From Candidatus Poribacteria bacterium (GTDB lineage Bacteria > Poribacteria > WGA-4E > WGA-3G): a DNA stretch of 64,000 bases. Every line of letters begins with the position of its first letter. Within the stretch, counting starts at the first letter, position 1. This document shows positions 1 to 64,000 of this stretch, piece by piece. The position numbers and the translations under genes were made by a program. The notes beneath the pieces are model-generated. The model was not told the DNA's origin. It made no database searches and saw only the letters and a program-made list of their open reading frames with translations. The stretch covers positions 1-64,000 of the forward strand of contig PYJD01000021.1 of NCBI GenBank assembly GCA_003635315.1, read 5' to 3'.

Positions 1-2
1 TG

Positions 3-122
3 TTTACATCCATCAAAGATATGCAAGACAAACTTTTCGAAATATTGAGAAGTTACACAAAAGACACTATTGCCAGTATAACAAAATATGAATATCTAAC
101 CAAAATTGAAAATGAGATATAA
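3..122 (+). CDS. 3' end of a CDS cut by the window edge
   Basis: An open frame enters from the left edge and ends at TAA 120-122. The 39 visible residues are rich in Lys, Glu, Ile and Tyr and look like a helical C-terminus of a normal protein. A start inside the window (ATG at 21) is also possible. Too little is visible to assign a family. Confidence 0.4.
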   Translation, partial: FTSIKDMQDKLFEILRSYTKDTIASITKYEYLTKIENEI

Positions 123-570
123 TTTATTAGAAATGGTATTAGAATCCCACACAGACTTAATTGGGTTCATCCCACTTCCACGTTTCACTCCACTTCCACG
201 GTATCGGTTGTCCTAATTTATCCAGATGCTTCAAATATATCTGGGGTGTATTGGCGTGACGGTAACGGTTTCGGAAAACACTTAATCAAATGATATTTTT
301 TTGAAGGCGGAATGGTGGTAACCGAAAAAGCAATTTCAGTCCCTTTTGAATAGATCTGCGAAGTCTCGTGGTTGGTAAGTGTAATTTTTGGCATGTCAAG
401 AAATTGGCTTAAGGTGTCTGTGGAATTATCCTAACGTGTGTGAGAATTCGTGTAAGGGTCAAAAACGTTGAAATATCTGAGGGTACACAATAGGGTTATA
501 TAGAAATGCGATGTGGAGCAATCTGAGCGTCAAAAAGTGCAATTAGTAGTTTGTGATGGTGGGTTAAATT
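123..570. other. Intergenic, no gene recognised
   Basis: No supported coding frame was found. A 10-base sequence CACTTCCACG is repeated directly near 172-200. The rest looks like decayed intergenic DNA between the left partial gene and the GIY-YIG-type gene. Confidence 0.4.
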
Positions 571-1089
571 CTAGACAACTTTCTCAATTCTTTCGACAAT
601 TTTCCCGATTCTGGTGAATTCCCTATCAATCACTTCATTAAAAGTTTCGTTAATAATTATCCATTCCCGATCAGGTCGTGTTCGTTTACTTTTGAATCTG
701 ATGTTGAGTATATTATTCTCATATTCTTTTGCTTCTTTTTTGTTAGAAAATTCCCTGACACCTATCAGTAGTGGATCATCTATAGGCTCGTATGTTGTGA
801 TAATACGCATTCGTATGTTTCCTATTGGACATGTACCGATTTTAGTATACTTATCGTTTTCTTTCCATCTCCAGGCGTACACGACGAAACAATTCTCGTT
901 TATTCCATTTGCTCTTGCGAATTTGAGAGATTCTCTCACATTGTATACTGTGGTCTGTTCCATTTCAAGTTGAGTGGCAAGTTCACTATTATTTACAAAA
1001 GGTTTCTTTTTAGGATTGTTCTCATCTTCTGTTAGATTCATCTGGCACAGTTCATTTTGTGCGATCTCTACTTGAGTTTTTTTTGACAT
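571..1089 (-). CDS. HTH plus GIY-YIG-like (T5orf172/Mug113-type) protein
   Basis: The 172-residue product has two parts. Residues about 30-60 contain a helix-turn-helix-like stretch (NSELATQLEMEQTTVYNV). Residues about 68-130 fit the T5orf172/Mug113 branch of the GIY-YIG fold: a first strand FVVYAW, then KYTKIG, an Arg-rich turn, and a helix with the Glu of AKEYENNI. Such proteins are usually phage- or island-borne DNA-binding or nuclease-like factors. The gene stands alone, facing the left edge, with an inverted repeat about 120 bases upstream. The fold call rests on motif order only, so nuclease activity is not certain. Confidence 0.55.
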   Translation of the reverse strand: MSKKTQVEIAQNELCQMNLTEDENNPKKKPFVNNSELATQLEMEQTTVYNVRESLKFARANGINENCFVVYAWRWKENDKYTKIGTCPIGNIRMRIITTYEPIDDPLLIGVREFSNKKEAKEYENNILNIRFKSKRTRPDREWIIINETFNEVIDREFTRIGKIVERIEKVV

Positions 1090-1207
1090 AAGACAACTCC
1101 GTTAGCCTATGAAAAAATTTTTAGGGTTGGTTAGAATTAGTAGGGGTGGAAACAAATTCTCGGTGATTTCTTGCTTCCGGTCTACTTGGATTCACCCGTA
1201 GGATTTA

Positions 1208-1248
1208 TCACAACTGCAAGGGACTACCTCGTTCGTGTGCGGTTGTGA
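1208..1248. repeat. Imperfect hairpin upstream of the GIY-YIG-like gene
   Basis: TCACAACTGC at 1208-1217 pairs with GCGGTTGTGA at 1239-1248, ten pairs with one G-T, around a 21-base loop. It could be a regulatory hairpin for the leftward gene or a remnant of a repeat. No function can be assigned from sequence. Confidence 0.35.
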
Positions 1249-1416
1249 CCAGGACGGTGAGAATGTGTTTCTTTTACCCTGGATATTGATAGCTGTTGTG
1301 TTTAGATAGGAGCTCGTCTGTAAACTTTATCAAGTTCTATATTATAGAGATTGGATGTTTTTGTCAAGAGGTATTTGTTTTGTGTTAACATCAAAGCCGA
1401 TTCAAAAGCGTGTTAT

Positions 1417-2672
1417 ACTAGTGGATAGTCCATTCTAATATTATAGTTTTGTATTTTTTTCGAATATTTGACAGACAATATCATTTCTTTTAGACTGTTT
1501 CCAAATAGTTTTTGGAGGCACAGTATTTTGAACAAGAAATATAGAGTTACATTAACAGATGCCGAGTGTGAAGAACTGAATTTGTGTATAAGTTGAGGAG
1601 CAAATAAAGCGTATAAGATTAAACATTCCCACATTTTATTGAAAGCAGATACCAAGGGAGCTGGTTGGACAGATAAACAGATAGCCGAAGCATTTTCGTG
1701 TCATCACAAGACGGTGTATAATGTGCGTAGGCGTTTTGTAGAAATGGGTTTATCTGGTGCTTTAGATCGTTCCAAATGCGAGCATCCTCCCACGCCTCGT
1801 AAACTTGATGGCGAGTCGGAGGCACGCCTAATTGCGCTAAGCTGTAGTGAACCACCAGAAGGCTTTGGCAGATGGTCGTTGCGTCTTCTTGCTTCGGAGT
1901 TAGTACGGCTTGAAATCGTTGAAAGTATTAGCCTCGAAACAGTGCGTCAGACACTAAAAAAAACGCTTTGAAACCGCATCTTGTAGCACAATGGGTGATC
2001 CTGCCTGAGGAAGATGCTGCGTTTGTTGCGGCAATGGAGGAAGTGCTTGAACTCTATCAGAAACCTTTGGATACAAGCGTTCCTGTTGTGAACATGGATG
2101 AACAACCTGTAACTTTGAGAGATGATATTCGTGATCCGTGTCCTGGCAAGCCGGGTCAAGTAAAGCGTGTGGATAATGAATATAAACGTAATGGCACGGC
2201 ACAACTTTTCGTGTTCACAGAGGCACTTTCTGATTGGCGGCGTGTGTCTGTTCGGGAGCGTCGGACTGCTGTGGATTGGGCAGAGGAGGTAAAGGTGTTA
2301 TTAGACGAGGTGTATCCGAATGCGAAACGAGTGATTTTAGTTTGTAATAACCTCAATACACATAAACTTTCATCTTTGTATAAAGCGTTTTGTGAGGAAG
2401 AAGCACAAAGGTTGAGTTCTCGTTTAGAAATAGTGTATACCCCTAAGCATGGGAGTTTGTTGAATATTGCAGAGATAGAACTGAGTGTGCTCACCCGCCA
2501 GTGTTTGTGTCGTCGTATTCCTGACATAGAAACGCTACGAAGAGAAACAAAAGCATGGGAAGCAAGACGTAATAGTGAAGCGAAGCAAGTGGATTGACAA
2601 TTTACAAAAGAGGATGCGCGCATCTAATTAAAACGCCTAAATCCGCAATATTAGAGTGGACAGACTACTAGT
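1417..2672 (+). mobile_element. IS630-family insertion sequence, decayed
   Basis: The element is bounded by 26-base terminal inverted repeats. The left one is at 1417-1442 (ACTAGTGGATAGTCC...) and the right one at 2647-2672, with about 20 of 26 positions matching. It encloses a split transposase with Tc1/mariner-IS630 features. Both ends read ACTAGT and contain TA, the target this family uses. The transposase carries three in-frame stops, a frame change and a lost catalytic Asp, so the copy is very likely immobile. Its right end abuts a MITE-like element that shares the ACTAGT terminus. Confidence 0.8.
1528..2654 (+). pseudogene. IS630-family transposase, broken
   Basis: Translation would start at TTG 1528 after GGAGG at 1514-1518. 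The frame is interrupted by TGA 1594-1596. It then continues through an HTH region (WTDKQIAEAFSCHHKTVYNV) to an A8 run at 1956-1963, where a -1 shift is needed to enter the catalytic part. The first catalytic Asp is present in NMDEQ and the Glu in NIAEIELSVL. The second Asp, normally in MDNLNTH, is Asn (CNNLNTH). After TGA 2595 the family's usual C-terminus (QFTKEDARI, LKRL) is still readable past a further TAA. A -1 slip at A8 can be programmed in insertion sequences, but the other lesions show decay. Confidence 0.85.
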
Positions 2673-2799
2673 GCTTGGTCAAGTTCTATTTTGTAGATCG
2701 CGATTCGGAGATAGCTCCTACAGAATGTTTGTATTGTAGGAGGGAATTCCAATTCCCGACTTTTTAGTGCCATCAGAAAACACTTGACACAGCACTAGT
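2667..2799. repeat. MITE-like element with 18-base terminal inverted repeats
   Basis: ACTAGTGCTTGGTCAAGT (2667-2684) and ACTTGACACAGCACTAGT (2782-2799) are inverted repeats matching at 16 of 18 bases. The 133-base element has no coding capacity and encloses a second, internal inverted repeat at 2698-2759. It begins inside the right end of the IS630 element and ends inside the next IS630-like end, so the elements look nested at TA targets. Confidence 0.5.
2698..2759. repeat. Dispersed 25-base repeat, family A, as an inverted pair
   Basis: Two 25-base arms face away from each other: 2698-2722 (reverse complement begins TGTAGGAGCTATCTCC) and 2735-2759 (TGTAGGAGGGAATTCC, ending CCCGA). The same arm occurs as an inverted pair at 18288-18353 and as a partial copy near 2853-2877. 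The recurrence in unrelated intergenic spacers suggests a genome-wide REP-like family. Confidence 0.6.
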
Positions 2800-2912
2800 A
2801 GACAGTCTATCCTAAAATTGTATGTTAGGTTTCACGGAAACCGCAACATTTCAGAGGGAGCGATCTCCGAATCTTAACTTTTGACCTAAAATTAGAGTGG
2901 ACACTCCTATAG
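2794..2912. repeat. Possible internally deleted IS630-type element
   Basis: The left end (ACTAGTAGACAGTCTATCC at 2794) and the reverse complement of the right end (CTATAGGAGTGTCCACTC, from 2912) both resemble the terminal repeats of the IS630 copy to the left. About 70 noncoding bases lie between, including a partial family A repeat. The match of the two ends is imperfect, so this is tentative. Confidence 0.35.
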
Positions 2913-2969
2913 AATTCTAAAATTATCACTCTAATGCTTCTCAAGAATTTAGACACGTCTGTATACAGA

Positions 2970-3272
2970 TTATTTTTTATTCACATCATCCCGTCTTAGT
3001 TCAAATTCTTCATCAGTCAATTTAAATCCTTGATCAACCTTAATAACTCTATTCTCTTTAATTAGTTTTCCTAAGATTCCCCATGCAATGGCATCATTAC
3101 CACCTTTCATTGAATGTCCAGGTTCTCTAAAAATGCCTGCCCGTCTACTGACTTCCGCTGCCCCGATAATTTCTCTTTCATGATTTGCTTCAAGTAATAC
3201 ATCAAGGACAGCCTCCTCTAAGTGGAATTCCCCAATACGAGTAAACTGTTTAGGTCTAATGCTCATATCCAT
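2970..3272 (-). CDS. Small winged-helix-like protein, methyltransferase partner
   Basis: The 100-residue protein starts 17 bases before the methyltransferase stop codon, so the two are translationally coupled. ATG codons at 3272 and 3266 are both possible starts. The middle reads like a winged helix: EEAVLDVLLEAN, then EVSRRAGI as recognition region, then WGILGKLIKENRVIKV and a short hairpin. The family is not recognised. It could be the regulator of the methyltransferase, a target-recognition accessory, or a degenerate nuclease subunit. The coupling is seen; the role is inferred. Confidence 0.6.
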   Translation of the reverse strand: MDMSIRPKQFTRIGEFHLEEAVLDVLLEANHEREIIGAAEVSRRAGIFREPGHSMKGGNDAIAWGILGKLIKENRVIKVDQGFKLTDEEFELRRDDVNKK

Positions 3273-4179
3273 GCTCCTTTAATCTTTGTTTAGCTATATC
3301 TACATAATCTTGATTTATTTCAATACCAATACATGATCGACCTGTATAATGGCAAGCTACTGCAGTTGTACCACTTCCAAGAAAGGGATCTAAAACAACT
3401 TGCCCCTGTTTAGAAAATAGTTTTATCAGATATTCTATTAATTGCATTGGCTTGACAGTTAAATGTCCATTAAAACTATCTTTTTTAGGTTTTTCAACTG
3501 TCATTATAGTAGAAGGTACGTTACCATCTAAAGATTGAGAGGCGTCAATTAACCCCGTTTCATATTGAAGCCAATTGTCAACATGAGTTCCCTCTTTTGG
3601 TTTCTGGGCAAGAATTATGGCTTCAAATTGAGGTCTTAATTGAGGAGTTCGTCGATTTTTTATAGATTGTTTAATTTCAGCCTTTTTTTCTTGAGTTAAA
3701 TCCATTTTATCAATAAAATGATCCATAGTAAATGCTTTAAATTGAGCTCTTTTGGTGAATCTCCAAGCATATAAATCCCGTATTTCAAAACCAGCATCTT
3801 CTAGTCCAATAGACATACGAAAAGATAAACGTGGTTGACTAAAAAAAAGAGCGAACGAACCTGGTTTTAGCACAGAGTAAATTTTACCACCAATATCTTC
3901 CATGAACAACTGTAGATCTAAACCTTGCTGTGGATCAAATTTCATTCCAACTGGCAACCCACCAATTACAGTTGATTTTGTTGGTTGAGGTTTGCCTTTA
4001 CGCCATTTGGTATCTAAGCCATCAAGGAAATAAGGTGGATCTGTTACCACCAAATGCACACTATTTGGTTCAAATTCTTCAAGTGCATTACGGGCATCTT
4101 CACTTATGATCTTAATGTAGGTTTCATTTAACAGTTCAGACCCATCTAATTGCCTTAATGAGTGATCGAATATATCCAT
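3256..4179 (-). CDS. Site-specific DNA methyltransferase (N4-cytosine or N6-adenine)
   Basis: The 307-residue enzyme has the catalytic motif DPPYF near residue 48 and the S-adenosylmethionine-binding motif LDPFLGSGTTAVAC near residue 265, followed by GIEINQDYV. The catalytic motif precedes the binding motif, which is the beta-class order; the variable region between them would hold the target-recognition domain. It would transfer a methyl group to an exocyclic amine in a short DNA site. No large restriction nuclease is adjacent, only the small coupled winged-helix gene downstream, so it is either an orphan or part of a minimal or unrecognised system. Confidence 0.85.
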   Translation of the reverse strand: MDIFDHSLRQLDGSELLNETYIKIISEDARNALEEFEPNSVHLVVTDPPYFLDGLDTKWRKGKPQPTKSTVIGGLPVGMKFDPQQGLDLQLFMEDIGGKIYSVLKPGSFALFFSQPRLSFRMSIGLEDAGFEIRDLYAWRFTKRAQFKAFTMDHFIDKMDLTQEKKAEIKQSIKNRRTPQLRPQFEAIILAQKPKEGTHVDNWLQYETGLIDASQSLDGNVPSTIMTVEKPKKDSFNGHLTVKPMQLIEYLIKLFSKQGQVVLDPFLGSGTTAVACHYTGRSCIGIEINQDYVDIAKQRLKEHGYEH

Positions 4180-5430
4180 GATTCACCCCAGTTTGATTTG
4201 GAAGGTTTGTTAAGATAAATTATGAGAATATATGATTAAACTTTAGTGGTCAGCGAAATTGCTATATATGTTTTTATCTAATAGATTGTTAAGTCCAATG
4301 AATTGCGGATATTCTAAAAGAATGAATTTGTATATACAGATTGCTGGAATAACCTTAATAAATTAATACTTTCAAAAGTTCTATCCATATGTAGATTATT
4401 GAAACACATATTAAAAGTCCATATAGAATATTATAAATGGTTGATAATAACCTGTATAGAATTTGTATTAAGTAAGTGAAAGAAAATATGTTCAATTGTT
4501 TTATACGCATGTGTCATGCAAAATTATATTATATTTTTCTTTAGAAGTTCGGGACGCATACGACAACTTAATCAATGCAAATTTGAAATGAGTGTATGTC
4601 TATTATTGCAATCAACACTTAGAATAAATTATATAACATTATCGTAGTTATATAATTATTACCCTAAGTATATCTTATAGAAGTATCCTAAGTCAAGGTT
4701 GTTAGTTCCTAATTGCTTCAGTCTATCTAATCAATCATTGTATTGAAAGATAAAAGAGCATATTTCATAACTCATATTAGGATGGTTCTTTGTTTTCCTA
4801 TGTCCTATATATTTAATCAACGGACAGGGATACCTACCCTACGAAGAAAAACTATATTGATGTGAACGATTCATACTTTTGAGATAGGCTATATATCATT
4901 GTTTTGAGTACTGGAATGAAGACCGGACACAGAGTTACGTTTCTACAATGTGTTTTTATTTTTGTATTGATAGAACTCAGAACAATAGATAGATTTATGA
5001 AATATGCTCTAATCAAATAAAAGATAAGTATTTGAAACCTCTTCATCTATAAGTTTAGAATCTATCTGATACAATTTAGTGCAGAAAAGGTAGTATAAGA
5101 ATACCCATAAATATACATACTATTAATCATCATACTTCTTCCTAAAGATATATCCTAAATAACACAGTTATTCATTGGTGGTTATCACACTTAATGTTTG
5201 TCTGTATAATGTTATGAATAATTGTGACTTTGAATTATATATTCTTAGATAATAACGTTGTTTTCATGAAATAGTGACGTTTTCAATGTGGATGTCTATA
5301 ACTATACAATGTAGTGAAATAAAAAAGAAATATATTGAATTGGTGTTATCTAAACAGTTTACTGAAGTTGATGAAGCACATCTAACTGTTTGTTGACTGG
5401 AGGTTGGGAATACAGATATATGGTTTGAAG
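4180..5430. other. 1.25 kb AT-rich stretch without a recognisable gene
   Basis: Only very short open frames occur and none has a ribosome-binding site or protein-like composition. The segment lies between the methyltransferase and an IS3 element and is richer in A and T than its surroundings. It may be a graveyard of decayed accessory genes or hold an unrecognised RNA. I see no definite structure. Confidence 0.4.
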
Positions 5431-5464
5431 TGCCATCGTTTTTTTAGATCATAATTTTGTACAG

Positions 5465-6304
5465 TTAAGACAAGTGTTCTTTCTCAAATTCAATAGGTGT
5501 TAAATAACCTAATGCTGAGTGAGCTCGTTTCTGGTTATACACTTTTTCAATAAACTGACCAATGCGTGTATGTGCATCCGTGATATCATCATAGTCATTC
5601 AGATGGATTTCTTCCTCCTTGAGAGTTTGAACAAAACGTCCCACATAACCGTTCTCCCAAGGACACCCTCTATGAGGTAACGATATCTCTATCCCATAGT
5701 CGGTGAGAGTGGAGATATATTCACTACTAAGATACTGCACTCCCTGATCATTATGGTGGATCTCAGGAACACTTTGGCGTAATGCCTGCTGCTGAGGTCT
5801 CAATGTTAGAGGTTGTGTCAAATGACGACACAGTTGCCATCCTCTTATCATTCGAGTAAATACATCCATGAGCACTGAAACATAGACGAAATGTCCTCTA
5901 AGCCGAACATAGGTAATATCGGCAAACCAGACTTGGTTCCGTCGACAAATGTCAAGGTTATCAAGTCTGTTATCCCATTGACACTTACCTTCAAGAGATT
6001 TCGTGGTTTGACAGGAGTGTATGACAGAAACCAACAGATTCGCTGATTTCATCAATCGTGCGACGCGTCGGTATCCAACTGTATATCCCATACGCACCAA
6101 CAACTCCGTGATACGTCTATATCCGTATCTTGGATAACGGGTTGATAAGTTTTCAATATCCTGTTGGAGCATCTCTTCAGAAGGATCCTTTTTCGGTTCA
6201 TAATAGAGACTACTTCTATTGAAACCGAGTGTATCCCATATCTGTCGTACCGAGTAATCGGTTCGCAAAGTTTCTACAACGCCTCGTTTTTCAGCTGTGG
6301 TCAA
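5465..6304 (-). CDS. IS3-family transposase OrfB, catalytic Glu replaced by Gly
   Basis: The frame holds the HTH_21 region (STRYPRYGYRRITELLVRMG) and an rve integrase core. The first Asp lies in WFADITYV and the second in HHNDQGVQY. The catalytic Glu should follow the second Asp after 35 residues, in the block PWENGYxERF. Here that block reads PWENGYVGRF, so the position is Gly, explicable by one GAA-to-GGA transition. The given start is TTG 6304; the natural product would be an OrfA-OrfB fusion made by frameshifting. The reading frame itself is full length with no stops, so decay is recent. Confidence 0.85.
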   Translation of the reverse strand: MTTAEKRGVVETLRTDYSVRQIWDTLGFNRSSLYYEPKKDPSEEMLQQDIENLSTRYPRYGYRRITELLVRMGYTVGYRRVARLMKSANLLVSVIHSCQTTKSLEGKCQWDNRLDNLDICRRNQVWFADITYVRLRGHFVYVSVLMDVFTRMIRGWQLCRHLTQPLTLRPQQQALRQSVPEIHHNDQGVQYLSSEYISTLTDYGIEISLPHRGCPWENGYVGRFVQTLKEEEIHLNDYDDITDAHTRIGQFIEKVYNQKRAHSALGYLTPIEFEKEHLS

Positions 6305-6320
6305 CTCAGCAAGATTGCGA

Positions 6321-6584
6321 CTATTTTTGGATTTCCAATTCCAATGTCAGCTTACCAACAAGTTGTTCAAGTTGAGTGATCCGCTGTTGAGACGCATTGG
6401 TCTGTTTATCAATAGGTTCAAAGAGGGATGCCGCATTTTCAAGGAGTTGGCGTTTCCACTTTGAGAGTTGTACATCGCTGAGGTTATGTTTTCGACACAG
6501 TTCCGCTTGTGAACTTTGACCGGTAAGTGCCTCAGTGACAACTTCAGCTTTAAATTCTGGAGTGAAGTTTCGTCGTTTTGCCAT
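6321..6584 (-). CDS. IS3-family transposase OrfA
   Basis: The 87-residue protein has the HTH_8-type DNA-binding start (RRNFTPEFKAEVVTEAL), the block CRKHNLSDVQLSKWKRQLLE, and a leucine-zipper-like tail (ITQLEQLVGKLTLELEIQK) that dimerises transposase in this family. It ends TAG directly after an A5 run at the orfA/orfB junction. OrfB lies in the +1 (equivalently -2) frame, whereas IS3 elements usually need a -1 slip at a longer A run. Confidence 0.85.
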   Translation of the reverse strand: MAKRRNFTPEFKAEVVTEALTGQSSQAELCRKHNLSDVQLSKWKRQLLENAASLFEPIDKQTNASQQRITQLEQLVGKLTLELEIQK

Positions 6585-6809
6585 CGGATGTCTCCTTCTA
6601 ATCGATTGTAATTATATCACAATCTTGTCTAAGGTAGTGGTCTAAATATCCGATGGCATTACATATATTTAGTTATATTTATATGAAAAAATATTGTAAA
6701 ATGAATTAACATTCTTTATTATTAGTTTATAAACGTCTGATAAACCGTTTATATGATGTTATTTGGTATAGTTAAAAGGAAACGCAATAGATATAAAGGA
6801 TGTTCCAGA

Positions 6810-7604
6810 ATGAATTTCAAACAAAAGTTAGGATATATGTTTATTGGGAGCCTGTTTACACTTACAGGCTACATTCTTGCTTCGCTTGGTGGGGATACTA
6901 CACATGCGCAACAAGATGAACAGGTGATTGATAAAATCGTTTGTAGAGAGTTAGAAGTTGTCAACAAAGAAGGAAAGGAAGTTGTCCATATAAGGGCAGC
7001 TGTCAATGGTGGACTTGTGAATATCTACAACAACAAAGAAAAACGTATTGCAAACATAGGAGCGGAGAGGCACATGCAAGGAGACGGTATGGTGGGGGTC
7101 TGGAACAAGGAAGGGAACCCCGTTGGAACTCTGTATGCAAATATTGATGGTAGCGGGATTATAGACATCCGAAACAAATACGGACATATCATTGCTATCT
7201 TAGGAGCCTCTGTGTCAAAAGGAAAAGTAATTTTAGAACTCTTCAACAATGAGAAACTTGGTGTTGGCATGGCTGCAACAGAGTCAGGTGGCATCGTATC
7301 TGTCAGAAACAATGAGGGAATATCCGTTGTTAACTTAGAGGGGAAGTTGTCAGGGGAAGGTCTTGTGCATGTGAGTGACAAGGAGGGTGATTCCATTATT
7401 GTCTTGGAGCCAAATACAAATCGTACAGGTGGTGTTGTTGAAGTATACGGCAAGGAAGCAAAAGGTTATGCCAGAATAGGGGCAACTCCAGATGGCGGTT
7501 TTATGGTAGTCGGAGACAATGCAAGAAAGGACGTTGTCTTTATAAGGGCAACTCCAAATGGCGGTTTTATACAAACCTACAAAGGAGGGTGGCGTACCCA
7601 CTAA
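6810..7604 (+). CDS. Secreted or membrane-anchored beta-repeat protein
   Basis: The start at 6810 (MNFKQKLGYMF) is preferred over the upstream ATG at 6753. It is preceded by AAAGGATG and gives a hydrophobic N-terminal segment (residues about 8-26, FIGSLFTLTGYILASLGG), a signal peptide or anchor. The remaining 235 residues consist of irregular repeats of about 24-30 residues such as VVNKEGKEVVHI, GGLVNIYNNK, GIIDIRNKYGHIIAILGA and GGIVSVRNNEGISVV. Their alternating polar and apolar pattern predicts a beta-roll or beta-helix. There is no catalytic motif. It lies between an IS3 copy and an integrase remnant. No function is assigned; a surface structural role is a guess. Confidence 0.65.
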   Translation: MNFKQKLGYMFIGSLFTLTGYILASLGGDTTHAQQDEQVIDKIVCRELEVVNKEGKEVVHIRAAVNGGLVNIYNNKEKRIANIGAERHMQGDGMVGVWNKEGNPVGTLYANIDGSGIIDIRNKYGHIIAILGASVSKGKVILELFNNEKLGVGMAATESGGIVSVRNNEGISVVNLEGKLSGEGLVHVSDKEGDSIIVLEPNTNRTGGVVEVYGKEAKGYARIGATPDGGFMVVGDNARKDVVFIRATPNGGFIQTYKGGWRTH

Positions 7605-7612
7605 AGGAATAA

Positions 7613-7904
7613 ATGATGGATAATACCTGCATCGCTCAATCGGAAAGGTTGACAAATTTCTCTGCGCGAAGAATTATAGAAAAGCGGGTATCTGATGTCG
7701 GTGTTGAAGGATTTATTCCGGGCATTCGCTGCGGGTTGGTTCTGCGGTTGCTTTGGCACAAGCTGGTGCTTCCGTTGTTGAGGTGCAGATCGCGGGTCGG
7801 TGGAAAAGTTCACAGATGCCTGTACATTATGCAAAGTCGGAATTGGCGGAACGGGAGCGATTGTGAAGTATAAAGAAGAGAATAAAGTCATCTCTGACAT
7901 ATAA
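7613..7904 (+). pseudogene. Tyrosine recombinase/integrase, C-terminal remnant with frameshifts
   Basis: Three frames must be joined. The first gives SARRIIEKRVSDVGVEGF. After a shift near 7715 comes SGHSLRVGSAVALAQAGASV, then VEVQIAGRWKSSQMPVHYAKSELA, which is the conserved C-terminal block of phage-type integrases: His-x-x-Arg at about 7723-7734 and the nucleophile Tyr at 7828-7830. A second shift near 7850 restores RGAIVKYK up to TAA 7902. The N-terminal half and the first catalytic Arg are absent. It shows that a mobile element once integrated here. Confidence 0.8.
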
Positions 7905-7948
7905 ACCTATCGTTTAGGTAAAGGTCGTTTTGTGAATAGGTATGAGAA

Positions 7949-8704
7949 TTAATCGTCGTATTTTATTGTCGTAATAGGTTCTAATAACTTAGACAATGGC
8001 AAGCACTTTATTTTTACTTGGATGTTGTTGCCTCCATGATCTAAATCATCTTTTTTCCGTAATGAATCTTCACGTTTACCATTACCGCCTTTTCTTTGAA
8101 TTGTAAAACATGAATGTAAAGAAATGACCCCACTTTTGGTGATTTCAACCTTTATTGATCTTTTTAAATAATCAAGTAGTTCCTCCATTTTATAGACCCA
8201 AATAATTTGATCGTCATATTTGATTAATACAAATAGTTTGGGAGTATTCTCACCCTGTAAACTGTCTTTTATAATCTCAAAGGCTTTGTTTTGGTTTAGT
8301 TCGCTAAGAATAAAATCGGTGTCCTCATTACTGATCCAGTTTACTTTTCGGTTTATTGCCATTGCTTTCCTTATCGTTGCCTTTTCTAAAACGTGTTTAA
8401 AGTTATCTGAAAAATCGAAGCGGTCTACAAAGGCATCTATCTTCATGCGCGTAACTTGATTAAACCCTGTCCCTTTAAACGACTTAATACTTGCTTTTAG
8501 ATTTTGACCTCCTGTTATACTAATAAGCACATCAGATTTTTTTCCATATTGTCCTTCACGTTCCACAAGCTCTATTTTTTGGTTTCTTGGAGCAAGTTCT
8601 GAAAACGCCTCAGCAATATTTTTAATATTTTGTGGATCTTTGGCTATTTCTCTACAAAATAAATTTTCATAATATGTCCCTTGAGCAGCATTTTGGTTTG
8701 TCAT
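7949..8704 (-). CDS. Predicted type II restriction endonuclease
   Basis: The 251-residue protein starts 8 bases after the adenine methyltransferase stop, with AGGGGAG placed for coupled translation. A PD-(D/E)xK-like core is visible near residues 55-75: GKKSDVLISI, then about a dozen residues, then LKASIKSFKG. No closer family is recognised. A nuclease next to a solitary Dam-class methyltransferase is the usual layout of a type II restriction-modification system, in which the enzyme would cut unmethylated sites. The layout is seen; nuclease function is inferred from it and from the weak motif. Confidence 0.6.
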   Translation of the reverse strand: MTNQNAAQGTYYENLFCREIAKDPQNIKNIAEAFSELAPRNQKIELVEREGQYGKKSDVLISITGGQNLKASIKSFKGTGFNQVTRMKIDAFVDRFDFSDNFKHVLEKATIRKAMAINRKVNWISNEDTDFILSELNQNKAFEIIKDSLQGENTPKLFVLIKYDDQIIWVYKMEELLDYLKRSIKVEITKSGVISLHSCFTIQRKGGNGKREDSLRKKDDLDHGGNNIQVKIKCLPLSKLLEPITTIKYDD

Positions 8705-8712
8705 TCGCTCCC

Positions 8713-9543
8713 CTAATAATTGAAGGCAACCATTTCTTGGCTTTTATTTTGAGTAACATATTGCAACGATCTCATCAAGGTAATAGATCTAACAGTATAG
8801 GAATCAGGAAGGTCAAATATTTGTGGGTGATTTTGTTCGGATAAAACGATTTTATTTTTTAATTCGATAGTTCTTAAAAATTGATTGAACTCACCTAAAT
8901 CAAGAACTGCATTATAATGCCCATTAGTGTTATTGAAATAGGGTGGGTCAAGATAGAAAAAAGAGTTATTGAGACAAGCAAAATCTTTGTAATCCTTGTT
9001 CATTATTGTTAAGTTTTGAATGATTTTACTTAAATCTAACAGTGAACCAAGATTTACTTTAGGACATGTGCTTCCTTTTCTGATAGATGTATTAAATTTA
9101 TTATTTGAATTGAATCTGATTTTCCCTGAAAAAGCGTTTTTCGCAAGATAAAGAAAGTTTGCAGCGCCTTGCACCCCGTTTTCTAAACAGAGTTCTCGGA
9201 CGTGGTAGTAATATTCTGTAGAAGAATTATTGTAGTGTTCGTTATACAGTTCCCATAAGTGTAATGGAGATGTTTGAACGTGTCGTATAAGATTAACAAC
9301 AATAGGATTATTGTCGTTATAGGTAACGTTATGAGATCCAAACCTTTTACTCGCATAAAATGAAAAAGCTCCTCCACCACCAAAAATATCGAAAATATGA
9401 CAGGCAAGGTCATCAGGTATTATTTTATCAAAAATATTACTGAATCCTGCTTTACATCCAACGTAGGGAATTATCTTTAAATCCGTTCGCTTGTTTGTTA
9501 CAAAGAACTCGGATTGCTGTATACTCGTACAGTCTTTATTCAT
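8713..9543 (-). CDS. D12-class (Dam-type) N6-adenine DNA methyltransferase
   Basis: The start at 9543 (MNKDCTSIQ) has AAGAGAA nine bases upstream and is preferred over 9618; it gives 276 residues. YVGCKAGF and FDIFGGGGAFSFYASK form the S-adenosylmethionine-binding region and FYLDPPYF the catalytic motif, in the alpha-class order of D12 methylases such as Dam and DpnM. It would methylate adenine in a short palindrome to protect the host from the adjacent predicted nuclease. The recognition site cannot be read from the sequence. Confidence 0.9.
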   Translation of the reverse strand: MNKDCTSIQQSEFFVTNKRTDLKIIPYVGCKAGFSNIFDKIIPDDLACHIFDIFGGGGAFSFYASKRFGSHNVTYNDNNPIVVNLIRHVQTSPLHLWELYNEHYNNSSTEYYYHVRELCLENGVQGAANFLYLAKNAFSGKIRFNSNNKFNTSIRKGSTCPKVNLGSLLDLSKIIQNLTIMNKDYKDFACLNNSFFYLDPPYFNNTNGHYNAVLDLGEFNQFLRTIELKNKIVLSEQNHPQIFDLPDSYTVRSITLMRSLQYVTQNKSQEMVAFNY

Positions 9544-9988
9544 TTTATCAATTCTCTTGTTGTATACATTCGACTTTATCATAAGGGATAGTGTATTATA
9601 AGAGTTCTGATATTGCAAGCAAAATAACTGTGTATCCCAAAATAACTAATCGTGTATTTAATTTAGATTTACCTATTGAAAGATATTGATACGATGTAAT
9701 ACCGATCAATGGGGTTATTATTCCTGTGTTGAGACAGGTAAACCTACTTATATTCATCATATTTTTGTGCAAGAGTGTTACGTGTCGTAACGCACAGGAC
9801 TTTGTTTCGAAACATATTTTTTGTGAATTTCATGGATTTTAGACTTCTCAGGTTAGCGTGTATCGCACTGTCGGATTTCAGCACTGTCAAGCCTGATATC
9901 TTGTTTAATAATTCTCGTTCGGTTGTTTTAAACTGTTCGGTTTGGTGGGATCGTATCAAGTGTATTTGAGTGCCTTTAGTGGAGCAAG
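9544..9988. other. Intergenic with no supported gene
   Basis: A 71-codon minus-strand frame at 9744-9959 has a charged, protein-like composition but starts at TTG without a ribosome-binding site and overlaps an equally long plus-strand frame. It may be a gene fragment. Nothing else is recognisable. Confidence 0.3.
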
Positions 9989-10120
9989 ATGAAGTTCCGC
10001 AGAGAAATAAGGGTGGTAAATTCGTTTGGCATGGAGGATTCTGCGATGGCTGAACATCCCAAAAAGGGTAGAAGTAAACTACTTAAACCTAAAAAAGTGA
10101 AAGGTGAACATATTGTCTAA
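9989..10120 (+). CDS. Possible 43-residue basic peptide
   Basis: ATG 9989 follows GGAG at a 5-base spacing and the frame runs to TAA 10118. The product is strongly basic at its C-terminus (PKKGRSKLLKPKKVKGEH), like a nucleic-acid-binding tail, and may be the end of a lost larger gene. No family is recognised. Confidence 0.3.
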   Translation: MKFRREIRVVNSFGMEDSAMAEHPKKGRSKLLKPKKVKGEHIV

Positions 10121-10353
10121 ATTGAGTACTCATATGGGACCGTGTGGTGTCCTTGATTTTTAAAATTTTAGTACTCCCTAATAAGAAAAGCACCCTTTGT
10201 ACGAATATTTCAGGGGTTTAATTAGTCGCTTGAACTATATTTTAAGGACTTATCTTATGTGGTACATAAATTCAATTGGACAACGGCCTTCGTAATCTGC
10301 AATAATTAGTGAGTAATTTTCCAATTTGCATTAACATAAAGGTGGTGATTCAA

Positions 10354-10584
10354 ATGAATACATCAAAATTATCACAATTTCTTGGAACACAAGAACTTGA
10401 AGCTAAGTATGGATCAGAATTTACAATCGCTAAATTACTTTACACAACACTTGCAGCAGATGATACAATTCCTGCAAGCCAGTTAGCATCTGAAGTTGCA
10501 CGCACATTACCAGCACTTGCAAAAATTGGATCAGAGATAATTAATGAATGGGCACAAAAATATGGATGGAACCAAAAGGTATAA
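10354..10584 (+). CDS. Small hypothetical protein, 76 residues
   Basis: ATG 10354 is chosen because AAAGGTGGTGA lies just upstream; the frame itself extends back to 10309. The predicted protein is helical and mildly acidic (SKLSQFLGTQELEAKYG, then ASQLASEVARTLPALAKIG) with a terminal aromatic tail EWAQKYGWNQKV. There are no cysteines, signal peptide or membrane segment. Its neighbours are a predicted restriction-modification pair and a GIY-YIG/membrane pair. The family is not recognised. Confidence 0.6.
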   Translation: MNTSKLSQFLGTQELEAKYGSEFTIAKLLYTTLAADDTIPASQLASEVARTLPALAKIGSEIINEWAQKYGWNQKV

Positions 10585-10630
10585 GTAATCGTTCTGCCAT
10601 AAAAATATATAATCCGTGCTAAGACTTTGA

Positions 10631-11026
10631 TTAATCTTGGTACGGGTTTAAAACCCATCCTGCCCGATACACATTACAACACGGGCATGTGCATTGAGTG
10701 GTCGAATTTGTTTCCTCTGTAAGGGAAAAGACTGATCCGTATAAGCTAATAGATAGTATACATAACCTCCCTATTAAGGCACCGACGATTACCCCAGCAA
10801 CAGGGATAAATGTCGAAATATCTTCTATATCTTTTTTCCAAGTCTGTACCTCTTGGGAATATACAATAATATATGCGTAATATCCAACCACAACCGTAAG
10901 TAAAAACAGGGCAAAACCAGCTTTGTTTTTACGCCAGAAGTTTCTCACAAATCGACCAAGAGGTTTTATATCGCTCCAATACGTTCCAAGACTCGCCAAA
11001 ACCACCTTATAAAACTTTTCATTCAA
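10631..11026 (-). CDS. Two-TM membrane protein coupled to GIY-YIG protein
   Basis: The 131-residue protein has two hydrophobic segments at about residues 35-56 (GFALFLLTVVVGYYAYIIVY) and 72-96 (FIPVAGVIVGALIGRLCILS), separated by a short charged loop, and a C-terminal CTCPCC cluster that could bind metal. It starts at TTG 11026, inside the last codons of the upstream GIY-YIG gene (8-base overlap), so the two are probably co-translated. The family is not recognised. Confidence 0.55.
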   Translation of the reverse strand: MNEKFYKVVLASLGTYWSDIKPLGRFVRNFWRKNKAGFALFLLTVVVGYYAYIIVYSQEVQTWKKDIEDISTFIPVAGVIVGALIGRLCILSISLYGSVFSLTEETNSTTQCTCPCCNVYRAGWVLNPYQD

Positions 11027-11363
11027 ATCTCTTATTCAGGGGCGGTTGATATTTACGAATCAAATCCTCTTCGATTTTGTTTCTATTCCCATCGTTTAGA
11101 TCGGAATAAACACATACACAATTGCCTCCATTTCGAAAGACAGAATTCCATTTATCATGCAATCTGGTGAGTCTTCTCGGAAACGAAATAGATTGTCCAA
11201 TGTACAATAGATTATGTGTGCCACTGCCTTGAGAATTAATCTCCCGTCTTGAGAAAATATAAACACCTCCAATATCTTTGAATTCTGTTCCGATAGGGTA
11301 TACTTGAAAAATATATTGATGTCCTGTAACACCATAAAAAGCAAAATCTTCTATTTTGGACAT
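11019..11363 (-). CDS. GIY-YIG nuclease-superfamily protein
   Basis: ATG 11363 (MSKIEDFAFYG) is preceded by AGAAGGGAAA and is preferred over the frame's far end at 11462, giving 114 residues. The GIY-YIG signature is complete: GGVYIF, then LLYIGQS, the Arg of FPRRLTRLHDKW, a Glu in KIEEDLIRKY, and the Asn of PPLNKR. A single small domain without a DNA-binding partner domain is typical of UvrC-like or phage-like GIY-YIG proteins. It is followed by the overlapping membrane-protein gene, which suggests a two-gene unit of unknown purpose. Confidence 0.75.
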   Translation of the reverse strand: MSKIEDFAFYGVTGHQYIFQVYPIGTEFKDIGGVYIFSRREINSQGSGTHNLLYIGQSISFPRRLTRLHDKWNSVFRNGGNCVCVYSDLNDGNRNKIEEDLIRKYQPPLNKRFE

Positions 11364-11549
11364 TGTCGTTTCCCTTCTATCCGTTCTATTTATAACCTTG
11401 GAGGTACACCGCTTCATGCACAGACATCCCGATCTCACTCGGTAATGGAGGAGACACCCCAAGCGTTCCTATTAAATCCTCTACCAACGATGCTAAGAAA
11501 TTGTATCATAGTTTCCATTTGACAACAAATAAATTCATTGCGTTCTATA

Positions 11550-11579
11550 TTGTAGATTGATAGCAACTTAGGTTATAAT
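11550..11579 (+). promoter_or_regulatory. Candidate promoter of the selenoprotein N-like gene
   Basis: TTGTAG at 11550-11555, an 18-base spacer and a perfect TATAAT at 11574-11579 lie 65 bases before the start codon. The -35 box is weak, so this is tentative. Confidence 0.35.
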
Positions 11580-11644
11580 ATCGAATATGGGACAGAATGA
11601 TAACCAATCAACCGCAAGTCCATTAAATACCTCTGAAGGACGAC

Positions 11645-13243
11645 ATGAATACAGCAAAGAACAATATAAAACTCAAACTTGAGAACAACACAAACATTTC
11701 AGTAAAAGGGTATATCGCGCCTATCGAACACACACTATCTCACTTCCACAAAGAGTGGGATACCTTAGCAAATCTACATGTTGCGGAACCAGAAAAAGAA
11801 CACCCCCTCTCAGTTTTTCAAGCCTTTCTTCCCTCAGAACCCGTATCTATCGGTGAGTGCTGGCAGCCAAAAAGCGATGGTATAACAGAATTGCTTCAGC
11901 AATTACATCCTGCAACAGAATTATTGGACACACATACGCCTACCGGGGATGCTCCAGGCTTATGGACATGTCTGCGTGCATATAACGATAGTTACGCCGA
12001 CATTGCCTTTCGTATCCATGCAGCCTTTCGCTTTGATGATGGCACTTTAACCCCCTCACAGTTTAAAGGCAATCTCATAATTGACAGAATTGATGGAAGT
12101 GTTTCCTACTTTAGAATGTATGTTCCTGATGGTCCAGTAAATCTTGATATCGTCTGGTACGAAGATAAAGATAAACATAGCGGAATCACGGATGCTGGTC
12201 TATGTACACAAATGGAACTCTGGTCTGGTATGGAGGATCCAACCAAGAAGATCGAATATACTGAAAGTATAACACAGGAAGAAGCAGAACGACTTTTGAT
12301 ACTCCGTTTCTACGAAGCAGAACAGATTAACTGGGTTCCACCAGAGGAAGCCATAGCATTAGCAGAAAAAGAGGTTAAACTCATCCATGTTATCTCGATA
12401 GATGGACCCTTACACGATGAATCCTGCTGAGGGAGCGGAAAAGGATTGAGGGCAGGTGTCCTCTATTGGGATCGATTAATAAAGTTTCTAAACGATAACT
12501 TTATTAACACTTGGGTATCCAACGTTGTATTAGAACGTACACCACGGAAAAAAGCCTACATGATGAATAGACCAAAAAGTGAATCCAGCACTTTCGATAA
12601 AAACCACCCTCTCGCGAAATATATAATGGAGGGTTGGAAGGAACATTCCCCAGTTGATTGTTTAGTTATTGCACCAGAAGGCGATGTGATGGGTAAACTT
12701 CCACTCAACGACTTCTTTGACGCATGTTATGAAAATGACCTTAAAGAGGAAGATGTCTATCTACGGTATCTCAAAGATTCACTAAATGCAAAATTTCCAG
12801 GATTCGATGAGGATACTTCAGATCCTTTGTTAACGGGTTTGAATGTTATTCTAACTCAAGATAATCCTACACAAGAAGTAATACACATCTATCGAACACC
12901 ACGTTACGGATATCAAGATTACAATATCATCACAATCGATACAAGGACTTTTAGAGACGGTGGTATGTTGACAATAGACATAATTGTTGGAAGTGCAAAA
13001 GCAGGGGGTTCATTTGACCTATATGATGGGGATACGGAATTGCCAACAAAAGGTTATCCAGATGAAGCACTTACATCTGCGTGGGATATCCCATCAGGTC
13101 AGAAAGGTAGAATAGAATTTCACTTTGAAGAAGGTAAGATCTTTAAACTCGGTGCTACAGGGACATGGTTCAGTGGTAAGGGAAACATTAATGGTTTTCA
13201 GGCAATAATCACTGTAGATCCAATCGAAAACAGCGAAAAATAA
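11645..13243 (+). CDS. Selenoprotein N-like protein with in-frame UGA (Sec262)
   Basis: Two open frames, 11645-12430 and the stretch ending at 13243, lie in the same frame and are separated only by TGA 12428-12430. Read through as selenocysteine they give 532 residues. Around the UGA the product reads DESC-U-GSGKGLR. The animal selenoprotein N family has the same SCUG redox motif followed by GSGRTLR, preceded by a PPEEAIALA-like helix and followed by LLNxxFxxTW and a later NDFxD block; here these read PPEEAIALA, FLNDNFINTW and LNDFFDA. ATG 11645 follows GAAGGACG. There is no signal peptide, so a cytosolic thiol/selenol redox role is inferred. Residues from about 405 on form an extra beta-rich domain. 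A SECIS-like hairpin begins 17 bases after the UGA. Confidence 0.88.
12448..12463 (+). promoter_or_regulatory. Bacterial SECIS-like stem-loop
   Basis: GAGGGC pairs with GUCCUC (six pairs, one G-U) and closes the tetraloop AGGU. Bacterial SECIS elements lie inside the coding region shortly after the UGA and carry a G at the start of a small apical loop, often as GGU. Here 23 bases separate the UGA from the loop, within the usual range of roughly 16-37. It would recruit SelB-GTP-Sec-tRNA. Confidence 0.75.
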
Positions 13244-13357
13244 CACGATAAAAGTAGGTTGTAGCACAATCCGTTTGAAGGTTATACCATTTCTAAATGA
13301 ATATACCTCTTTTTTATGTATAACCTTATGAAGATTAAATAATACTTTGGGTAATTG

Positions 13358-13419
13358 ACGGGCAATGAATTGTCCTACTACAAACTGGTTGGTTCGTAGT
13401 AGGGTGATTTATCACCCGT
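13358..13419. repeat. 62-base palindromic repeat element, family B
   Basis: Arms of 24 bases (beginning ACGGGCAATGAATT and ending AATTTATCACCCGT-like on the other side) match at 18 of 24 positions around a 14-base centre; the ends ACGGG/CCCGT and CCTACTAC/GTAGTAGG pair perfectly. It lies alone in the spacer after the selenoprotein gene. It has no T-run, so it is not an obvious terminator and more likely a dispersed REP-like unit. Confidence 0.5.
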
Positions 13420-13877
13420 TAATAAATTACAGTTTGTGCATTCCAGTTTCGCGCCTAACAGTCGGTAAATGACAGTCCAAACCATTCACCTTATCCCAAC
13501 CCTCTTCTCCGTGTAATCCGACGAATTCCATACGCGGATTCGACGTTGATTTGGTGATTCAGATTTAAATAAAATATATTGAAGAAAAATCTATACATGT
13601 ACATCTAAAGTCACGTATGTGAAAAATAGTGTTGCCAACACTCTGTTTTTATGTTAAAATAGTTTTACACATAATAGGATATATAAGAAATACTAAGTTA
13701 TTATGTTATTAATACTTACAATATTAAATCTAAAATGATAAATATTGGGTCATACTATACAATTTCTTTACCCTACTCGGTTAATAACAGATTGACGCAA
13801 AAACATAAAATAGATGATAACCCTGAATCGTTCGCGAATTTCAGATCTAAGGGCAGAGATTATTAAGGTGTAAACAA
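13420..13877. other. Intergenic spacer with a candidate promoter
   Basis: No gene is seen. TTGCCA (13632-13637) and TAAAAT (13655-13660) are spaced by 17 bases and could drive the rightward open frame at 13878. The segment near 13500-13550 contains short GC-richer inverted sequences that look like repeat debris. Confidence 0.3.
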
Positions 13878-14231
13878 ATGAAACGAATAAAAGACATTAT
13901 TGAAAAAAGTTTCGATATCGTAACTTTCACAATTGAATCCAGCACACTCTGGATCAGAAAATGTATAGATATATTACAAATAAAGACCGTGAGATTTCCA
14001 GAAAATCCTTGCTCAGAAATTCCATTAACTGACAACCAACTACCGACTATTAACAACAATAAACTAACTACGAATAAATACCAACAATATATTAACACTT
14101 GTGAAAATATGTCACAAAACAGAAAAAACACAAAAATGAGAAAATTCATAATTTTACTTTTTTCAAAATTAATCGCAATAAACCTTGTACAGTACTGGTC
14201 TAACAGCTATAATTTTACCGAAAATAAATGA
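13878..14231 (+). CDS. Hypothetical AT-rich protein, 117 residues
   Basis: ATG 13878 follows AAGGTG at a suitable distance. The product has an amphipathic N-terminus (MKRIKDIIEKSFDIVTF), an Asn/Thr-rich middle (TINNNKLTTNKYQQY) and a hydrophobic basic C-terminal segment (RKFIILLFSKLIAINLVQYW) that might be a membrane helix. The composition follows the AT-rich local DNA, which also happens by chance, so it may not be a gene. Confidence 0.35.
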   Translation: MKRIKDIIEKSFDIVTFTIESSTLWIRKCIDILQIKTVRFPENPCSEIPLTDNQLPTINNNKLTTNKYQQYINTCENMSQNRKNTKMRKFIILLFSKLIAINLVQYWSNSYNFTENK

Positions 14232-14593
14232 CACAGAATGTGTCAAAAAGTGTAACATTTTCTCATTTTTCCGCAATTTCTAAACCTATGAATCGGAATA
14301 CTTGAAGGAAGATTGACTCATAAAATAAATTAACGTTATAGTAAATAATACTGCATTTCTCAAAGGTGGAACAAGTATAAAATTACCCGTTTTTTATTTT
14401 TTATGTTTTCAAAATAGTGATTACACATTACGAATTGAAAAATTCCTCAATTTAAATAGAATTGGTATAACATATATATCAGAAATGATATATACTATTA
14501 CAACCTATAAAGTTTATCTTCTGAAATAACTGTGATGAATGGAAAATTGTATGGTGGTCTTGTACCTACTACTAACTCAATAAGGAGAAAAAA
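14232..14593. other. AT-rich upstream region of the LamG-WD40 operon
   Basis: The 362 bases hold no open frame of note. TTGGTATAACATATATATCAG and similar TA-rich stretches near 14460-14510 could hold the promoter of the LamG gene, but no clear -35/-10 pair is visible. AAGGAG at 14582-14587 is the ribosome-binding site of the LamG gene. Confidence 0.3.
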
Positions 14594-15403
14594 GTGAAAA
14601 GTATAAATATTTTATGCATAACCTTAATCCTCGTAACATTGATGTTCATTCCACAAATTCAGGCAAAAATAGACCCTAAATCCGCAAGTGGCATCTGGCT
14701 CTTTGATGAAGGCAAAGGGAAAACGGTGAAAGATTTATCAGGTAACGGTAATGACGGAGAAATTATGGGTAATCCCTCATGGGAAGATGGGAAATTTGGG
14801 ACGGCACTACAGTTCGGTGAACCATCTGATTGGGTTCAGGTCAAAGATCATCCGTCCTTACGGGTTTCGAAAGCATACACAGTGATGGCTTGGGTGAATG
14901 CTGAAAGATATTTCTTTCAAGGCACACAATGGCAAGGTATTATTGCAAAGGCAAATAATCCGAGGTCGTATAGTTTCTATACCGATACATCCAAACGCCC
15001 CTTGATTGCTATTCATTTTGGTGGTGCTCACATCGTTGCATTCGGTTCTGAGTTCCCCCTCAATGAGTGGACACATTTAGCTTTTGTTGTAGAATCAGGA
15101 AATAATGGCGGAAAAATAACCGCGTATACAAATGGAAAAATGGTGAAGGAAACACAGAATGCCGCATTAAAAGGGTTACCAGGTGATGGCGATACCAATG
15201 ATGTCGTCATTGGACGAACTCATGAAGGTGCACGTTTTTTCGGGGGTATGATCGACGAAGTTGGCCTTTTCAATGTCGCATTAACCGAAGACGACATGGC
15301 TGATATTGTGGAGGACGGACTCTCACGAATACTTGGAATTACAGCAGTCGAACCTACACAGAAATTAACCACAACTTGGGTAAGGATTAAAACGCAAGAT
15401 TGA
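14594..15403 (+). CDS. Secreted LamG-domain protein with C-terminal TTW tag
   Basis: GTG 14594 follows AAGGAG. A signal peptide (residues 1-24, hydrophobic core INILCITLILVTLMFI, cleavage after IQA) precedes a concanavalin-like LamG/LamGL domain at about 30-235. It has the family blocks GIWLFDEGKGKTVKDLSGNG, WVQVKDHPSL, YTVMAWVNA, EWTHLAFVVE, GKITAYTNGK and GGMIDEVGLFNVAL. Such domains bind glycans or proteins outside the cell. The last residues, QKLTTTWVRIKTQD, match a tag shared with three other secreted proteins nearby. The stop codon overlaps the start of the WD40 gene. Confidence 0.85.
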   Translation: MKSINILCITLILVTLMFIPQIQAKIDPKSASGIWLFDEGKGKTVKDLSGNGNDGEIMGNPSWEDGKFGTALQFGEPSDWVQVKDHPSLRVSKAYTVMAWVNAERYFFQGTQWQGIIAKANNPRSYSFYTDTSKRPLIAIHFGGAHIVAFGSEFPLNEWTHLAFVVESGNNGGKITAYTNGKMVKETQNAALKGLPGDGDTNDVVIGRTHEGARFFGGMIDEVGLFNVALTEDDMADIVEDGLSRILGITAVEPTQKLTTTWVRIKTQD

Positions 15404-17310
15404 TTCAAGTGAAACCGTTATTGTCATTTCATTTAGTACTACTAATTATCTCGTACTTAATTCCATCAACCGGTTTCACCGAATACGAACCCGGCACACA
15501 ACTTGCCCTCCCAGACAGAGCATTAGCTCGTCTGGGAAAGGGGCGGGTACAGGAAATCGCTTTCTCTCCGGATGGAAATACCCTCGCTGTTGCAAGTTCA
15601 ATCGGTGTTTGGCTATACGATATACGTACCTATAAAAAAGTATCACTACTGACTGGACACACAGATACTGTTCATTGCGTCACGTTCAGTCCAGATGGTA
15701 ATACCTTGGTAAGCGGTAGTGGGGACGACACAGTTCGTTTATGGGATGTCCCCACAAAACAACATATCGCTACACTCCAACATACTGGTGTGGTGTTAAG
15801 TGTATCTTTTAGTGGGAATGGTGAATTACTTGCAACGGGATGTGGTTATTCCGTAACACTGGATAGATCTACACCTTTACCTAATCAAGATACAGTTAGA
15901 CTGTGGAATGTTCGTACAAAGAAACATATTGCAACATTTAATGGACATTCTAATTATGTTGACAGTGTAGCGTTCAGTCCCGATGGTAAAATACTTGCTT
16001 CATGCAGCCGGGATAAGACTATCCGGTTATGGAATATTAAATCTGGGAAAAATATCAAAACACTCAAAAGACATACAGATTCTGTTAGATGTGTTAAATA
16101 TAGTCCAAAAGGGAATCTCATAGCAAGTGCCGGTTGTCTTGAAGACAAAAATATCCTATTATGGAATGTGAAGACTGGAAAACACATAAAGACCCTAAAA
16201 GGACACACAAGGGATATCACAAGTATTGCATTTACTTCTGATGGGAAACTAATTGCAAGCGCCGGTGGTGACAACACTGTACGCGTATGGGATGCCAATA
16301 CGGGGTTGGAGAACATCACTCTTACAGGACATACAGATTGGGTAGTAAGTGTTGCATTCAGTCCAGGTAACAACACACTCGCGAGCGCAAGTCGAGATGG
16401 AACTATTCGTCTATGGGATGCAACTACCTTCAAAGGATACACCGACGTCATTATGTGTATTGCATTCAGTCCAGATAGTTCCACATTAGCAAGTACAGGT
16501 TTTGATAAGAAAATCCATCTTTGGGATGTCAACACAGGACAACATAAGAAAGTACTCACAGGACACACAGATTTAGTCTCAAGAGTAGCATTTAATCCCA
16601 CGAACAATACGCTTGTAAGTAGTAGTAAGGATAAAACACTACGACTATGGAATGTTACAACTGGTAAAACCATCAAAATACTCAAAGATAATACATTCCC
16701 TATTGCTATGAGTTCCGATGGCAAAATCCTTGCATGTGGTGGTCCAAATAACACAATACATCTATTAGATGCAACCACAACACATCGAAAGCATACACTC
16801 AAAGGACATAGAGAATTTGTTGATAGTGTAGCTTTTATTCCAGATGGTAACATAATTGCTACAGGTAGTTCGGACAATACCGTAAGGTTGTGGAATACCC
16901 ACACAGGGAAACAGAACAGAGTATTAAATGCGAATATACCATCCTTCAATGAACTCATGTTTAGTCCAGACGGTAATACATTAGCAAGTAATAACCACAA
17001 CAATTCAATACTCCTATGGGACGTTTCTACAGGTAGTTTGAAGAATACATTTGAACACAAGCAAAAAGCAGACGGATATACAGATGGTGCCCAATCTGTA
17101 GGGTTCAGTCCTGATGGTAAATACTTAGTGACAGGGAGCTATTCAGGCAAGGTTCATCTATGGGATATTAATACTGGAGATTTTAGGAGAATACTCAATG
17201 GACATACAGGGAATGTCATAACTGTAGCTTTTAGTCCGAATGGAAAATTCCTCGCTACGGGTAGCACAGACGGAACAATTCTCCTATTTGGTCAAGTCTG
17301 GAAAGACTAA
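15400..17310 (+). CDS. Exported WD40-repeat protein, 14 repeats
   Basis: The frame starts at TTG 15400, overlapping the LamG stop by four bases; GTG 15409 is an alternative. An N-terminal signal peptide (SFHLVLLIISYLIPSTGF) is followed by 14 WD40 units of about 42 residues, each with the pattern VxSVAFSPDGxxLAS, DxTIRLWD and GHT. Fourteen repeats are enough for two seven-bladed propellers and fill residues about 45-636. There is no kinase or other enzymatic domain, unlike many bacterial WD40 proteins. It probably acts as a binding scaffold outside the cytoplasm, with its co-translated LamG partner. Confidence 0.85.
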   Translation: MIQVKPLLSFHLVLLIISYLIPSTGFTEYEPGTQLALPDRALARLGKGRVQEIAFSPDGNTLAVASSIGVWLYDIRTYKKVSLLTGHTDTVHCVTFSPDGNTLVSGSGDDTVRLWDVPTKQHIATLQHTGVVLSVSFSGNGELLATGCGYSVTLDRSTPLPNQDTVRLWNVRTKKHIATFNGHSNYVDSVAFSPDGKILASCSRDKTIRLWNIKSGKNIKTLKRHTDSVRCVKYSPKGNLIASAGCLEDKNILLWNVKTGKHIKTLKGHTRDITSIAFTSDGKLIASAGGDNTVRVWDANTGLENITLTGHTDWVVSVAFSPGNNTLASASRDGTIRLWDATTFKGYTDVIMCIAFSPDSSTLASTGFDKKIHLWDVNTGQHKKVLTGHTDLVSRVAFNPTNNTLVSSSKDKTLRLWNVTTGKTIKILKDNTFPIAMSSDGKILACGGPNNTIHLLDATTTHRKHTLKGHREFVDSVAFIPDGNIIATGSSDNTVRLWNTHTGKQNRVLNANIPSFNELMFSPDGNTLASNNHNNSILLWDVSTGSLKNTFEHKQKADGYTDGAQSVGFSPDGKYLVTGSYSGKVHLWDINTGDFRRILNGHTGNVITVAFSPNGKFLATGSTDGTILLFGQVWKD

Positions 17311-17449
17311 TGTATGTATCAATCCTTGAAGGCATACATAAATTATGTTATTCTTTTTTATAACACAAGAATATAAACTGTAGTCTTCACACTAAAATAA
17401 TAAACTCTTACATGGATTTATAACATAAACATATATGAAAGGACAATAA

Positions 17450-18181
17450 ATGCAAAGCCACGAAGTAGATTACGAAATATTCGGTAATGACATGCAGGTC
17501 GTTGAAGTTGAACTTGATAGAGGGGAAACAATTATCGCTGAAGCGGGTGCGATGAACTGGATGGAGGATGATATTTCCTATGAAGCAAAAATGGGAGATG
17601 GTACAAATCCTGACGGTGGGTTAATGGGTAAATTCCTGAGTGCAGGAAAAAGAGCATTAACCGGTGAATCGGTATTTTTGACCCACTTCACCAATTCCAG
17701 TCCAAACAAGAGACGCGTTGCCTTTGCTGCACCCTATCCCGGCCATATAATGCCAATTGACCTATCCGCAACAGGTGGCGAGTTGCTCTGTCAAAAGGAT
17801 GCTTTCCTTTGTGCTGCCTTCGGCACACAGTTAGATATCGCCTTCTCAAAGAGATTAGGTGCAGGATTCTTTGGAGGAGAAGGATTTATTCTACAAAGAC
17901 TCCGCGGGGATGGTATGGCTTTTATTCATGCCGGTGGAAGTGTCGTAAAAAAGGAACTCTCTAACGAAATGCTCAGAGTGGATACAGGTTGTCTTGTCGC
18001 ATTCTCAACGGGTGTCGACTATAATATAGAAATGACCAAAGGACTAAAATCTATGTTCTTCGGTGGTGAAGGATTATTCCTTGCAACACTGCATGGCACT
18101 GGAACTGTTTACCTTCAAAGCCTTCCTTTTTCAAAATTAGCTGATCGGATCATCGCACAAGTACCACGTTCCGGTGGATAA
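17450..18181 (+). CDS. AIM24/TIGR00266 family protein
   Basis: The 243-residue protein begins [22 protein letters not shown] after AAAGGAC. It shows the family's characteristic blocks: [16 protein letters not shown], a Gly-rich [49 protein letters not shown] and [25 protein letters not shown]. The fold is a double-stranded beta-helix barrel; the biochemical role is unknown in bacteria. It stands alone, with about 140 bases before it and 300 after it. The length is typical of the family. Confidence 0.9.
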
Positions 18182-18287
18182 AGATGTACGCCCACGTCGT
18201 GTGTTGTTCACCCATTTATTTTCGAAACCATATTACAAACAGAGTTAGTATTTATAGTGAACAATGAATATAATAACACAAAATCCC

Positions 18288-18353
18288 TGTAGGAGCGATT
18301 TCCGAATCTCGATTTAACTGGGTGATAGTCGGGAATCAGAGTTCCCTTCTACA
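18288..18353. repeat. Dispersed 25-base repeat, family A, inverted pair
   Basis: The left arm, 18288-18312, begins TGTAGGAGCGATTTCC. The right arm, 18329-18353, is its inverted relative (reverse complement begins TGTAGAAGGGAACTC and ends CCCGA). Both arms match those at 2698-2759, but here they face inward rather than outward. The 18-base centre differs. Confidence 0.6.
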
Positions 18354-18479
18354 TCTCAAAATGTTCCATTAATTCAAAAGTTTACTATAGTATTCTGAAT
18401 ATCAGTTTGTTCAGCAACACACAATGTCTGGTGAAGAAATGTTGCCTAATCAAAAATTGATATAGAATTTGGAGTCTTC

Positions 18480-19583
18480 GTGAAAATACATTCAATCAAA
18501 GCCTATCAAGTTGACCTACCACTCCATGAAGGCAGCTATAAATGGTCAGGTGGTAAATCGGTCTCTGTTTTTGACAGTACAATAGTATCCGTTGAAACGG
18601 ATGAAGGTATTACAGGATACGGTGAAGTCTGTCCCTTGGGACCATTTTATCTACCTGCCTATGCTAAAGGCACCAGAACAGGTATAGCCGAACTTGCCCC
18701 ACATCTAATCGGAGAAGATCCAACCCAACTCCTACCTCTAAATCAACGTATGGATGCTGCTCTAAAAGGACACCCTTATGTCAAATCTGGAATCGACATA
18801 GCGTGTTGGGATATTCTCGGAAAAGTGTCAAATCAATCGGTATGTACTCTACTCGGGGGAAGGTATGGGGAAGACTTCATGCTCTACCGTGCTATCTCCC
18901 AACAATCCCCAGATGAGATGGCAGAGAAAGTAGCAACATACCGTGCTGAAGGTTACCGAAAATTCCAGTTGAAGGTCGGTGGCGATCCAAACACCGATAT
19001 TGAACGCATTCATGCTGTCTCCGAATTGATGGAACCGGGTGATGTGCTCATCGCTGATGCCAATACAGGGTGGCTCATGCATCAGGCAGCTCGTGTGGTA
19101 CGTGGTGTAAGTGACGTGGATGTTTATATCGAACAACCTTGTCTATCTTATGAAGAATGCCTGTCAATTCGAGAACGTACAAACCACCCTTTTGTCCTTG
19201 ATGAGACAGTTGACAGTATTAATATGTTGCTACGCGGTCATGAAGATAGGGCAATGGATGTCGTCAACATTAAGATCAGCAAATTTGGTGGTCTGACGAA
19301 AGCTAAACTCGCAAGAGATCTATGTGTTGAACTTGGCATAGCCATGACCATAGAAGATAGTTGGGGTGGTGATATTACGACTGCAGCAATAGCACATCTG
19401 GCACACAGCACACCAACGGAATACCTTTTCACAGCAACCGATTTCAATAGTTATGTCACTGTCAGTACAGCAGAAGGTGCGCCGCAACGGGTTAATGGTA
19501 GAATGACAGCCTCCACGCAACCCGGTTTAGGCATCATACCAAAATTGGATGTTTTAGGTGATCCGGTAGTTGAAATAGATTAA
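18480..19583 (+). CDS. Enolase-superfamily dehydratase, likely cis-3-hydroxy-L-proline dehydratase
   Basis: The 367-residue protein (GTG 18480) is a mandelate racemase/muconate lactonizing enzyme. The N-terminal capping domain is followed by a barrel with Lys165 (KFQLKVGG), metal ligands Asp193 (IADANTGW), Glu218 (IEQP) and Asp241 (VLDETVD), and Lys265/Lys268 (NIKISKFGG). Lysines facing each other across the site, with no His-Asp dyad, fit the subgroup that dehydrates cis-3-hydroxy-L-proline to 1-pyrroline-2-carboxylate. The next gene, four bases downstream, is an ornithine-cyclodeaminase-family reductase, the usual partner for that product. The subgroup call is inference; other acid-sugar dehydratases or epimerases are possible. 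Confidence 0.8.
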
Positions 19584-19587
19584 TCCT

Positions 19588-20553
19588 ATGCGTATTAGAA
19601 TCCTTACTGCAGACGATGTCCGAGCAGCACTCCCCATGTCCAAAGCGATAGACGCCATGCGACATGCATACGGTCAACTCTCCGCAGGTACAGCAATAGC
19701 ACCACCAAGACAACACATAACTTCCGACAAAGGTGTCACGCTCATAATGCCGGCTTACTTACCCAAACGAAGTGAATTCGGCATAAAAGTTGTATCCGTC
19801 TATGACGAAAACCCCGATATCAATCTACCACGTATTACTGCTACGGTATTAGTACTTGATCCTGATACCGGTGTACCAAGAGCATTTATGGATGGCACAA
19901 GTCTTACCGCTATTCGTACAGGTGCGGGTGGTGGTTTAGCTGCTGATCTGCTTGCACGACAGAATTCAAAAACGGTTGGTCTTTTTGGTGCAGGTGTTCA
20001 GGCAAGAGCACAGTTACAGGCGGTTATGGCAGTCAGAAAAATAGAATGTGTAAATCTCATCAGTCGCACTCAAACATCTGCTGAAAACATTGCGACTGAA
20101 ATCTCTAATTGGAAAGATGCCCCAAAAGTGAATCTTGCTTCCTCTCCACAAGAAGTAGTAGAAAACGCAGATATTGTCATCTGTGCAACAACATCCGCGA
20201 ACCCGCTGTTTGATGGAAATTTACTAAAGCCTGGTACACATATAACAGCCGTAGGAACATTTGTACCAGAAAAACGTGAGGCAGACACAACAACCATAAC
20301 ACGTGCAAAACGTATAGTAGTGGATTCACGAGAAGCATGTCTTGAGGAAGCGGGTGATCTGATAATTCCAAACGCTCATATTGACGCAGAAATCGGTGAA
20401 ATCGTCAACGGAGACAAACAGGGACGTCAGTCGGAAGATGAAATTACATTCTTTAAATCGGTGGGGGTGGCAGTACAGGATGCAGTAGCCGCATCAGCTG
20501 TCCTGACAGAAGCGGAAACCAGAGGATTAGGAACTGTAATTAAAATGACATAG
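19588..20553 (+). CDS. Ornithine cyclodeaminase/mu-crystallin family reductase
   Basis: The 321-residue enzyme has the family substrate region MDGTSLTAIRTGAGGGLAADLL and the NAD(P)-binding motif VGLFGAGVQARAQLQAV, then ADIVICATTSANPLFDG and the DAVAASAVL tail. Members include ornithine cyclodeaminase, alanine dehydrogenase and 1-pyrroline-2-carboxylate reductase. Co-transcription with the upstream dehydratase favours the last: reduction of 1-pyrroline-2-carboxylate to L-proline. The gene begins four bases after the dehydratase stop. Confidence 0.85.
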   Translation: MRIRILTADDVRAALPMSKAIDAMRHAYGQLSAGTAIAPPRQHITSDKGVTLIMPAYLPKRSEFGIKVVSVYDENPDINLPRITATVLVLDPDTGVPRAFMDGTSLTAIRTGAGGGLAADLLARQNSKTVGLFGAGVQARAQLQAVMAVRKIECVNLISRTQTSAENIATEISNWKDAPKVNLASSPQEVVENADIVICATTSANPLFDGNLLKPGTHITAVGTFVPEKREADTTTITRAKRIVVDSREACLEEAGDLIIPNAHIDAEIGEIVNGDKQGRQSEDEITFFKSVGVAVQDAVAASAVLTEAETRGLGTVIKMT

Positions 20554-20630
20554 TGTAAACAAGATTAATTCTGATAAAGACTATATCCTATTACTATTCC
20601 ATCAACAATCAACTATAACCCTAAAAGAAT

Positions 20631-20663
20631 GGCTTAAACCCAATAAATTACTGAATTCAAGCC
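20631..20663 (-). terminator. Rho-independent terminator of the first LamG gene
   Basis: On the minus strand GGCTTGAATTCAGTAA folds back on TTGGGTTTAAGCC with several G-U pairs, followed by ATTCTTTT (20630 downward). It lies 25 bases after the LamG stop. Confidence 0.6.
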
Positions 20664-20687
20664 GATATGTATTAATCAATATCTTTA

Positions 20688-21470
20688 CTAACGGGTTTTT
20701 ATATCTCCCCAAGTTGTCGCCAACTTATCTTCAGGTTCAACAGACAGAAAATCTCCATCCATAACTTCTTTAAGTTCGGCAACTGATAATGCACGAGCGA
20801 ATATATAATACTCATCCAGTAATCCAATGTACCAACGACCATTTTTATGGTGTCCGATTCCTGCAGTCACACCCCAATCATCTGATAGTTCGCCATTGCC
20901 CTTAGCATTATGTGTCTTTTCACCATCAATATAGGTTATGACATCTCCAGAACCGCTATCGTATGTTCCAGCAAAATGTACCCATTTATCTGCTTCAATC
21001 ACCGGTCCTGGATTGATATTGAAGACAGCAGCATTTGCATTATTGCGGTGAAAAAATCTAAATCCACCTGGACGAATCTCCATATGGTAGAGTCCACTCC
21101 CATGCCCAGTGCCAATAGCATCAAGTAACGTTTGGGGATCTGCTGAACCTGTATGGTTGACCCAAACAGCAATGGTAAATCCTTCCACTGGTGCGTTCTT
21201 AAATTCAGGACCGTTCATATTAATCCATACATTGGTTTCCAATGCGATAGCATTCCCAATTACCCCTTTTTCCCATTTGGCATTACCTTCTACAATACCA
21301 TCATTGCCATTCACTGAACCATCTTCAACAGTTTTTCCTTCTTTATCAAAACTATAGTAAACCGATAAAGTTGGATCACTAAGATCTGCTACTGCGGGGA
21401 GTAAACAGACTCCTACAATAAACAATATTGAAGAAAAGATAGATGTCAGTTTCACTCTACTCTTATACAT
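20688..21470 (-). CDS. Secreted LamG protein, tandem copy 1, C-terminal TTW tag
   Basis: ATG 21470 (MYKSRVKLTSIFSS) follows AAAGGGGAAA and is preferred over 21512. The 260 residues comprise a signal peptide (FIVGVCLLPAVAD), a LamG domain (DPTLSVYYSFDKEGKTVEDGS, EGFTIAVWVNHTGS, FHRNNANAAVF, DKWVHFAGTYDSGSGDVIT, GRWYIGLLDEYYIFARAL) and the tag DKLATTWGDIKTR at the very end. It is a close paralogue of the gene 230 bases upstream, from tandem duplication. A glycan- or protein-binding role at the cell surface is inferred. Confidence 0.85.
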   Translation of the reverse strand: MYKSRVKLTSIFSSILFIVGVCLLPAVADLSDPTLSVYYSFDKEGKTVEDGSVNGNDGIVEGNAKWEKGVIGNAIALETNVWINMNGPEFKNAPVEGFTIAVWVNHTGSADPQTLLDAIGTGHGSGLYHMEIRPGGFRFFHRNNANAAVFNINPGPVIEADKWVHFAGTYDSGSGDVITYIDGEKTHNAKGNGELSDDWGVTAGIGHHKNGRWYIGLLDEYYIFARALSVAELKEVMDGDFLSVEPEDKLATTWGDIKTR

Positions 21471-21643
21471 CGTATTTCCCCTTTCTAAACTTATAATCAA
21501 TAAAGTCTTCATTGCACAGTTATGTGAAAATTACAAATACCCTACAAGCAAATTTATCTCATTTTTTCATATATCTTCTTCTATGTCAAGAAAAATCATT
21601 GGTGAGAAATATACGTTTCACAGTTAACTGCTGAAATAAAAAT

Positions 21644-21675
21644 GGCTTGAATCGGTGATACACCGAATCCAAGCC
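21644..21675 (-). terminator. Rho-independent terminator of the second LamG gene
   Basis: On the minus strand GGCTTGGATTCGGTG pairs with CACCGATTCAAGCC around TAT and is followed by ATTTTTATTT. It lies about 25 bases after the stop at 21701. Confidence 0.75.
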
Positions 21676-21700
21676 AAATTGGAATATTTGAGACGAATCG

Positions 21701-22477
21701 TTACCGATGAGACTTAATGTCACCCCAAGTTGTTGCCAACTTATCTTCAGGTTCAACCGCTAAAAGGGCACCATTCATGACTTCTGATATTTCTTCATCT
21801 GGTAAAGCGCGGTTAAATATATAATACTCATCCAACCGTCCATCGAACCAGCGACCATTTTTATGATGACCAATTCCTGCAGTCACACCCCAGTTATCGG
21901 AACATTTACCGGATCCTGTACCTGAATGAGTTTCTTCTCCATTAATATAGGTCCTAATATCTCCTGAATCACTATCATAAGTTCCAGCAAAGTGAACCCA
22001 CTTTTCCGCTTCTATTACTGGACCCGGATTAATATTGAAAACGGCAGTGTTTGATCCATCACGATGGAAAAATCTGAAACCACCTGTCCGAATTTCCATA
22101 TGAAATAGACCACTTCCGTGATCTGTACCAATTGCATCAAGCAATGTTTGAGGATCGCTTGAACCTGAATGATTGACCCAAACAGCGATAGTGAAACCAT
22201 CAACCGGTCCATTCTCAAATTCTGGACCATTCATATCAATCCACGATTGGTTTTCCAAAACAATAGCATTACCATAAACACCTTCTTCTCGATTTATATC
22301 TCCAACAATCTTACCATCATTACCATTCAAAGAATTGTCAGTAACGGTTTCCCCTTCTCCATCGAAATTATAGTAAACTGATAGTGTTGGATCATTCACC
22401 TGTGCTTCCGTAGAGATAACACCTGTTACCATAAATACAAGCATAGCAGCACTGATACAGAAGAATCTTATATACAT
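21701..22477 (-). CDS. Secreted LamG protein, tandem copy 2, C-terminal TTW tag
   Basis: ATG 22477 follows TAGGGGGCAAT. The 258-residue product has a signal peptide (CISAAMLVFMVTGVISTEA) and a LamG domain nearly superposable on copy 1, with FTIAVWVNHSGSSDPQTLLDA, WVHFAGTYDSDSGDI and DEYYIFNRAL, and ends DKLATTWGDIKSHR. Each copy has its own ribosome-binding site and terminator, so they are separately transcribed. Differences between the copies cluster outside the core strands, as expected if binding specificity has diverged. Confidence 0.85.
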   Translation of the reverse strand: MYIRFFCISAAMLVFMVTGVISTEAQVNDPTLSVYYNFDGEGETVTDNSLNGNDGKIVGDINREEGVYGNAIVLENQSWIDMNGPEFENGPVDGFTIAVWVNHSGSSDPQTLLDAIGTDHGSGLFHMEIRTGGFRFFHRDGSNTAVFNINPGPVIEAEKWVHFAGTYDSDSGDIRTYINGEETHSGTGSGKCSDNWGVTAGIGHHKNGRWFDGRLDEYYIFNRALPDEEISEVMNGALLAVEPEDKLATTWGDIKSHR

Positions 22478-22731
22478 ATTGCCCCCTAATATTGTGTTTA
22501 ATTAATATAAGAAATGAGAATTAACAGTTTCAAATTGACTCTCATTATTAGGAAATCGGAATACAAACCCGATAACCGTTGCAAATTGGACTTCTGTTAG
22601 TTTTATATAATACCACAATAACAAATTTTGTCAACTTACTATTGGTATGATAGTATATTGAAAAGTCGGTATTCAGATTGATATTCTTTCTATTTCCATG
22701 CTAATATATGAAAAACCTTAGGAGTGAAACT

Positions 22732-23592
22732 ATGAAGTATAAAATAACATTTCAGAGTCTATTCATAACCATACTCTGTTCAGTAATTATTACTCTACCT
22801 GTATATTCAGTAGATATTACTGTTGGTTTCTTAACATCCGGGGACGAACTCCATGAAGTTGAAGAAGCAGCTTACAATTGGGCAGATGATAATTATCAAA
22901 CGACAAGGTTAATTGCAAATGACAACGGTACATTCAAGAATAACGCTGGAACTGCATTGAAATTGGATCAATACGCTGTTCTATGGCTCTTACATACAAA
23001 ATCGAATAAAATACCTGATGCTCTTCTGTCGGATGGAACTAAGAAAGCAATTCTCGACTACATAGAATCAGGCGGAGGTATCTTCCTTTCTGCTGTAGGA
23101 CTCCGATACGTCGTAGATCTTGGTGTGGAAAAGGGGGGAAATCCCCGTGTGTTTCAACCTCTTGGCAAGGGTCCACCACCAATTGGAGTAAAACCAACAG
23201 ACGAAGCTAAAAACCATCCTATCTTCAAAGGTTTCGATACAAGTGCTCCCATATTTCTTACAAGTATGGATCAAGGTGGATTCACCTCAGACTTTCATAA
23301 CTTCGCAGCGAAGGATCCCACTGGAACAATACTTGGGACAAAAACACGTGGTGGAGGTGGAGGAGCAGGTGAACGTCCTTTAGTTGAGTATGATGTTCAG
23401 GATGGGATAATTATCACCCTTGGACACCACAATGGTGTCTATACAGATAGTAAATCAAAAGAAAGTGATAACCTTAGAATGCTCACTAAAAACATACTGA
23501 ATTATCTTGCGGATAATTCAGCTTACCTATCTGTTCAACTGAACGGGAAATTGACCACTACGTGGGGTAGATTAAAGTCTACATTGGAATAA
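22732..23592 (+). CDS. Secreted ThuA/GATase-like protein with C-terminal TTW tag
   Basis: ATG 22732 is chosen because TAGGAG lies 8 bases upstream; the frame extends back to 22708. A signal peptide (FITILCSVIITLPVYSV) precedes a flavodoxin/glutamine-amidotransferase-like domain: ITVGFLTSGDELHEVEEAAYNW, YAVLWLLHTKS, DYIESGGGIFLSAVG and VQDGIIITLGHHNGVY. This resembles ThuA-type domains, although no catalytic Cys is seen. The last residues, NGKLTTTWGRLKSTLE, carry the same tag as the LamG proteins. The substrate is unknown. Confidence 0.7.
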   Translation: MKYKITFQSLFITILCSVIITLPVYSVDITVGFLTSGDELHEVEEAAYNWADDNYQTTRLIANDNGTFKNNAGTALKLDQYAVLWLLHTKSNKIPDALLSDGTKKAILDYIESGGGIFLSAVGLRYVVDLGVEKGGNPRVFQPLGKGPPPIGVKPTDEAKNHPIFKGFDTSAPIFLTSMDQGGFTSDFHNFAAKDPTGTILGTKTRGGGGGAGERPLVEYDVQDGIIITLGHHNGVYTDSKSKESDNLRMLTKNILNYLADNSAYLSVQLNGKLTTTWGRLKSTLE

Positions 23593-23617
23593 TCATTCTG
23601 AATTATCTTCTTCTATT

Positions 23618-23646
23618 GAACCCGTAAGTATTGATATTACGGGTTC
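23618..23646 (+). terminator. Rho-independent terminator
   Basis: GAACCCGTAA pairs perfectly with TTACGGGTTC around a 9-base loop and is followed by TCCTTTCTT. It lies 25 bases after the ThuA-like gene and may also separate it from the convergent membrane-protein gene. Confidence 0.75.
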
Positions 23647-23660
23647 TCCTTTCTTATAGA

Positions 23661-23981
23661 TTATACTTCTATTTGTGTGTCTTGTTCATCATTTTTTATC
23701 TGTTGTAATTCAATAGATGGGTTTAGACGGGAATGATGTAATACCCAATAGACTCCTGCGACAAATACACCACCGATGAGTGTAGCAAAGAACCAAATAC
23801 CGGGAGTTACAAAGAAAATACGCCGTCCTTCTTTACGCAACCCTAATACATCCAGATAAACACCAAACCCAAAAACAATGTGTACTATAACTGATAGAAC
23901 TACAACTACAGTTGTCCAAAATACTATTGCAGATGGAGGTAGCAAATTAGTAAAGTCCGTTATTAAACTTTGTATATCCAT
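23661..23981 (-). CDS. Two-TM membrane protein
   Basis: The 106-residue protein follows AAAGGAGAATACAA. Hydrophobic segments at about 18-42 (AIVFWTTVVVVLSVIVHIVFGFGV) and 60-80 (IWFFATLIGGVFVAGVYWVLHH) are joined by a charged loop (LDVLGLRKEGRRIFF); the tail is acidic and Gln-rich. The family is not recognised. It converges on the tagged ThuA-like gene and stands alone. Confidence 0.65.
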   Translation of the reverse strand: MDIQSLITDFTNLLPPSAIVFWTTVVVVLSVIVHIVFGFGVYLDVLGLRKEGRRIFFVTPGIWFFATLIGGVFVAGVYWVLHHSRLNPSIELQQIKNDEQDTQIEV

Positions 23982-24103
23982 TTGTATTCTCCTTTATATG
24001 ACAGCTGGATTCCTTTTCATTGTCATCAATCCTTTTGACACAATCTAACCATGCTGCTATTATGATAACAACAATAGCTTAAGATAGTCATATAATTCCT
24101 GAA

Positions 24104-25285
24104 ATGAATTTATCAGAAATACAATCCGCATTAACTGAATTGAAAATTGAAGCGTGGCTTCTCTACGACTTCCGTGGTATCAACCCTATATCACAAAATG
24201 CCTCTGGTTTAACAGAAAAAAATATTACGCGACGGTGGTATTGTCTTATTACGCCACAAGGTGAACCACATTGGTTAATCCATAAAATCGAAACTTCAAA
24301 TTTTAATGACGTACCGGGAAAAATCTCTCTATATGCTGGTTGGCAAGAACTCAATAAAGAAATGCAATCTCTTCTCAGCAATGTCAAATCAGTTGCAATG
24401 GAGTATTCACCAAATGCTGCAATCCCTTATATATCCCGTGTAGATGCAGGTACATTGGAATGGGTTCGCAGTCTTGGTGTTGAAATTCACTCATCTGCAG
24501 AACTTGCACAATATATAGAAGCACGGCTTAGTGAAGAACAATTTCTGGGACATGAAAAATCAGCACAATTAGTATTACAAGCAAAGGATTACGCATTTAA
24601 GTGGATTGGAGATCAACTTAAAGCAGGACATAATATCACCGAATATGAAGTTCAGCAACAGATTATGCACCAGTTTGATCAAAAGGGGTTGACTACCAAC
24701 CATCCTCCAATAGTTGCAGTTAATGCCAACAGTGCTGATCCACATTATGCACCTTCTGCTACAATCACCGAACGAATACAACCTAATGATTTTATTCTAA
24801 TTGATCTATGGGCAAAACAGAAAGATCCTAATGCGGTTTTCGCTGATACCACTTGGGTCGCTTATGCGGGAAGGACTGTTCCTGATAAGTATGTTAAGAT
24901 ATTTGAAATCGTTCGGGAAGCAAGGGATAGAGCCGTAGCATTTATACAGGATAAATGGGAAGCAAATGAAGCAATTCCCGGATGTACGGTTGATGACTGT
25001 GTTCGAGGTTATATTACGGAGAAAGGATATGGAGAGTACTTTATTCACAGAACTGGGCACAACATCGGAACAGTCATTCATGGGAATGGAGCAAATTTAG
25101 ACAACTTGGAAACACGAGATGAAAGGATTCTTATACAAGGTGTGTGTTTCTCTATCGAACCCGGTATATACCTGCCCGATTTCGGCGTCCGGACCGAAAT
25201 TGACGTCTTCTTAGCTGAACAAGGGAAAGGCGGCGTAAAATTGACAACCGTTCCCGTTCAAAATCAGGTATTGCCTCTGCTGTAA
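24104..25285 (+). CDS. M24-family Xaa-Pro aminopeptidase
   Basis: The 393-residue protein has a creatinase-like N-terminal domain (about 1-150) and a pita-bread catalytic domain. The metal ligands are visible in order: the Asp of FILIDLWAK and of VFADTTWV, the His of HRTGHNIGT, the Glu of FSIEPGIYL and the Glu of VRTEIDVFL. It would remove N-terminal residues preceding proline, or act on related peptides. The last 134 bases overlap the 3' end of the convergent gene at 25152-26024. Confidence 0.9.
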   Translation: MNLSEIQSALTELKIEAWLLYDFRGINPISQNASGLTEKNITRRWYCLITPQGEPHWLIHKIETSNFNDVPGKISLYAGWQELNKEMQSLLSNVKSVAMEYSPNAAIPYISRVDAGTLEWVRSLGVEIHSSAELAQYIEARLSEEQFLGHEKSAQLVLQAKDYAFKWIGDQLKAGHNITEYEVQQQIMHQFDQKGLTTNHPPIVAVNANSADPHYAPSATITERIQPNDFILIDLWAKQKDPNAVFADTTWVAYAGRTVPDKYVKIFEIVREARDRAVAFIQDKWEANEAIPGCTVDDCVRGYITEKGYGEYFIHRTGHNIGTVIHGNGANLDNLETRDERILIQGVCFSIEPGIYLPDFGVRTEIDVFLAEQGKGGVKLTTVPVQNQVLPLL

Positions 25286-26024
25286 CCTTATAATTCCGTT
25301 TCTTCAAATCTTTTAAAATATGGCTAAAATAGATTCGAACATTAAGTATCCACTGTTCAGCATAAGCCGTCGCTAAAAGCGGTAGTGCAACAGCTAAACG
25401 TGGCGTATTTAGCAGCCACTGTTCTGCATACTCAGCGAAATCCGTTTCTACAAGTCCAGTACAACCCAAGGTATAAATGACGTATCGTTTATCATCACGT
25501 TGTGCTTCTCGGACATCAAGTGCAGTGTTTAAAGACATCCTTCTATTATTATCAATTTCAAATACCCAGAAAAAGTAGTCTTCATTGTGTCCAAGATAAC
25601 CGATCTCCACTTCTAAACGATGCGGTGTGTCTGTAATAATTGGAATCGCTGCAAAGTCACGTTTTATTAAAATAGGGTATAAAGAGGAGAAGAAAATTTG
25701 TTCTAATCCAAAGGGTTGTTCTACATTATTGAGTATCTCCAGCAAAATCTCTTGGTCTTCTAACTTTTGTACTTCTAAGCAACTCTTTAAAAAAACCTCA
25801 TCACGGAGAGCATGCGTTTCAGGGGCAGCATTTTCAGAAAGCGGTTTCAGTTGACGTTTCAACTTCATTATCCGACGACGTTTCGGTAAAACACGCCAAA
25901 AAATCCAACGCGTCAACGCCTGCCACGTCTCTTTTTCACGCAGTTGCGACAAAAAAGCTATAACCAAAGTCGTTATACGTTGTAGTGTACTTTCTGATCC
26001 AAGACCTTTCTTTCTGTTCGCCAT
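25152..26024 (-). CDS. Hypothetical protein, 290 residues
   Basis: The frame begins MANRKKGLGSESTLQRITTLV. It has a basic N-terminal third (WRVLPKRRRIMKLKRQLK), a mixed alpha/beta centre (RLEVEIGYLGHNEDYFFWVFEIDNN, KRYVIYTLGCTGLVETDF) and an Arg-rich C-terminus antisense to the peptidase gene. No known domain is recognised. The protein-like composition up to about residue 250 supports a real gene; the last 40 residues, in the overlap, may be only the consequence of a lost stop codon. Confidence 0.6.
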   Translation of the reverse strand: MANRKKGLGSESTLQRITTLVIAFLSQLREKETWQALTRWIFWRVLPKRRRIMKLKRQLKPLSENAAPETHALRDEVFLKSCLEVQKLEDQEILLEILNNVEQPFGLEQIFFSSLYPILIKRDFAAIPIITDTPHRLEVEIGYLGHNEDYFFWVFEIDNNRRMSLNTALDVREAQRDDKRYVIYTLGCTGLVETDFAEYAEQWLLNTPRLAVALPLLATAYAEQWILNVRIYFSHILKDLKKRNYKVTAEAIPDFERERLSILRRLSLVQLRRRQFRSGRRNRAGIYRVR

Positions 26025-26192
26025 AATTTATTGACTTTTCTCCGTTAATATAGTAATATTTAAGGGTTGAAATCTTAGCAATTCAGCAGAATTTCAGGCT
26101 TTACTGTCCTTGTTCTTGCATAACTCATTGTGTCTTATGCATGGCTATAGAAGTTCAGAAACGTGCTGTATATTGTTGGAGTATTCTAATAA

Positions 26193-26277
26193 GCCGGAGT
26201 GGTGAAACTGGTAGACGCACTGGATTCAAAATCCAGCGGACCTTAGGTCCATGTCGGTTCGAGTCCGACCTCCGGCA
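26193..26277 (+). tRNA. tRNA-Leu (CAA anticodon)
   Basis: The acceptor stem GCCGGAG/CTCCGGC, the D-arm GGTGAAACTGGTAGAC, an anticodon arm CTGGA-TTCAAAA-TCCAG with anticodon CAA, a long variable arm (CGGACCTTAGGTCC region) and the T-arm GTCGGTTCGAGTCCGAC form a class II tRNA of 85 bases. The discriminator base is A and CCA is not encoded. A strong terminator follows immediately. Confidence 0.95.
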
Positions 26278-26280
26278 TCT

Positions 26281-26311
26281 GGCGATGGTCTAAACCATCG
26301 CCTTCTTTTTT
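26281..26311 (+). terminator. Rho-independent terminator after tRNA-Leu
   Basis: GGCGATGGT pairs perfectly with ACCATCGCC around CTAA, followed by TTCTTTTTT. It starts four bases after the tRNA. Confidence 0.9.
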
Positions 26312-26317
26312 ACTTGC

Positions 26318-27109
26318 CTACATTGCAACTATCTTACGCATACGTTCAGCAAGATCAATTTGTGCGTCTCTATCCCCACCTACTTCATGAATCACATAAC
26401 CATCATATCCGACAGCACGGAATGCTTCCATTACTGCTGCCCAATCTGTATCTCCATCCAATAGATTCGTAAATTGATGTGAACCACGAGAGAAATCCTT
26501 GAAGTGGACACGTTTAATACGAGAACCAAGTTCACGTATCCAATGCTCAGGATATCCGTATGCCATCATATTAGCCGTATCCAGATAAGTGCCAACCCAA
26601 TCGCTACCCACTTCATCAACAATATCCCGCATCTCCTTCGGACTCAATAGGAATTTGTTCCATACATTCTCTAAACCAATTGCGACTTTGTGTGATTCAG
26701 CAGAAGGGGCAAGATCTTTTAGATGTCCAACAAGGTTTTCCCATACCTCTTGGTATGTCCCTTCAACAGAAAGTTGTCCAGGGTGAAGCAAAATCCCACC
26801 AACCCCGAGTGCTCCAGCAACTTCTAAACCACGAGCAAGTGAACGTACACCACTTTGACGGGTCTGAGCATCAAGACTTAACAAACTTCCACGATCCTTA
26901 TAACCCGCTGTGATACTACTAATCTCAATACCTGCGTCTGCACATTTTGATGCGATCCCTTTTAGTTCATCATCATTCATATTAATGTCCGTATCCTGAT
27001 CCTCACCAAAAGTAAGCTCAACCGCATCGTAACCTGCGTCTTGGCACAATGAAAGTGTATCGTCTAAGGACATTCCACCGAGTATTATTTGTGTAACACC
27101 TATCTTCAT
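26318..27109 (-). CDS. Sugar phosphate isomerase/epimerase (AP endonuclease 2-like barrel)
   Basis: The 263-residue TIM-barrel protein has the family's metal-ligand blocks: GLENVWNKF (Glu), YLDTANMM (Asp), VHFKDF (His) and YVIHEVGG (Glu). Members isomerise or epimerise sugars or inositols, or act on keto-sugar acids. Its start overlaps the stop of the upstream zinc-ribbon-like gene by four bases (ATGA), so the two are an operon. The substrate cannot be told from sequence. Confidence 0.85.
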   Translation of the reverse strand: MKIGVTQIILGGMSLDDTLSLCQDAGYDAVELTFGEDQDTDINMNDDELKGIASKCADAGIEISSITAGYKDRGSLLSLDAQTRQSGVRSLARGLEVAGALGVGGILLHPGQLSVEGTYQEVWENLVGHLKDLAPSAESHKVAIGLENVWNKFLLSPKEMRDIVDEVGSDWVGTYLDTANMMAYGYPEHWIRELGSRIKRVHFKDFSRGSHQFTNLLDGDTDWAAVMEAFRAVGYDGYVIHEVGGDRDAQIDLAERMRKIVAM

Positions 27110-27357
27110 TTTCTCTCTACTTTCTCCTTTTCATTATAGAACTGGTTTGGTGTCAACGACTTTATAGACAAGTATCGTGTTTCAAGACACTGTGGACATC
27201 GAAGCTCAATATAATATAAATCGTTAAATACCATATCAATCCATTCAGGTTGGTTCTCTTTTTCTCCCAAGAATTGTTTAAGCACCTCATACTCACGATC
27301 ACAATCCGGACAGATCTGAAGGTCACGTCCAATATCAATCCTATCTAACCAACCCAT
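27106..27357 (-). CDS. Small zinc-ribbon-like protein
   Basis: ATG 27357 (MGWLDRIDIGRDL) follows AAGGACG and is preferred over the TTG at 27393, giving 83 residues. Two knuckles, ICPDCDREY and RCPQCLETRY, are separated by about 38 residues and could bind one zinc ion. The family is not recognised. It is coupled by a 4-base overlap to the isomerase gene. Confidence 0.65.
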   Translation of the reverse strand: MGWLDRIDIGRDLQICPDCDREYEVLKQFLGEKENQPEWIDMVFNDLYYIELRCPQCLETRYLSIKSLTPNQFYNEKEKVERK

Positions 27358-27490
27358 GATACATTCGTCCTTAAAAACTACCACTCTATCCAAGGTAACG
27401 CGTTCTGAAAAATTGTCTTCTATCCTACTTAGGTTTGCTCTTCTGTATCAACAAAATGAAACCAATTCACTTCAAATAGTGGTTTCATTG

Positions 27491-28807
27491 TTATCCACCC
27501 TGTATAGCATCAGGGGATACAGAATATTGAGACACCGATTTTATATACCGACTGGGTAAACGTGCCTTCACATGCACCCCATCCTCAGCATAATCTGTCC
27601 CCATCACCGTTCCATGTTTATACAACATATCAAGCGTTTTGCCTTCTGTATAAGGAATATTCAGATATAGAGTGGCACCACTGGAAGCGAAACGTTCTCC
27701 CAACGAATCCATGAGCTCTTCAAGACCATCTCCCCGTTGTGCTGAAATAGCCAAAGCATCCGAGTATCGACTCTTGAGAATGTGTAAGGTGTCTTCCTTT
27801 TCAAGTTGATCAATCTTATTCAGTACAACCAACATAGGAATATCAGATGCATCTAATTCTTTTAATACCGTATCCACCGCATCAATCTGTGCTTCTGCCT
27901 TTGGATGACTTACATCAACAACATGTAACAAGAGATCTGCCTCTGTAACTTCTTCCAAAGTAGCTTTAAAAGCTGCAACAAGTTGATGAGGTAACTTCTT
28001 GATAAAACCGACAGTATCGCTAAGGAGTATATCTTGATTTCCAACGGGTAGACTGACACGGCGCGTCGTCGAATCTAATGTAGCAAACAGTTTGTCTTCA
28101 GCCAACACTTTTTCTCCGGTCAGTGTATTGAAAAGGGTTGATTTCCCTGCATTCGTATAGCCGACAAGAGACACCTTAATTTTATCTGAACGATTTTGTC
28201 GTTGGACTTGCCTTCGTTTTTCAACCGTTTCTAATGCTTTTTTAACCTGAGATATCTGCCTTCTAATCCAGCGTCTGTCCATTTCCAGCTGCGTTTCACC
28301 TGGTCCACGAAGTGATCCAGCACCACCGCCTCCCCCGCCTGTTGCCATACGGGAAAGGTGCGTCCACATCCGGGTAAGACGTGGTAGTGCATATTCAAGT
28401 TGAGCTAAACTTACCTGTAATCTCGCTTCACTCGTCAACGCCCGTTGTGCAAACACCTGTAGAATTAACCCTGTCCTATCAAGTGTTGCTACATCAAGTT
28501 CATTCTCAATATTGCGTGTCTGGGCAGGAGACAGTTCATCATCAAAGATAATCACATCCGCTTCAACTTCTTTTACCACACCCTTTAACTCTTCAACCTT
28601 TCCTTCACCAATGTAATATCTCGGATTCGGTGTAGTTCTTGGTTGAATTGTCTCACATAGAACTTCAATCCCCGCAGTTTCAGCTAATTGTTGTAATTCC
28701 TGAAGGGATTCCTCGGTTTCATGCATCATGGTATTTTGTAATTTAACACCCACAAGTATAGCTCCTGAAGGTGGAACTGGAGGTTGTGTATCATAAAGCT
28801 CTTGCAT
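27491..28807 (-). CDS. hflX: GTPase HflX, ribosome-associated
   Basis: The 438-residue protein has the HflX N-terminal domain (IEVLCETIQPRTTPNPRYYIGEGKVEEL-type, ending RTGLILQVFAQRA), the Gly-rich linker ATGGGGGGAGSLRGPGE, and a GTPase domain with GYTNAGKST (G1), LSDTVGFI (G3) and LNKID (G4). HflX splits stalled 70S ribosomes, for example after heat shock. The ribosome-binding site AAAAGGA precedes ATG 28807. Length is typical. Confidence 0.95.
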   Translation of the reverse strand: MQELYDTQPPVPPSGAILVGVKLQNTMMHETEESLQELQQLAETAGIEVLCETIQPRTTPNPRYYIGEGKVEELKGVVKEVEADVIIFDDELSPAQTRNIENELDVATLDRTGLILQVFAQRALTSEARLQVSLAQLEYALPRLTRMWTHLSRMATGGGGGGAGSLRGPGETQLEMDRRWIRRQISQVKKALETVEKRRQVQRQNRSDKIKVSLVGYTNAGKSTLFNTLTGEKVLAEDKLFATLDSTTRRVSLPVGNQDILLSDTVGFIKKLPHQLVAAFKATLEEVTEADLLLHVVDVSHPKAEAQIDAVDTVLKELDASDIPMLVVLNKIDQLEKEDTLHILKSRYSDALAISAQRGDGLEELMDSLGERFASSGATLYLNIPYTEGKTLDMLYKHGTVMGTDYAEDGVHVKARLPSRYIKSVSQYSVSPDAIQGG

Positions 28808-29039
28808 AGATATCCTTTTGAGGAAATTCTTTATTTAGTAATACGAATCCACATTCATCTAAGATACATTCTATCAGATTCCGAGCCAATTTTCAACCAA
28901 ATCTTGTAGAAAGAGCATTAATCATTAAACTGTATTGATATCTATAAAGACGGTATATCCTTGACTTTACACCCGATCTATATCTCCATTTCTTTTTAAG
29001 AACTGAGCACCAATAACTGTAAAGCAGATATTAAAAACC

Positions 29040-29068
29040 TTGAAATATGGCAATCTATCTGTTAAAAT
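29040..29068 (+). promoter_or_regulatory. Candidate sigma70-type promoter
   Basis: TTGAAA at 29040-29045, a 17-base spacer and TAAAAT at 29063-29068 lie 31 bases before the NHL-repeat gene. Confidence 0.45.
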
Positions 29069-29099
29069 GACACAATTCATTTGAAATATGGAGAGACTC

Positions 29100-29960
29100 A
29101 TGATTTTTGGACAAGGAACACATCAGTATACGGTGCATGAAAATTGGTGGTCATTGCCGGAAGGATGGGAATTCGGGTGGATTCCTGCAGTTGCGGTTGA
29201 TTCACAAGATCGTGTCTATGTTTACAGTCGTAGTGAACACCCCATGGTAGTATTTGACAGAGATGGTAATTTCCTAACATCCTGGGGTGATGATATCCTT
29301 AAAGATGCACATGGAATTTATATAGATGAAAATGATCATATCTACTGTACTGAACGTGAAACACATGTGGTACAGAAGTTTACAACAGATGGTGAATTGC
29401 TCATGACTTTGGGGACGATGGATGAACCAGGTGCAGAAGGTGAACCATTCAACTTACCAACAGATTTTGCCCTCGGACCTAATGGTGAAATGTATATTAG
29501 TGATGGATACGGGAATTCTCGTATTCATAAATATTCACCTGATGGAGAGTTGATTAAATCTTGGGGAAAACCCGGAACAGGTCCAGGAGAGTTCGACCTG
29601 CCACATTGTGTTAGAATCGATCCCCGCAATCGCGTCATGGTTGCTGATCGTGAAAATAATCGTATACAGTTCTTTACGTTAGATGGTGAATATATAGAGG
29701 AGTGGGGTGATTTATTGCAACCCGATACGATCTATATTGATGAGGATGATTTAGTATATATAGCTGAACTTGGTCAACGGGTATCAATTATGACGCTGGA
29801 TGGTGAAGTTGTTTCGCAATGGGGTAGTGAACGTGGTAGTGATGTTCCGGGGGAATTTATGGCATGTCCTCACGGTATTTGGTTAGATTCACATGGGGAC
29901 ATATATGTGGGTGAAGTACAAGCCGATGCAAGATTACAAAAGTACATTCGCCAAAGTTAA
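29100..29960 (+). CDS. NHL-repeat beta-propeller protein
   Basis: ATG 29100 (MIFGQGTHQY) follows GGAG at 7 bases, better than ATG 29088. The 286 residues form six or seven NHL units with the pattern VAVDSQDRVYVYSR, VFDRDGNFLTSWGD, DENDHIYCTER and KFTTDGELLMTLG. This propeller is common in Poribacteria- and Planctomycetes-type genomes and resembles the lyase propeller of peptidyl-alpha-hydroxyglycine lyase. No signal peptide is seen, so it is probably cytosolic. The ligand is unknown. Confidence 0.8.
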   Translation: MIFGQGTHQYTVHENWWSLPEGWEFGWIPAVAVDSQDRVYVYSRSEHPMVVFDRDGNFLTSWGDDILKDAHGIYIDENDHIYCTERETHVVQKFTTDGELLMTLGTMDEPGAEGEPFNLPTDFALGPNGEMYISDGYGNSRIHKYSPDGELIKSWGKPGTGPGEFDLPHCVRIDPRNRVMVADRENNRIQFFTLDGEYIEEWGDLLQPDTIYIDEDDLVYIAELGQRVSIMTLDGEVVSQWGSERGSDVPGEFMACPHGIWLDSHGDIYVGEVQADARLQKYIRQS

Positions 29961-30053
29961 TGACATTTGCCTACAGATGCATTGACGATCTTCTGATAAG
30001 ATAATCCAAATTCATTCAGTCTCAACAATTTTGTTTATATAAAGGTGAAAGAA

Positions 30054-31469
30054 ATGGCAGAGAATCTATCTTTTTTTCAGAAAGTCAATGAGAATTTTGA
30101 CTATGCTGCCCAATTCACAGATCATCCACAAGGACTCTTGGATCAAATCAAGATATGTAACAGTTCCTGTCATTTCACCTTTCCCATCAAACGCGATAAT
30201 GGAGATATTGAGACATTACACGGATGGCGTGCTGAACATAGTCACCATAAATTACCAACTAAAGGGGGAATCCGCTATAGTACGCTTGTGAATGAAGATG
30301 AAATCATGGCACTTGCCGCTTTAATGACCTATAAATGTGCCCTGGTTGACCTACCATTTGGTGGAGCTAAAGGGGGTATCCAACTCGATAGAAACGAGTA
30401 TTCGGATACTGAATTGGAACGTATCACCCGTCGGTATACATACGAATTGATTCAGAAGAACTATATAGGTCCAGGGGTAGATGTTCCAGCCCCTGACTTC
30501 GGCACAAGTGAAGACGAAATGGCGTGGATATTTGACACATATATTACAATGTCCCCTGACAAATTGGATGCTATGGCATGTGTTACAGGAAAGCCTATAG
30601 ATCAAAATGGAATTGAAGGAAGAAAAGAGGCTACAGGTCGTGGCGTTGTCTTCGGACTGGAAGAGGTATGCACCTATGATGAAGATATGAAGCAAATCGG
30701 TTTGGAACCGGGTATACAAGGAAAGACTGTAGCAATTCAAGGTTTTGGAAATGTAGGTTACCATGCAGCCAAGTTTCTGTTTGAAAAGGATGCAGTGGTG
30801 ATCGGAATATCTGAGATTGATGGAGTCGTCTATAACCCAAAAGGTATTGATATTGAAAAACTCTCTGATTACCATTTAGAAAATGGTACAATCTGTAATT
30901 TCCCTGACGCAATATATATCGAGAATCCAAATGAATGTTTAGAATTAGAATGTGATATATTAATCCCTGCAGCCTTAGAAAATCAGATAACCGAAGAGAA
31001 TGCTCCTCGTATTAAGGCGCGTATCATTGGAGAAGCAGCAAATGGACCGACAACATTTAAAGCACATACTATTCTAAAAGAAATGGGAGCATTAATCATC
31101 CCAGATACCTATCTAAATGCCGGCGGTGTAACAGTATCTTATTTCGAATGGCTTCGTAATCTTTCTCATGTTCGATTCGGTAGAATTGGTAAACGTTTTG
31201 AAGAGGGAACATACAATGCTATGTTACGTGCTGTTGAAAATGCCACAGGTTATCAGTTTTCCGATAACGAAAGGAAGTCAGTCCACGGTGCCGATGAAAC
31301 TGATTTAGTCAATTCTGGACTTCAAGATACAATGATTAATGCCTATCAAGAGATACGAGAAATCCGGTTACAATATGGAACACCTGAAGTTGACTGTAGA
31401 GCAGCAGCATTCATCAATGCTATTGACAAAATTGCTCATTCCTATTTACAGTTAGGTATTTTTCCATAG
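30054..31469 (+). CDS. gdhA: Glutamate dehydrogenase (Glu/Leu/Phe/Val family)
   Basis: ATG 30054 (MAENLSFFQK) has AAAGGTG just upstream; GTG 30045 is an alternative. The 471 residues show KGGIRYS, the catalytic-Lys block LPFGGAKGGI, GPGVDVPAPDFGT, GRGVVFG and the Rossmann motif VAIQGFGNVGYHAAKF, then LNAGGVTVSYFEW. This is the hexameric NAD(P)-dependent enzyme interconverting glutamate and 2-oxoglutarate plus ammonia. The upstream hydroxyproline-to-proline pair would feed glutamate into it. Confidence 0.95.
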   Translation: MAENLSFFQKVNENFDYAAQFTDHPQGLLDQIKICNSSCHFTFPIKRDNGDIETLHGWRAEHSHHKLPTKGGIRYSTLVNEDEIMALAALMTYKCALVDLPFGGAKGGIQLDRNEYSDTELERITRRYTYELIQKNYIGPGVDVPAPDFGTSEDEMAWIFDTYITMSPDKLDAMACVTGKPIDQNGIEGRKEATGRGVVFGLEEVCTYDEDMKQIGLEPGIQGKTVAIQGFGNVGYHAAKFLFEKDAVVIGISEIDGVVYNPKGIDIEKLSDYHLENGTICNFPDAIYIENPNECLELECDILIPAALENQITEENAPRIKARIIGEAANGPTTFKAHTILKEMGALIIPDTYLNAGGVTVSYFEWLRNLSHVRFGRIGKRFEEGTYNAMLRAVENATGYQFSDNERKSVHGADETDLVNSGLQDTMINAYQEIREIRLQYGTPEVDCRAAAFINAIDKIAHSYLQLGIFP

Positions 31470-31663
31470 GTGAATCATCTCATAGTAAAACCAATTCCAT
31501 CCATATAGTTTACCGATCTATTGTGAATCTTAGATGAATACAATATTTCATTGAACATACTTGGTCAATTCCACTCTATACCTGTATAGTTTCCTAACCG
31601 CACCTTTTTAAAACTTAGTATCTTAACTCATGATCACTTATCATTATACAATAGGAAAGAAGA

Positions 31664-32413
31664 ATGATTGCTTTAAGTGTCAATGTAAATAAAGTCGCCA
31701 CATTGCGAAATTCAAGAGGCGGTGATATGCCAAATGTATTAACTGCTGTGGACACCTGTATTGAAGCAGGAGCACAAGGCATCACTGTACACCCTCGCGA
31801 AGACCAAAGACATATTACACCCACGGATGTGTATGAAATTGCCCATCACCTAAAAGACATAAATGACCAGAATGGCAAAAATATAGAATATAATATTGAA
31901 GGTGATCCACGCGCAGAACTTATTGATATGGTTCTGGATGTTAAACCGACACAGTGTACCCTCGTGCCAGTTGTCAGTGGTGAAATAACAAGCCACACGG
32001 TGTGGGATATAAGAAAAGATGGAGAGATGTTAAAACCTATAATTTCATCACTAAAGGATGCTGGAATCCGAGTCAGTTTATTTAGTGGAACCGAACTTGA
32101 TCAAATATCAAGGACATTGGACATTGGAGCGGACAGAGTTGAACTCTATACAGCACCTTATGCCGAGGCACAGACTGAAATGCATATCTCCCGTGAGTTT
32201 GTCTTCTTAAGAAACGCTTCCGAAAGGGCTTTCAACATCGGTCTCGGTGTCAATGCTGGACATGATCTTAATCTTGATAATCTCCCACGACTGCAGCAAT
32301 TACCTTGTTTACAAGAAGTTTCTATTGGACATCATCTGATGGCAGATGCACTCTATATTGGGTTGGAAGCCGCTGTAAGAGCTTATCGTGAAGCGTTGGG
32401 GCAGGAGATATAA
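31664..32413 (+). CDS. pdxJ: Pyridoxine 5'-phosphate synthase PdxJ
   Basis: The 249-residue protein begins MIALSVNVNKVATLRNSRGGD after AGGAAAGAAG and shows the PdxJ blocks GITVHPREDQRHI, YNIEGDP, CTLVPVVSGE, VSLFSGTE, ELYTAPYA, GLGVNAGHDLNLDNL and SIGHHLMADALYIGL. It condenses 3-amino-1-hydroxyacetone phosphate with deoxyxylulose phosphate to give pyridoxine phosphate. The first codons read VN rather than the common IDH but this is otherwise a full-length member. Its stop overlaps the HAD gene start by one base. Confidence 0.95.
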   Translation: MIALSVNVNKVATLRNSRGGDMPNVLTAVDTCIEAGAQGITVHPREDQRHITPTDVYEIAHHLKDINDQNGKNIEYNIEGDPRAELIDMVLDVKPTQCTLVPVVSGEITSHTVWDIRKDGEMLKPIISSLKDAGIRVSLFSGTELDQISRTLDIGADRVELYTAPYAEAQTEMHISREFVFLRNASERAFNIGLGVNAGHDLNLDNLPRLQQLPCLQEVSIGHHLMADALYIGLEAAVRAYREALGQEI

Positions 32414-33048
32414 TGGAAAAGACATGTGCAATTTTCGATCTTGATGGTACACTCATACGGAAATCTTCAGAGAAAGTCTTTCTAAACTATTTGCTAAATC
32501 AAGGAGAAATCCCAATACCAAATCTCCTTGCTTGGGTTTCACATCTCTTGAAAGTAAGATCCTATACAAAAGCAAAATCTTGCAGAGTGCATTTACGAGG
32601 ATTAGATGAACACCATCTATCTAAATTAGCTCAAGAATGCTTTGTAAATTCATTACGTGGCAGCATAACCCCTCACATATCATCACTCATAGACACTCAT
32701 CGTAATGAAGGACGGACAGTCATCCTTATGTCTGGTTCATTGTGGTTTATAGTTGAACTATTTCATGAACATTTTCAGACTGACATAATGGTAGCACACA
32801 AACTTGAGGTTTCAGAAGGAAAATTCACAGGGAACCGTATTGGTTTGCATCCTTATGCTGAAAACAAAGCAGCCCTTGCTCAAGAGCTTGCATCGACCCA
32901 TGGATTTGACCTGAGTTCGTCATACGCTTACGGTAATCACCATTCTGATGTACATAAATTGGAATTATTCGGTAATCCTGTTGCAGTGAATCCGGACAGG
33001 GAACTTCGAAGAATAGCCACAGAAAGAAATTGGCAGATTGAAACGTAG
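32413..33048 (+). CDS. HAD-superfamily phosphatase, SerB-like subfamily IB
   Basis: The 211-residue protein shows HAD motif I IFDLDGTLI, motif II MSGS, a Lys in ENKAAL and motif IV YGNHHSDVHKLELFG. The insertion after motif I is helical, as in subfamily IB phosphatases that act on small phosphates such as phosphoserine or glycerol phosphates. ATG 32413 overlaps the pdxJ stop (TAATG). Linkage to pdxJ suggests a metabolite phosphatase or a repair enzyme, but the substrate is unknown. Confidence 0.8.
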   Translation: MEKTCAIFDLDGTLIRKSSEKVFLNYLLNQGEIPIPNLLAWVSHLLKVRSYTKAKSCRVHLRGLDEHHLSKLAQECFVNSLRGSITPHISSLIDTHRNEGRTVILMSGSLWFIVELFHEHFQTDIMVAHKLEVSEGKFTGNRIGLHPYAENKAALAQELASTHGFDLSSSYAYGNHHSDVHKLELFGNPVAVNPDRELRRIATERNWQIET

Positions 33049-33063
33049 TTCTGGTAGGTAAAA

Positions 33064-33810
33064 GTGCGATTAGAAAAATTCATTGCGACTTCAGGTGTTG
33101 CTTCTCGACGTGCTGTAAAACGTTCAATACGTGAAGGACGTGTAACTGTCAATGGTACAACGGTATTCATACCGGGACATCCGATAAAGGTGCAGACAGA
33201 TACTATTGAATTCGAGGGTAAACTGGTTAAGCCATTAACACACCGAATTTATATCATGTTACACAAACCGGCTGGATACATCACCACCCGTCATGATGAA
33301 CGGGGACGTCCCACAGTAATGGATCTACTTACCGACTTACCTAAGTCTATATACCCAGTGGGTCGTTTAGATTTAAACACTGAAGGTCTTCTACTGTTTA
33401 CCAATGATGGACAATTTGCAAACCGTATGATGCATCCGAGACATGAAATAGAAAAAACCTATCTTGCATGGGTGAATGGTGTTCCAAACAACCGCTCTCT
33501 CGATCGGCTCCGTAATGGTGTTAAAATCCAAAAAGGTATAACATCTCCAGCAAAGATTAAGTTATTAGATGCGAATTTATCCACTTCAGAAACTATATCT
33601 GATAAGAGAAATAGAAACGGAAAAATATCAAAGTTAAGGATAAGTATACATGAAGGAAAAAAACGACAAGTTAGGTTAATGTTTAAGGCGGTAGGTCACA
33701 GAGTGATAAGGTTAAAAAGAACACGTGTTGGAAGTTTATCGTTAGGAAATCTTCAGCAGGGGCAGTATAGATATCTCACCCCTGCTGAAGTAAAAGACTT
33801 AACAGGCTAA
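33064..33810 (+). CDS. rRNA pseudouridine synthase, RsuA/RluB family
   Basis: GTG 33064 starts an S4 domain (MRLEKFIATSGVASRRAVKRSIREGRVTVNG, in pieces) followed by the synthase domain: YIMLHKPAGYITT, YPVGRLDLNTEGLLLFTNDG with the catalytic Asp, and EGKKRQVRLMFKAVGH. These convert specific uridines of 23S or 16S rRNA to pseudouridine; RluB, RluE, RluF and RsuA are not separable here, though the S4 domain favours RluB or RsuA. The 3' end holds a perfect 12-base-pair hairpin (33751-33790) and overlaps the convergent gene by 4 bases. Confidence 0.9.
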   Translation: MRLEKFIATSGVASRRAVKRSIREGRVTVNGTTVFIPGHPIKVQTDTIEFEGKLVKPLTHRIYIMLHKPAGYITTRHDERGRPTVMDLLTDLPKSIYPVGRLDLNTEGLLLFTNDGQFANRMMHPRHEIEKTYLAWVNGVPNNRSLDRLRNGVKIQKGITSPAKIKLLDANLSTSETISDKRNRNGKISKLRISIHEGKKRQVRLMFKAVGHRVIRLKRTRVGSLSLGNLQQGQYRYLTPAEVKDLTG

Positions 33811-34919
33811 TTATTTCCAGCAGCATCTGCTGCAGATTGCCTAATACTAATTAAGTTCTCTTCAGCCCGTTTTTTTATATTTACGTCAGATGTATGATTA
33901 ATTAGTTTCTCAAGGACTTCAATTGATGTATCGTATTTACCTACAAGTGAATAGGTTACACCAAGGTAGAGTTGGGAAACCTCATTCCGCATATTATCTG
34001 GATACTTATCTATGACCATTTGGAAGTGTGTCACAGCAATATCGAAATATCCTTGCCTTAGTTCTTCCGTACTTCTCTGTATCATGCGTGCATGACTTAA
34101 AGCGATTTCATAGTGCATGTCAGGAAGAATCCCAGAGTCATTTTTAGGATCTAACGCGAGAATCGTATCACTAATGATTAATGCCTCTCCAAATTGATTC
34201 TTGCTCAGATATACTTTGACGAATTCATAATTCAATATGATATCATCAGGCATCTTCTCTTTTATCAGAATTGCTTTCTCAAATTCATTCTGACTCAGAT
34301 AGTAAATAGCAAAATCTCGGTTAAGATCTACATCATCAGGCATCTTCTCAAGGATTGGTTCTGCTTTTTCAATTTGATAACGTTGCAGATAAAGTTTTGC
34401 CATTTCTCGATTAAGAGGTAAATCATCTGGCATATTTTCAAACTTAGCCAATTTCTCTTGGAAATCTGCTTCTAATTTTATCGCCTCTTCTATAACGGGT
34501 AGAAATTGTTTTGGTGGTGCAAAACCTTTATGATGTTTAATTAGTCCTCCATCTGGACTGACGAACAGGATTGCAGGATAACCTGTCACACCATATTTAT
34601 TTCCTGTTTGTCTATTGATTGGTTTATCATCATGTTCGGGATTTACCTTAACAGGAATGAACTTCTTTGTAAGAGCAATAATCTTAGCATCTGTAAATGT
34701 TTCGGCATCCAGCCGCTTACAGTAACCTCACCAATCCGTATAGAAGTCCATCATTATCGGCTTACCACTTTCAGCAGCTTGGGATTGTGCTTCTTCAATG
34801 GATGTTCCCCATTCCACCTTATCCTCTTCAGCATAAGCTTGAATTGAAACTAAAAGTAATAAGAGTATGCCAAATGTAGATAGTAGGATGAATTTGTTTT
34901 GTAAAACAGAATTAGACAT
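33807..34919 (-). CDS. Secreted thioredoxin-like TPR selenoprotein with in-frame UGA (Sec64)
   Basis: Two minus-strand frames, 34919-34728 and the one ending at 33807, share a frame and are separated by TGA 34728-34730. Read as selenocysteine, the active site is DFYTDW-U-GYCKRLD, where thioredoxin-fold relatives have WCGYCK: the UGA sits exactly at the nucleophilic first Cys. The full product is 370 residues: signal peptide (FILLSTFGILLLLLVSIQAYA), thioredoxin domain (about 35-160, with VTGYPAILFVSPDGG and its cis-Pro), then TPR-like repeats of about 34 residues with a recurring MPDD and LN. ATG 34919 follows AAGGAG. A SECIS-like hairpin follows the UGA. A periplasmic redox role is inferred. 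Confidence 0.88.
34691..34722 (-). promoter_or_regulatory. Bacterial SECIS-like stem-loop
   Basis: On the minus strand CGGC pairs with GCCG around the loop UGGAU (34711-34707), with an outer stem CUGUAA/UUACAG. Sixteen bases separate the UGA from the apical loop, at the short end of the bacterial range, and the second loop base is G as expected. Confidence 0.65.
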
Positions 34920-35589
34920 TAATTCTCTCCTTCTTAATAAACTGTCAGGAAAATTCCCCGACTGATGGCTAAAGAATATTAACCATTCAAAATCACCATT
35001 TCAATAAGTGCTATATATTACCATATTCTGACTTGAACTGTCTAATAAAACACTTAAAATACCAAGGTTAAAGTGTTTTGAGATTGTACTTCAGAACTTT
35101 GGCATTAGAAGTGAATCTCCGATTATGGATTCTGCACCATATAAAAAATAGGACTTTCGCAGTTTTGGTTGAATATATCCAACCGATATGACACATTGAT
35201 TAATAAAATTACATTAGATTTTAGAATTATTTTTACATACAACCTTAGAAATCCCCATTACCGGTAGATCGGTAGAAATCCGGTTCAGTTCCAAACCAAA
35301 CCTACCATGTTGGGAAAGGGGCTAAATTGAGACTTATAGTGTGGATGGCGGTTCCATCCTTTCATCCAAATATTCGCTTTCTGCGTAAGTCCTGTATAAT
35401 ATAAGCGTATAACTCCAAAATAAGATAATTGTTTACTAAAGAGAAATCAACGAATATGTAAAATATCTGTATATACATGCAACCAGAGTGGTGTAGTAAG
35501 TTCCACCATAGTCATACTTGGATTAAATGGTGAATAAAACAGTTTAGGTATTTTAGACTTACTTTCCAAGTAAATATGTAATTCCACTC
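34920..35589. other. Intergenic spacer, 670 bases
   Basis: No coding frame is supported. A short hairpin TACCGGTAGATCGGTA at 35259-35274 resembles one at 44059-44081 (14 of 16 core bases), so it may be another dispersed repeat. The promoters of the two divergent or tandem minus-strand genes are not clear. Confidence 0.35.
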
Positions 35590-36978
35590 CTACTTTCCAA
35601 CACAGAATTGTGAGAAAATACGATCCAGGATGTCCTCGGTCGTCGTTTTCCCCACAATATCACCCAAGGCATCAAGACCTATACGCAGGTCAACGGAAAC
35701 CAGATCTGGTGGCATATCATTTTCTAAACTCTCTATAACATTATCAATAGCAGTTCTTGCATGACGTAACGCATCTTGATGACGTACATTGCTAATTATA
35801 GAGGATTCACCGAGAGTGAAATCCTTACCGAGTAATTCTTCATGTATGGTAGTCTTTAGTTGTTCAACACCTTTTTCTTGAATAATGGCAGTTTGAACCA
35901 CCTTTCTATCTGGACAGTGATTAATTAAATCTTCAGGTTTGCTTACGTTATTTAGATCTATCTTATTCAAGATTAGAATAGCAGGATGTGAATTAGCTAT
36001 CTGTAATAGTTGAATATCGTCATCATTTAGGGATTCAGATGCATCAAACATCACAAGCAGAAATTCTGCTTTATTAACGACATCTCTACTTCTTTGAACA
36101 CCTTCTTTTTCAACAGGATCATCAGTATGTCGGATTCCTGCAGTATCCACAAGGTTAATCGGGATGCCGTCTATATTAATCAATTCATCAATAGTATCGC
36201 GTGTTGTCCCCGGTATATCCGTAACAATTGCTCGTGCTGTGTTAACAAGAACATTAAAAAGACTGGATTTACCAACATTCGGTTTCCCCAAGATTGCAAC
36301 ATTAATCCCGTCTTTGATAATACGACCTTCTGTTGCAGATTCCAGCAGTTCTACCAGATCAGTCTTTATTTCACGGATATTCGTCAATTGCGTCTCAATC
36401 TTCATGAAATCCAGGTCCTCTTCTGGAAAATCAATTGAAGCCTCGATTTCAGCAAGAAGTGATGCGATTCTATCACTCATCATGTTTACGCGCTCCGATA
36501 GTCTACCCTCAAGAGCTTTAATCGCAATCTTACGACTTAAATCTGTTTTAGAACTGATAAGTTCAGCGACAGCTTCCGCCTGTGCAAGGTCTAACCTACC
36601 ATTTAAGAATGCCCTTTTTGTGAATTCACCCGGTTCAGCAGTTCTTGCTCCTGCTTTTACAACTAAATCCAACACAGCAGACAACGTCACTACACCACCG
36701 TGGCAGTTAAATTCAACAATATCTTCAGTTGTATAGGTTTGGGGGGCACGCATTATACCGAGTAGTACTTCATCAATGATCTCTTCTGATGTTGACCTAT
36801 CAACTATATATCCGTGTGTAAGTGAATGAGTAGGGAGTTGTTCTGTCTGGACTTTACGGGATGGACGAAAAAGTTCACTGGCAATAGGAAGGGCAAGTGG
36901 ACCACTGACGCGTACAATACCGATGCCACCCTCCCCTTTCGGTGTTGCTATGGCAGCGATGGTATCGTCAATGTTCAT
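35590..36978 (-). CDS. mnmE: tRNA-modifying GTPase MnmE (TrmE)
   Basis: The 462-residue protein has the formyl-THF-binding N-terminal domain ([46 protein letters not shown], in pieces), a GTPase domain inserted in a helical domain with [12 protein letters not shown] (near residue 230), DTAGIRHT and LNKIDL, and the C-terminal CVGK with the essential Cys. With MnmG it modifies U34 of certain tRNAs. It ends the rnpA-yidD-yidC-jag-mnmE cluster typical of bacterial chromosomes. Confidence 0.97.
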
Positions 36979-37035
36979 ATTCTAATCCTGTTCTATAAGG
37001 AATAATGTAGCCATAAATTGAAACAGTTTTCAGAA

Positions 37036-37662
37036 TCAATTTTCGTTCTGAATTGAAACTACAACACGACGAAAATCACCTTCACCTTGACTAAAAGTGG
37101 AAACAGTATCATCAGATTGTAGGGTAAGATGGATAACACGACGATCTTTGGCAGACATAGGTGACATGACAACATCCTGTCGAGTGCGTTTAACTTTACT
37201 TGCAATTTGATGGGCAAGTTCAGATAGGGACTCCTCGCGTCGTTCTCTATATCCTTCTGTGTCAACAAATACCTTTTTCTTTACGAGCGCATTTTTATTT
37301 ACAATACAATTGAGAATGCGTTCAATTGAGTCAAGTGTCTGTCCATGCTTACCAATAAGTAGAGCGGGAGAATCAGTAATCATTTTTAGGTGTTGACTCC
37401 CATCTATCTGTGAAGATTCGATTTCACCATCAATTCCGATTCGAGTTAGGATTTCTTTCAGGACAGATTCAGGAGTAAAACTGGTATTTTCCTTAAGAGC
37501 AACTCGAACTTTCGCTGGTTTTGCACCGAAACTAAGTATACCTTTCGTTGGTTCATTTAGTATAATGATGTTTACGGCATCCCGCGTAGCTTGTAGTTCT
37601 GATAGTGCGAGTTCAATTGCTTCTTCTACAGTTTCAGCTTCAGTTTCAATGAAATTTTGCAT
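37036..37662 (-). CDS. jag: Jag/KhpB RNA-binding protein
   Basis: The 208 residues comprise the Jag_N domain (IETEAETVEEAIELALSEL, KGILSFGAKPAKVRV), a KH domain (SPALLIGKHGQTLDSIERILN) and an R3H domain (RREESLSELAHQIA, MSAKDRRVIHLTL). KhpB binds small and messenger RNAs with KhpA and affects cell elongation in Firmicutes. It lies between yidC and mnmE, the conserved place. AAGGA precedes ATG 37662. Confidence 0.95.
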   Translation of the reverse strand: MQNFIETEAETVEEAIELALSELQATRDAVNIIILNEPTKGILSFGAKPAKVRVALKENTSFTPESVLKEILTRIGIDGEIESSQIDGSQHLKMITDSPALLIGKHGQTLDSIERILNCIVNKNALVKKKVFVDTEGYRERREESLSELAHQIASKVKRTRQDVVMSPMSAKDRRVIHLTLQSDDTVSTFSQGEGDFRRVVVSIQNEN

Positions 37663-37770
37663 ATTGTTGTATCCTTAACGTGTTGAAAACTCAGATATTC
37701 AATTCGCGAATTCCTCAATATGATCTGTCGAAGGTAAACTATACTCTTGAAAGGTAAACTCAGCAAGTAA

Positions 37771-39603
37771 TTATTTTGATGGTTTCACCTCATTTTTGGA
37801 TTCACCATCATGGAAATATCGGGTTTGTATCTGCTGTTGAGCAACGGTTAGTACATTATTACACAACCAGTATAACACAAATCCAGAAGCCCAGTTATAA
37901 AAAAGGAATACAAAAATAAGAGGCATGAATTGCATGATTTTTACTTGAGTATTACTGGTAGCAGGTGTTGCTGACATACCACCTACGAATTTCTGCTGTA
38001 ACCAAGTTGTAAGTCCATTTAATATAGGTAAGAATCGAATTGCGTCTATATCTAAGAATATTAAGGGAATTGTAAAAGGTAGTCTTATCAGAACATCTGG
38101 AGCAGAAAGATCATCAATCCAGAAGAGGAAAGGAGCACCACGGAATTCAACCGCACTTCCCAATAAAGAAAAAAGTGCCCAAAAAATAGGGAGTTGTGGT
38201 AACCATGGAATACAACCCCCTAATGGATTCACACCATTCTCTTTATAGATACGCATAGTTGCTCTATTTAGTTTTTGAGGATCATCCCGAAATTTCTCAC
38301 GTAATTCGGTTAATTGAGGCTGTAAGTCCTGCATTTTCTTCATAGAAACATGCGCTTTACGTGTAAGTGGAAAAGAGACGATCTTCACTAAAGCAGTCAA
38401 TAAGATAATTGCCACGCCATAGTTCCCAAAGAGCTTATATAATTGCCTAACAAACCAGAGCATTCCCCATGATAAGGGTCCAAAAAATCCAAAACTTATT
38501 ACTTTAGATACATTAATTGGTGTTTCTGTATCATTAGGGGCTGTAATTTGTTTCAACAGTACGTCGTCATTCGGTCCGATATATAGACGATATGTATGGG
38601 ATTCATTTTGATTAGCTTGAAGAAAGAAGGTCGGTATATTTAAGACAGCAGTTTGATCAGGTGCAGCGACAAGGGGATCAGGTGTTTGGTTTGTTATTGT
38701 TGCATCAAGTCTATAAGTCGCCTGAAGGTTAGGATCAGGAATCATTAATGCACTAAAGTATTGACTATTCAGACCTGCCCAAAGTACAGTGGCTGATGCC
38801 ACTTCAGGTTTTAATTCATGTGTAGGTTTTCCGGTCCCAATATAGGCTTTAGCTCCTTCTCTTGTGCTGCGTCTTCCCGGCTTTCCTGCCTTTTTTTCGT
38901 GAACAAGTAGATCTGCATTTATACCTCGTCCCCATCGAAGTTCATAGCCATTAACTGGTGAATTTGAACCGATTTGTATTGTTTGAGAATCAGTCGTGAC
39001 ATTCTCAAATCTTAATATCAGATCAACGATATACCCATTCGAATAAAAATTGAATATCTTATCAACTTTTAGTTGTTTTCCAATTATTGTTGTGAAGGTA
39101 AGGGTTTCTGAACCTTCTGTGTTGTGAAGTTGTATGTTATTCTTATCAGCAACCCACTTTGCACGTTGTAAATCATTCTGAAGATCAGGATTTCCAAAGC
39201 GGATTGCCAAACAGTCCAAAGCGTTTTCAGGAATCAGGTTCAGAGCAAGATTATTATTTATGATTGATCTGTCAGGAAATCGTAATTCTCCATTTTCATT
39301 TTTTTCAACTAAATCCCATCTTTTCGCTATTGCGAGTTTTTCGTTGAATGTAATATGGTATGTATTTGTGAGAACTTGAACAGTCGGATCATCAGGTTTT
39401 TCCTGTGATTCGAAGGAATCTTCAGTACTACTTATGCCATTTTCTATGTCTCCAGGTTGTATATCAGGCGTGCCGTTTGACGTAGTCTGTTCGCTTAATT
39501 CGGATTCGTTCTCCTCAGGGGTAAAACGATTACCGAATATAAGACTCCAGGCAATCATTACTACAACCATTAGAACGAGTGCAAGAATATAACGTGATCC
39601 CAT
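37771..39603 (-). CDS. yidC: Membrane protein insertase YidC
   Basis: The 610-residue protein is the long, Gram-negative type: an N-terminal TM helix (ILALVLMVVVMIAWSLIF), a periplasmic domain of about 330 residues, and the conserved insertase core with SWGMLWFVRQLYKLFGNYG, the Met-rich MKKMQDLQPQL hairpin, LPQLPIFWALF and the last TM helices (IMQFMPLIFVFLFYNWASG). It inserts and folds inner-membrane proteins alone or with SecYEG. Its cluster neighbours are yidD and jag. Confidence 0.97.
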   Translation of the reverse strand: MGSRYILALVLMVVVMIAWSLIFGNRFTPEENESELSEQTTSNGTPDIQPGDIENGISSTEDSFESQEKPDDPTVQVLTNTYHITFNEKLAIAKRWDLVEKNENGELRFPDRSIINNNLALNLIPENALDCLAIRFGNPDLQNDLQRAKWVADKNNIQLHNTEGSETLTFTTIIGKQLKVDKIFNFYSNGYIVDLILRFENVTTDSQTIQIGSNSPVNGYELRWGRGINADLLVHEKKAGKPGRRSTREGAKAYIGTGKPTHELKPEVASATVLWAGLNSQYFSALMIPDPNLQATYRLDATITNQTPDPLVAAPDQTAVLNIPTFFLQANQNESHTYRLYIGPNDDVLLKQITAPNDTETPINVSKVISFGFFGPLSWGMLWFVRQLYKLFGNYGVAIILLTALVKIVSFPLTRKAHVSMKKMQDLQPQLTELREKFRDDPQKLNRATMRIYKENGVNPLGGCIPWLPQLPIFWALFSLLGSAVEFRGAPFLFWIDDLSAPDVLIRLPFTIPLIFLDIDAIRFLPILNGLTTWLQQKFVGGMSATPATSNTQVKIMQFMPLIFVFLFYNWASGFVLYWLCNNVLTVAQQQIQTRYFHDGESKNEVKPSK

Positions 39604-39683
39604 TTACTATTATGTGCTCCTCAATTATCTATAGTGTCATACAAATATACATACACTATGATTCATTAATACTGTATTATCTT

Positions 39684-39893
39684 TTATTTAAGTGGGTCAA
39701 AACCCCCAGGATGATAAGGATGGCATTTTACCAACCGTCTTACGGTTAACCATATACCTTTTAATGTTCCATATTGTTCAAAGGCTTGTTGTGCATAATG
39801 TGAACAAGTCGGATGGAAACGACATGTTGGAGGCAGTAGTGGGGAAATAAAACGGCGATAACCGCGGATAGCGTACAGAAATAATCGCTTCAT
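39684..39893 (-). CDS. yidD: Membrane protein insertion factor YidD
   Basis: The 69-residue protein has the family signature [27 protein letters not shown], in pieces, and ends [12 protein letters not shown]. The Cys-x-x-x-x-x-x-Cys and amphipathic N-terminus are typical. It assists YidC-dependent insertion. It lies between rnpA and yidC, 138 bases after rnpA instead of overlapping it as is common. Confidence 0.95.
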
Positions 39894-40031
39894 TTTACAT
39901 AAATAGTATTCTAATGTATGTTGGGATTAAGTTTAAGCAAGCCATTAATCCGACTTACCTATAATGTAGGGAGTATATTTTTTTGACTACAAATAGTCGG
40001 TAAGTATTTGGTAAGACATGTAACTTTTTAC

Positions 40032-40379
40032 TTAAGCAACCAATATCTTAGCCTTACGGAAGAGCTTAGAGAGACTTTCGTCTACCTGCGATGCAGTAAG
40101 TTCACACGCTGCTGGTCTACCTACAACAACAATATCATAACTGGGAAGTAGATCAGATTTTAATAAACGGAACACCTCACGAATTAGCCTTTTAACTCTA
40201 TTCCTCTGGACACTTTTACCTACTTTCTTACTGACGGTAATTCCTAAACGTGCTTGACCTAACTGGGTAGCATATATATATATAACAAAATAACCATCCC
40301 AGTATTTTTTTCCGGATTTATAGACTCTCTGGAATTCCCAATGTTTTTTCAACCTATCTGGATGTGCTTGGTAAGGCAT
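40032..40379 (-). CDS. rnpA: Ribonuclease P protein component
   Basis: The 115-residue protein shows the RNR region QRNRVKRLIREVFRLL and the preceding LGITVSKKVGKSVQ, with the N-terminal HWEFQRVYKSGKK and the central strand YDIVVVGRP. It binds RNase P RNA and helps 5' processing of tRNA. The usual upstream partner rpmH (L34) is absent; an HNH nuclease gene occupies that position. Confidence 0.95.
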   Translation of the reverse strand: MPYQAHPDRLKKHWEFQRVYKSGKKYWDGYFVIYIYATQLGQARLGITVSKKVGKSVQRNRVKRLIREVFRLLKSDLLPSYDIVVVGRPAACELTASQVDESLSKLFRKAKILVA

Positions 40380-40484
40380 ACTGTTAGGCTAATTCAGATT
40401 TATACCATCCTTTCATCTGCACAATATTTTTTGGTCTCGTCATTATTAACAGACAAGAGATACAAACGATATATGTGATGCAAT

Positions 40485-40997
40485 TCAGTTTATATAGAGA
40501 TACTTTTTCCACGATGGATGGTAGCCACGAAAATGCCGATTCAGCTGCAAATACGTTAGAATTGATGGAGTTTTCGGAAAGCGTCTCAACTTGAATTGTG
40601 TTTCATGAAGCATCTGATTACCTTTTTTATTGTTGCATCGTTTACAGGCAGTCACAACATTTTCCCACGTGGTTTTTCCACCCTTCGAAAGTGGAATAAC
40701 ATGGTCAAGTGTTAACAAAGACCCCGCATATTCTTTATTGCAATACTGACACATGTGCTGGTCCCTTGCGAGTACGTTTTTACGAGAAAACTTCACTACA
40801 CTGCGCGGAACATGCACATAGTTTACCAAACGAATTACATGCGGGACTTTAACAACAGCTGATGGTGACTGTATTTCTGAATCAGACACTTCCTCAGTTT
40901 GAGCGGTTCCTTTAAAAACCATCTTCAAGGCACGTCTGAGATTGCAAACATTAATTGCTTCATAACTGGCATTTAGTACCAGAACGGTTACTTCCAC
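40485..40997 (-). CDS. HNH endonuclease family protein
   Basis: GTG 40997 (first residues VEVTVLVLNASYEAINVCN) has AGGAGG at 8 bases and is preferred over 41024. The 170 residues contain the HNH zinc fold at about 100-150: CQYCNKEY, then LTLDHVIPLSKGG with the catalytic His, ENVVTACKRCN and NKKGN. The N-terminal LNASYEAINVCNLRRAL block defines the widespread family of stand-alone chromosomal HNH proteins found in Cyanobacteria, Planctomycetes and others. Its cellular role is unknown. Confidence 0.85.
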   Translation of the reverse strand: MEVTVLVLNASYEAINVCNLRRALKMVFKGTAQTEEVSDSEIQSPSAVVKVPHVIRLVNYVHVPRSVVKFSRKNVLARDQHMCQYCNKEYAGSLLTLDHVIPLSKGGKTTWENVVTACKRCNNKKGNQMLHETQFKLRRFPKTPSILTYLQLNRHFRGYHPSWKKYLYIN

Positions 40998-41024
40998 TCG
41001 CCTGTCCTCCTGCAAGCAAGGCAT

Positions 41025-41353
41025 TCAGACTTAACCTTATACTATAATAACATATCTAACGACAAATTGCAACTAAAATGTATTCTATAGACTCCTACTC
41101 AGTTTCGATGTATGGTTGTATAAAAAGTAGACATGATGTCAAATTTTGAGTTAGGATGTAGTTATCCGTGTTCTGTAGATTAACCAAGACGAGAATAGAG
41201 TAATCTGTTAGAATAACTCAAGTACATTACCTAACAAATTAGATATGGTATAGATTTATATTCATAAAATGTTTAGTTTGATTGGTTAATAAAAAAATAA
41301 AACCTTGAATTTCAGTTATGAAATATCATTATTACGAGTAAGAAAGAAGTAGT
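41025..41353. other. Intergenic spacer between divergent genes
   Basis: The 329 bases separate the leftward HNH/rnpA cluster from the rightward sulfatase gene. They are AT-rich and hold no supported open frame. Promoters for both directions must lie here; no clear pair of boxes was identified. Confidence 0.35.
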
Positions 41354-42772
41354 ATGTCTTCATCTAACAATCGTCCTAATCTTATATATGTCTTTGCCGA
41401 CCAGCTCCGATATCAATCCTGCGGTTATGCGGGAGATAGTAAAGCATTAACACCTAATATTGACCATATTGCTACGAAAGGGGTAAATTTCTGCAATGCT
41501 GTGTCGGGTAGTCCGATGTGTGCACCTTATCGCGCATCCCTATTCACAGGTAAATATGCCAGCAGCACTGGTATGGCGATTAATGAACTACGTATGAACC
41601 CAAATCATGACTGTTTCGGACATGTTCTACAACGAAATGGGTATCGGACAAACTATATTGGAAAATGGCATCTGTGGGCAAATCAATTGGGTAAACATCA
41701 CGATTCTCAAAATTCCTATATTCCTCCTGGACCCTACAGACTCGGTTTTGATGGGGAATGGTCGGCATATAATTTTCATCATACATATTTTGACACATAT
41801 TACCATAGAGATAGTCCAGAGAAGATTACAATCGAAGGGTATGAACCTGATGGACAGACGGATTTAGCAATCGAATATCTTGAACGTGCTTCGAAAGAAG
41901 ACGATCCGTTTGCCCTTTTCTTATCTATCGGCACACCACACGATCCTTGGAATGAAAACAATGTACCCGCAGAGTATTATGATATGTTCCGTGATATTGA
42001 GTTTTCGTTACCACCCAATTATAGAGATGAAAACGATCCGTATGGTGATACATGGGCAATGATGTCCGATGCTGAACGGACTAAGATACCTGAATGGATG
42101 CGTGTCTATTATGCTATGACAACCAATCTTGATTGGAATATCGGAAGGTTAATGAAGACTGTTGAGAATCTCAGACTCAGCGATGATACGATCTTTGTCT
42201 TTACCTCTGATCATGGCGAAATGTTTGGTGCCCAAGGACGTAAAGCAAAGAACATATTCTACGAGGAATCCGTACGTATTCCGTTTCTGATTCGGTGGGA
42301 TAATCAGATATCAAATGGACATACCACTGATGTATGTCTGAATACTCCAGATATCATGCCGACTCTTCTGGCTATGATGGAACTACCAATTCCAGAAGAT
42401 GTAGAAGGTACAGACCTGAGTCCAGCAGCATTTAATCTGTCATTTGATGAACCAAATGCAGCGTTTATGCAAGGAATGGGATGTACGGCAAAATGGGAAG
42501 ACGGACATGAGTGGCGAGCGTTAAGAACAAAACAACATACATACGCTCTTCACCGTCCAGATGGATGTGAGAAACTATTTGATAATTTAACAGACCCGTT
42601 TCAGAAGAATAATCTGATTGATGAACCTTCTGCAATAACTATCCGAGATGAATTTCGTGAGATGTTAAAACAGAGAATGGAGACACTTAATGATACCTTT
42701 GAAGCATGCACATGGTATCGTGATAATTGGACAGAGGATAGGATTATATTGAGAACAGCAACCTTAGGTTAG
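41354..42772 (+). CDS. Type I sulfatase
   Basis: The 472-residue protein belongs to the alkaline-phosphatase-like sulfatases. The signature GSPMCAPYRASLFTGKY contains Cys56-x-Pro-x-Arg, where Cys is converted to formylglycine by a maturase encoded elsewhere. Other site residues lie in FADQLRY, GKWHLW, GTPHDPW and FTSDHGEMFG. No signal peptide is seen, which suggests a cytoplasmic enzyme. It would remove sulfate from a carbohydrate or other ester, in keeping with marine polysaccharide use. It stands alone. Confidence 0.92.
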   Translation: MSSSNNRPNLIYVFADQLRYQSCGYAGDSKALTPNIDHIATKGVNFCNAVSGSPMCAPYRASLFTGKYASSTGMAINELRMNPNHDCFGHVLQRNGYRTNYIGKWHLWANQLGKHHDSQNSYIPPGPYRLGFDGEWSAYNFHHTYFDTYYHRDSPEKITIEGYEPDGQTDLAIEYLERASKEDDPFALFLSIGTPHDPWNENNVPAEYYDMFRDIEFSLPPNYRDENDPYGDTWAMMSDAERTKIPEWMRVYYAMTTNLDWNIGRLMKTVENLRLSDDTIFVFTSDHGEMFGAQGRKAKNIFYEESVRIPFLIRWDNQISNGHTTDVCLNTPDIMPTLLAMMELPIPEDVEGTDLSPAAFNLSFDEPNAAFMQGMGCTAKWEDGHEWRALRTKQHTYALHRPDGCEKLFDNLTDPFQKNNLIDEPSAITIRDEFREMLKQRMETLNDTFEACTWYRDNWTEDRIILRTATLG

Positions 42773-42998
42773 GTTTTGATACCAACACAAAATGATGAAT
42801 GTGTAAACCATATAAAATAGACTTGTCGCGTCTCTAAGGTTTCAAGCAAGAGAATAGTATTTAACATACACCAATCGTCACTCTGGGTTTCCATATCTAT
42901 ACTTAGACTTAGGTGTAATATTGATAAATTGCCTATACCTTATTGTGTTTCAAATATAGCGCAATTTACTACTTAGAATTAGAAAACGAGTGTCTTAT

Positions 42999-43964
42999 TT
43001 AATACCACATTGCTTTGTCTACAACATTCTTTAATGGCTTTCCTTCAGCAAAGAGACGCGCATTTTCGATAAACACTTCAAAATGGCGTTCCGATATATT
43101 TTTCGCATCCTTAACAGCAATATGTGGTGTTATTAAAACATTAGACATTATCCATAACGGACTGTCGGCAGGTAAAGGCTCAACTTCAAACACATCTAAA
43201 CCACATCCAGCAATCATTCCTTTTTCAAGAGCATCAACAAGATCATCAAGTTTCGTCGTTTTACCACGACCGATATTGATGAAATATGCCGTTTCTTTCA
43301 TAAGTCTAAACCGATCTCTGTTCCACATTCCTTCTGTTTCTGGTGTGTGAGGAGTAGTCACTATTACAAAGTCAGCGAATGGTAGAAGAGTGTCCAATTT
43401 TTCTGGTTCATGTTTTTCTATATCAGGAATGATATGTTCCCATCTGTGGTCGACTCCTATAACTCTCATTCCAAATGTTGTACATAATTTGGCAGTTTCA
43501 TGACCGATACCACCCACACCAACAATCAAGGCAGTTGCTTCAGCGAGATCTATATATTCACTTTTTCGAGCATTACTATCCCAAATTCCAGCACGCTGCG
43601 CGTCAAAATAAGAGGGTAAGCCTCGGGCAAGTGTGAGTACAAACATAAGGATATGTTGGGCAATATGGTCATTGTAAATCCCACGTGGATTGCATACAAC
43701 CACAGGATGTTCAATCAGTTCAGGATAATAGAAACCGGGTGCTGGTCCAGCAGCGGGACTTTGTAGCCACCGCATATTCTTAGCTAATGGCAACTTTTCT
43801 GGTGATACCCAACCGTAAACTGCATCTGTATCTGGAAGATGCTCGCTTACCTCACCATCTGTTTTTGGTAAGAGAATATTATAATCAGGTATTTCCTTTT
43901 TAATCGTCTCTGCCCAAGATTGTAGTTGGGAATTCTGGGGTGGCATAATCATGAGTTTCGGCAC
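42999..43964 (-). CDS. D-isomer-specific 2-hydroxyacid dehydrogenase
   Basis: The 321-residue protein (GTG 43964 after AGAGG) has the NAD-binding motif ALIVGVGGIGHETAKL, the Arg of NIGRGKTTK, the Glu region FEVEPLPADSPLW and the catalytic His of ITPHIAV. It resembles the glyoxylate/hydroxypyruvate reductase branch. The enzyme would reduce a 2-oxo acid or oxidise a D-2-hydroxy acid. It is monocistronic. Confidence 0.9.
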   Translation of the reverse strand: MPKLMIMPPQNSQLQSWAETIKKEIPDYNILLPKTDGEVSEHLPDTDAVYGWVSPEKLPLAKNMRWLQSPAAGPAPGFYYPELIEHPVVVCNPRGIYNDHIAQHILMFVLTLARGLPSYFDAQRAGIWDSNARKSEYIDLAEATALIVGVGGIGHETAKLCTTFGMRVIGVDHRWEHIIPDIEKHEPEKLDTLLPFADFVIVTTPHTPETEGMWNRDRFRLMKETAYFINIGRGKTTKLDDLVDALEKGMIAGCGLDVFEVEPLPADSPLWIMSNVLITPHIAVKDAKNISERHFEVFIENARLFAEGKPLKNVVDKAMWY

Positions 43965-44058
43965 TGGTTCTAAACCTCTTTCAATTTATTCTACAAGATA
44001 GCATAATCTTATCACGCTTATGCCTTGAAAGCAAGGGATGTGAATAGGATTAAATTTC

Positions 44059-44081
44059 CATACTACCGTGAGATCGGTATG
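44059..44081. repeat. Short hairpin repeat, family C
   Basis: CATACTACCGTGAGATCGGTATG folds with ACCG/CGGT and flanking CATAC/GTATG pairs. Its core resembles 35259-35274. The two lie in unrelated spacers. Confidence 0.3.
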
Positions 44082-44301
44082 AGCAATATTAAAATCATTG
44101 GGGTGAAACACCGTCAAATCCATCAATTCAGGAAATGAAAAAATGATGGGCATTTAGACATTCCCAGGAAATTCCTCCGAAAACCGTACCTATAATGGGT
44201 TGAGATTTTCTTCAATAAATAGTTGAATTCTCTTACTTCAATTTCACGTTATAATATAAGATGTGAATCAGTACATAAACGAGATTCTTACATACATTCT
44301 T

Positions 44302-45678
44302 ATGGAACAGACAACAATTGACTTTGATAAAGGTACCCTTATCCTACAAAACGTCTCAGAGGAAATCCAATCACATTTACCAGATATCCTTTGGGACAAA
44401 CGTACCCTCACATACCGTGCTCCTGCTTATCGTTATCGTCATATAGTTTCGCAGCTTCGTGCTCATAATATCCCCTATACCGATTCTGCCCGTCAATTCA
44501 CTGTCAAAACCTTCTCAAATCAGAACTCCTTAACACCGTATCCTTACCAGTCTGAAGCCATTGATGCATGGCATGCTAACAACAAACGTGGCGTAATTAG
44601 TCTTCCTACAGGGGCAGGTAAAACCTTCATTGCTATTCTTCTGATTGAAGATACACAACGACCTACCCTTGTGCATGTCCCAACAATAGATCTGATGCAT
44701 CAGTGGTATGATGTACTAAAAGAACACTTTGGACATGAAGTTGGCTTATATGGGGGTGGACATCACGAATTGAGGGATCTCACTGTAACTACCTATCAAT
44801 CTGCAGTCATGCATGCCCCATATTATGGTAATCAGTTCGGGTTTGCTATCTACGATGAATGCCATCATCTTCCAGGTGATCAGTATCAATATGCGGCTAT
44901 TAGCAGCATTGCACCTTTTCGTTTAGGTTTATCGGCAACACCAGATCGTGTGGATGGCAAGGAAAATAGGCTCTATGAACTTGTCGGTGAATGTTGTTAT
45001 GAAGCAAAGGTACAGGATCTATCAGGAGACACGCTTGCCCCTTATCGTGTTGTTACAATGGCTATAGATATGGAAGACACAGAACGCATACAATATCTTG
45101 AAGCACGAAGAACATATTTAGACTTTCTTAGGAAAGCGAATATCAATATGGGAACATCAAGCGGATGGAGGAATTTTCTGTGGAAGACCTCACAATCCGA
45201 TGAAGGACGAGTAGCATTCAAAGCATATCGGACACAAAAACAACTGAGCTTCGCTTCAAAAGCAAAACAGGAATGGGTGTGGAAACTAATTCAGCGACAT
45301 CGTGGAGATCGGATTATTATATTCACACAAGATAACGATACTGCATACGACCTTGGTACTCGATTCTTTTTACCTGTCCTAACACATCAGACAAAACAGA
45401 AAGAAAGAACATCTTTTCTAAACGGATTCCGTGAGGGAAGTTATTCTATCTTAGTCACTTCAAAAGTGTTAAATGAAGGGGTGGATGTGCCTGAAGCAAA
45501 CGTAGCCATAATTGTATCTGGAAGTGGGAGTATTAGAGAACATGTACAACGCTTAGGACGTATCCTACGAAAAAAAGAAGGGAAACAAGCTGTCCTCTAC
45601 GAACTCGTTTCAAAACAGACTGGTGAACATTATGTCAATAAACGACGTAGACAACATAACGCTTATCAAAGAAAATAG
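44302..45678 (+). CDS. XPB-like superfamily 2 DNA helicase
   Basis: The start is uncertain: ATG 44302 (MEQTTIDFDKGTLI) gives 458 residues, GTG 44263 adds 13. It has an N-terminal DNA-damage-recognition-like domain (about 1-80), then helicase motifs SLPTGAGKTF (I), a DECHH (II), LGLSATPDR (III) and, in the second RecA lobe, SKVLNEGVDVPEANVAI (V) and QRLGRILRKKEGK (VI). The RED-like and thumb insertion between lobes fits XPB. The next gene, 16 bases downstream, encodes the Bax1 partner, as in Archaea, so the two probably act together in DNA repair or unwinding-coupled cleavage. Confidence 0.88.
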   Translation: MEQTTIDFDKGTLILQNVSEEIQSHLPDILWDKRTLTYRAPAYRYRHIVSQLRAHNIPYTDSARQFTVKTFSNQNSLTPYPYQSEAIDAWHANNKRGVISLPTGAGKTFIAILLIEDTQRPTLVHVPTIDLMHQWYDVLKEHFGHEVGLYGGGHHELRDLTVTTYQSAVMHAPYYGNQFGFAIYDECHHLPGDQYQYAAISSIAPFRLGLSATPDRVDGKENRLYELVGECCYEAKVQDLSGDTLAPYRVVTMAIDMEDTERIQYLEARRTYLDFLRKANINMGTSSGWRNFLWKTSQSDEGRVAFKAYRTQKQLSFASKAKQEWVWKLIQRHRGDRIIIFTQDNDTAYDLGTRFFLPVLTHQTKQKERTSFLNGFREGSYSILVTSKVLNEGVDVPEANVAIIVSGSGSIREHVQRLGRILRKKEGKQAVLYELVSKQTGEHYVNKRRRQHNAYQRK

Positions 45679-45693
45679 ACCTATCAACCGATT

Positions 45694-46938
45694 ATGCTTA
45701 CTAAAGACCTACTCCAATATAAAATACAAAAAGGACAAATCTACCCACAATTTGTTGATCCAACGAATGCCAAATTACTGAAGGTTGCAGAACAATTAAT
45801 CACGGTATTTGAAAATGCGGTTGACAATACAAAGTCGACACTCTTACAGGAAAGCAAGGATGTTATTGATGGCACATCGGAGTCACCTATAATTTTACGG
45901 GGATTCGAAAAGCTACTGGTAGATCGCACAGAATTTGATACAGCACCAAATGAAGAACTGATAGCATATCGGAACAAACTCTTCACTGAGACGAGTCGTA
46001 TTCTCTCACAAGAACAATTTCAAGATTATGCTGAATACCAGCAAAGGGTTCTTGGGTTAATTGCTAACGATGCAGAATTATCAGATATAGGATTGCCTGA
46101 TCAACTATATGCCGATTTACCGAGTTGTCAACCAGTTCTGTCATTTAGAAGTATTTCTCCGGAGCACCTATTGCATCGCTACAATACCGCGCAGGTACAG
46201 GGTCTTTTGTTGCATTGTAATTCTCTTACACTCAGACTTACTGATTCGATGACAGGCGAACTCCGTCAATTGTTTAAGTATCTCCGTTTTCACCAACTTT
46301 TATCAACCATCCGAAAAGAAAAAATCGATTCAGGAGATATATTCCAGATTACAGTCGATGGTCCATTGAACCTATTTTACAAGACAAAACGGTATGGAAT
46401 GAATCTGGCAAACTTCTTTGTTGCTGTTCTCCATCAGCAAAAGTGGGAACTCACTGCAGAAATTCAGTTTAGAAATAAACGTGCCTCTCAGTTGTCTCTT
46501 GATGACTCATGCGGAATAAAACCGATTTCACAACAATTTCTTGCATATATACCAGAAGACATTCAGCATTTTCAGCAAATGCTTCAGAACAAGACTGATG
46601 AGTGGCAGATCCAACCTGGAAGTCAATTCTACCCATTACCCGGTGACACCTACTGTTTTCCAGATTATCAGTTAATCCACAGTAGCGGTGCAGAAGTAGC
46701 CATTGAGTTATTCCACCCATGGCACCAAGGACATCTACTTATCAGACTGAATACACTATCGAGTAAGACGGATATACCACTCATCATCGGAGTATCTAAG
46801 GAATTAGAGAAAAACGCTACGATTGCAGAGGCATTGGCGACATCAACCTATTTCTCACACTATGGTTTTATATTTCGCGATATACCGACTATGGGTACAC
46901 TTCTCCCTATTCTAAATTCAATTGTGGACAAAGAATAA
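45694..46938 (+). CDS. Bax1-like nuclease (DUF790), XPB partner
   Basis: The 414-residue protein begins MLTKDLLQYKIQKGQIYPQF, the hallmark start of DUF790/Bax1. The family C-terminal region here has SSGAEVAIELFHPWH and HSSGAEVAIELF-like acidic residues followed by PLIIGVSKELEK, a PD-(D/E)xK-type nuclease core. In Archaea, Bax1 binds XPB and cleaves 3' of the unwound region. Operon linkage with the helicase supports the same complex here. Confidence 0.85.
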   Translation: MLTKDLLQYKIQKGQIYPQFVDPTNAKLLKVAEQLITVFENAVDNTKSTLLQESKDVIDGTSESPIILRGFEKLLVDRTEFDTAPNEELIAYRNKLFTETSRILSQEQFQDYAEYQQRVLGLIANDAELSDIGLPDQLYADLPSCQPVLSFRSISPEHLLHRYNTAQVQGLLLHCNSLTLRLTDSMTGELRQLFKYLRFHQLLSTIRKEKIDSGDIFQITVDGPLNLFYKTKRYGMNLANFFVAVLHQQKWELTAEIQFRNKRASQLSLDDSCGIKPISQQFLAYIPEDIQHFQQMLQNKTDEWQIQPGSQFYPLPGDTYCFPDYQLIHSSGAEVAIELFHPWHQGHLLIRLNTLSSKTDIPLIIGVSKELEKNATIAEALATSTYFSHYGFIFRDIPTMGTLLPILNSIVDKE

Positions 46939-47100
46939 CTACCTCCTTATCCATAATTTTGGTGCGTAATTATACCATAGGGTAGTCAACAAGAAGGTCT
47001 TTATTTGGTGTTTATTGTTGAAATATTTGACATTAAGCTTTCATAGAACTGTGTATTTTAGATAAATAGCAAAATTTGCACATCATAAATCTCGTATATA

Positions 47101-47130
47101 TTGACTCAATGCTATAGAATAAGGTATAGT
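47101..47130 (+). promoter_or_regulatory. Candidate sigma70-type promoter
   Basis: TTGACT at 47101-47106, an 18-base spacer and TATAGT at 47125-47130 precede the TPR gene by about 28 bases. Confidence 0.5.
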
Positions 47131-47157
47131 ATTGTAAGAGAAAATGAGGATTAATCT

Positions 47158-47679
47158 ATGAAAACACTTATATTATTCTGTGCATTTTGTATAACACTTG
47201 GATGTGGACTGAATACTATTCCATATTCCGAAAAGACGAACGCTCAAGAACCGAACGAGGTCGCACAATCCCATTATAACTGGGGACTTACTTCTGCGAA
47301 GAATGGTGACCATGTACAAGCTATTTCTGAGTTCAAATTGGCAATTCAGAATGAACCGGGATGGGCACTGCCATACTACAATCTGGGTTCAGTGTATGGG
47401 AATATGGGTGAACTATATGAGGCAATCATTGCCTGGGAACGTGCAACACAGTTAGATCCGAATTTTGCAAAAGCATATTATAACCTTGCCATCGGTTATT
47501 CCATTCAAGCAGATGAAACAAATGGAAAAGATATAGAAAAGGCTATTATTTCTCTAAGGGAAGCTATTCGGTTAGATAAGGCATCTCTTGCTTCTGCAAA
47601 AATAGAACCTGCATTTGACAGAATTCGTAACCTACCAGAATACAAAGAATTAATACACGCTACCGAACCGAAACAGTAA
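47158..47679 (+). CDS. Exported TPR-repeat protein, possible lipoprotein
   Basis: The 173-residue protein follows AATGAGGA. Its N-terminus (MKTLILFCAFCITLGCG) looks like a signal peptide with a Cys at 16, though the lipobox (T-L-G-C) is not ideal. Three TPR units follow: YNWGLTSAKNGDHVQAISEFKLAI, YYNLGSVYGNMGELYEAIIAWERA and YYNLAIGYSIQADETNG. It probably scaffolds other envelope proteins. It may be co-transcribed with the following kinase-like gene, 13 bases away. Confidence 0.75.
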   Translation: MKTLILFCAFCITLGCGLNTIPYSEKTNAQEPNEVAQSHYNWGLTSAKNGDHVQAISEFKLAIQNEPGWALPYYNLGSVYGNMGELYEAIIAWERATQLDPNFAKAYYNLAIGYSIQADETNGKDIEKAIISLREAIRLDKASLASAKIEPAFDRIRNLPEYKELIHATEPKQ

Positions 47680-47692
47680 TCTCCATTATTAC

Positions 47693-48625
47693 ATGGCACA
47701 ATATACCACTCTCTCATTAACTGAAGTTGCCAACATAGTTTCACATTACGCAATTGGCGTACCAACAGAACTCCAAGAGATGTCAGAAGGATATGGAAAT
47801 AGCAACTTTAAGCTGATGACTTCAAAGGGTGTTTTTCTACTGAAAATATGTGATGAGAAGACAACAGATGAACTTCAGTTACAAATTTCTCTGTTAGAAC
47901 ATCTTCAAGAACATGGTTACCCTACACCATATCCTATTCCACAGAAAAATGGAGAATCTCTCCATCTATCGCAAGATTACCGTGTGATAATTTACCCTTT
48001 TTTGAATGGAGCGACTCCAAAACCATCACAATGTGTGTTAAAGCAAATCGGAGAAGCGTTAGGAAGGCTGCATCGGATATCACCGCTTATGGAACTGCCA
48101 CGTTTCCCAATGGGAATATCGCAAATAGTTCCATTTATTAAGGAGGTAGAAGAGACAGACTTTAAGGAACACCCATTTTCATTATGGTTAGAATCAGAAC
48201 TCGAATGGATGATACCAGAATTGGAAAAACCGCTCCCAACAGGTCTGTTACATGGGGATCTGTTCTTAGATAATACACTTTTTGAAGGTGAAAAAATGGT
48301 CTCTATCATTGATTTTGAAGAGGGGTGTCACGATACATTGCTAATTGATATTGCTATGACAATTATAGGGTGTTGCTACACTGAGAATCATCAATTAGAA
48401 GTAGGACTGGTGCACAGTTTCTTGGATTCATATAATGCGACTCGTCCGATTTCTGATGATGAATATAAAGGTATAGATTCCTATGTTCACTTTGCAGCCC
48501 TTTCAATAGCTTTCTGGCGATTTAGACAATTTAACATACGACGACCCGATAAGAATAGTGCTGACAAGTATCAAGAGATGATTCTTCGCAGTTCTAATTG
48601 GCAGACTTTGAACACCTACAATTAA
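47693..48625 (+). CDS. APH-family kinase, homoserine kinase type II-like
   Basis: The 310-residue protein has the aminoglycoside-phosphotransferase fold with the catalytic loop LLHGDLFLDNTLF (Asp and Asn) and the metal motif IIDFEEGCHDTLLIDIA. The N-terminal EMSEGYGNSNFKLMTSKGVFLLKICDE supplies the ATP-binding lobe. The blocks resemble ThrB2 homoserine kinases, which phosphorylate homoserine for threonine synthesis; APH-fold choline or other small-molecule kinases are alternatives. No threonine gene is adjacent, so the substrate is uncertain. Confidence 0.75.
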   Translation: MAQYTTLSLTEVANIVSHYAIGVPTELQEMSEGYGNSNFKLMTSKGVFLLKICDEKTTDELQLQISLLEHLQEHGYPTPYPIPQKNGESLHLSQDYRVIIYPFLNGATPKPSQCVLKQIGEALGRLHRISPLMELPRFPMGISQIVPFIKEVEETDFKEHPFSLWLESELEWMIPELEKPLPTGLLHGDLFLDNTLFEGEKMVSIIDFEEGCHDTLLIDIAMTIIGCCYTENHQLEVGLVHSFLDSYNATRPISDDEYKGIDSYVHFAALSIAFWRFRQFNIRRPDKNSADKYQEMILRSSNWQTLNTYN

Positions 48626-48687
48626 TCATGAGAACATTACTTGTGGTTTCATTACCACACTGACTATATAGATTTTAAGAGAAAATA

Positions 48688-50415
48688 ATGTCATTAGTAG
48701 AATTACAAAATGTAACGAAAATGTATGATCCAGATATAATTTTGGATGATATTTCAATCTCGATTGCACCTGGGGATCGTTTAGGTTTGATCGGACGAAA
48801 TGGGTGCGGTAAGACAACGTTACTGAAGATTATGTGTGGTATACTCACGGATTTCAAAGGGAATGTCATACAAGCAAAAGGAATGCGTGTTGGTTACCTG
48901 AGCCAAGAACCAGAATTAGAACACGAATGCACACTCCGACAGGAAATGCTTAAGGTTTTTGCGGATAGACTGGTACTTGAGGATCAGATGCTTGAGCTTG
49001 CAGAACAGATGGAATCTCAGGAAACTCCGCAACTTTTACAACAGTATTCTCGTCTCCAAGATCAACATGACCGATTAGGGGGTTATGACTATGAACATCA
49101 GATTAATCGTGTTTTAGGTGGATTAGGTTTTAGTGTACAGGATTTCAACCTACCGGTTAGCGTACTTAGCGGTGGACAGAAAAGTCGTGCCACACTTGGC
49201 AAACTGTTACTCGAAGATCCTGACCTACTACTCCTGGATGAACCGACAAATCATCTCGATATTAATGGAATTGAATGGTTGGAAAATTATATTAATACAG
49301 AGTATAAAGGGGCAGTTCTTGTTGTATCCCACGATAGGTATTTCTTAGATAATGTTGTCAGCAAAGTATGGGAATTGAACCAGCATCAAATCAAGATTTA
49401 CAGAGGGAATTACTCCAAATACTGTGAAATAAAAGGCGTAGAGAGATTAGTTGAGGAAAGAACATTCAAAATTCATCAGGATTTTATTGCTAAGGAATCT
49501 GAATTCATCGAACGGAACATAGCCGGTCAACGAACTCGTGAAGCACAAGGACGATTGAAAAGATTAGATAGAATGGAAAAAGTCGAAAAACCGAGTACCG
49601 ATTCCCCTTCGTTGAAGCTAAATTTTTCTACAGAGACGCGGGGTGGAGATGATATCATTCGTTGCCATAATGTTAGCAAACAGTTTGATGATAAAGTTCT
49701 ATTCACAGATCTAACATTTGAGGTATCTCGTGGGGATGTGGTAGGTATTCTCGGTCCGAATGGTGTTGGAAAGACTACGTTCTTCCGTATGATTTTAGGA
49801 GAAGAACAACTAACAGAGGGTGAGCTCTGGGTGGGACCTACACTTAAATTTGGGTATTATACACAAGAATTAGAAGGGCTGAATCTCAACAAAGAAATCC
49901 TTGAAGAAATTTGGGAACTTTGTCCTGATTACACACAGACACAAGTTCGGGGTTTCTTAGCAAGGTTTCTATTTTCCGGTGACGATGTATTTAAACAGAT
50001 CCGAAACTTAAGCGGAGGCGAACAAAGTCGTGTCCAGTTGGCTAAGTTACTACTGGAAAAGGCAAATGTACTTCTCCTTGATGAACCAACAAACCATTTG
50101 GATATCCCTGCTCGTGAAGCGCTTGAAAATGCTCTTTCAAATTATCCTGCCACTCTCTTCATCATTTCACACGATCGGTATTTGTTAAATAGTTTAGCCA
50201 CTAAGATGTTGATATTTGAGAGTACTAAAGAGGGAGTTACCACCCGATTCTTTGATGGAACTTATGCTGAATATGAAGCAGAACAACAAGAAGAAAGTTT
50301 ACAGTCCGAAGAGATTGAACCAGAGAAAATAGTAGAGAAACCTACAAATAATAAACGCACAAAGACTAAATCCAAGCGAAAAATGAAAGCACAACGTTTG
50401 GTTGGTAGTAATTAA
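48688..50415 (+). CDS. ABC-F family ATPase
   Basis: The 575-residue protein has two ABC ATPase domains with Walker A GRNGCGKTT and GPNGVGKTT, signature sequences LSGGQKSR and LSGGEQSR, and Walker B LLLLDEPTNHLD twice. A linker of about 80 residues separates them and the charged C-terminus is Lys-rich (KRTKTKSKRKMKAQR). There are no transmembrane segments. ABC-F proteins bind the ribosomal E site and relieve stalled translation or give antibiotic resistance; which of these applies is unknown. Confidence 0.92.
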   Translation: MSLVELQNVTKMYDPDIILDDISISIAPGDRLGLIGRNGCGKTTLLKIMCGILTDFKGNVIQAKGMRVGYLSQEPELEHECTLRQEMLKVFADRLVLEDQMLELAEQMESQETPQLLQQYSRLQDQHDRLGGYDYEHQINRVLGGLGFSVQDFNLPVSVLSGGQKSRATLGKLLLEDPDLLLLDEPTNHLDINGIEWLENYINTEYKGAVLVVSHDRYFLDNVVSKVWELNQHQIKIYRGNYSKYCEIKGVERLVEERTFKIHQDFIAKESEFIERNIAGQRTREAQGRLKRLDRMEKVEKPSTDSPSLKLNFSTETRGGDDIIRCHNVSKQFDDKVLFTDLTFEVSRGDVVGILGPNGVGKTTFFRMILGEEQLTEGELWVGPTLKFGYYTQELEGLNLNKEILEEIWELCPDYTQTQVRGFLARFLFSGDDVFKQIRNLSGGEQSRVQLAKLLLEKANVLLLDEPTNHLDIPAREALENALSNYPATLFIISHDRYLLNSLATKMLIFESTKEGVTTRFFDGTYAEYEAEQQEESLQSEEIEPEKIVEKPTNNKRTKTKSKRKMKAQRLVGSN

Positions 50416-50461
50416 ACTCTCCTAAATTCCCACTAATTCTGTATTTAAACCCCATTTTAAT

Positions 50462-50490
50462 TTGACATAGCCTAAATTCACCACTATAAT
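50462..50490 (+). promoter_or_regulatory. Consensus sigma70-type promoter
   Basis: TTGACA (50462-50467), a 17-base spacer and TATAAT (50485-50490) match the consensus perfectly. It is the best promoter in the window and lies 50 bases before the MarR-fusion gene. Confidence 0.85.
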
Positions 50491-50493
50491 TAT

Positions 50494-50505
50494 GTCGTAT
50501 ACGAC
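50494..50505 (+). promoter_or_regulatory. Perfect palindrome at the transcription start, candidate operator
   Basis: GTCGTATACGAC is a perfect 12-base palindrome that starts three bases after TATAAT, so it covers the predicted start site. MarR-type dimers bind palindromes of this kind and would block RNA polymerase here. Autoregulation by the encoded protein is inferred. Confidence 0.55.
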
Positions 50506-50540
50506 GGATCTACCTCTTATATAGGACGTAATTTAGAAAT

Positions 50541-51419
50541 ATGTCTAAAAACCGTGAATTCAACCAAGAAATTGATGTTGTAATGCGTGTGATGCGTCAT
50601 GCCCAAGCATCAACCAAATCCCGGTTTATTCAGGATTTAGTTCCGAATCGTCTTACAATTGTCCAATTTAACGCCTTACAGCACCTGCATTGGTATGGTC
50701 GTGAATCCGGTATGTATGTAAGTGAGTTGGGTGAACATCTCGGTCTTGCTCACAATACAGTTTCTGGTTTAGTCAACAGATTAGAACGTCAAGGTTGGGT
50801 TATCCGTCGTAAGTGTGATGAAGATAGGAGAAGAGCACGAATTCAACTAACCCCGCAATCTCAGGAACTTTTTAGCGAAGGTGTAAAACAGGCAGAAGAC
50901 TTCTGGGAACACACTTTTGGTCAGTTGTCCCCAGAAGAACAAGAAAACCTTATAGAAAGCCTAAAGAGATTGAAACAGGTAATGGCAAAACCCGTTTGGC
51001 CAAGTTATTCCCAGTTGCACCCGCGTGATGCGGATCATCTACGTGAGAAATTTGAAACGGGACTTGACGAACTCGCTCAAGCCAAACTCAAACTCGTTGG
51101 GATGCGGTTAATTCTCGCTCGAATCGCAGAGAAACGAAATGAACATGAACTCGCTGCGTACCTAAACCAAGCTGCCTCAGAAGAATTACGGCATACGAAC
51201 CAATTATTTTCACTCCTCGGTATGGGAGAGAACTTCGATAGTCTTCTTTCAGCATTAGTAGATGAAGATAAAATCGTATATGAAGAGTTGTTGGCATTAC
51301 TGGCTGATGCACCTTGTACTGAAGAAGATGAGGAATTTTCCCTCCTTCAACAGATGGTTAAAGATAGCCGCAGATACAGAGAATGGTTTCATTGTGTACA
51401 AAAACAGTCAAATCGGTGA
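50541..51419 (+). CDS. MarR-family regulator fused to a ferritin-like domain
   Basis: The 292-residue protein has a winged-helix MarR domain at about 1-145 (RLTIVQFNALQHLHW, YVSELGEHLGLAHNTVSGLVNRLERQGWV, RRKCDEDRRRARIQLT) and a four-helix-like domain at about 160-290. There the pairing of KLVGMRLILARIAEKRNEHELAAY with SEELRHTNQLFSLLG resembles ferritin-like/rubrerythrin helices with Glu and His metal candidates. A metal-binding sensor domain on a MarR repressor would allow iron or peroxide sensing. The promoter just upstream carries a palindrome suited to autoregulation. Metal ligands need confirmation. Confidence 0.8.
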   Translation: MSKNREFNQEIDVVMRVMRHAQASTKSRFIQDLVPNRLTIVQFNALQHLHWYGRESGMYVSELGEHLGLAHNTVSGLVNRLERQGWVIRRKCDEDRRRARIQLTPQSQELFSEGVKQAEDFWEHTFGQLSPEEQENLIESLKRLKQVMAKPVWPSYSQLHPRDADHLREKFETGLDELAQAKLKLVGMRLILARIAEKRNEHELAAYLNQAASEELRHTNQLFSLLGMGENFDSLLSALVDEDKIVYEELLALLADAPCTEEDEEFSLLQQMVKDSRRYREWFHCVQKQSNR

Positions 51420-51479
51420 CTTCTATTCTATAACTAACGACTGACTTTCTGTTCAGTCAATGACATATAAGAGGAGACC

Positions 51480-52097
51480 ATGCAGTCCCAAAGCCCCGAA
51501 AGTATTCCTCCAAGTTGTAATGATGATGCTCAACTGATAGAACAATTTCAAAGTGGTGATACGGCAGTATTTGATACGCTTTTTACTCGTTATCAAAAAC
51601 GAACTTATCGGTTAGTGCTGCGTTTTGTTCCTAACCATGAAGATGCCCTTGATATTACACAAGATGCATTTATCCGTGCTTACCAAGGCTTGGGTAACTT
51701 CAAGAGTCAATGCCAGTTCTATAGTTGGCTTTACAAAATCACTGTCAACCTGTGCATAGATTTTTTACGTAAAAAATCGCGTTCGGAAGTAATGGTATAT
51801 GATTCCGATGAATCCGAGGAATTACCGATGGCGAATTTCCCAGACCTACGGTTAGATTCACCTGCCAAAGCAGTTGAGAATAAGGAGCTCAGACTTCAAA
51901 TCCGAAAGGCAATTCGTCAACTGCCACCGAAACAACGTAAGATTTTCATCTTACGTCACTGGGATGGTCTCTCACTGAGAGATATCGCTACCGCGGTTGG
52001 TAGATCTGATGGCACTGTCAAAGCTCATCTATTCCATGCTCATCGCAATCTACGGAAACACTTACAGTCCTATCTTAAAGATGGAGATGCCCCATAG
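51480..52097 (+). CDS. ECF-type sigma factor
   Basis: ATG 51480 follows GAGGAGACC. The 205 residues contain sigma region 2 (DTLFTRYQKRTYRLVLRF, DALDITQDAFIRAYQGL, SWLYKITVNLCIDFLRKK) and region 4 (IRQLPPKQRKIFILRHWDGLSLRDIATAVGRSDGTVKAHLF, in pieces). No region 1 or 3 is present. It would direct RNA polymerase to a stress or envelope regulon. No anti-sigma gene follows: ftsY converges on it. It lies 60 bases after the MarR-fusion gene and may share its transcript. Confidence 0.92.
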   Translation: MQSQSPESIPPSCNDDAQLIEQFQSGDTAVFDTLFTRYQKRTYRLVLRFVPNHEDALDITQDAFIRAYQGLGNFKSQCQFYSWLYKITVNLCIDFLRKKSRSEVMVYDSDESEELPMANFPDLRLDSPAKAVENKELRLQIRKAIRQLPPKQRKIFILRHWDGLSLRDIATAVGRSDGTVKAHLFHAHRNLRKHLQSYLKDGDAP

Positions 52098-52149
52098 AAC
52101 AAGACCTATAAGGTAGATTAAGATTGTCCTCTACATTAACTGCTTACAT

Positions 52150-52198
52150 ATCCTACAGCCAACCGTATTGAATATACTATAGGGTTAGGCTGTAGGAT
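52150..52198. terminator. Long hairpin between sigma-factor and ftsY 3' ends
   Basis: ATCCTACAGCCAACC pairs with GGTTAGGCTGTAGGAT, about 15 pairs with one mismatch, and includes the last codons of ftsY. It lacks a long T-run in either direction but sits at the convergence of two genes, so a bidirectional terminator is likely. Confidence 0.5.
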
Positions 52199-53216
52199 TT
52201 ATCTCTGATTCTTCTTCAAAAGCAAAAAGTGCTTCAACAAAATCGGTTCCCACAAAATCTCTGAGGTCGTCGAGTTTCTCTCCAATTCCGATTAGTTTAA
52301 CTGGTGCTCCCAATTCAGATTTCACTCCAAGTATTATCCCACCTTTTGCAGTTCCGTCAAGTTTAGTGACTGCCACACCCGTGATAGGAACAGCTTCATT
52401 AAAAACCTTCGCCTGTATTAAGGCATTTTGTCCGACGGTACCATCAATTACAAGAAGTACTTCATGGGGAGCCCCTGTATGTGCTTGTGCCATAACTCGT
52501 CCGATTTTTGACAACTCATCCATCAAAGGTTTTTTAGTATGTAATCTTCCTGCTGTATCAACTATTAATACATCTGCTTGACGATGTTTTGCTGCATGTA
52601 TTGCATCAAAAACTACAGAAGCAGGTTCTGCATTTTCGCCACCGCGAATTAATTCAACTCCAGCACGTTCACACCATATTTCCAATTGATCTTCTGCAGC
52701 TGCACGAAAAGTGTCTCCTGCTGCGACAAGAACACGGTACCCATCAGTGTTAAACCTACTGGCAAGTTTCCCAATAGTTGTAGTTTTTCCAGCACCATTT
52801 ACACCAAGAACCAAAATCGTATAAGGTCCCTCTCCTTCAAGCACTAAAGGGGTATCTTCCCCAAGGAGATTACGTATTTCATCTCTAATGACTGTTTCTA
52901 ACTCAGAGGAATCACCTAATCCTTGAGATTTTACTGTCTCTCGTACATTATCCATCAATTTGAGAGTCGTATCAACCCCTACGTCAGCTTGGATTAATAT
53001 CTCTTCAATTTCATCCATCAGATATTCGTCAATCTTCCTACCGACCCGAAGTAATCCAGAAAGTTGAGACATTAAATTATTTCGGGTCTTCGTCAAACTG
53101 GATTTCAGACGATTGAACCAATTCTCTTTCTCATTTGTCTCCAGTTGATCATCCTGAATCGTGTCCTTTGGTTCATCAGTCTTCTTATCACCACCTTTAA
53201 ACAAGTTTCTAAGCAT
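52185..53216 (-). CDS. ftsY: Signal recognition particle receptor FtsY
   Basis: The 343-residue protein begins MLRNLFKGGDKK after AAAGGAGAATTGG. It has an acidic N-terminal stretch, the N domain (LSGLLRVGRKIDEYLMDEIEEILIQADVG, in pieces), and a GTPase domain with LGVNGAGKTTTIGKLA (G1), the DTFRAAA block (G2), DTAGRL (G3) and TKLDGTAKGG (G4 region). With Ffh it targets nascent membrane proteins to the translocon. Length and order are typical. Confidence 0.97.
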   Translation of the reverse strand: MLRNLFKGGDKKTDEPKDTIQDDQLETNEKENWFNRLKSSLTKTRNNLMSQLSGLLRVGRKIDEYLMDEIEEILIQADVGVDTTLKLMDNVRETVKSQGLGDSSELETVIRDEIRNLLGEDTPLVLEGEGPYTILVLGVNGAGKTTTIGKLASRFNTDGYRVLVAAGDTFRAAAEDQLEIWCERAGVELIRGGENAEPASVVFDAIHAAKHRQADVLIVDTAGRLHTKKPLMDELSKIGRVMAQAHTGAPHEVLLVIDGTVGQNALIQAKVFNEAVPITGVAVTKLDGTAKGGIILGVKSELGAPVKLIGIGEKLDDLRDFVGTDFVEALFAFEEESEINPTA

Positions 53217-53532
53217 CCAATTCTCCTTTATTCACATGTTTCAATTTACTTTTACCGAATTCACGTAAAACTACAATAACAGATGATAATATTACAACAA
53301 TTCAAGTCATTTTGGTATAAAAAAATAGAATGTAATATGATATGACCTTTTTGTCGTTATGTGTCACATAAGTAAAGTGGATTTTATATTCTTCAATCCA
53401 ATCTGTACGACTGGAAATTATTCCACAAAGTATTTAGTTGTTTTATATTTTACCAACTACTGATGAATTAATGTATTGTATAGCTTACAAGTTTAATATA
53501 TACTAAAATTATATTCATATAAGGAGAAAAAC
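53217..53532. other. AT-rich divergent intergenic spacer
   Basis: The 316 bases separate ftsY from the cytochrome genes and hold no supported open frame. TA-rich stretches near 53430-53520 probably contain the promoter of the cytochrome P460-like gene. AAGGAG precedes its start codon. Confidence 0.35.
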
Positions 53533-54120
53533 ATGAATACACAAAAACATACTCCCGAACTCACAAAAACAATACTGTGTATTATGTCAGTTTTATTTGC
53601 TGGAATTTTGTTCACTTCCTGTGTGGAAGAACAGCAGATAGAGGAACTTGTCCAGGAAACTGATAATCAAGAAAATAACCAAGAAGTTCAACAACCTGAA
53701 GAAACAATTGCTGCACTACCCGGACTGCCTGACTATGTCGCAGGTTATGAGAAATGGCTTAAATTAAATGCAGAACCAATTCCACCTGTCCCGGGTGGGG
53801 ATCCACATAACGGCACAAAAAATGTCTACGTTAATCAAGACCGAGAGGCAATTGCACCGGATGGAACACAGACATTTCCATATCCAGATGGAAGTATCGT
53901 TGTAAAAGAAGCCACCAGACCTAATAAAGACTTCATCGGTCTGATTGCTATTATGCGTAAAGATGTTGGAAGCGATCCTGATAATAACGATTGGAAATTT
54001 ATTGAATACACAAGGGATGCACCTGATGATGATTTTACAATCTTAGCTCAGGACCGTATATGTTGGGGTTGTCATGCCAGAGTTAAAAATATGGACTATG
54101 TTTTTACTGAACTTGATTGA
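53533..54120 (+). CDS. Cytochrome P460-like c-heme lipoprotein
   Basis: ATG 53533 follows AAGGAGAAAAAC. The 195-residue protein has a lipoprotein signal (MSVLFAGILFTSC, lipidated Cys about 33), an acidic Gln/Asn/Glu-rich linker, and a cytochrome P460-type domain with VYVNQDREAIAPDG, YPDGSIVVKEATRP and KFIEYTRDAP. It ends with the heme motif CWGCH (177-181). P460 proteins oxidise hydroxylamine or related nitrogen compounds or act as electron carriers; the cross-linking Lys is not certain here. The next gene is a diheme cytochrome/barrel fusion. Confidence 0.82.
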   Translation: MNTQKHTPELTKTILCIMSVLFAGILFTSCVEEQQIEELVQETDNQENNQEVQQPEETIAALPGLPDYVAGYEKWLKLNAEPIPPVPGGDPHNGTKNVYVNQDREAIAPDGTQTFPYPDGSIVVKEATRPNKDFIGLIAIMRKDVGSDPDNNDWKFIEYTRDAPDDDFTILAQDRICWGCHARVKNMDYVFTELD

Positions 54121-54176
54121 TATCAACTATAGATTGGAATAAGCCTTACCTATTTGGCATTATAAGGAGTAAACCT

Positions 54177-55394
54177 ATGGATTTTTATTCTACCCAATTA
54201 AATATACCTGTTCTACGAAGAAATATAAACAAACTCAATATACAAAGATTGTTGATATTGACATTTATATCAATTGTATCGTTTAGCATACTCATAATCA
54301 ACTCTGCCGAAGCCAGACCAGAATTTGCAGCAGAATTAGATAAGGATTGCACTTTCTGTCATATTGATCCTGCGGGTGGCGGACCTCGAAATCGGGTTGG
54401 TGAGATCTTCGAAGAAAACTATTTTGAATTCCCAGAAGACTTTGATATGGAGGCAGTGACAGAAGAAACAAAAGAGTTAATCAAACAAATTACCACTTCA
54501 CTCGATCTTCAAACAGCATTTATCAAGACTATCCATGTTGATGAAGAGGAAGGAACAGTAGCAGGATGTTCCTCATGTCATTCTTCTGTTGATAGATTCT
54601 TCCTTATGCAAGCAGAAGCAACCTTCAATGCACAGGCATCCGAACACGTCCGGTTAACAGTATCGAATAATGTTGGTACGACATTGAATGCATTTGCAAC
54701 GGTTGATGCGATTCCTAAACATCTTTATGTAAGAGTTGGACAATTTCGACTTCCATTCGGCATTAAACAGAAAGATCATAATATACTCGTAAGAGAAGGT
54801 TACGGTCTGGGTTCAAATAAACGTGATGTTGGACTTGAGGCAGGCGGTAGTTATGGAAAAATATTCTACAATGCAGCATTTTTCAATGCCGGGAATAACA
54901 TCGCCAATGGTTCTCTTGGGACTTTTGGTGGACAACTTGGTCCAATCCGTGCAGGTATCTCATGTATGTTAGAGAAACCTGATGAAGAGTGGGAACGAAT
55001 AATCGGTGCTTTTTTGACTGCCTCATTCGGTGATCTTAGCTTAGAAGGGGAATTCAATTTTGGCAATAGTGGTGAAGTACTGTCCTTTGCAGATGATACT
55101 GTGGATTCTAAAGGGTATTACTTCGGGGCAAAATACCGACTCTTTCCCCAGTTATCTCTATCTGGTCGTTACGGTTTATTTGATCCTGATAGAATGGTAT
55201 TAGGTGATGCAGGTAAGCGAATTACATTTACTGCCAAATACAATTTTATGGAAAACGGTGCTATTTCACTATTTTACTGGGCAAACCTGCCTAATAATGA
55301 TCGCTTACCAGATGAGAAGATCGCCAGTAAAAGTGAATTACGTCAACTCGAAGGTACGAATCAACTCATTCTAATGTCTCATTTCTGGTTCTAA
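54177..55394 (+). CDS. Diheme c-type cytochrome fused to an outer-membrane beta-barrel
   Basis: ATG 54177 follows AAGGAG. The N-terminal 45 residues are a long signal region (LLILTFISIVSFSILIINSAEA). Two c-heme motifs follow, CTFCH (58-62) and CSSCH (131-135). From about 145 on the sequence alternates short polar and apolar strands and Gly/Asn turns (EATFNAQASEHVRLTVSNNVG, KHLYVRVGQFRLPFGI, GKIFYNAAFFN, YYFGAKYRLFPQLSLSGRYGLF) and ends in Phe, the outer-membrane insertion signal. It resembles a porin with heme domains at its base and could conduct electrons across the outer membrane. Confidence 0.75.
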   Translation: MDFYSTQLNIPVLRRNINKLNIQRLLILTFISIVSFSILIINSAEARPEFAAELDKDCTFCHIDPAGGGPRNRVGEIFEENYFEFPEDFDMEAVTEETKELIKQITTSLDLQTAFIKTIHVDEEEGTVAGCSSCHSSVDRFFLMQAEATFNAQASEHVRLTVSNNVGTTLNAFATVDAIPKHLYVRVGQFRLPFGIKQKDHNILVREGYGLGSNKRDVGLEAGGSYGKIFYNAAFFNAGNNIANGSLGTFGGQLGPIRAGISCMLEKPDEEWERIIGAFLTASFGDLSLEGEFNFGNSGEVLSFADDTVDSKGYYFGAKYRLFPQLSLSGRYGLFDPDRMVLGDAGKRITFTAKYNFMENGAISLFYWANLPNNDRLPDEKIASKSELRQLEGTNQLILMSHFWF

Positions 55395-56100
55395 TTTACA
55401 ATAAATGTAATGAGAATACTATGAATTCGGTTCGTGGAATCCACTTCGATTCCGATAATCAAGAAATCAACGGTATGAATGACATAAAAACATTCTCCGT
55501 GAATTCGTCGTGGTTTGGAAAACCTTCCTTCCAAAACCTAATACTAAAATTCGTAAGGAAGTATCATACACTTTCATGTTAGTAAAAATATAATAGAGTG
55601 TGTTATTTTTTACACATGATAGTATTTTCTTACTAATCTACCCGATTCTTAGTATAATCTATTAATTACCTACATTTCCACCACACAATCTCGCTTAAAG
55701 GTCGCTTTAAGCGAGATTGTCCTTCTAATAGAATTAATACTGTCACCATACATACTCCAATTGTTTATTCATTCTCAACTTGATGTAATAAATGATGGTA
55801 TTTCTAAAGATATACTGTCATAGTTATACTGAAATTAGTAGCCATATTATGGAGATCATATAGATGTACTAAATATTGGCACGGAATTTGCTCATAGCAA
55901 CACAAAGGAATAACTTGATAGCAAGTTATCAAATGAATTATGAACGTCAAATAGATATCATTTGAATTTTTAGTATCATACACAATAGAAGAACGGATTT
56001 TCATATCAATTAATAATATTTACACATTCAATGTAGATTTTTTCTGTAATAATTAATAGACTTCAAGTTTCAGTTTATTGGACGCTTAGGAGACTTAACG
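55395..56100. other. Intergenic spacer before the alpha-2-macroglobulin gene
   Basis: The 706 bases hold no supported coding frame. A perfect palindrome lies at 55685-55720. Short GC-rich inverted sequences around 55430-55550 resemble repeat debris. The promoter of the macroglobulin gene is probably in the AT-rich last 100 bases. Confidence 0.4.
55685..55720. terminator. Perfect 16-base-pair hairpin, candidate bidirectional terminator
   Basis: ACAATCTCGCTTAAAG pairs completely with CTTTAAGCGAGATTGT around GTCG. A weak pyrimidine run (CCTTCT) follows on the plus strand. It lies about 290 bases after the diheme-barrel gene, so it could terminate that transcript or be a repeat. Confidence 0.5.
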
Positions 56101-59100
56101 ATGAAAACTAAACAATTATACATAGGCGTTGTTGGAATACTCTCTTTGCTTTTATTGATAATAGGTTCTCTATATATTCATAGTCTGTCCTCAGGTTCAA
56201 AAACCCGTGTCCATGTCAAATCTTTCACACCAAAGGGTGAAAAAGTCCTTCAATGGGTAGACTTTACATTTACATTTTCCGAACCTGTTATAGATAATTC
56301 ACTGGTTAACACCGAATTGCCAAGTCAGGCAGTTCAATTTACACCTACTGTTAAAGGAGTAACCCGTTGGATTAAGCGTGATACAATACGCTACTTTTTG
56401 GAAAGTCCTTTAGCACCATCCGCAAGTTATACCGTCGTACTCTCACCAAAATTGCATCAAAGTTCACTGGGTTTTGTCATTACTGGTAACAGAAAATTCA
56501 CTTTTTTGACAGAACCATTCCGTATTGAAAAGAAAAATCTCGAATTTAAATATACCAAGACACATGCCAAAGTTATAGGGAAGTTAGCCTTTAACTATCC
56601 TGTTAATATTGCCGATTTACGCTCAAATCTATCTCTGAAACTTCAAGATAATGTTCTGTTACCTTATACACTTCAACCAGAAAGTGGAATCGCGAAAGAG
56701 ATATCAATTGAGACTGAAGAAATTCCACGGCTGCTTGGAAATCAATCTCTAAAGGTACAAATTGATAAAGGATTTAATTGTATCGGTGGAAAAATTGGAT
56801 TGAAGCAGGCAAGTATGCGGACATTAACCTTGGCTGGAAGGGATAGACTTAGAGTTACATATGCAAATGTAGATGAATATTCTGGGAGTCCTCATATACG
56901 ACTTCGATTTAGTTCGAATGTACCTGTTGACACCATCCAACCATACATTCAAATTGACCCCGAGTTAGAAACACAGATTATCCAACGTTATAATGGTATT
57001 GATATTTATGGTGATTTTCAACGTCGCAGTAAATATAAAGTCAGCATACAGGAAGGATTAGCTGCACCTGACGGATCCATATTAAAGAAACCTTATTCAA
57101 AAACACTTACCATACCAGATGTACCTCCGCAGATTCGTTTTGTCGGAAATGGGTTTTTCTTAACTCGAAACCAAAACATGAATCTCGGATTAGCGACAAT
57201 AAATATACAGAATGTCAACCTTCAAATTGAAAAGGTATTTGCTAACAATCTTATATATGCATCTAAACTCAGTAATTGGAGTACATATACAAGCGGTTTA
57301 GGAAAACCTATTCATTCCGGTAGTCTCTCAATTACATCAAAACTGAATGAAGAGGTAAAAACCCCTATTGATATAGGGAAATATCTTGATGATAGATATA
57401 CTGGTATCTTTAAAGTCACTGCCAGACACCCTCATAACTATAGACCTCGTGCCACCCAATGGGTAATGCTTACGGACCTGGGTATTATATCAAAGAGAGC
57501 AGGGGATGAATTATGGGTATGGGTCAATTCCCTTTCCAACCTAAAACCTGTATCACAAGCAACAATTAAACTTATCAGTGATAACAACCAGACATTACTA
57601 ACCGGTAAAACAAATTGGCAAGGTTTCGTTAAATTCTCCTCTGTTGATCAAAAAACCGAAGGGTTTACACCTTTTATGCTAACAGTGGAAAAAGGTGAAG
57701 ATATATCTTTCATACAACTTAACCGACACCAACTTTCTACTGGTGATTTCAATGTCGGTGGTACAGAATACTTAGAAACCGGATATGATGCATTTCTATA
57801 TACAAGTAGAGGTGTGTATCGTCCTGGAGAAAGAGTAGATATCGCAGGTATAGTCCGTGGAAAAGATAATTTGACACCACCTATTCTTCCGACCCATATT
57901 GAGGTTACCGCACCAGATGGAAGAACAATAAGAGAATTTCAGAAAAATACTGACAAACACGGTGGATGTGAGGTGGAATTGACTTTACCTCCATATGCAC
58001 AAACTGGTGGGTATATCGCCAAGATGAAAGTGGCTGATAAAGAAATTGGACGCGGTCGATTCCAAGTTGAAGAATTTATGCCTGACCGTATGAAGGTGAT
58101 TGTCTCTACAGATAAACCAGAGTATGACATAGGTGATGAGGTAGGTATGGAGGTAACTGCTGTTAACTTGTTTGGTCCACCTGCTACAAACCGAAAAGTT
58201 ACCGCATACTATATGCTTGAAACAGTTCCTTATGTACCACCAGAAAAATGGCGTTCATTCCATTTCTCAAGTACTGCTCGTTTTGAGAAACAACGGATGA
58301 ATTTGAAAGAATCTAAAACTAATGATGAAGGCAAAGTCATATATCAGGTGATACTACCTGAAAAAGTTAAAGCACCTTCACTATTAAATGGCATATTTAC
58401 AGCAAGTGTAAATGAACCGGGTGGTAGAGCGGTTACGGCTTCCCAAAGTGCTATTATTCACCCCTATTCACATTATGTTGGTATCAAACGTTCTAATGAT
58501 GGCGCTATAAACCGTAACCAAGAAGTGGCAATAGACTATATTGCTGTGGATAAGAATGGTAATTCCATGGCAGGTAGAGATCTTTTACTTACTGTGTATA
58601 AAGTTCGCTGGAATACTATTCTCAGAAGAAATTCACGTGGTCAGTATCAATACGTCTCTAATCCTCAAAAAACCACATTGGAATCTCACCCATTAGTCTC
58701 AACGACAGATATAGGCACATTCACATTCACACCTACTGAATATGGTGAGTATCGTGTACAAATAGAGGACACAGTCTCCGGGGCGAAATCGGAAATTAAG
58801 ATGGAAACTTCTGGATGGGGATACGTACCTGTATCTATGGAAAATCCAAGTTTACTTGAGATGACCTTAGACAAAACCGCATACAATCCAGGAGAGATAG
58901 CAAAACTACATGTTAAAGCTCCATTCTCTGGTAAATTATTGTTAACAATTGAACGAGAAAAAATTCTAAGCTATAGAATTGTAAACATTACAGGTAATAC
59001 AGCGAGTTTGAATATACCCGTTCAATACGCTTACAAACCAAACATATATCTATCTGGTACGATAATCCGGTCAACTGAATCACTCAAAGAACATGGTTCG

Positions 59101-61539
59101 GCACGCGCTTTCGGGATAATCCCTTTAAAAATTGATGATACATCAAACCGTTTCACAATTGAACTGGATGCTCCTGAGGAGATTAGACCCAATACTGACG
59201 TTACTGTTAAGTATACTGTAAAGGGTAAAAACAGCGGATTTTCCCAAGTTACGATTGCGGCGATTGACGAAGGAATTCTCCAGTTAACCGATTTCAAAAC
59301 ACCTGATGCCCATAAATACTTCTATAGACAAAGAGGCTTAAAGACTCTTGTACATGATCTATATTCGGCTGTATTACCGGAAATCGAATCGGCGCAAACA
59401 GAATCAAGTACAGGGGGTGATGGAAGTTTAGCTGCAGGTCGGGCAAAACGGCTTAATACAGGAAGCATTATGCGCGTCAAACCGGTATCCCTCTGGTCAG
59501 GTATATTGAAAACAGATCGATATGGAAAAGGTACAGTAGACTTTCATGTACCACAATTTAATGGCACATTAAGAATTATGGCTGTAGCCTATGCCAATAC
59601 AAACTTTGGATCCGGTGAAAAGCCTATTATTGTCCGTGAACCGGTCGTAATCACGCCAACTCTTCCACGTTTCCTTTCCGGTGGAGATCGCATCCAATTT
59701 CCAATAAATGTACATAACGGAACTGGTGTAGATGGAGAATTCAGTGTTGAGATCCAAGCAGAGGGTGATGTTCAATTCCTATCAGATGCCGAAAACGTTG
59801 AAGTCCCAACCGAAAATCGAAAAGTTCAAAAACAGATATATATTGATTCTGATGTTGAAGAGCAACTCTTATTTGAACTACTCACACACGATTCAATAGG
59901 GAAAGCGACCTTCAAAGTATCTGCTATCGGGAACAACGAACGATCAGAAATGACCGTCCAACTCCCACTCAGATCCGCTGCACCTCCTGTAACGGATACT
60001 GGATATGGAGTGGTGAATGCAGATGAACCCGCAGATTTCATACTTCCATCAAACTTTATTGCGGATTCCTCTGAATTTGGTCTAACTGTTTCCCCTTTCC
60101 CCGCAGTTAAATTTGCAGACGGCATTCGTTATCTACTGAGATATCCATACGGGTGTCTTGAGCAAACCACAAGTAAGGTTTTCCCTTTACTATATTTTAG
60201 TGATGTTGCACGCACAGTTGATCATGATCTTGCCACAGATGAACGTGTAAATTATTACATTACTGAAGGAATAAATAAACTCGAAAGTATGCTAACCGGG
60301 CAAGATCATTTCTCCTATTGGCCCGGTGGAGGCTATATTAACCATTGGAGTAGTATATATGCAACACACTTTTTAGTTGAAGCACGAAAATCGGGATATG
60401 AAGTATCTGACCGTGTTTACACGGCAATGCTTAGGGGATTAAGAAATCAAGCAAAGCAGATTTCAAGTAACCAAAGAACAATTGATAAAAACAATAGATA
60501 TAATGCCGAACGGGCAGTCTATGCATGTTATGTTTTGGCCGCAGCGGGACATCCTGAAAAAGGGGTGATGCATTACTTTAAGAATAATCTGCTAAGTGGC
60601 CTTACTGGTTATAGTCGTTTCCAATTAGCAGGTGCATTCGGACTTAGTGGTGATTTGGAAACTGCCCTTTCTATGTTACCTATTTCTATTCCAACATCAA
60701 ACGGTGGTAAAAGACAATCCGGTAACAACTTCAATTCACCTATTCGATCCCAAGCTATAATGCTTGATGTGCTTGCTGAAGTCAATGAAAATCATCCTTC
60801 AATTCCCATGTTGGTCAATAATCTGAGTCAATCTGCATCCCAAAAGAAACGTTGGGGAACAACACAAGAAAATGCGTTTGCTTTTCTGGCATTGGGTAAG
60901 ATATTGAGGAAACAAATGGATGGTAATTACACTGGTACAATTACTATCAATGGCACACATTTGGCTGATTTCGATTCAGAAAAACCATCACTGCGATTAG
61001 CAAATAAAGATTGGGATGGCGCACAGATACAAATCTCTATTGAAGGTGAAGGGAATTGTTATTACCATTGGTCAGCATTTGGCATACGACGTGATTCCTT
61101 TATTCAGGAATATGATCGAGATTTACAGGTGCGACGCCGGTTCCTTAACCAAGATGGAACGCCATACGAAAACGAATTCAGACATGGGGATATGGTGATA
61201 GCAGAAATCACTGTAAAAGCACTTAACTTCAACCTTGAAAACGTCGTTGTTGTCGATATGTTGCCAGCCGGTTTTGAAATAGAGAATGCCAGGTTAGCAT
61301 CCCGTGCCAGTATCCCATGGCTGAAGACTAATGACTTTAAGCCTGATTATGTTGACATACGTGATGATCGTATGATATTTTTCGGCACATTCCCACGACA
61401 AAGAGAACGCAAGTTCCACTACGCATTAAGAGCCGTAACTCGTGGCGAATTTAATCTACCACCTGTATCCGCAGAGGCAATGTATGATCCAGCCAATTCC
61501 TCTGTCGCAAGTAGTGGTAAGATCACAGTTATTGATTAA
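56101..61539 (+). CDS. Bacterial alpha-2-macroglobulin family protein
   Basis: The 1812-residue protein has an N-terminal membrane anchor (IGVVGILSLLLLIIGSLYIHS), a series of MG domains, a bait-type region and the thioester domain with YGCLEQ (Cys1352, Glu1354, Gln1355). The thioester lets the protein trap proteases covalently in the periplasm. Later residues form the complement-like helical domain and receptor-binding-like end (LEYDRDLQVRRRF to PASSVASSGKITVID region). The following gene is pbpC, the conserved partner of the E. coli YfhM-PbpC system: A2M defends when PBP1C repairs a breached envelope. Confidence 0.93.
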   Translation: MKTKQLYIGVVGILSLLLLIIGSLYIHSLSSGSKTRVHVKSFTPKGEKVLQWVDFTFTFSEPVIDNSLVNTELPSQAVQFTPTVKGVTRWIKRDTIRYFLESPLAPSASYTVVLSPKLHQSSLGFVITGNRKFTFLTEPFRIEKKNLEFKYTKTHAKVIGKLAFNYPVNIADLRSNLSLKLQDNVLLPYTLQPESGIAKEISIETEEIPRLLGNQSLKVQIDKGFNCIGGKIGLKQASMRTLTLAGRDRLRVTYANVDEYSGSPHIRLRFSSNVPVDTIQPYIQIDPELETQIIQRYNGIDIYGDFQRRSKYKVSIQEGLAAPDGSILKKPYSKTLTIPDVPPQIRFVGNGFFLTRNQNMNLGLATINIQNVNLQIEKVFANNLIYASKLSNWSTYTSGLGKPIHSGSLSITSKLNEEVKTPIDIGKYLDDRYTGIFKVTARHPHNYRPRATQWVMLTDLGIISKRAGDELWVWVNSLSNLKPVSQATIKLISDNNQTLLTGKTNWQGFVKFSSVDQKTEGFTPFMLTVEKGEDISFIQLNRHQLSTGDFNVGGTEYLETGYDAFLYTSRGVYRPGERVDIAGIVRGKDNLTPPILPTHIEVTAPDGRTIREFQKNTDKHGGCEVELTLPPYAQTGGYIAKMKVADKEIGRGRFQVEEFMPDRMKVIVSTDKPEYDIGDEVGMEVTAVNLFGPPATNRKVTAYYMLETVPYVPPEKWRSFHFSSTARFEKQRMNLKESKTNDEGKVIYQVILPEKVKAPSLLNGIFTASVNEPGGRAVTASQSAIIHPYSHYVGIKRSNDGAINRNQEVAIDYIAVDKNGNSMAGRDLLLTVYKVRWNTILRRNSRGQYQYVSNPQKTTLESHPLVSTTDIGTFTFTPTEYGEYRVQIEDTVSGAKSEIKMETSGWGYVPVSMENPSLLEMTLDKTAYNPGEIAKLHVKAPFSGKLLLTIEREKILSYRIVNITGNTASLNIPVQYAYKPNIYLSGTIIRSTESLKEHGSARAFGIIPLKIDDTSNRFTIELDAPEEIRPNTDVTVKYTVKGKNSGFSQVTIAAIDEGILQLTDFKTPDAHKYFYRQRGLKTLVHDLYSAVLPEIESAQTESSTGGDGSLAAGRAKRLNTGSIMRVKPVSLWSGILKTDRYGKGTVDFHVPQFNGTLRIMAVAYANTNFGSGEKPIIVREPVVITPTLPRFLSGGDRIQFPINVHNGTGVDGEFSVEIQAEGDVQFLSDAENVEVPTENRKVQKQIYIDSDVEEQLLFELLTHDSIGKATFKVSAIGNNERSEMTVQLPLRSAAPPVTDTGYGVVNADEPADFILPSNFIADSSEFGLTVSPFPAVKFADGIRYLLRYPYGCLEQTTSKVFPLLYFSDVARTVDHDLATDERVNYYITEGINKLESMLTGQDHFSYWPGGGYINHWSSIYATHFLVEARKSGYEVSDRVYTAMLRGLRNQAKQISSNQRTIDKNNRYNAERAVYACYVLAAAGHPEKGVMHYFKNNLLSGLTGYSRFQLAGAFGLSGDLETALSMLPISIPTSNGGKRQSGNNFNSPIRSQAIMLDVLAEVNENHPSIPMLVNNLSQSASQKKRWGTTQENAFAFLALGKILRKQMDGNYTGTITINGTHLADFDSEKPSLRLANKDWDGAQIQISIEGEGNCYYHWSAFGIRRDSFIQEYDRDLQVRRRFLNQDGTPYENEFRHGDMVIAEITVKALNFNLENVVVVDMLPAGFEIENARLASRASIPWLKTNDFKPDYVDIRDDRMIFFGTFPRQRERKFHYALRAVTRGEFNLPPVSAEAMYDPANSSVASSGKITVID

Positions 61540-61670
61540 CCGATGCCCAATTTTGTCGGGCAAACCTACGGAAGAGATGGTGGGTTTATTCCTCTTCCCC
61601 CATCTCTTTCAACATAGTCAAATAAAATGAATAGTCTTTATCAAAGATCCTCAATCCATGGTTATCTCCC

Positions 61671-64000
61671 ATGTTTAAATATATAAAAACACATAAAAAA
61701 GCTCGAATTTTTCTTGGTATCCCTGCAATAGCACTCTTGCTTTTCTTGATTTTACATTTATGTTTCCCACTGCCCAAAGAAAAGTTACACCTCCCACCAT
61801 CTACAGTTGTACTTGATAGGAATGGTGAATGGCTTCGTGCGTTTACTTCTGAAGATGAAATGTGGCGAATTACAGAAACCTCACTTGAGAATGTATCACC
61901 CCAATTCCAAACTGCCATGTTAACATACGAAGATAAATGGTTTTATCATCATTGGGGTATTAACCCAGTTTCACTTTTTGGAGCAATGGTTGACAACATA
62001 AAAACAGGTAGAATAGTACGCGGCGGCTCCACAATTACCATGCAATTAGCAAGACTCATGGAGCCAAAGGAACGAACTATTCCAAATAAAATCATAGAGA
62101 TGTTCCGCGCAATACAGTTGGAATTGACGTATAAAAAATCAGAGATACTAACATACTATTTCAATATGCTGCCTTATGGTGGAAACATTGTTGGTTCTGC
62201 TGCTGCCTCAAGACTTTATTTTAATAAACCCCAAAATGCTCTTAGTCTTGGGGAAGCCGCACTATTAGCTGCAATACCCAATTCTCCAGAAAGATTACGA
62301 CCAGACCGTTATCCAAAACGTGCGTTGAACGCAAAGAAAAAAGTCCTGCAACGCATGAGGGATGCTGGAAGAATCACCGAATATCAGATGGTAGAAGCCT
62401 TAAAGGAGCGGATACCTACAGAACGGTACACGCTTCCATTTAAAGCACCTCACCTTTCTCGTTTACTTGTCCAAAAACGATCTTCATATTTCTCTGAAAA
62501 TTCCAAAACTCCGTGGATTCATACAACAATTGACCACCGATATCAGGACATTGCTGAACGAATCCTCCGTGAAAGGTTACGACCTTTACAAGCACAAGGT
62601 ATTTCCACTGGAGCGGTAATCGTTATGGATACAAAAAGCCATGAAGTACTGGCAATGGTGGGATCACACGATTTTTTCCATGCTGAATATTCAGGACAAG
62701 TTAATGGAACACTTGCCATACGTTCCCCCGGTTCAACTTTGAAACCCTTTATCTATGCTCTCGCTATTGACAGAGGTTTAATTACCCCAGCGACTTTACT
62801 ATATGATGTTCCAGTTGACTATGTCGGATATAGTCCGGTGAATTTTGATGGAAAATACACCGGATATGTAACTGCACGAGATGCCTTAGCAAATTCACTC
62901 AATGTTCCCGCTGTCAATCTCTGTGCTAAAACCGGAAAGAATCAACTATATACTTTTCTACGTCGGGCAGGTATTTCTACATTCGACAATGAAAATAAAT
63001 ACGGACTTTCACTTGTACTTGGCGGATGTGGTGTTAATCTTCTGGAGTTAACAAACCTATACGCAGGATTAGCAAATATGGGTGTGTTTAATCCCTATAA
63101 AATACTAAAGAAAAATGAAATAGATAGTGATGCACAAAACAGACACAAGACTCAGCCTGTGCATACTGACTCATCTCCTACATCAGATTATCGATTATTA
63201 AAACCTGCGACCAGTTGGATAGTGACTGAGATGTTAACAACCCTAAAACGCCCCGACTACCCAGAAGTCTTTGAATTAACTGGCACCATGCCTAAAGTCG
63301 CTTGGAAAACAGGTACATCCTATGGACATAGAGATGCGTGGAGCATTGGCTATTCTCCTGACTTTACAATCGGTGTATGGATCGGTAATTTTAATGGAAC
63401 AGGTTCACCCATTCTAAGTGGCTCTGACACCGCAGCACCTATTCTCTTCTCACTTTTTACTGCACTTACTGGAGAAAAGACAAGTCAATGGTTTAGCAAA
63501 CCTGAGAAATTGGAAGAACGTCAAGTGTGTTCATTAAGTGGAAAACTTATCACACCACATTGTCCTACACATACAACAGATATGTATATCCCAAATATCT
63601 CACCTGTGGATAAATGTCACATTCATAAGAATATACAGATTGATATAACAACTGGGGAAAGGTTATGTTCATCATGCAGGACTGGAAGGAAATATATAGA
63701 CGAAACAATTGTTGTGTGGCCATCGGAAGTTGCTACCTGGCTAAATGCTGCAGGGTATGCTATTCCAGTATTACCAAATCATAATGCCAATTGCACACGT
63801 CTACTTACAGGAACACCGCCAATTATCCTATCCCCAACACGTGAAACTGTATATCACATTCGTTCCGGTATTCCTCCTGAATATCAAAAAATACGATTGT
63901 CAGCATCCGTTTCAGGCGACACACAAAATCTCTACTGGTTTTTAAATGGAGAGCTTATATCAAAAGGCGAAGCCGTTGAACCCGCATTTCTTACACCCGT
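61671..64000 (+). CDS. pbpC: Penicillin-binding protein 1C (3' end beyond the window)
   Basis: ATG 61671 starts a protein with an N-terminal TM helix (IFLGIPAIALLLFLILHLCF), a glycosyltransferase domain with EDKWFYHHWG (Glu87) and GGSTITMQLARL, and a transpeptidase domain with SPGSTLKPF (Ser355, Lys358) and KTGTSYG (546-550). It polymerises and cross-links peptidoglycan. The frame runs open to base 64000; the C-terminal BiPBP domain is only partly inside. It is the conserved partner of alpha-2-macroglobulin. Confidence 0.95.
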   Translation, partial: MFKYIKTHKKARIFLGIPAIALLLFLILHLCFPLPKEKLHLPPSTVVLDRNGEWLRAFTSEDEMWRITETSLENVSPQFQTAMLTYEDKWFYHHWGINPVSLFGAMVDNIKTGRIVRGGSTITMQLARLMEPKERTIPNKIIEMFRAIQLELTYKKSEILTYYFNMLPYGGNIVGSAAASRLYFNKPQNALSLGEAALLAAIPNSPERLRPDRYPKRALNAKKKVLQRMRDAGRITEYQMVEALKERIPTERYTLPFKAPHLSRLLVQKRSSYFSENSKTPWIHTTIDHRYQDIAERILRERLRPLQAQGISTGAVIVMDTKSHEVLAMVGSHDFFHAEYSGQVNGTLAIRSPGSTLKPFIYALAIDRGLITPATLLYDVPVDYVGYSPVNFDGKYTGYVTARDALANSLNVPAVNLCAKTGKNQLYTFLRRAGISTFDNENKYGLSLVLGGCGVNLLELTNLYAGLANMGVFNPYKILKKNEIDSDAQNRHKTQPVHTDSSPTSDYRLLKPATSWIVTEMLTTLKRPDYPEVFELTGTMPKVAWKTGTSYGHRDAWSIGYSPDFTIGVWIGNFNGTGSPILSGSDTAAPILFSLFTALTGEKTSQWFSKPEKLEERQVCSLSGKLITPHCPTHTTDMYIPNISPVDKCHIHKNIQIDITTGERLCSSCRTGRKYIDETIVVWPSEVATWLNAAGYAIPVLPNHNANCTRLLTGTPPIILSPTRETVYHIRSGIPPEYQKIRLSASVSGDTQNLYWFLNGELISKGEAVEPAFLTP

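Follow-up and report, generated by a model that had tools for sequence, protein, structure and literature searches.

The window analysed here, a 64,000-nucleotide stretch of contig PYJD01000021.1 of a Candidatus Poribacteria bacterium, carries on its forward strand a gene that resembles animal selenoprotein N (SELENON) and is interrupted by an in-frame UGA (Table 1). From the ATG at 11645 to the TAA at 13241–13243, the TGA at 12428–12430 is the single interruption. Translation table 11 yields an ORF of 261 aa and another of 265 aa that starts at a TTG at 12446; reading the TGA as selenocysteine (Sec) gives one product of 532 residues with U262 within DESCUGSGKGLR. The original prediction of two in-register frames split only by this TGA, with the flanks DESC-U-GSGKGLR, is borne out by the joined translation. 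The predicted hairpin 17 bases downstream, with its loop at 23, is likewise in place, its 6-bp stem being formed by GAGGGC (12448–12453) and GTCCTC (12458–12463) around an AGGT loop (12454–12457).

The neighbouring genes recognised in the window are included in Table 1. Counting both strands, 36 stretches of the window stay open for 250 codons or more, some of them probably not genes; they end in TAA (22), TAG (11) or TGA (3), and one of the three TGA ends is the Sec codon.

Table 1 Features of the SELENON-like locus and other genes in the window
Feature	Position	Strand	Remarks
Putative Shine-Dalgarno-like GAAGGA	11635..11640	+	4 nt 5' of the ATG; suggested by the sequence
SELENON-like selenoprotein gene	11645..13243	+	532 codons counting UGA 262 as Sec; TAA stop follows
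N-terminal, largely beta, SELENON-like region (residues 1–197)	11645..12235	+	holds R123, H125, G142 and N166
Thioredoxin/UAS-like domain (residues 198–389) with the Cys261-Sec262 pair	12236..12811	+	predicted model; fold matches
In-frame UGA, very probably read as Sec (residue 262)	12428..12430	+	frame and TGA conserved in homologues
Bacterial SECIS stem-loop GAGGGC-AGGU-GUCCUC	12448..12463	+	loop begins 23 nt downstream of the UGA
C-terminal beta-sandwich (residues 399–526), predicted	12839..13222	+	absent from core-only relatives
D12-class adenine DNA methyltransferase	8713..9618	-
Small GIY-YIG-like protein	11019..11462	-	below family cut-off
Laminin_G_3 protein, then WD40 protein	14594..17310		ten matched WD40 repeats
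Bacterial alpha-2-macroglobulin-like protein	56053..61539		1828 aa

Conservation of the UGA, its hairpin and the Sec machinery

The codon at the Sec position was counted in 264 copies that are distinct over up to 81 residues and come from 244 sequences, a sample that does not hold every copy of every genome. It is TGA in 260, GGC in two, GGA in one and TCA in one, so that the non-UGA copies have three Gly and one Ser, and Cys occupies the position in none of the 264. Pairs of Sec and Cys homologues are the usual, though not obligatory, support for a selenoprotein. The expectation of Sec or Cys at position 262 in homologues therefore held as regards Sec and failed as regards Cys, with four copies having Ser or Gly instead; we take the four to be rare losses, given that 260 copies keep the UGA. 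A first count had given TGA in all 142 motif-bearing copies, with 12 motif-less ORFs, the Ser copy among them, set aside. In these 142 the C-U pair is invariant, preceded by Ser (82), Ala (56) or other residues (4) and followed by Gly (124) or Ala (18). The Ser copy adjoins the window gene in the tree. In both GGC copies the loop reads AACT, its G lost, on a stem that is kept, and the GGA and TCA copies retain the standard hairpin. The natural presence of Gly and Ser and the lack of Cys among the 264 copies raise the possibility that Cys may be unable to replace Sec here. The Ser/Gly-for-Sec paralogues L017, L224, L225 and L226 all have open frames, L225 and L226 being those that also lack the loop G.

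Both flanks of the UGA are under purifying selection. The median dN/dS is 0.168 on the 5' side (270 pairs) and 0.166 on the 3' side (282 pairs), calculated from non-independent pairs that are 70–97% identical, 12 upstream pairs having been dropped for a dS of at least 2 or undefined. The predicted conservation of coding downstream of the UGA is confirmed by the second of these values.

The rules for bacterial SECIS elements (bSECIS) in PMC13188914 are a loop of 3–9 nt, a stem of 4–16 bp, a G as the first or second loop base, a spacing of 16–37 nt after the UGA and a minimum free energy of −7.5 or lower. The window hairpin satisfies them with its 6-bp stem, AGGT loop and 23-nt spacing (PMC13188914). 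Its energy ranges from −8.9 kcal/mol over 39 nt to −10.7 kcal/mol over 51 nt, and is −5.2 if a 35-nt cut takes off part of the stem. In the family, 256 of the 260 UGAs are followed by a stem of 6 bp or longer that fits the allowed geometry, compared with 15.7% of control sites in the same genes (n = 3900) and 23.6% of 5200 sequences that encode the same peptides with synonymous codons. These figures, together with the TGA in 260/264 copies, place the conservation of UGA and hairpin beyond chance. The mean folding energy in 24 nt, followed from codon −20 to +29, reaches its minimum of −7.4 to −9.0 at +4 to +6, is −5.1 at +7 and is −4.4 or weaker at the other positions. Codon usage in the stem hardly varies: 253 of 260 copies have CTC at Leu+11, 228 of 235 have GCA at Ala+8 and all 260 have AGR at Arg+7. 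Among six other conserved Arg columns, CGN predominates in five and AGA in one (+47). In ten of the 142 motif-bearing copies the usual register has only 4/6 pairs; visual inspection suggests that several of them, of the form GAGRGC-AGTTGA-GCTCTC, pair two bases shifted, a shift that fits 13 copies with a 6-nt loop.

The assembly to which the window belongs (4.33 Mb in 50 contigs) contains the machinery for Sec insertion. The tRNA-Sec gene (76.5 bits, C41:116502–116591), with the anticodon tca according to ARAGORN, adjoins selB (C41:116628–118523, 368.5 bits); selA lies on contig C23 (599 bits) and selD on C37 (365.5 bits), the latter with its own in-frame UGA in KCAGU-ASK. The selA, selB and selC genes that had been looked to as a check are thus present, as is selD, all above curated cut-offs, which among 14 control genomes are reached by tRNA-Sec in five, selB in two, selA in one and selD in two. 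Across the phylum, selB is over its cut-off in 75 and tRNA-Sec in 74 of 84 genomes, so the machinery does not track the SELENON-like family, which occurs in 64 of the 84. Among those 64, selB is not over cut-off in G004, G010, G062, G067 and G068 (73–83% complete), nor tRNA-Sec in G004, G010, G017, G032, G068, G069 and G080; three genomes appear in both lists. Genome incompleteness together with a stricter search filter may explain these gaps.

Predicted domains and the relation to SELENON

The AlphaFold2 model of the window protein, built with 126 homologues, has a mean pLDDT of 88.7 and a pTM of 0.73, and its last third is a beta-sandwich. The top Foldseek matches of the full-length model are beta proteins, matches given without ranges that we take to fit the modelled C-terminal beta-sandwich, and the thioredoxin-like domain was therefore modelled alone. 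Residues 198–389 on their own reach a pLDDT of 88.8, and their best Foldseek matches, with E-values from 1.3e-3 to 0.026 and probabilities from 0.87 to 1.00, are to Thioredox_DsbH, DsbH, AGR3/AGR2 and a human UAS domain. No match has an E-value of 0.001 or better, and the TM-score by target is at most 0.58 among the 50 matches listed. In the model the Cys-Sec pair (SCUG) lies just ahead of a helix. Sequence searches gave nothing better than E 0.0017 in Pfam and E 0.046 in NCBIfam, the former value being the best of weak matches to PF03190 (Thioredox_DsbH) in 17 of 64 domain fragments. One PDB sequence search found nothing up to E 1 and another had a best E of 0.39, so neither gave a solved relative. 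A DUF3485 match in the N-terminal half fell below its cut-off and was dropped. Of 133 complete copies, 128 have at least 480 aa; relatives whose match ends near residue 380–392 occur in other families, with a few in the SELENON-like family too. Two conserved cysteines, Cys109 (124 of 126 alignment rows) and Cys187 (123 of 126), could be further redox thiols.

The human SELENON sequence used for all comparisons is a provisional one, not taken from a database record, and three checks speak for it. Setting Sec at 462 (PMC8967691) puts the end at 590, the length given in PMC12839072, which also writes Sec 458; Arg falls at 291 and 466 in agreement with PMC8967691; and three post-Sec sequons are spaced by 22 and 26, like Asn449, 471 and 497 (PMC10650576). 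A part of 301 residues of this provisional human sequence scores 149.1 bits (E 8.6e-48) against the family profile A1, compared with 3.4 for the best of 2000 shuffles, and 143.0 bits against the profile of clade B (A4). The segment 5' of the motif alone scores 76.7 bits against A1, where the best shuffle again reaches 3.4. A shorter part of 140 residues scores 42.9 bits against A1 (best of 2000 shuffles, 8.7) and, with its first 30 residues containing the motif removed, 10.0 bits, hardly over the best shuffle. The comparison with SELENON is strongly positive over residues ~122–310 of the window protein, given the provisional human sequence. Clade B (12 copies, support 0.852), with a WGxxDDESCU-like motif (L222, L220, L210, L211, L164), accounts for the majority of the highest pairwise scores with the provisional animal sequence. 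In a tree the provisional human fragment forms a long outlying branch, and we therefore do not claim clade B as the animal orthologue.

In the provisional sequence the human residues R291, H293, G315, N340 and R469, the last four of which we take to be disease sites (look-ups for disease variants at these four found none), align with R123, H125, G142, N166 and R269. Across the 126 rows of alignment A2 these are conserved in 126, 125, 126, 114 (with 12 gaps) and 126, respectively. Human R466 aligns with Lys in 119 rows and Arg in seven. R291 is a SELENON disease residue in PMC8967691, from which the R466 and Sec462 numbering also comes.

The suggestion that a bacterial homologue would give a simple, soluble model could apply to the redox core but not to the calcium sensor, because the window copy has neither an EF-hand pattern nor a membrane anchor. 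The EF-hand pattern is found in none of the 133 complete copies, and the window copy has no hydrophobic N-terminus. Judged by simple hydropathy, 66 of 248 copies could begin with a segment resembling a signal peptide, and the family seems to be split between the cytosol and export.

A multicopy family in Poribacteria

Most of the Poribacteria genomes examined carry the SELENON-like family, with many copies in a genome and frequent tandem arrangement, a striking case of selenoprotein gene amplification. The window's genome has nine matching places, seven of which span at least residues 5–482; each of the seven has a single TGA, at the motif, and five of them lie in a row (C17:38089–46180). The family was found in 41 of 59 genomes searched as relatives as well as in the 64 of the phylum noted above, with up to 24 matches per genome when partial stretches are counted. 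Of 160 relatives from a genome collection, the best 80 were kept; these correspond to 73 loci, all 73 titled as Poribacteria MAGs, a phylum described from sponges (PMC5649159). The remainder may include relatives in other phyla. A tblastn search of plasmids and phages, at E up to 1e-5, found no relatives, and none of 45 pattern matches in viral contigs was confirmed as one.

Members of the tandem arrays L056, L058, L066 and L080 are separated by tiny gaps or overlap (for example L058, 2279 versus 2295), and some array members reach ~650–680 aa, perhaps with a second C-terminal domain. The neighbours of the arrays were compared in ten genomes, with names assigned by eye. The most widespread cluster occurs in nine of them; leuD-like neighbours are found in eight, leuC-like in seven and carotenoid-pathway-like in four. 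Such recurrent neighbours suggest a stable position rather than a function. Arrays beside leuC/leuD-like genes are seen at L244, L249, L251, L252, L254, L258 and L263.

Interpretation and comparison with known systems

The UGA at 12428–12430 very probably encodes selenocysteine, and we hold with high confidence that the locus is a single selenoprotein gene, its UGA read by SelB, tRNA-Sec and the bSECIS, whose product is a homologue of the SELENON redox core. In the mechanism proposed, SelB and tRNA-Sec(UCA) would insert selenium at this codon with the help of the hairpin at 12448–12463. The product would consist of the beta-rich N-terminal region, the thioredoxin/UAS-like domain with its Cys-Sec pair and the C-terminal beta-sandwich. 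It is most likely a thiol-selenol oxidoreductase: the thioredoxin-like fold and the adjacent Cys and Sec suggest a cycle between selenol and selenylsulfide. Paralogues with an export signal or, like the window copy, without one would serve different partners or compartments.

That the UGA is instead a true stop, leaving a pseudogene or two proteins made from the two halves, would suit the separate 261- and 265-aa ORFs of a table 11 reading, the second with its own TTG start. Against this stand the UGA retained in 260 of 264 copies, a median dN/dS of ~0.17 on both sides of it, a predicted domain that spans it and the Sec machinery in the genome, and we regard a true stop as extremely improbable. 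Reading of the UGA as Trp by an altered code seems unlikely, as the tRNA-Sec reads UGA and other long frames of the window end in TGA. Since Sec decoding in general competes with termination, the UGA might also act as a selenium-controlled switch, the 261-aa product being made as well and used when selenium is scarce. Such a truncation would sever the thioredoxin-like domain just before the first post-motif helix, which leaves this proposal with little likelihood.

A different question is whether a genuine selenoprotein of generic thioredoxin/UAS-like type has come to look like SELENON by convergence around the motif. The fold matches to DsbH, AGR and UAS proteins, the weak hits of 17/64 domain fragments to PF03190 (best E 0.0017) and the post-motif part of the 140-residue human fragment, which hardly exceeds the shuffles, would all allow it. 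The provisional human pre-motif segment scoring 76.7 bits by itself, far above its best shuffle, and the disease residue R291 (PMC8967691) falling on an invariant column argue against convergence, and we think it very unlikely. As to how homology to SELENON could have arisen, a transfer of the gene between early animals and bacteria associated with sponges, with the selenocysteine redefinition element (SRE) of animals as a relic of the bSECIS, is a link that we put forward as doubtful; were it true, the SRE hairpin would have been kept after Sec insertion had moved to the 3'-UTR SECIS. Mention of a sponge SelN is made in PMC3473315.

The Sec-bearing domain shares its fold with Thioredox_DsbH (PF03190), DsbH, AGR2/AGR3 and UAS proteins, to which the sequence similarity of the bacterial family is marginal; none of them is known to have an adjacent Cys-Sec pair or an N-terminal region like that of SELENON. 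Full-text searches of open-access papers brought up no recognisable report of a bacterial SELENON and no paper that joins Poribacteria with selenoprotein N; an earlier notice may exist in other sources, such as subscription papers or preprints. With the catalogue of prokaryotic selenoproteins in PMC13188914 the family shares a UGA followed by a rule-obeying bSECIS. No row of its Table 1, which has 119 families or subfamilies, names selenoprotein N. The comparison is one of names, and the catalogue includes hypothetical proteins for which no motif is given.

SELENON, a muscle-disease protein in humans to which a calcium-dependent redox control of SERCA is ascribed, is an endoplasmic reticulum membrane protein whose chemistry is hard to study. 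The bacterial family has in common with it SCUG with its Sec and a Lys or Arg four residues on, a thioredoxin-like domain bearing this motif, and a homologous core that corresponds to human residues ~290–511 (the typed fragment starts at 290), with R291, H293, G315, N340, R466 and R469 on conserved columns, all according to the provisional human sequence. Both also have a recoding element 3' of the UGA, the human one being the SRE (PMC8967691, PMC4561486). They differ in that SELENON uses a 3'-UTR SECIS whereas the bacterial family has an in-frame bSECIS, and in that SELENON has an EF-hand and a single N-terminal membrane anchor, both missing from the window copy; chicken SelN also lacks the EF-hand motif, according to the title of a paper cited in PMC8967691. 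The bacterial family in turn has many copies per genome and a predicted C-terminal beta-sandwich that is absent from the provisional human C-terminus. A bacterial branch with neither anchor nor EF-hand isolates the redox core that it shares with SELENON and reveals its invariant residues, some of which are sites of human disease variants (R291 according to PMC8967691, the others as taken above).
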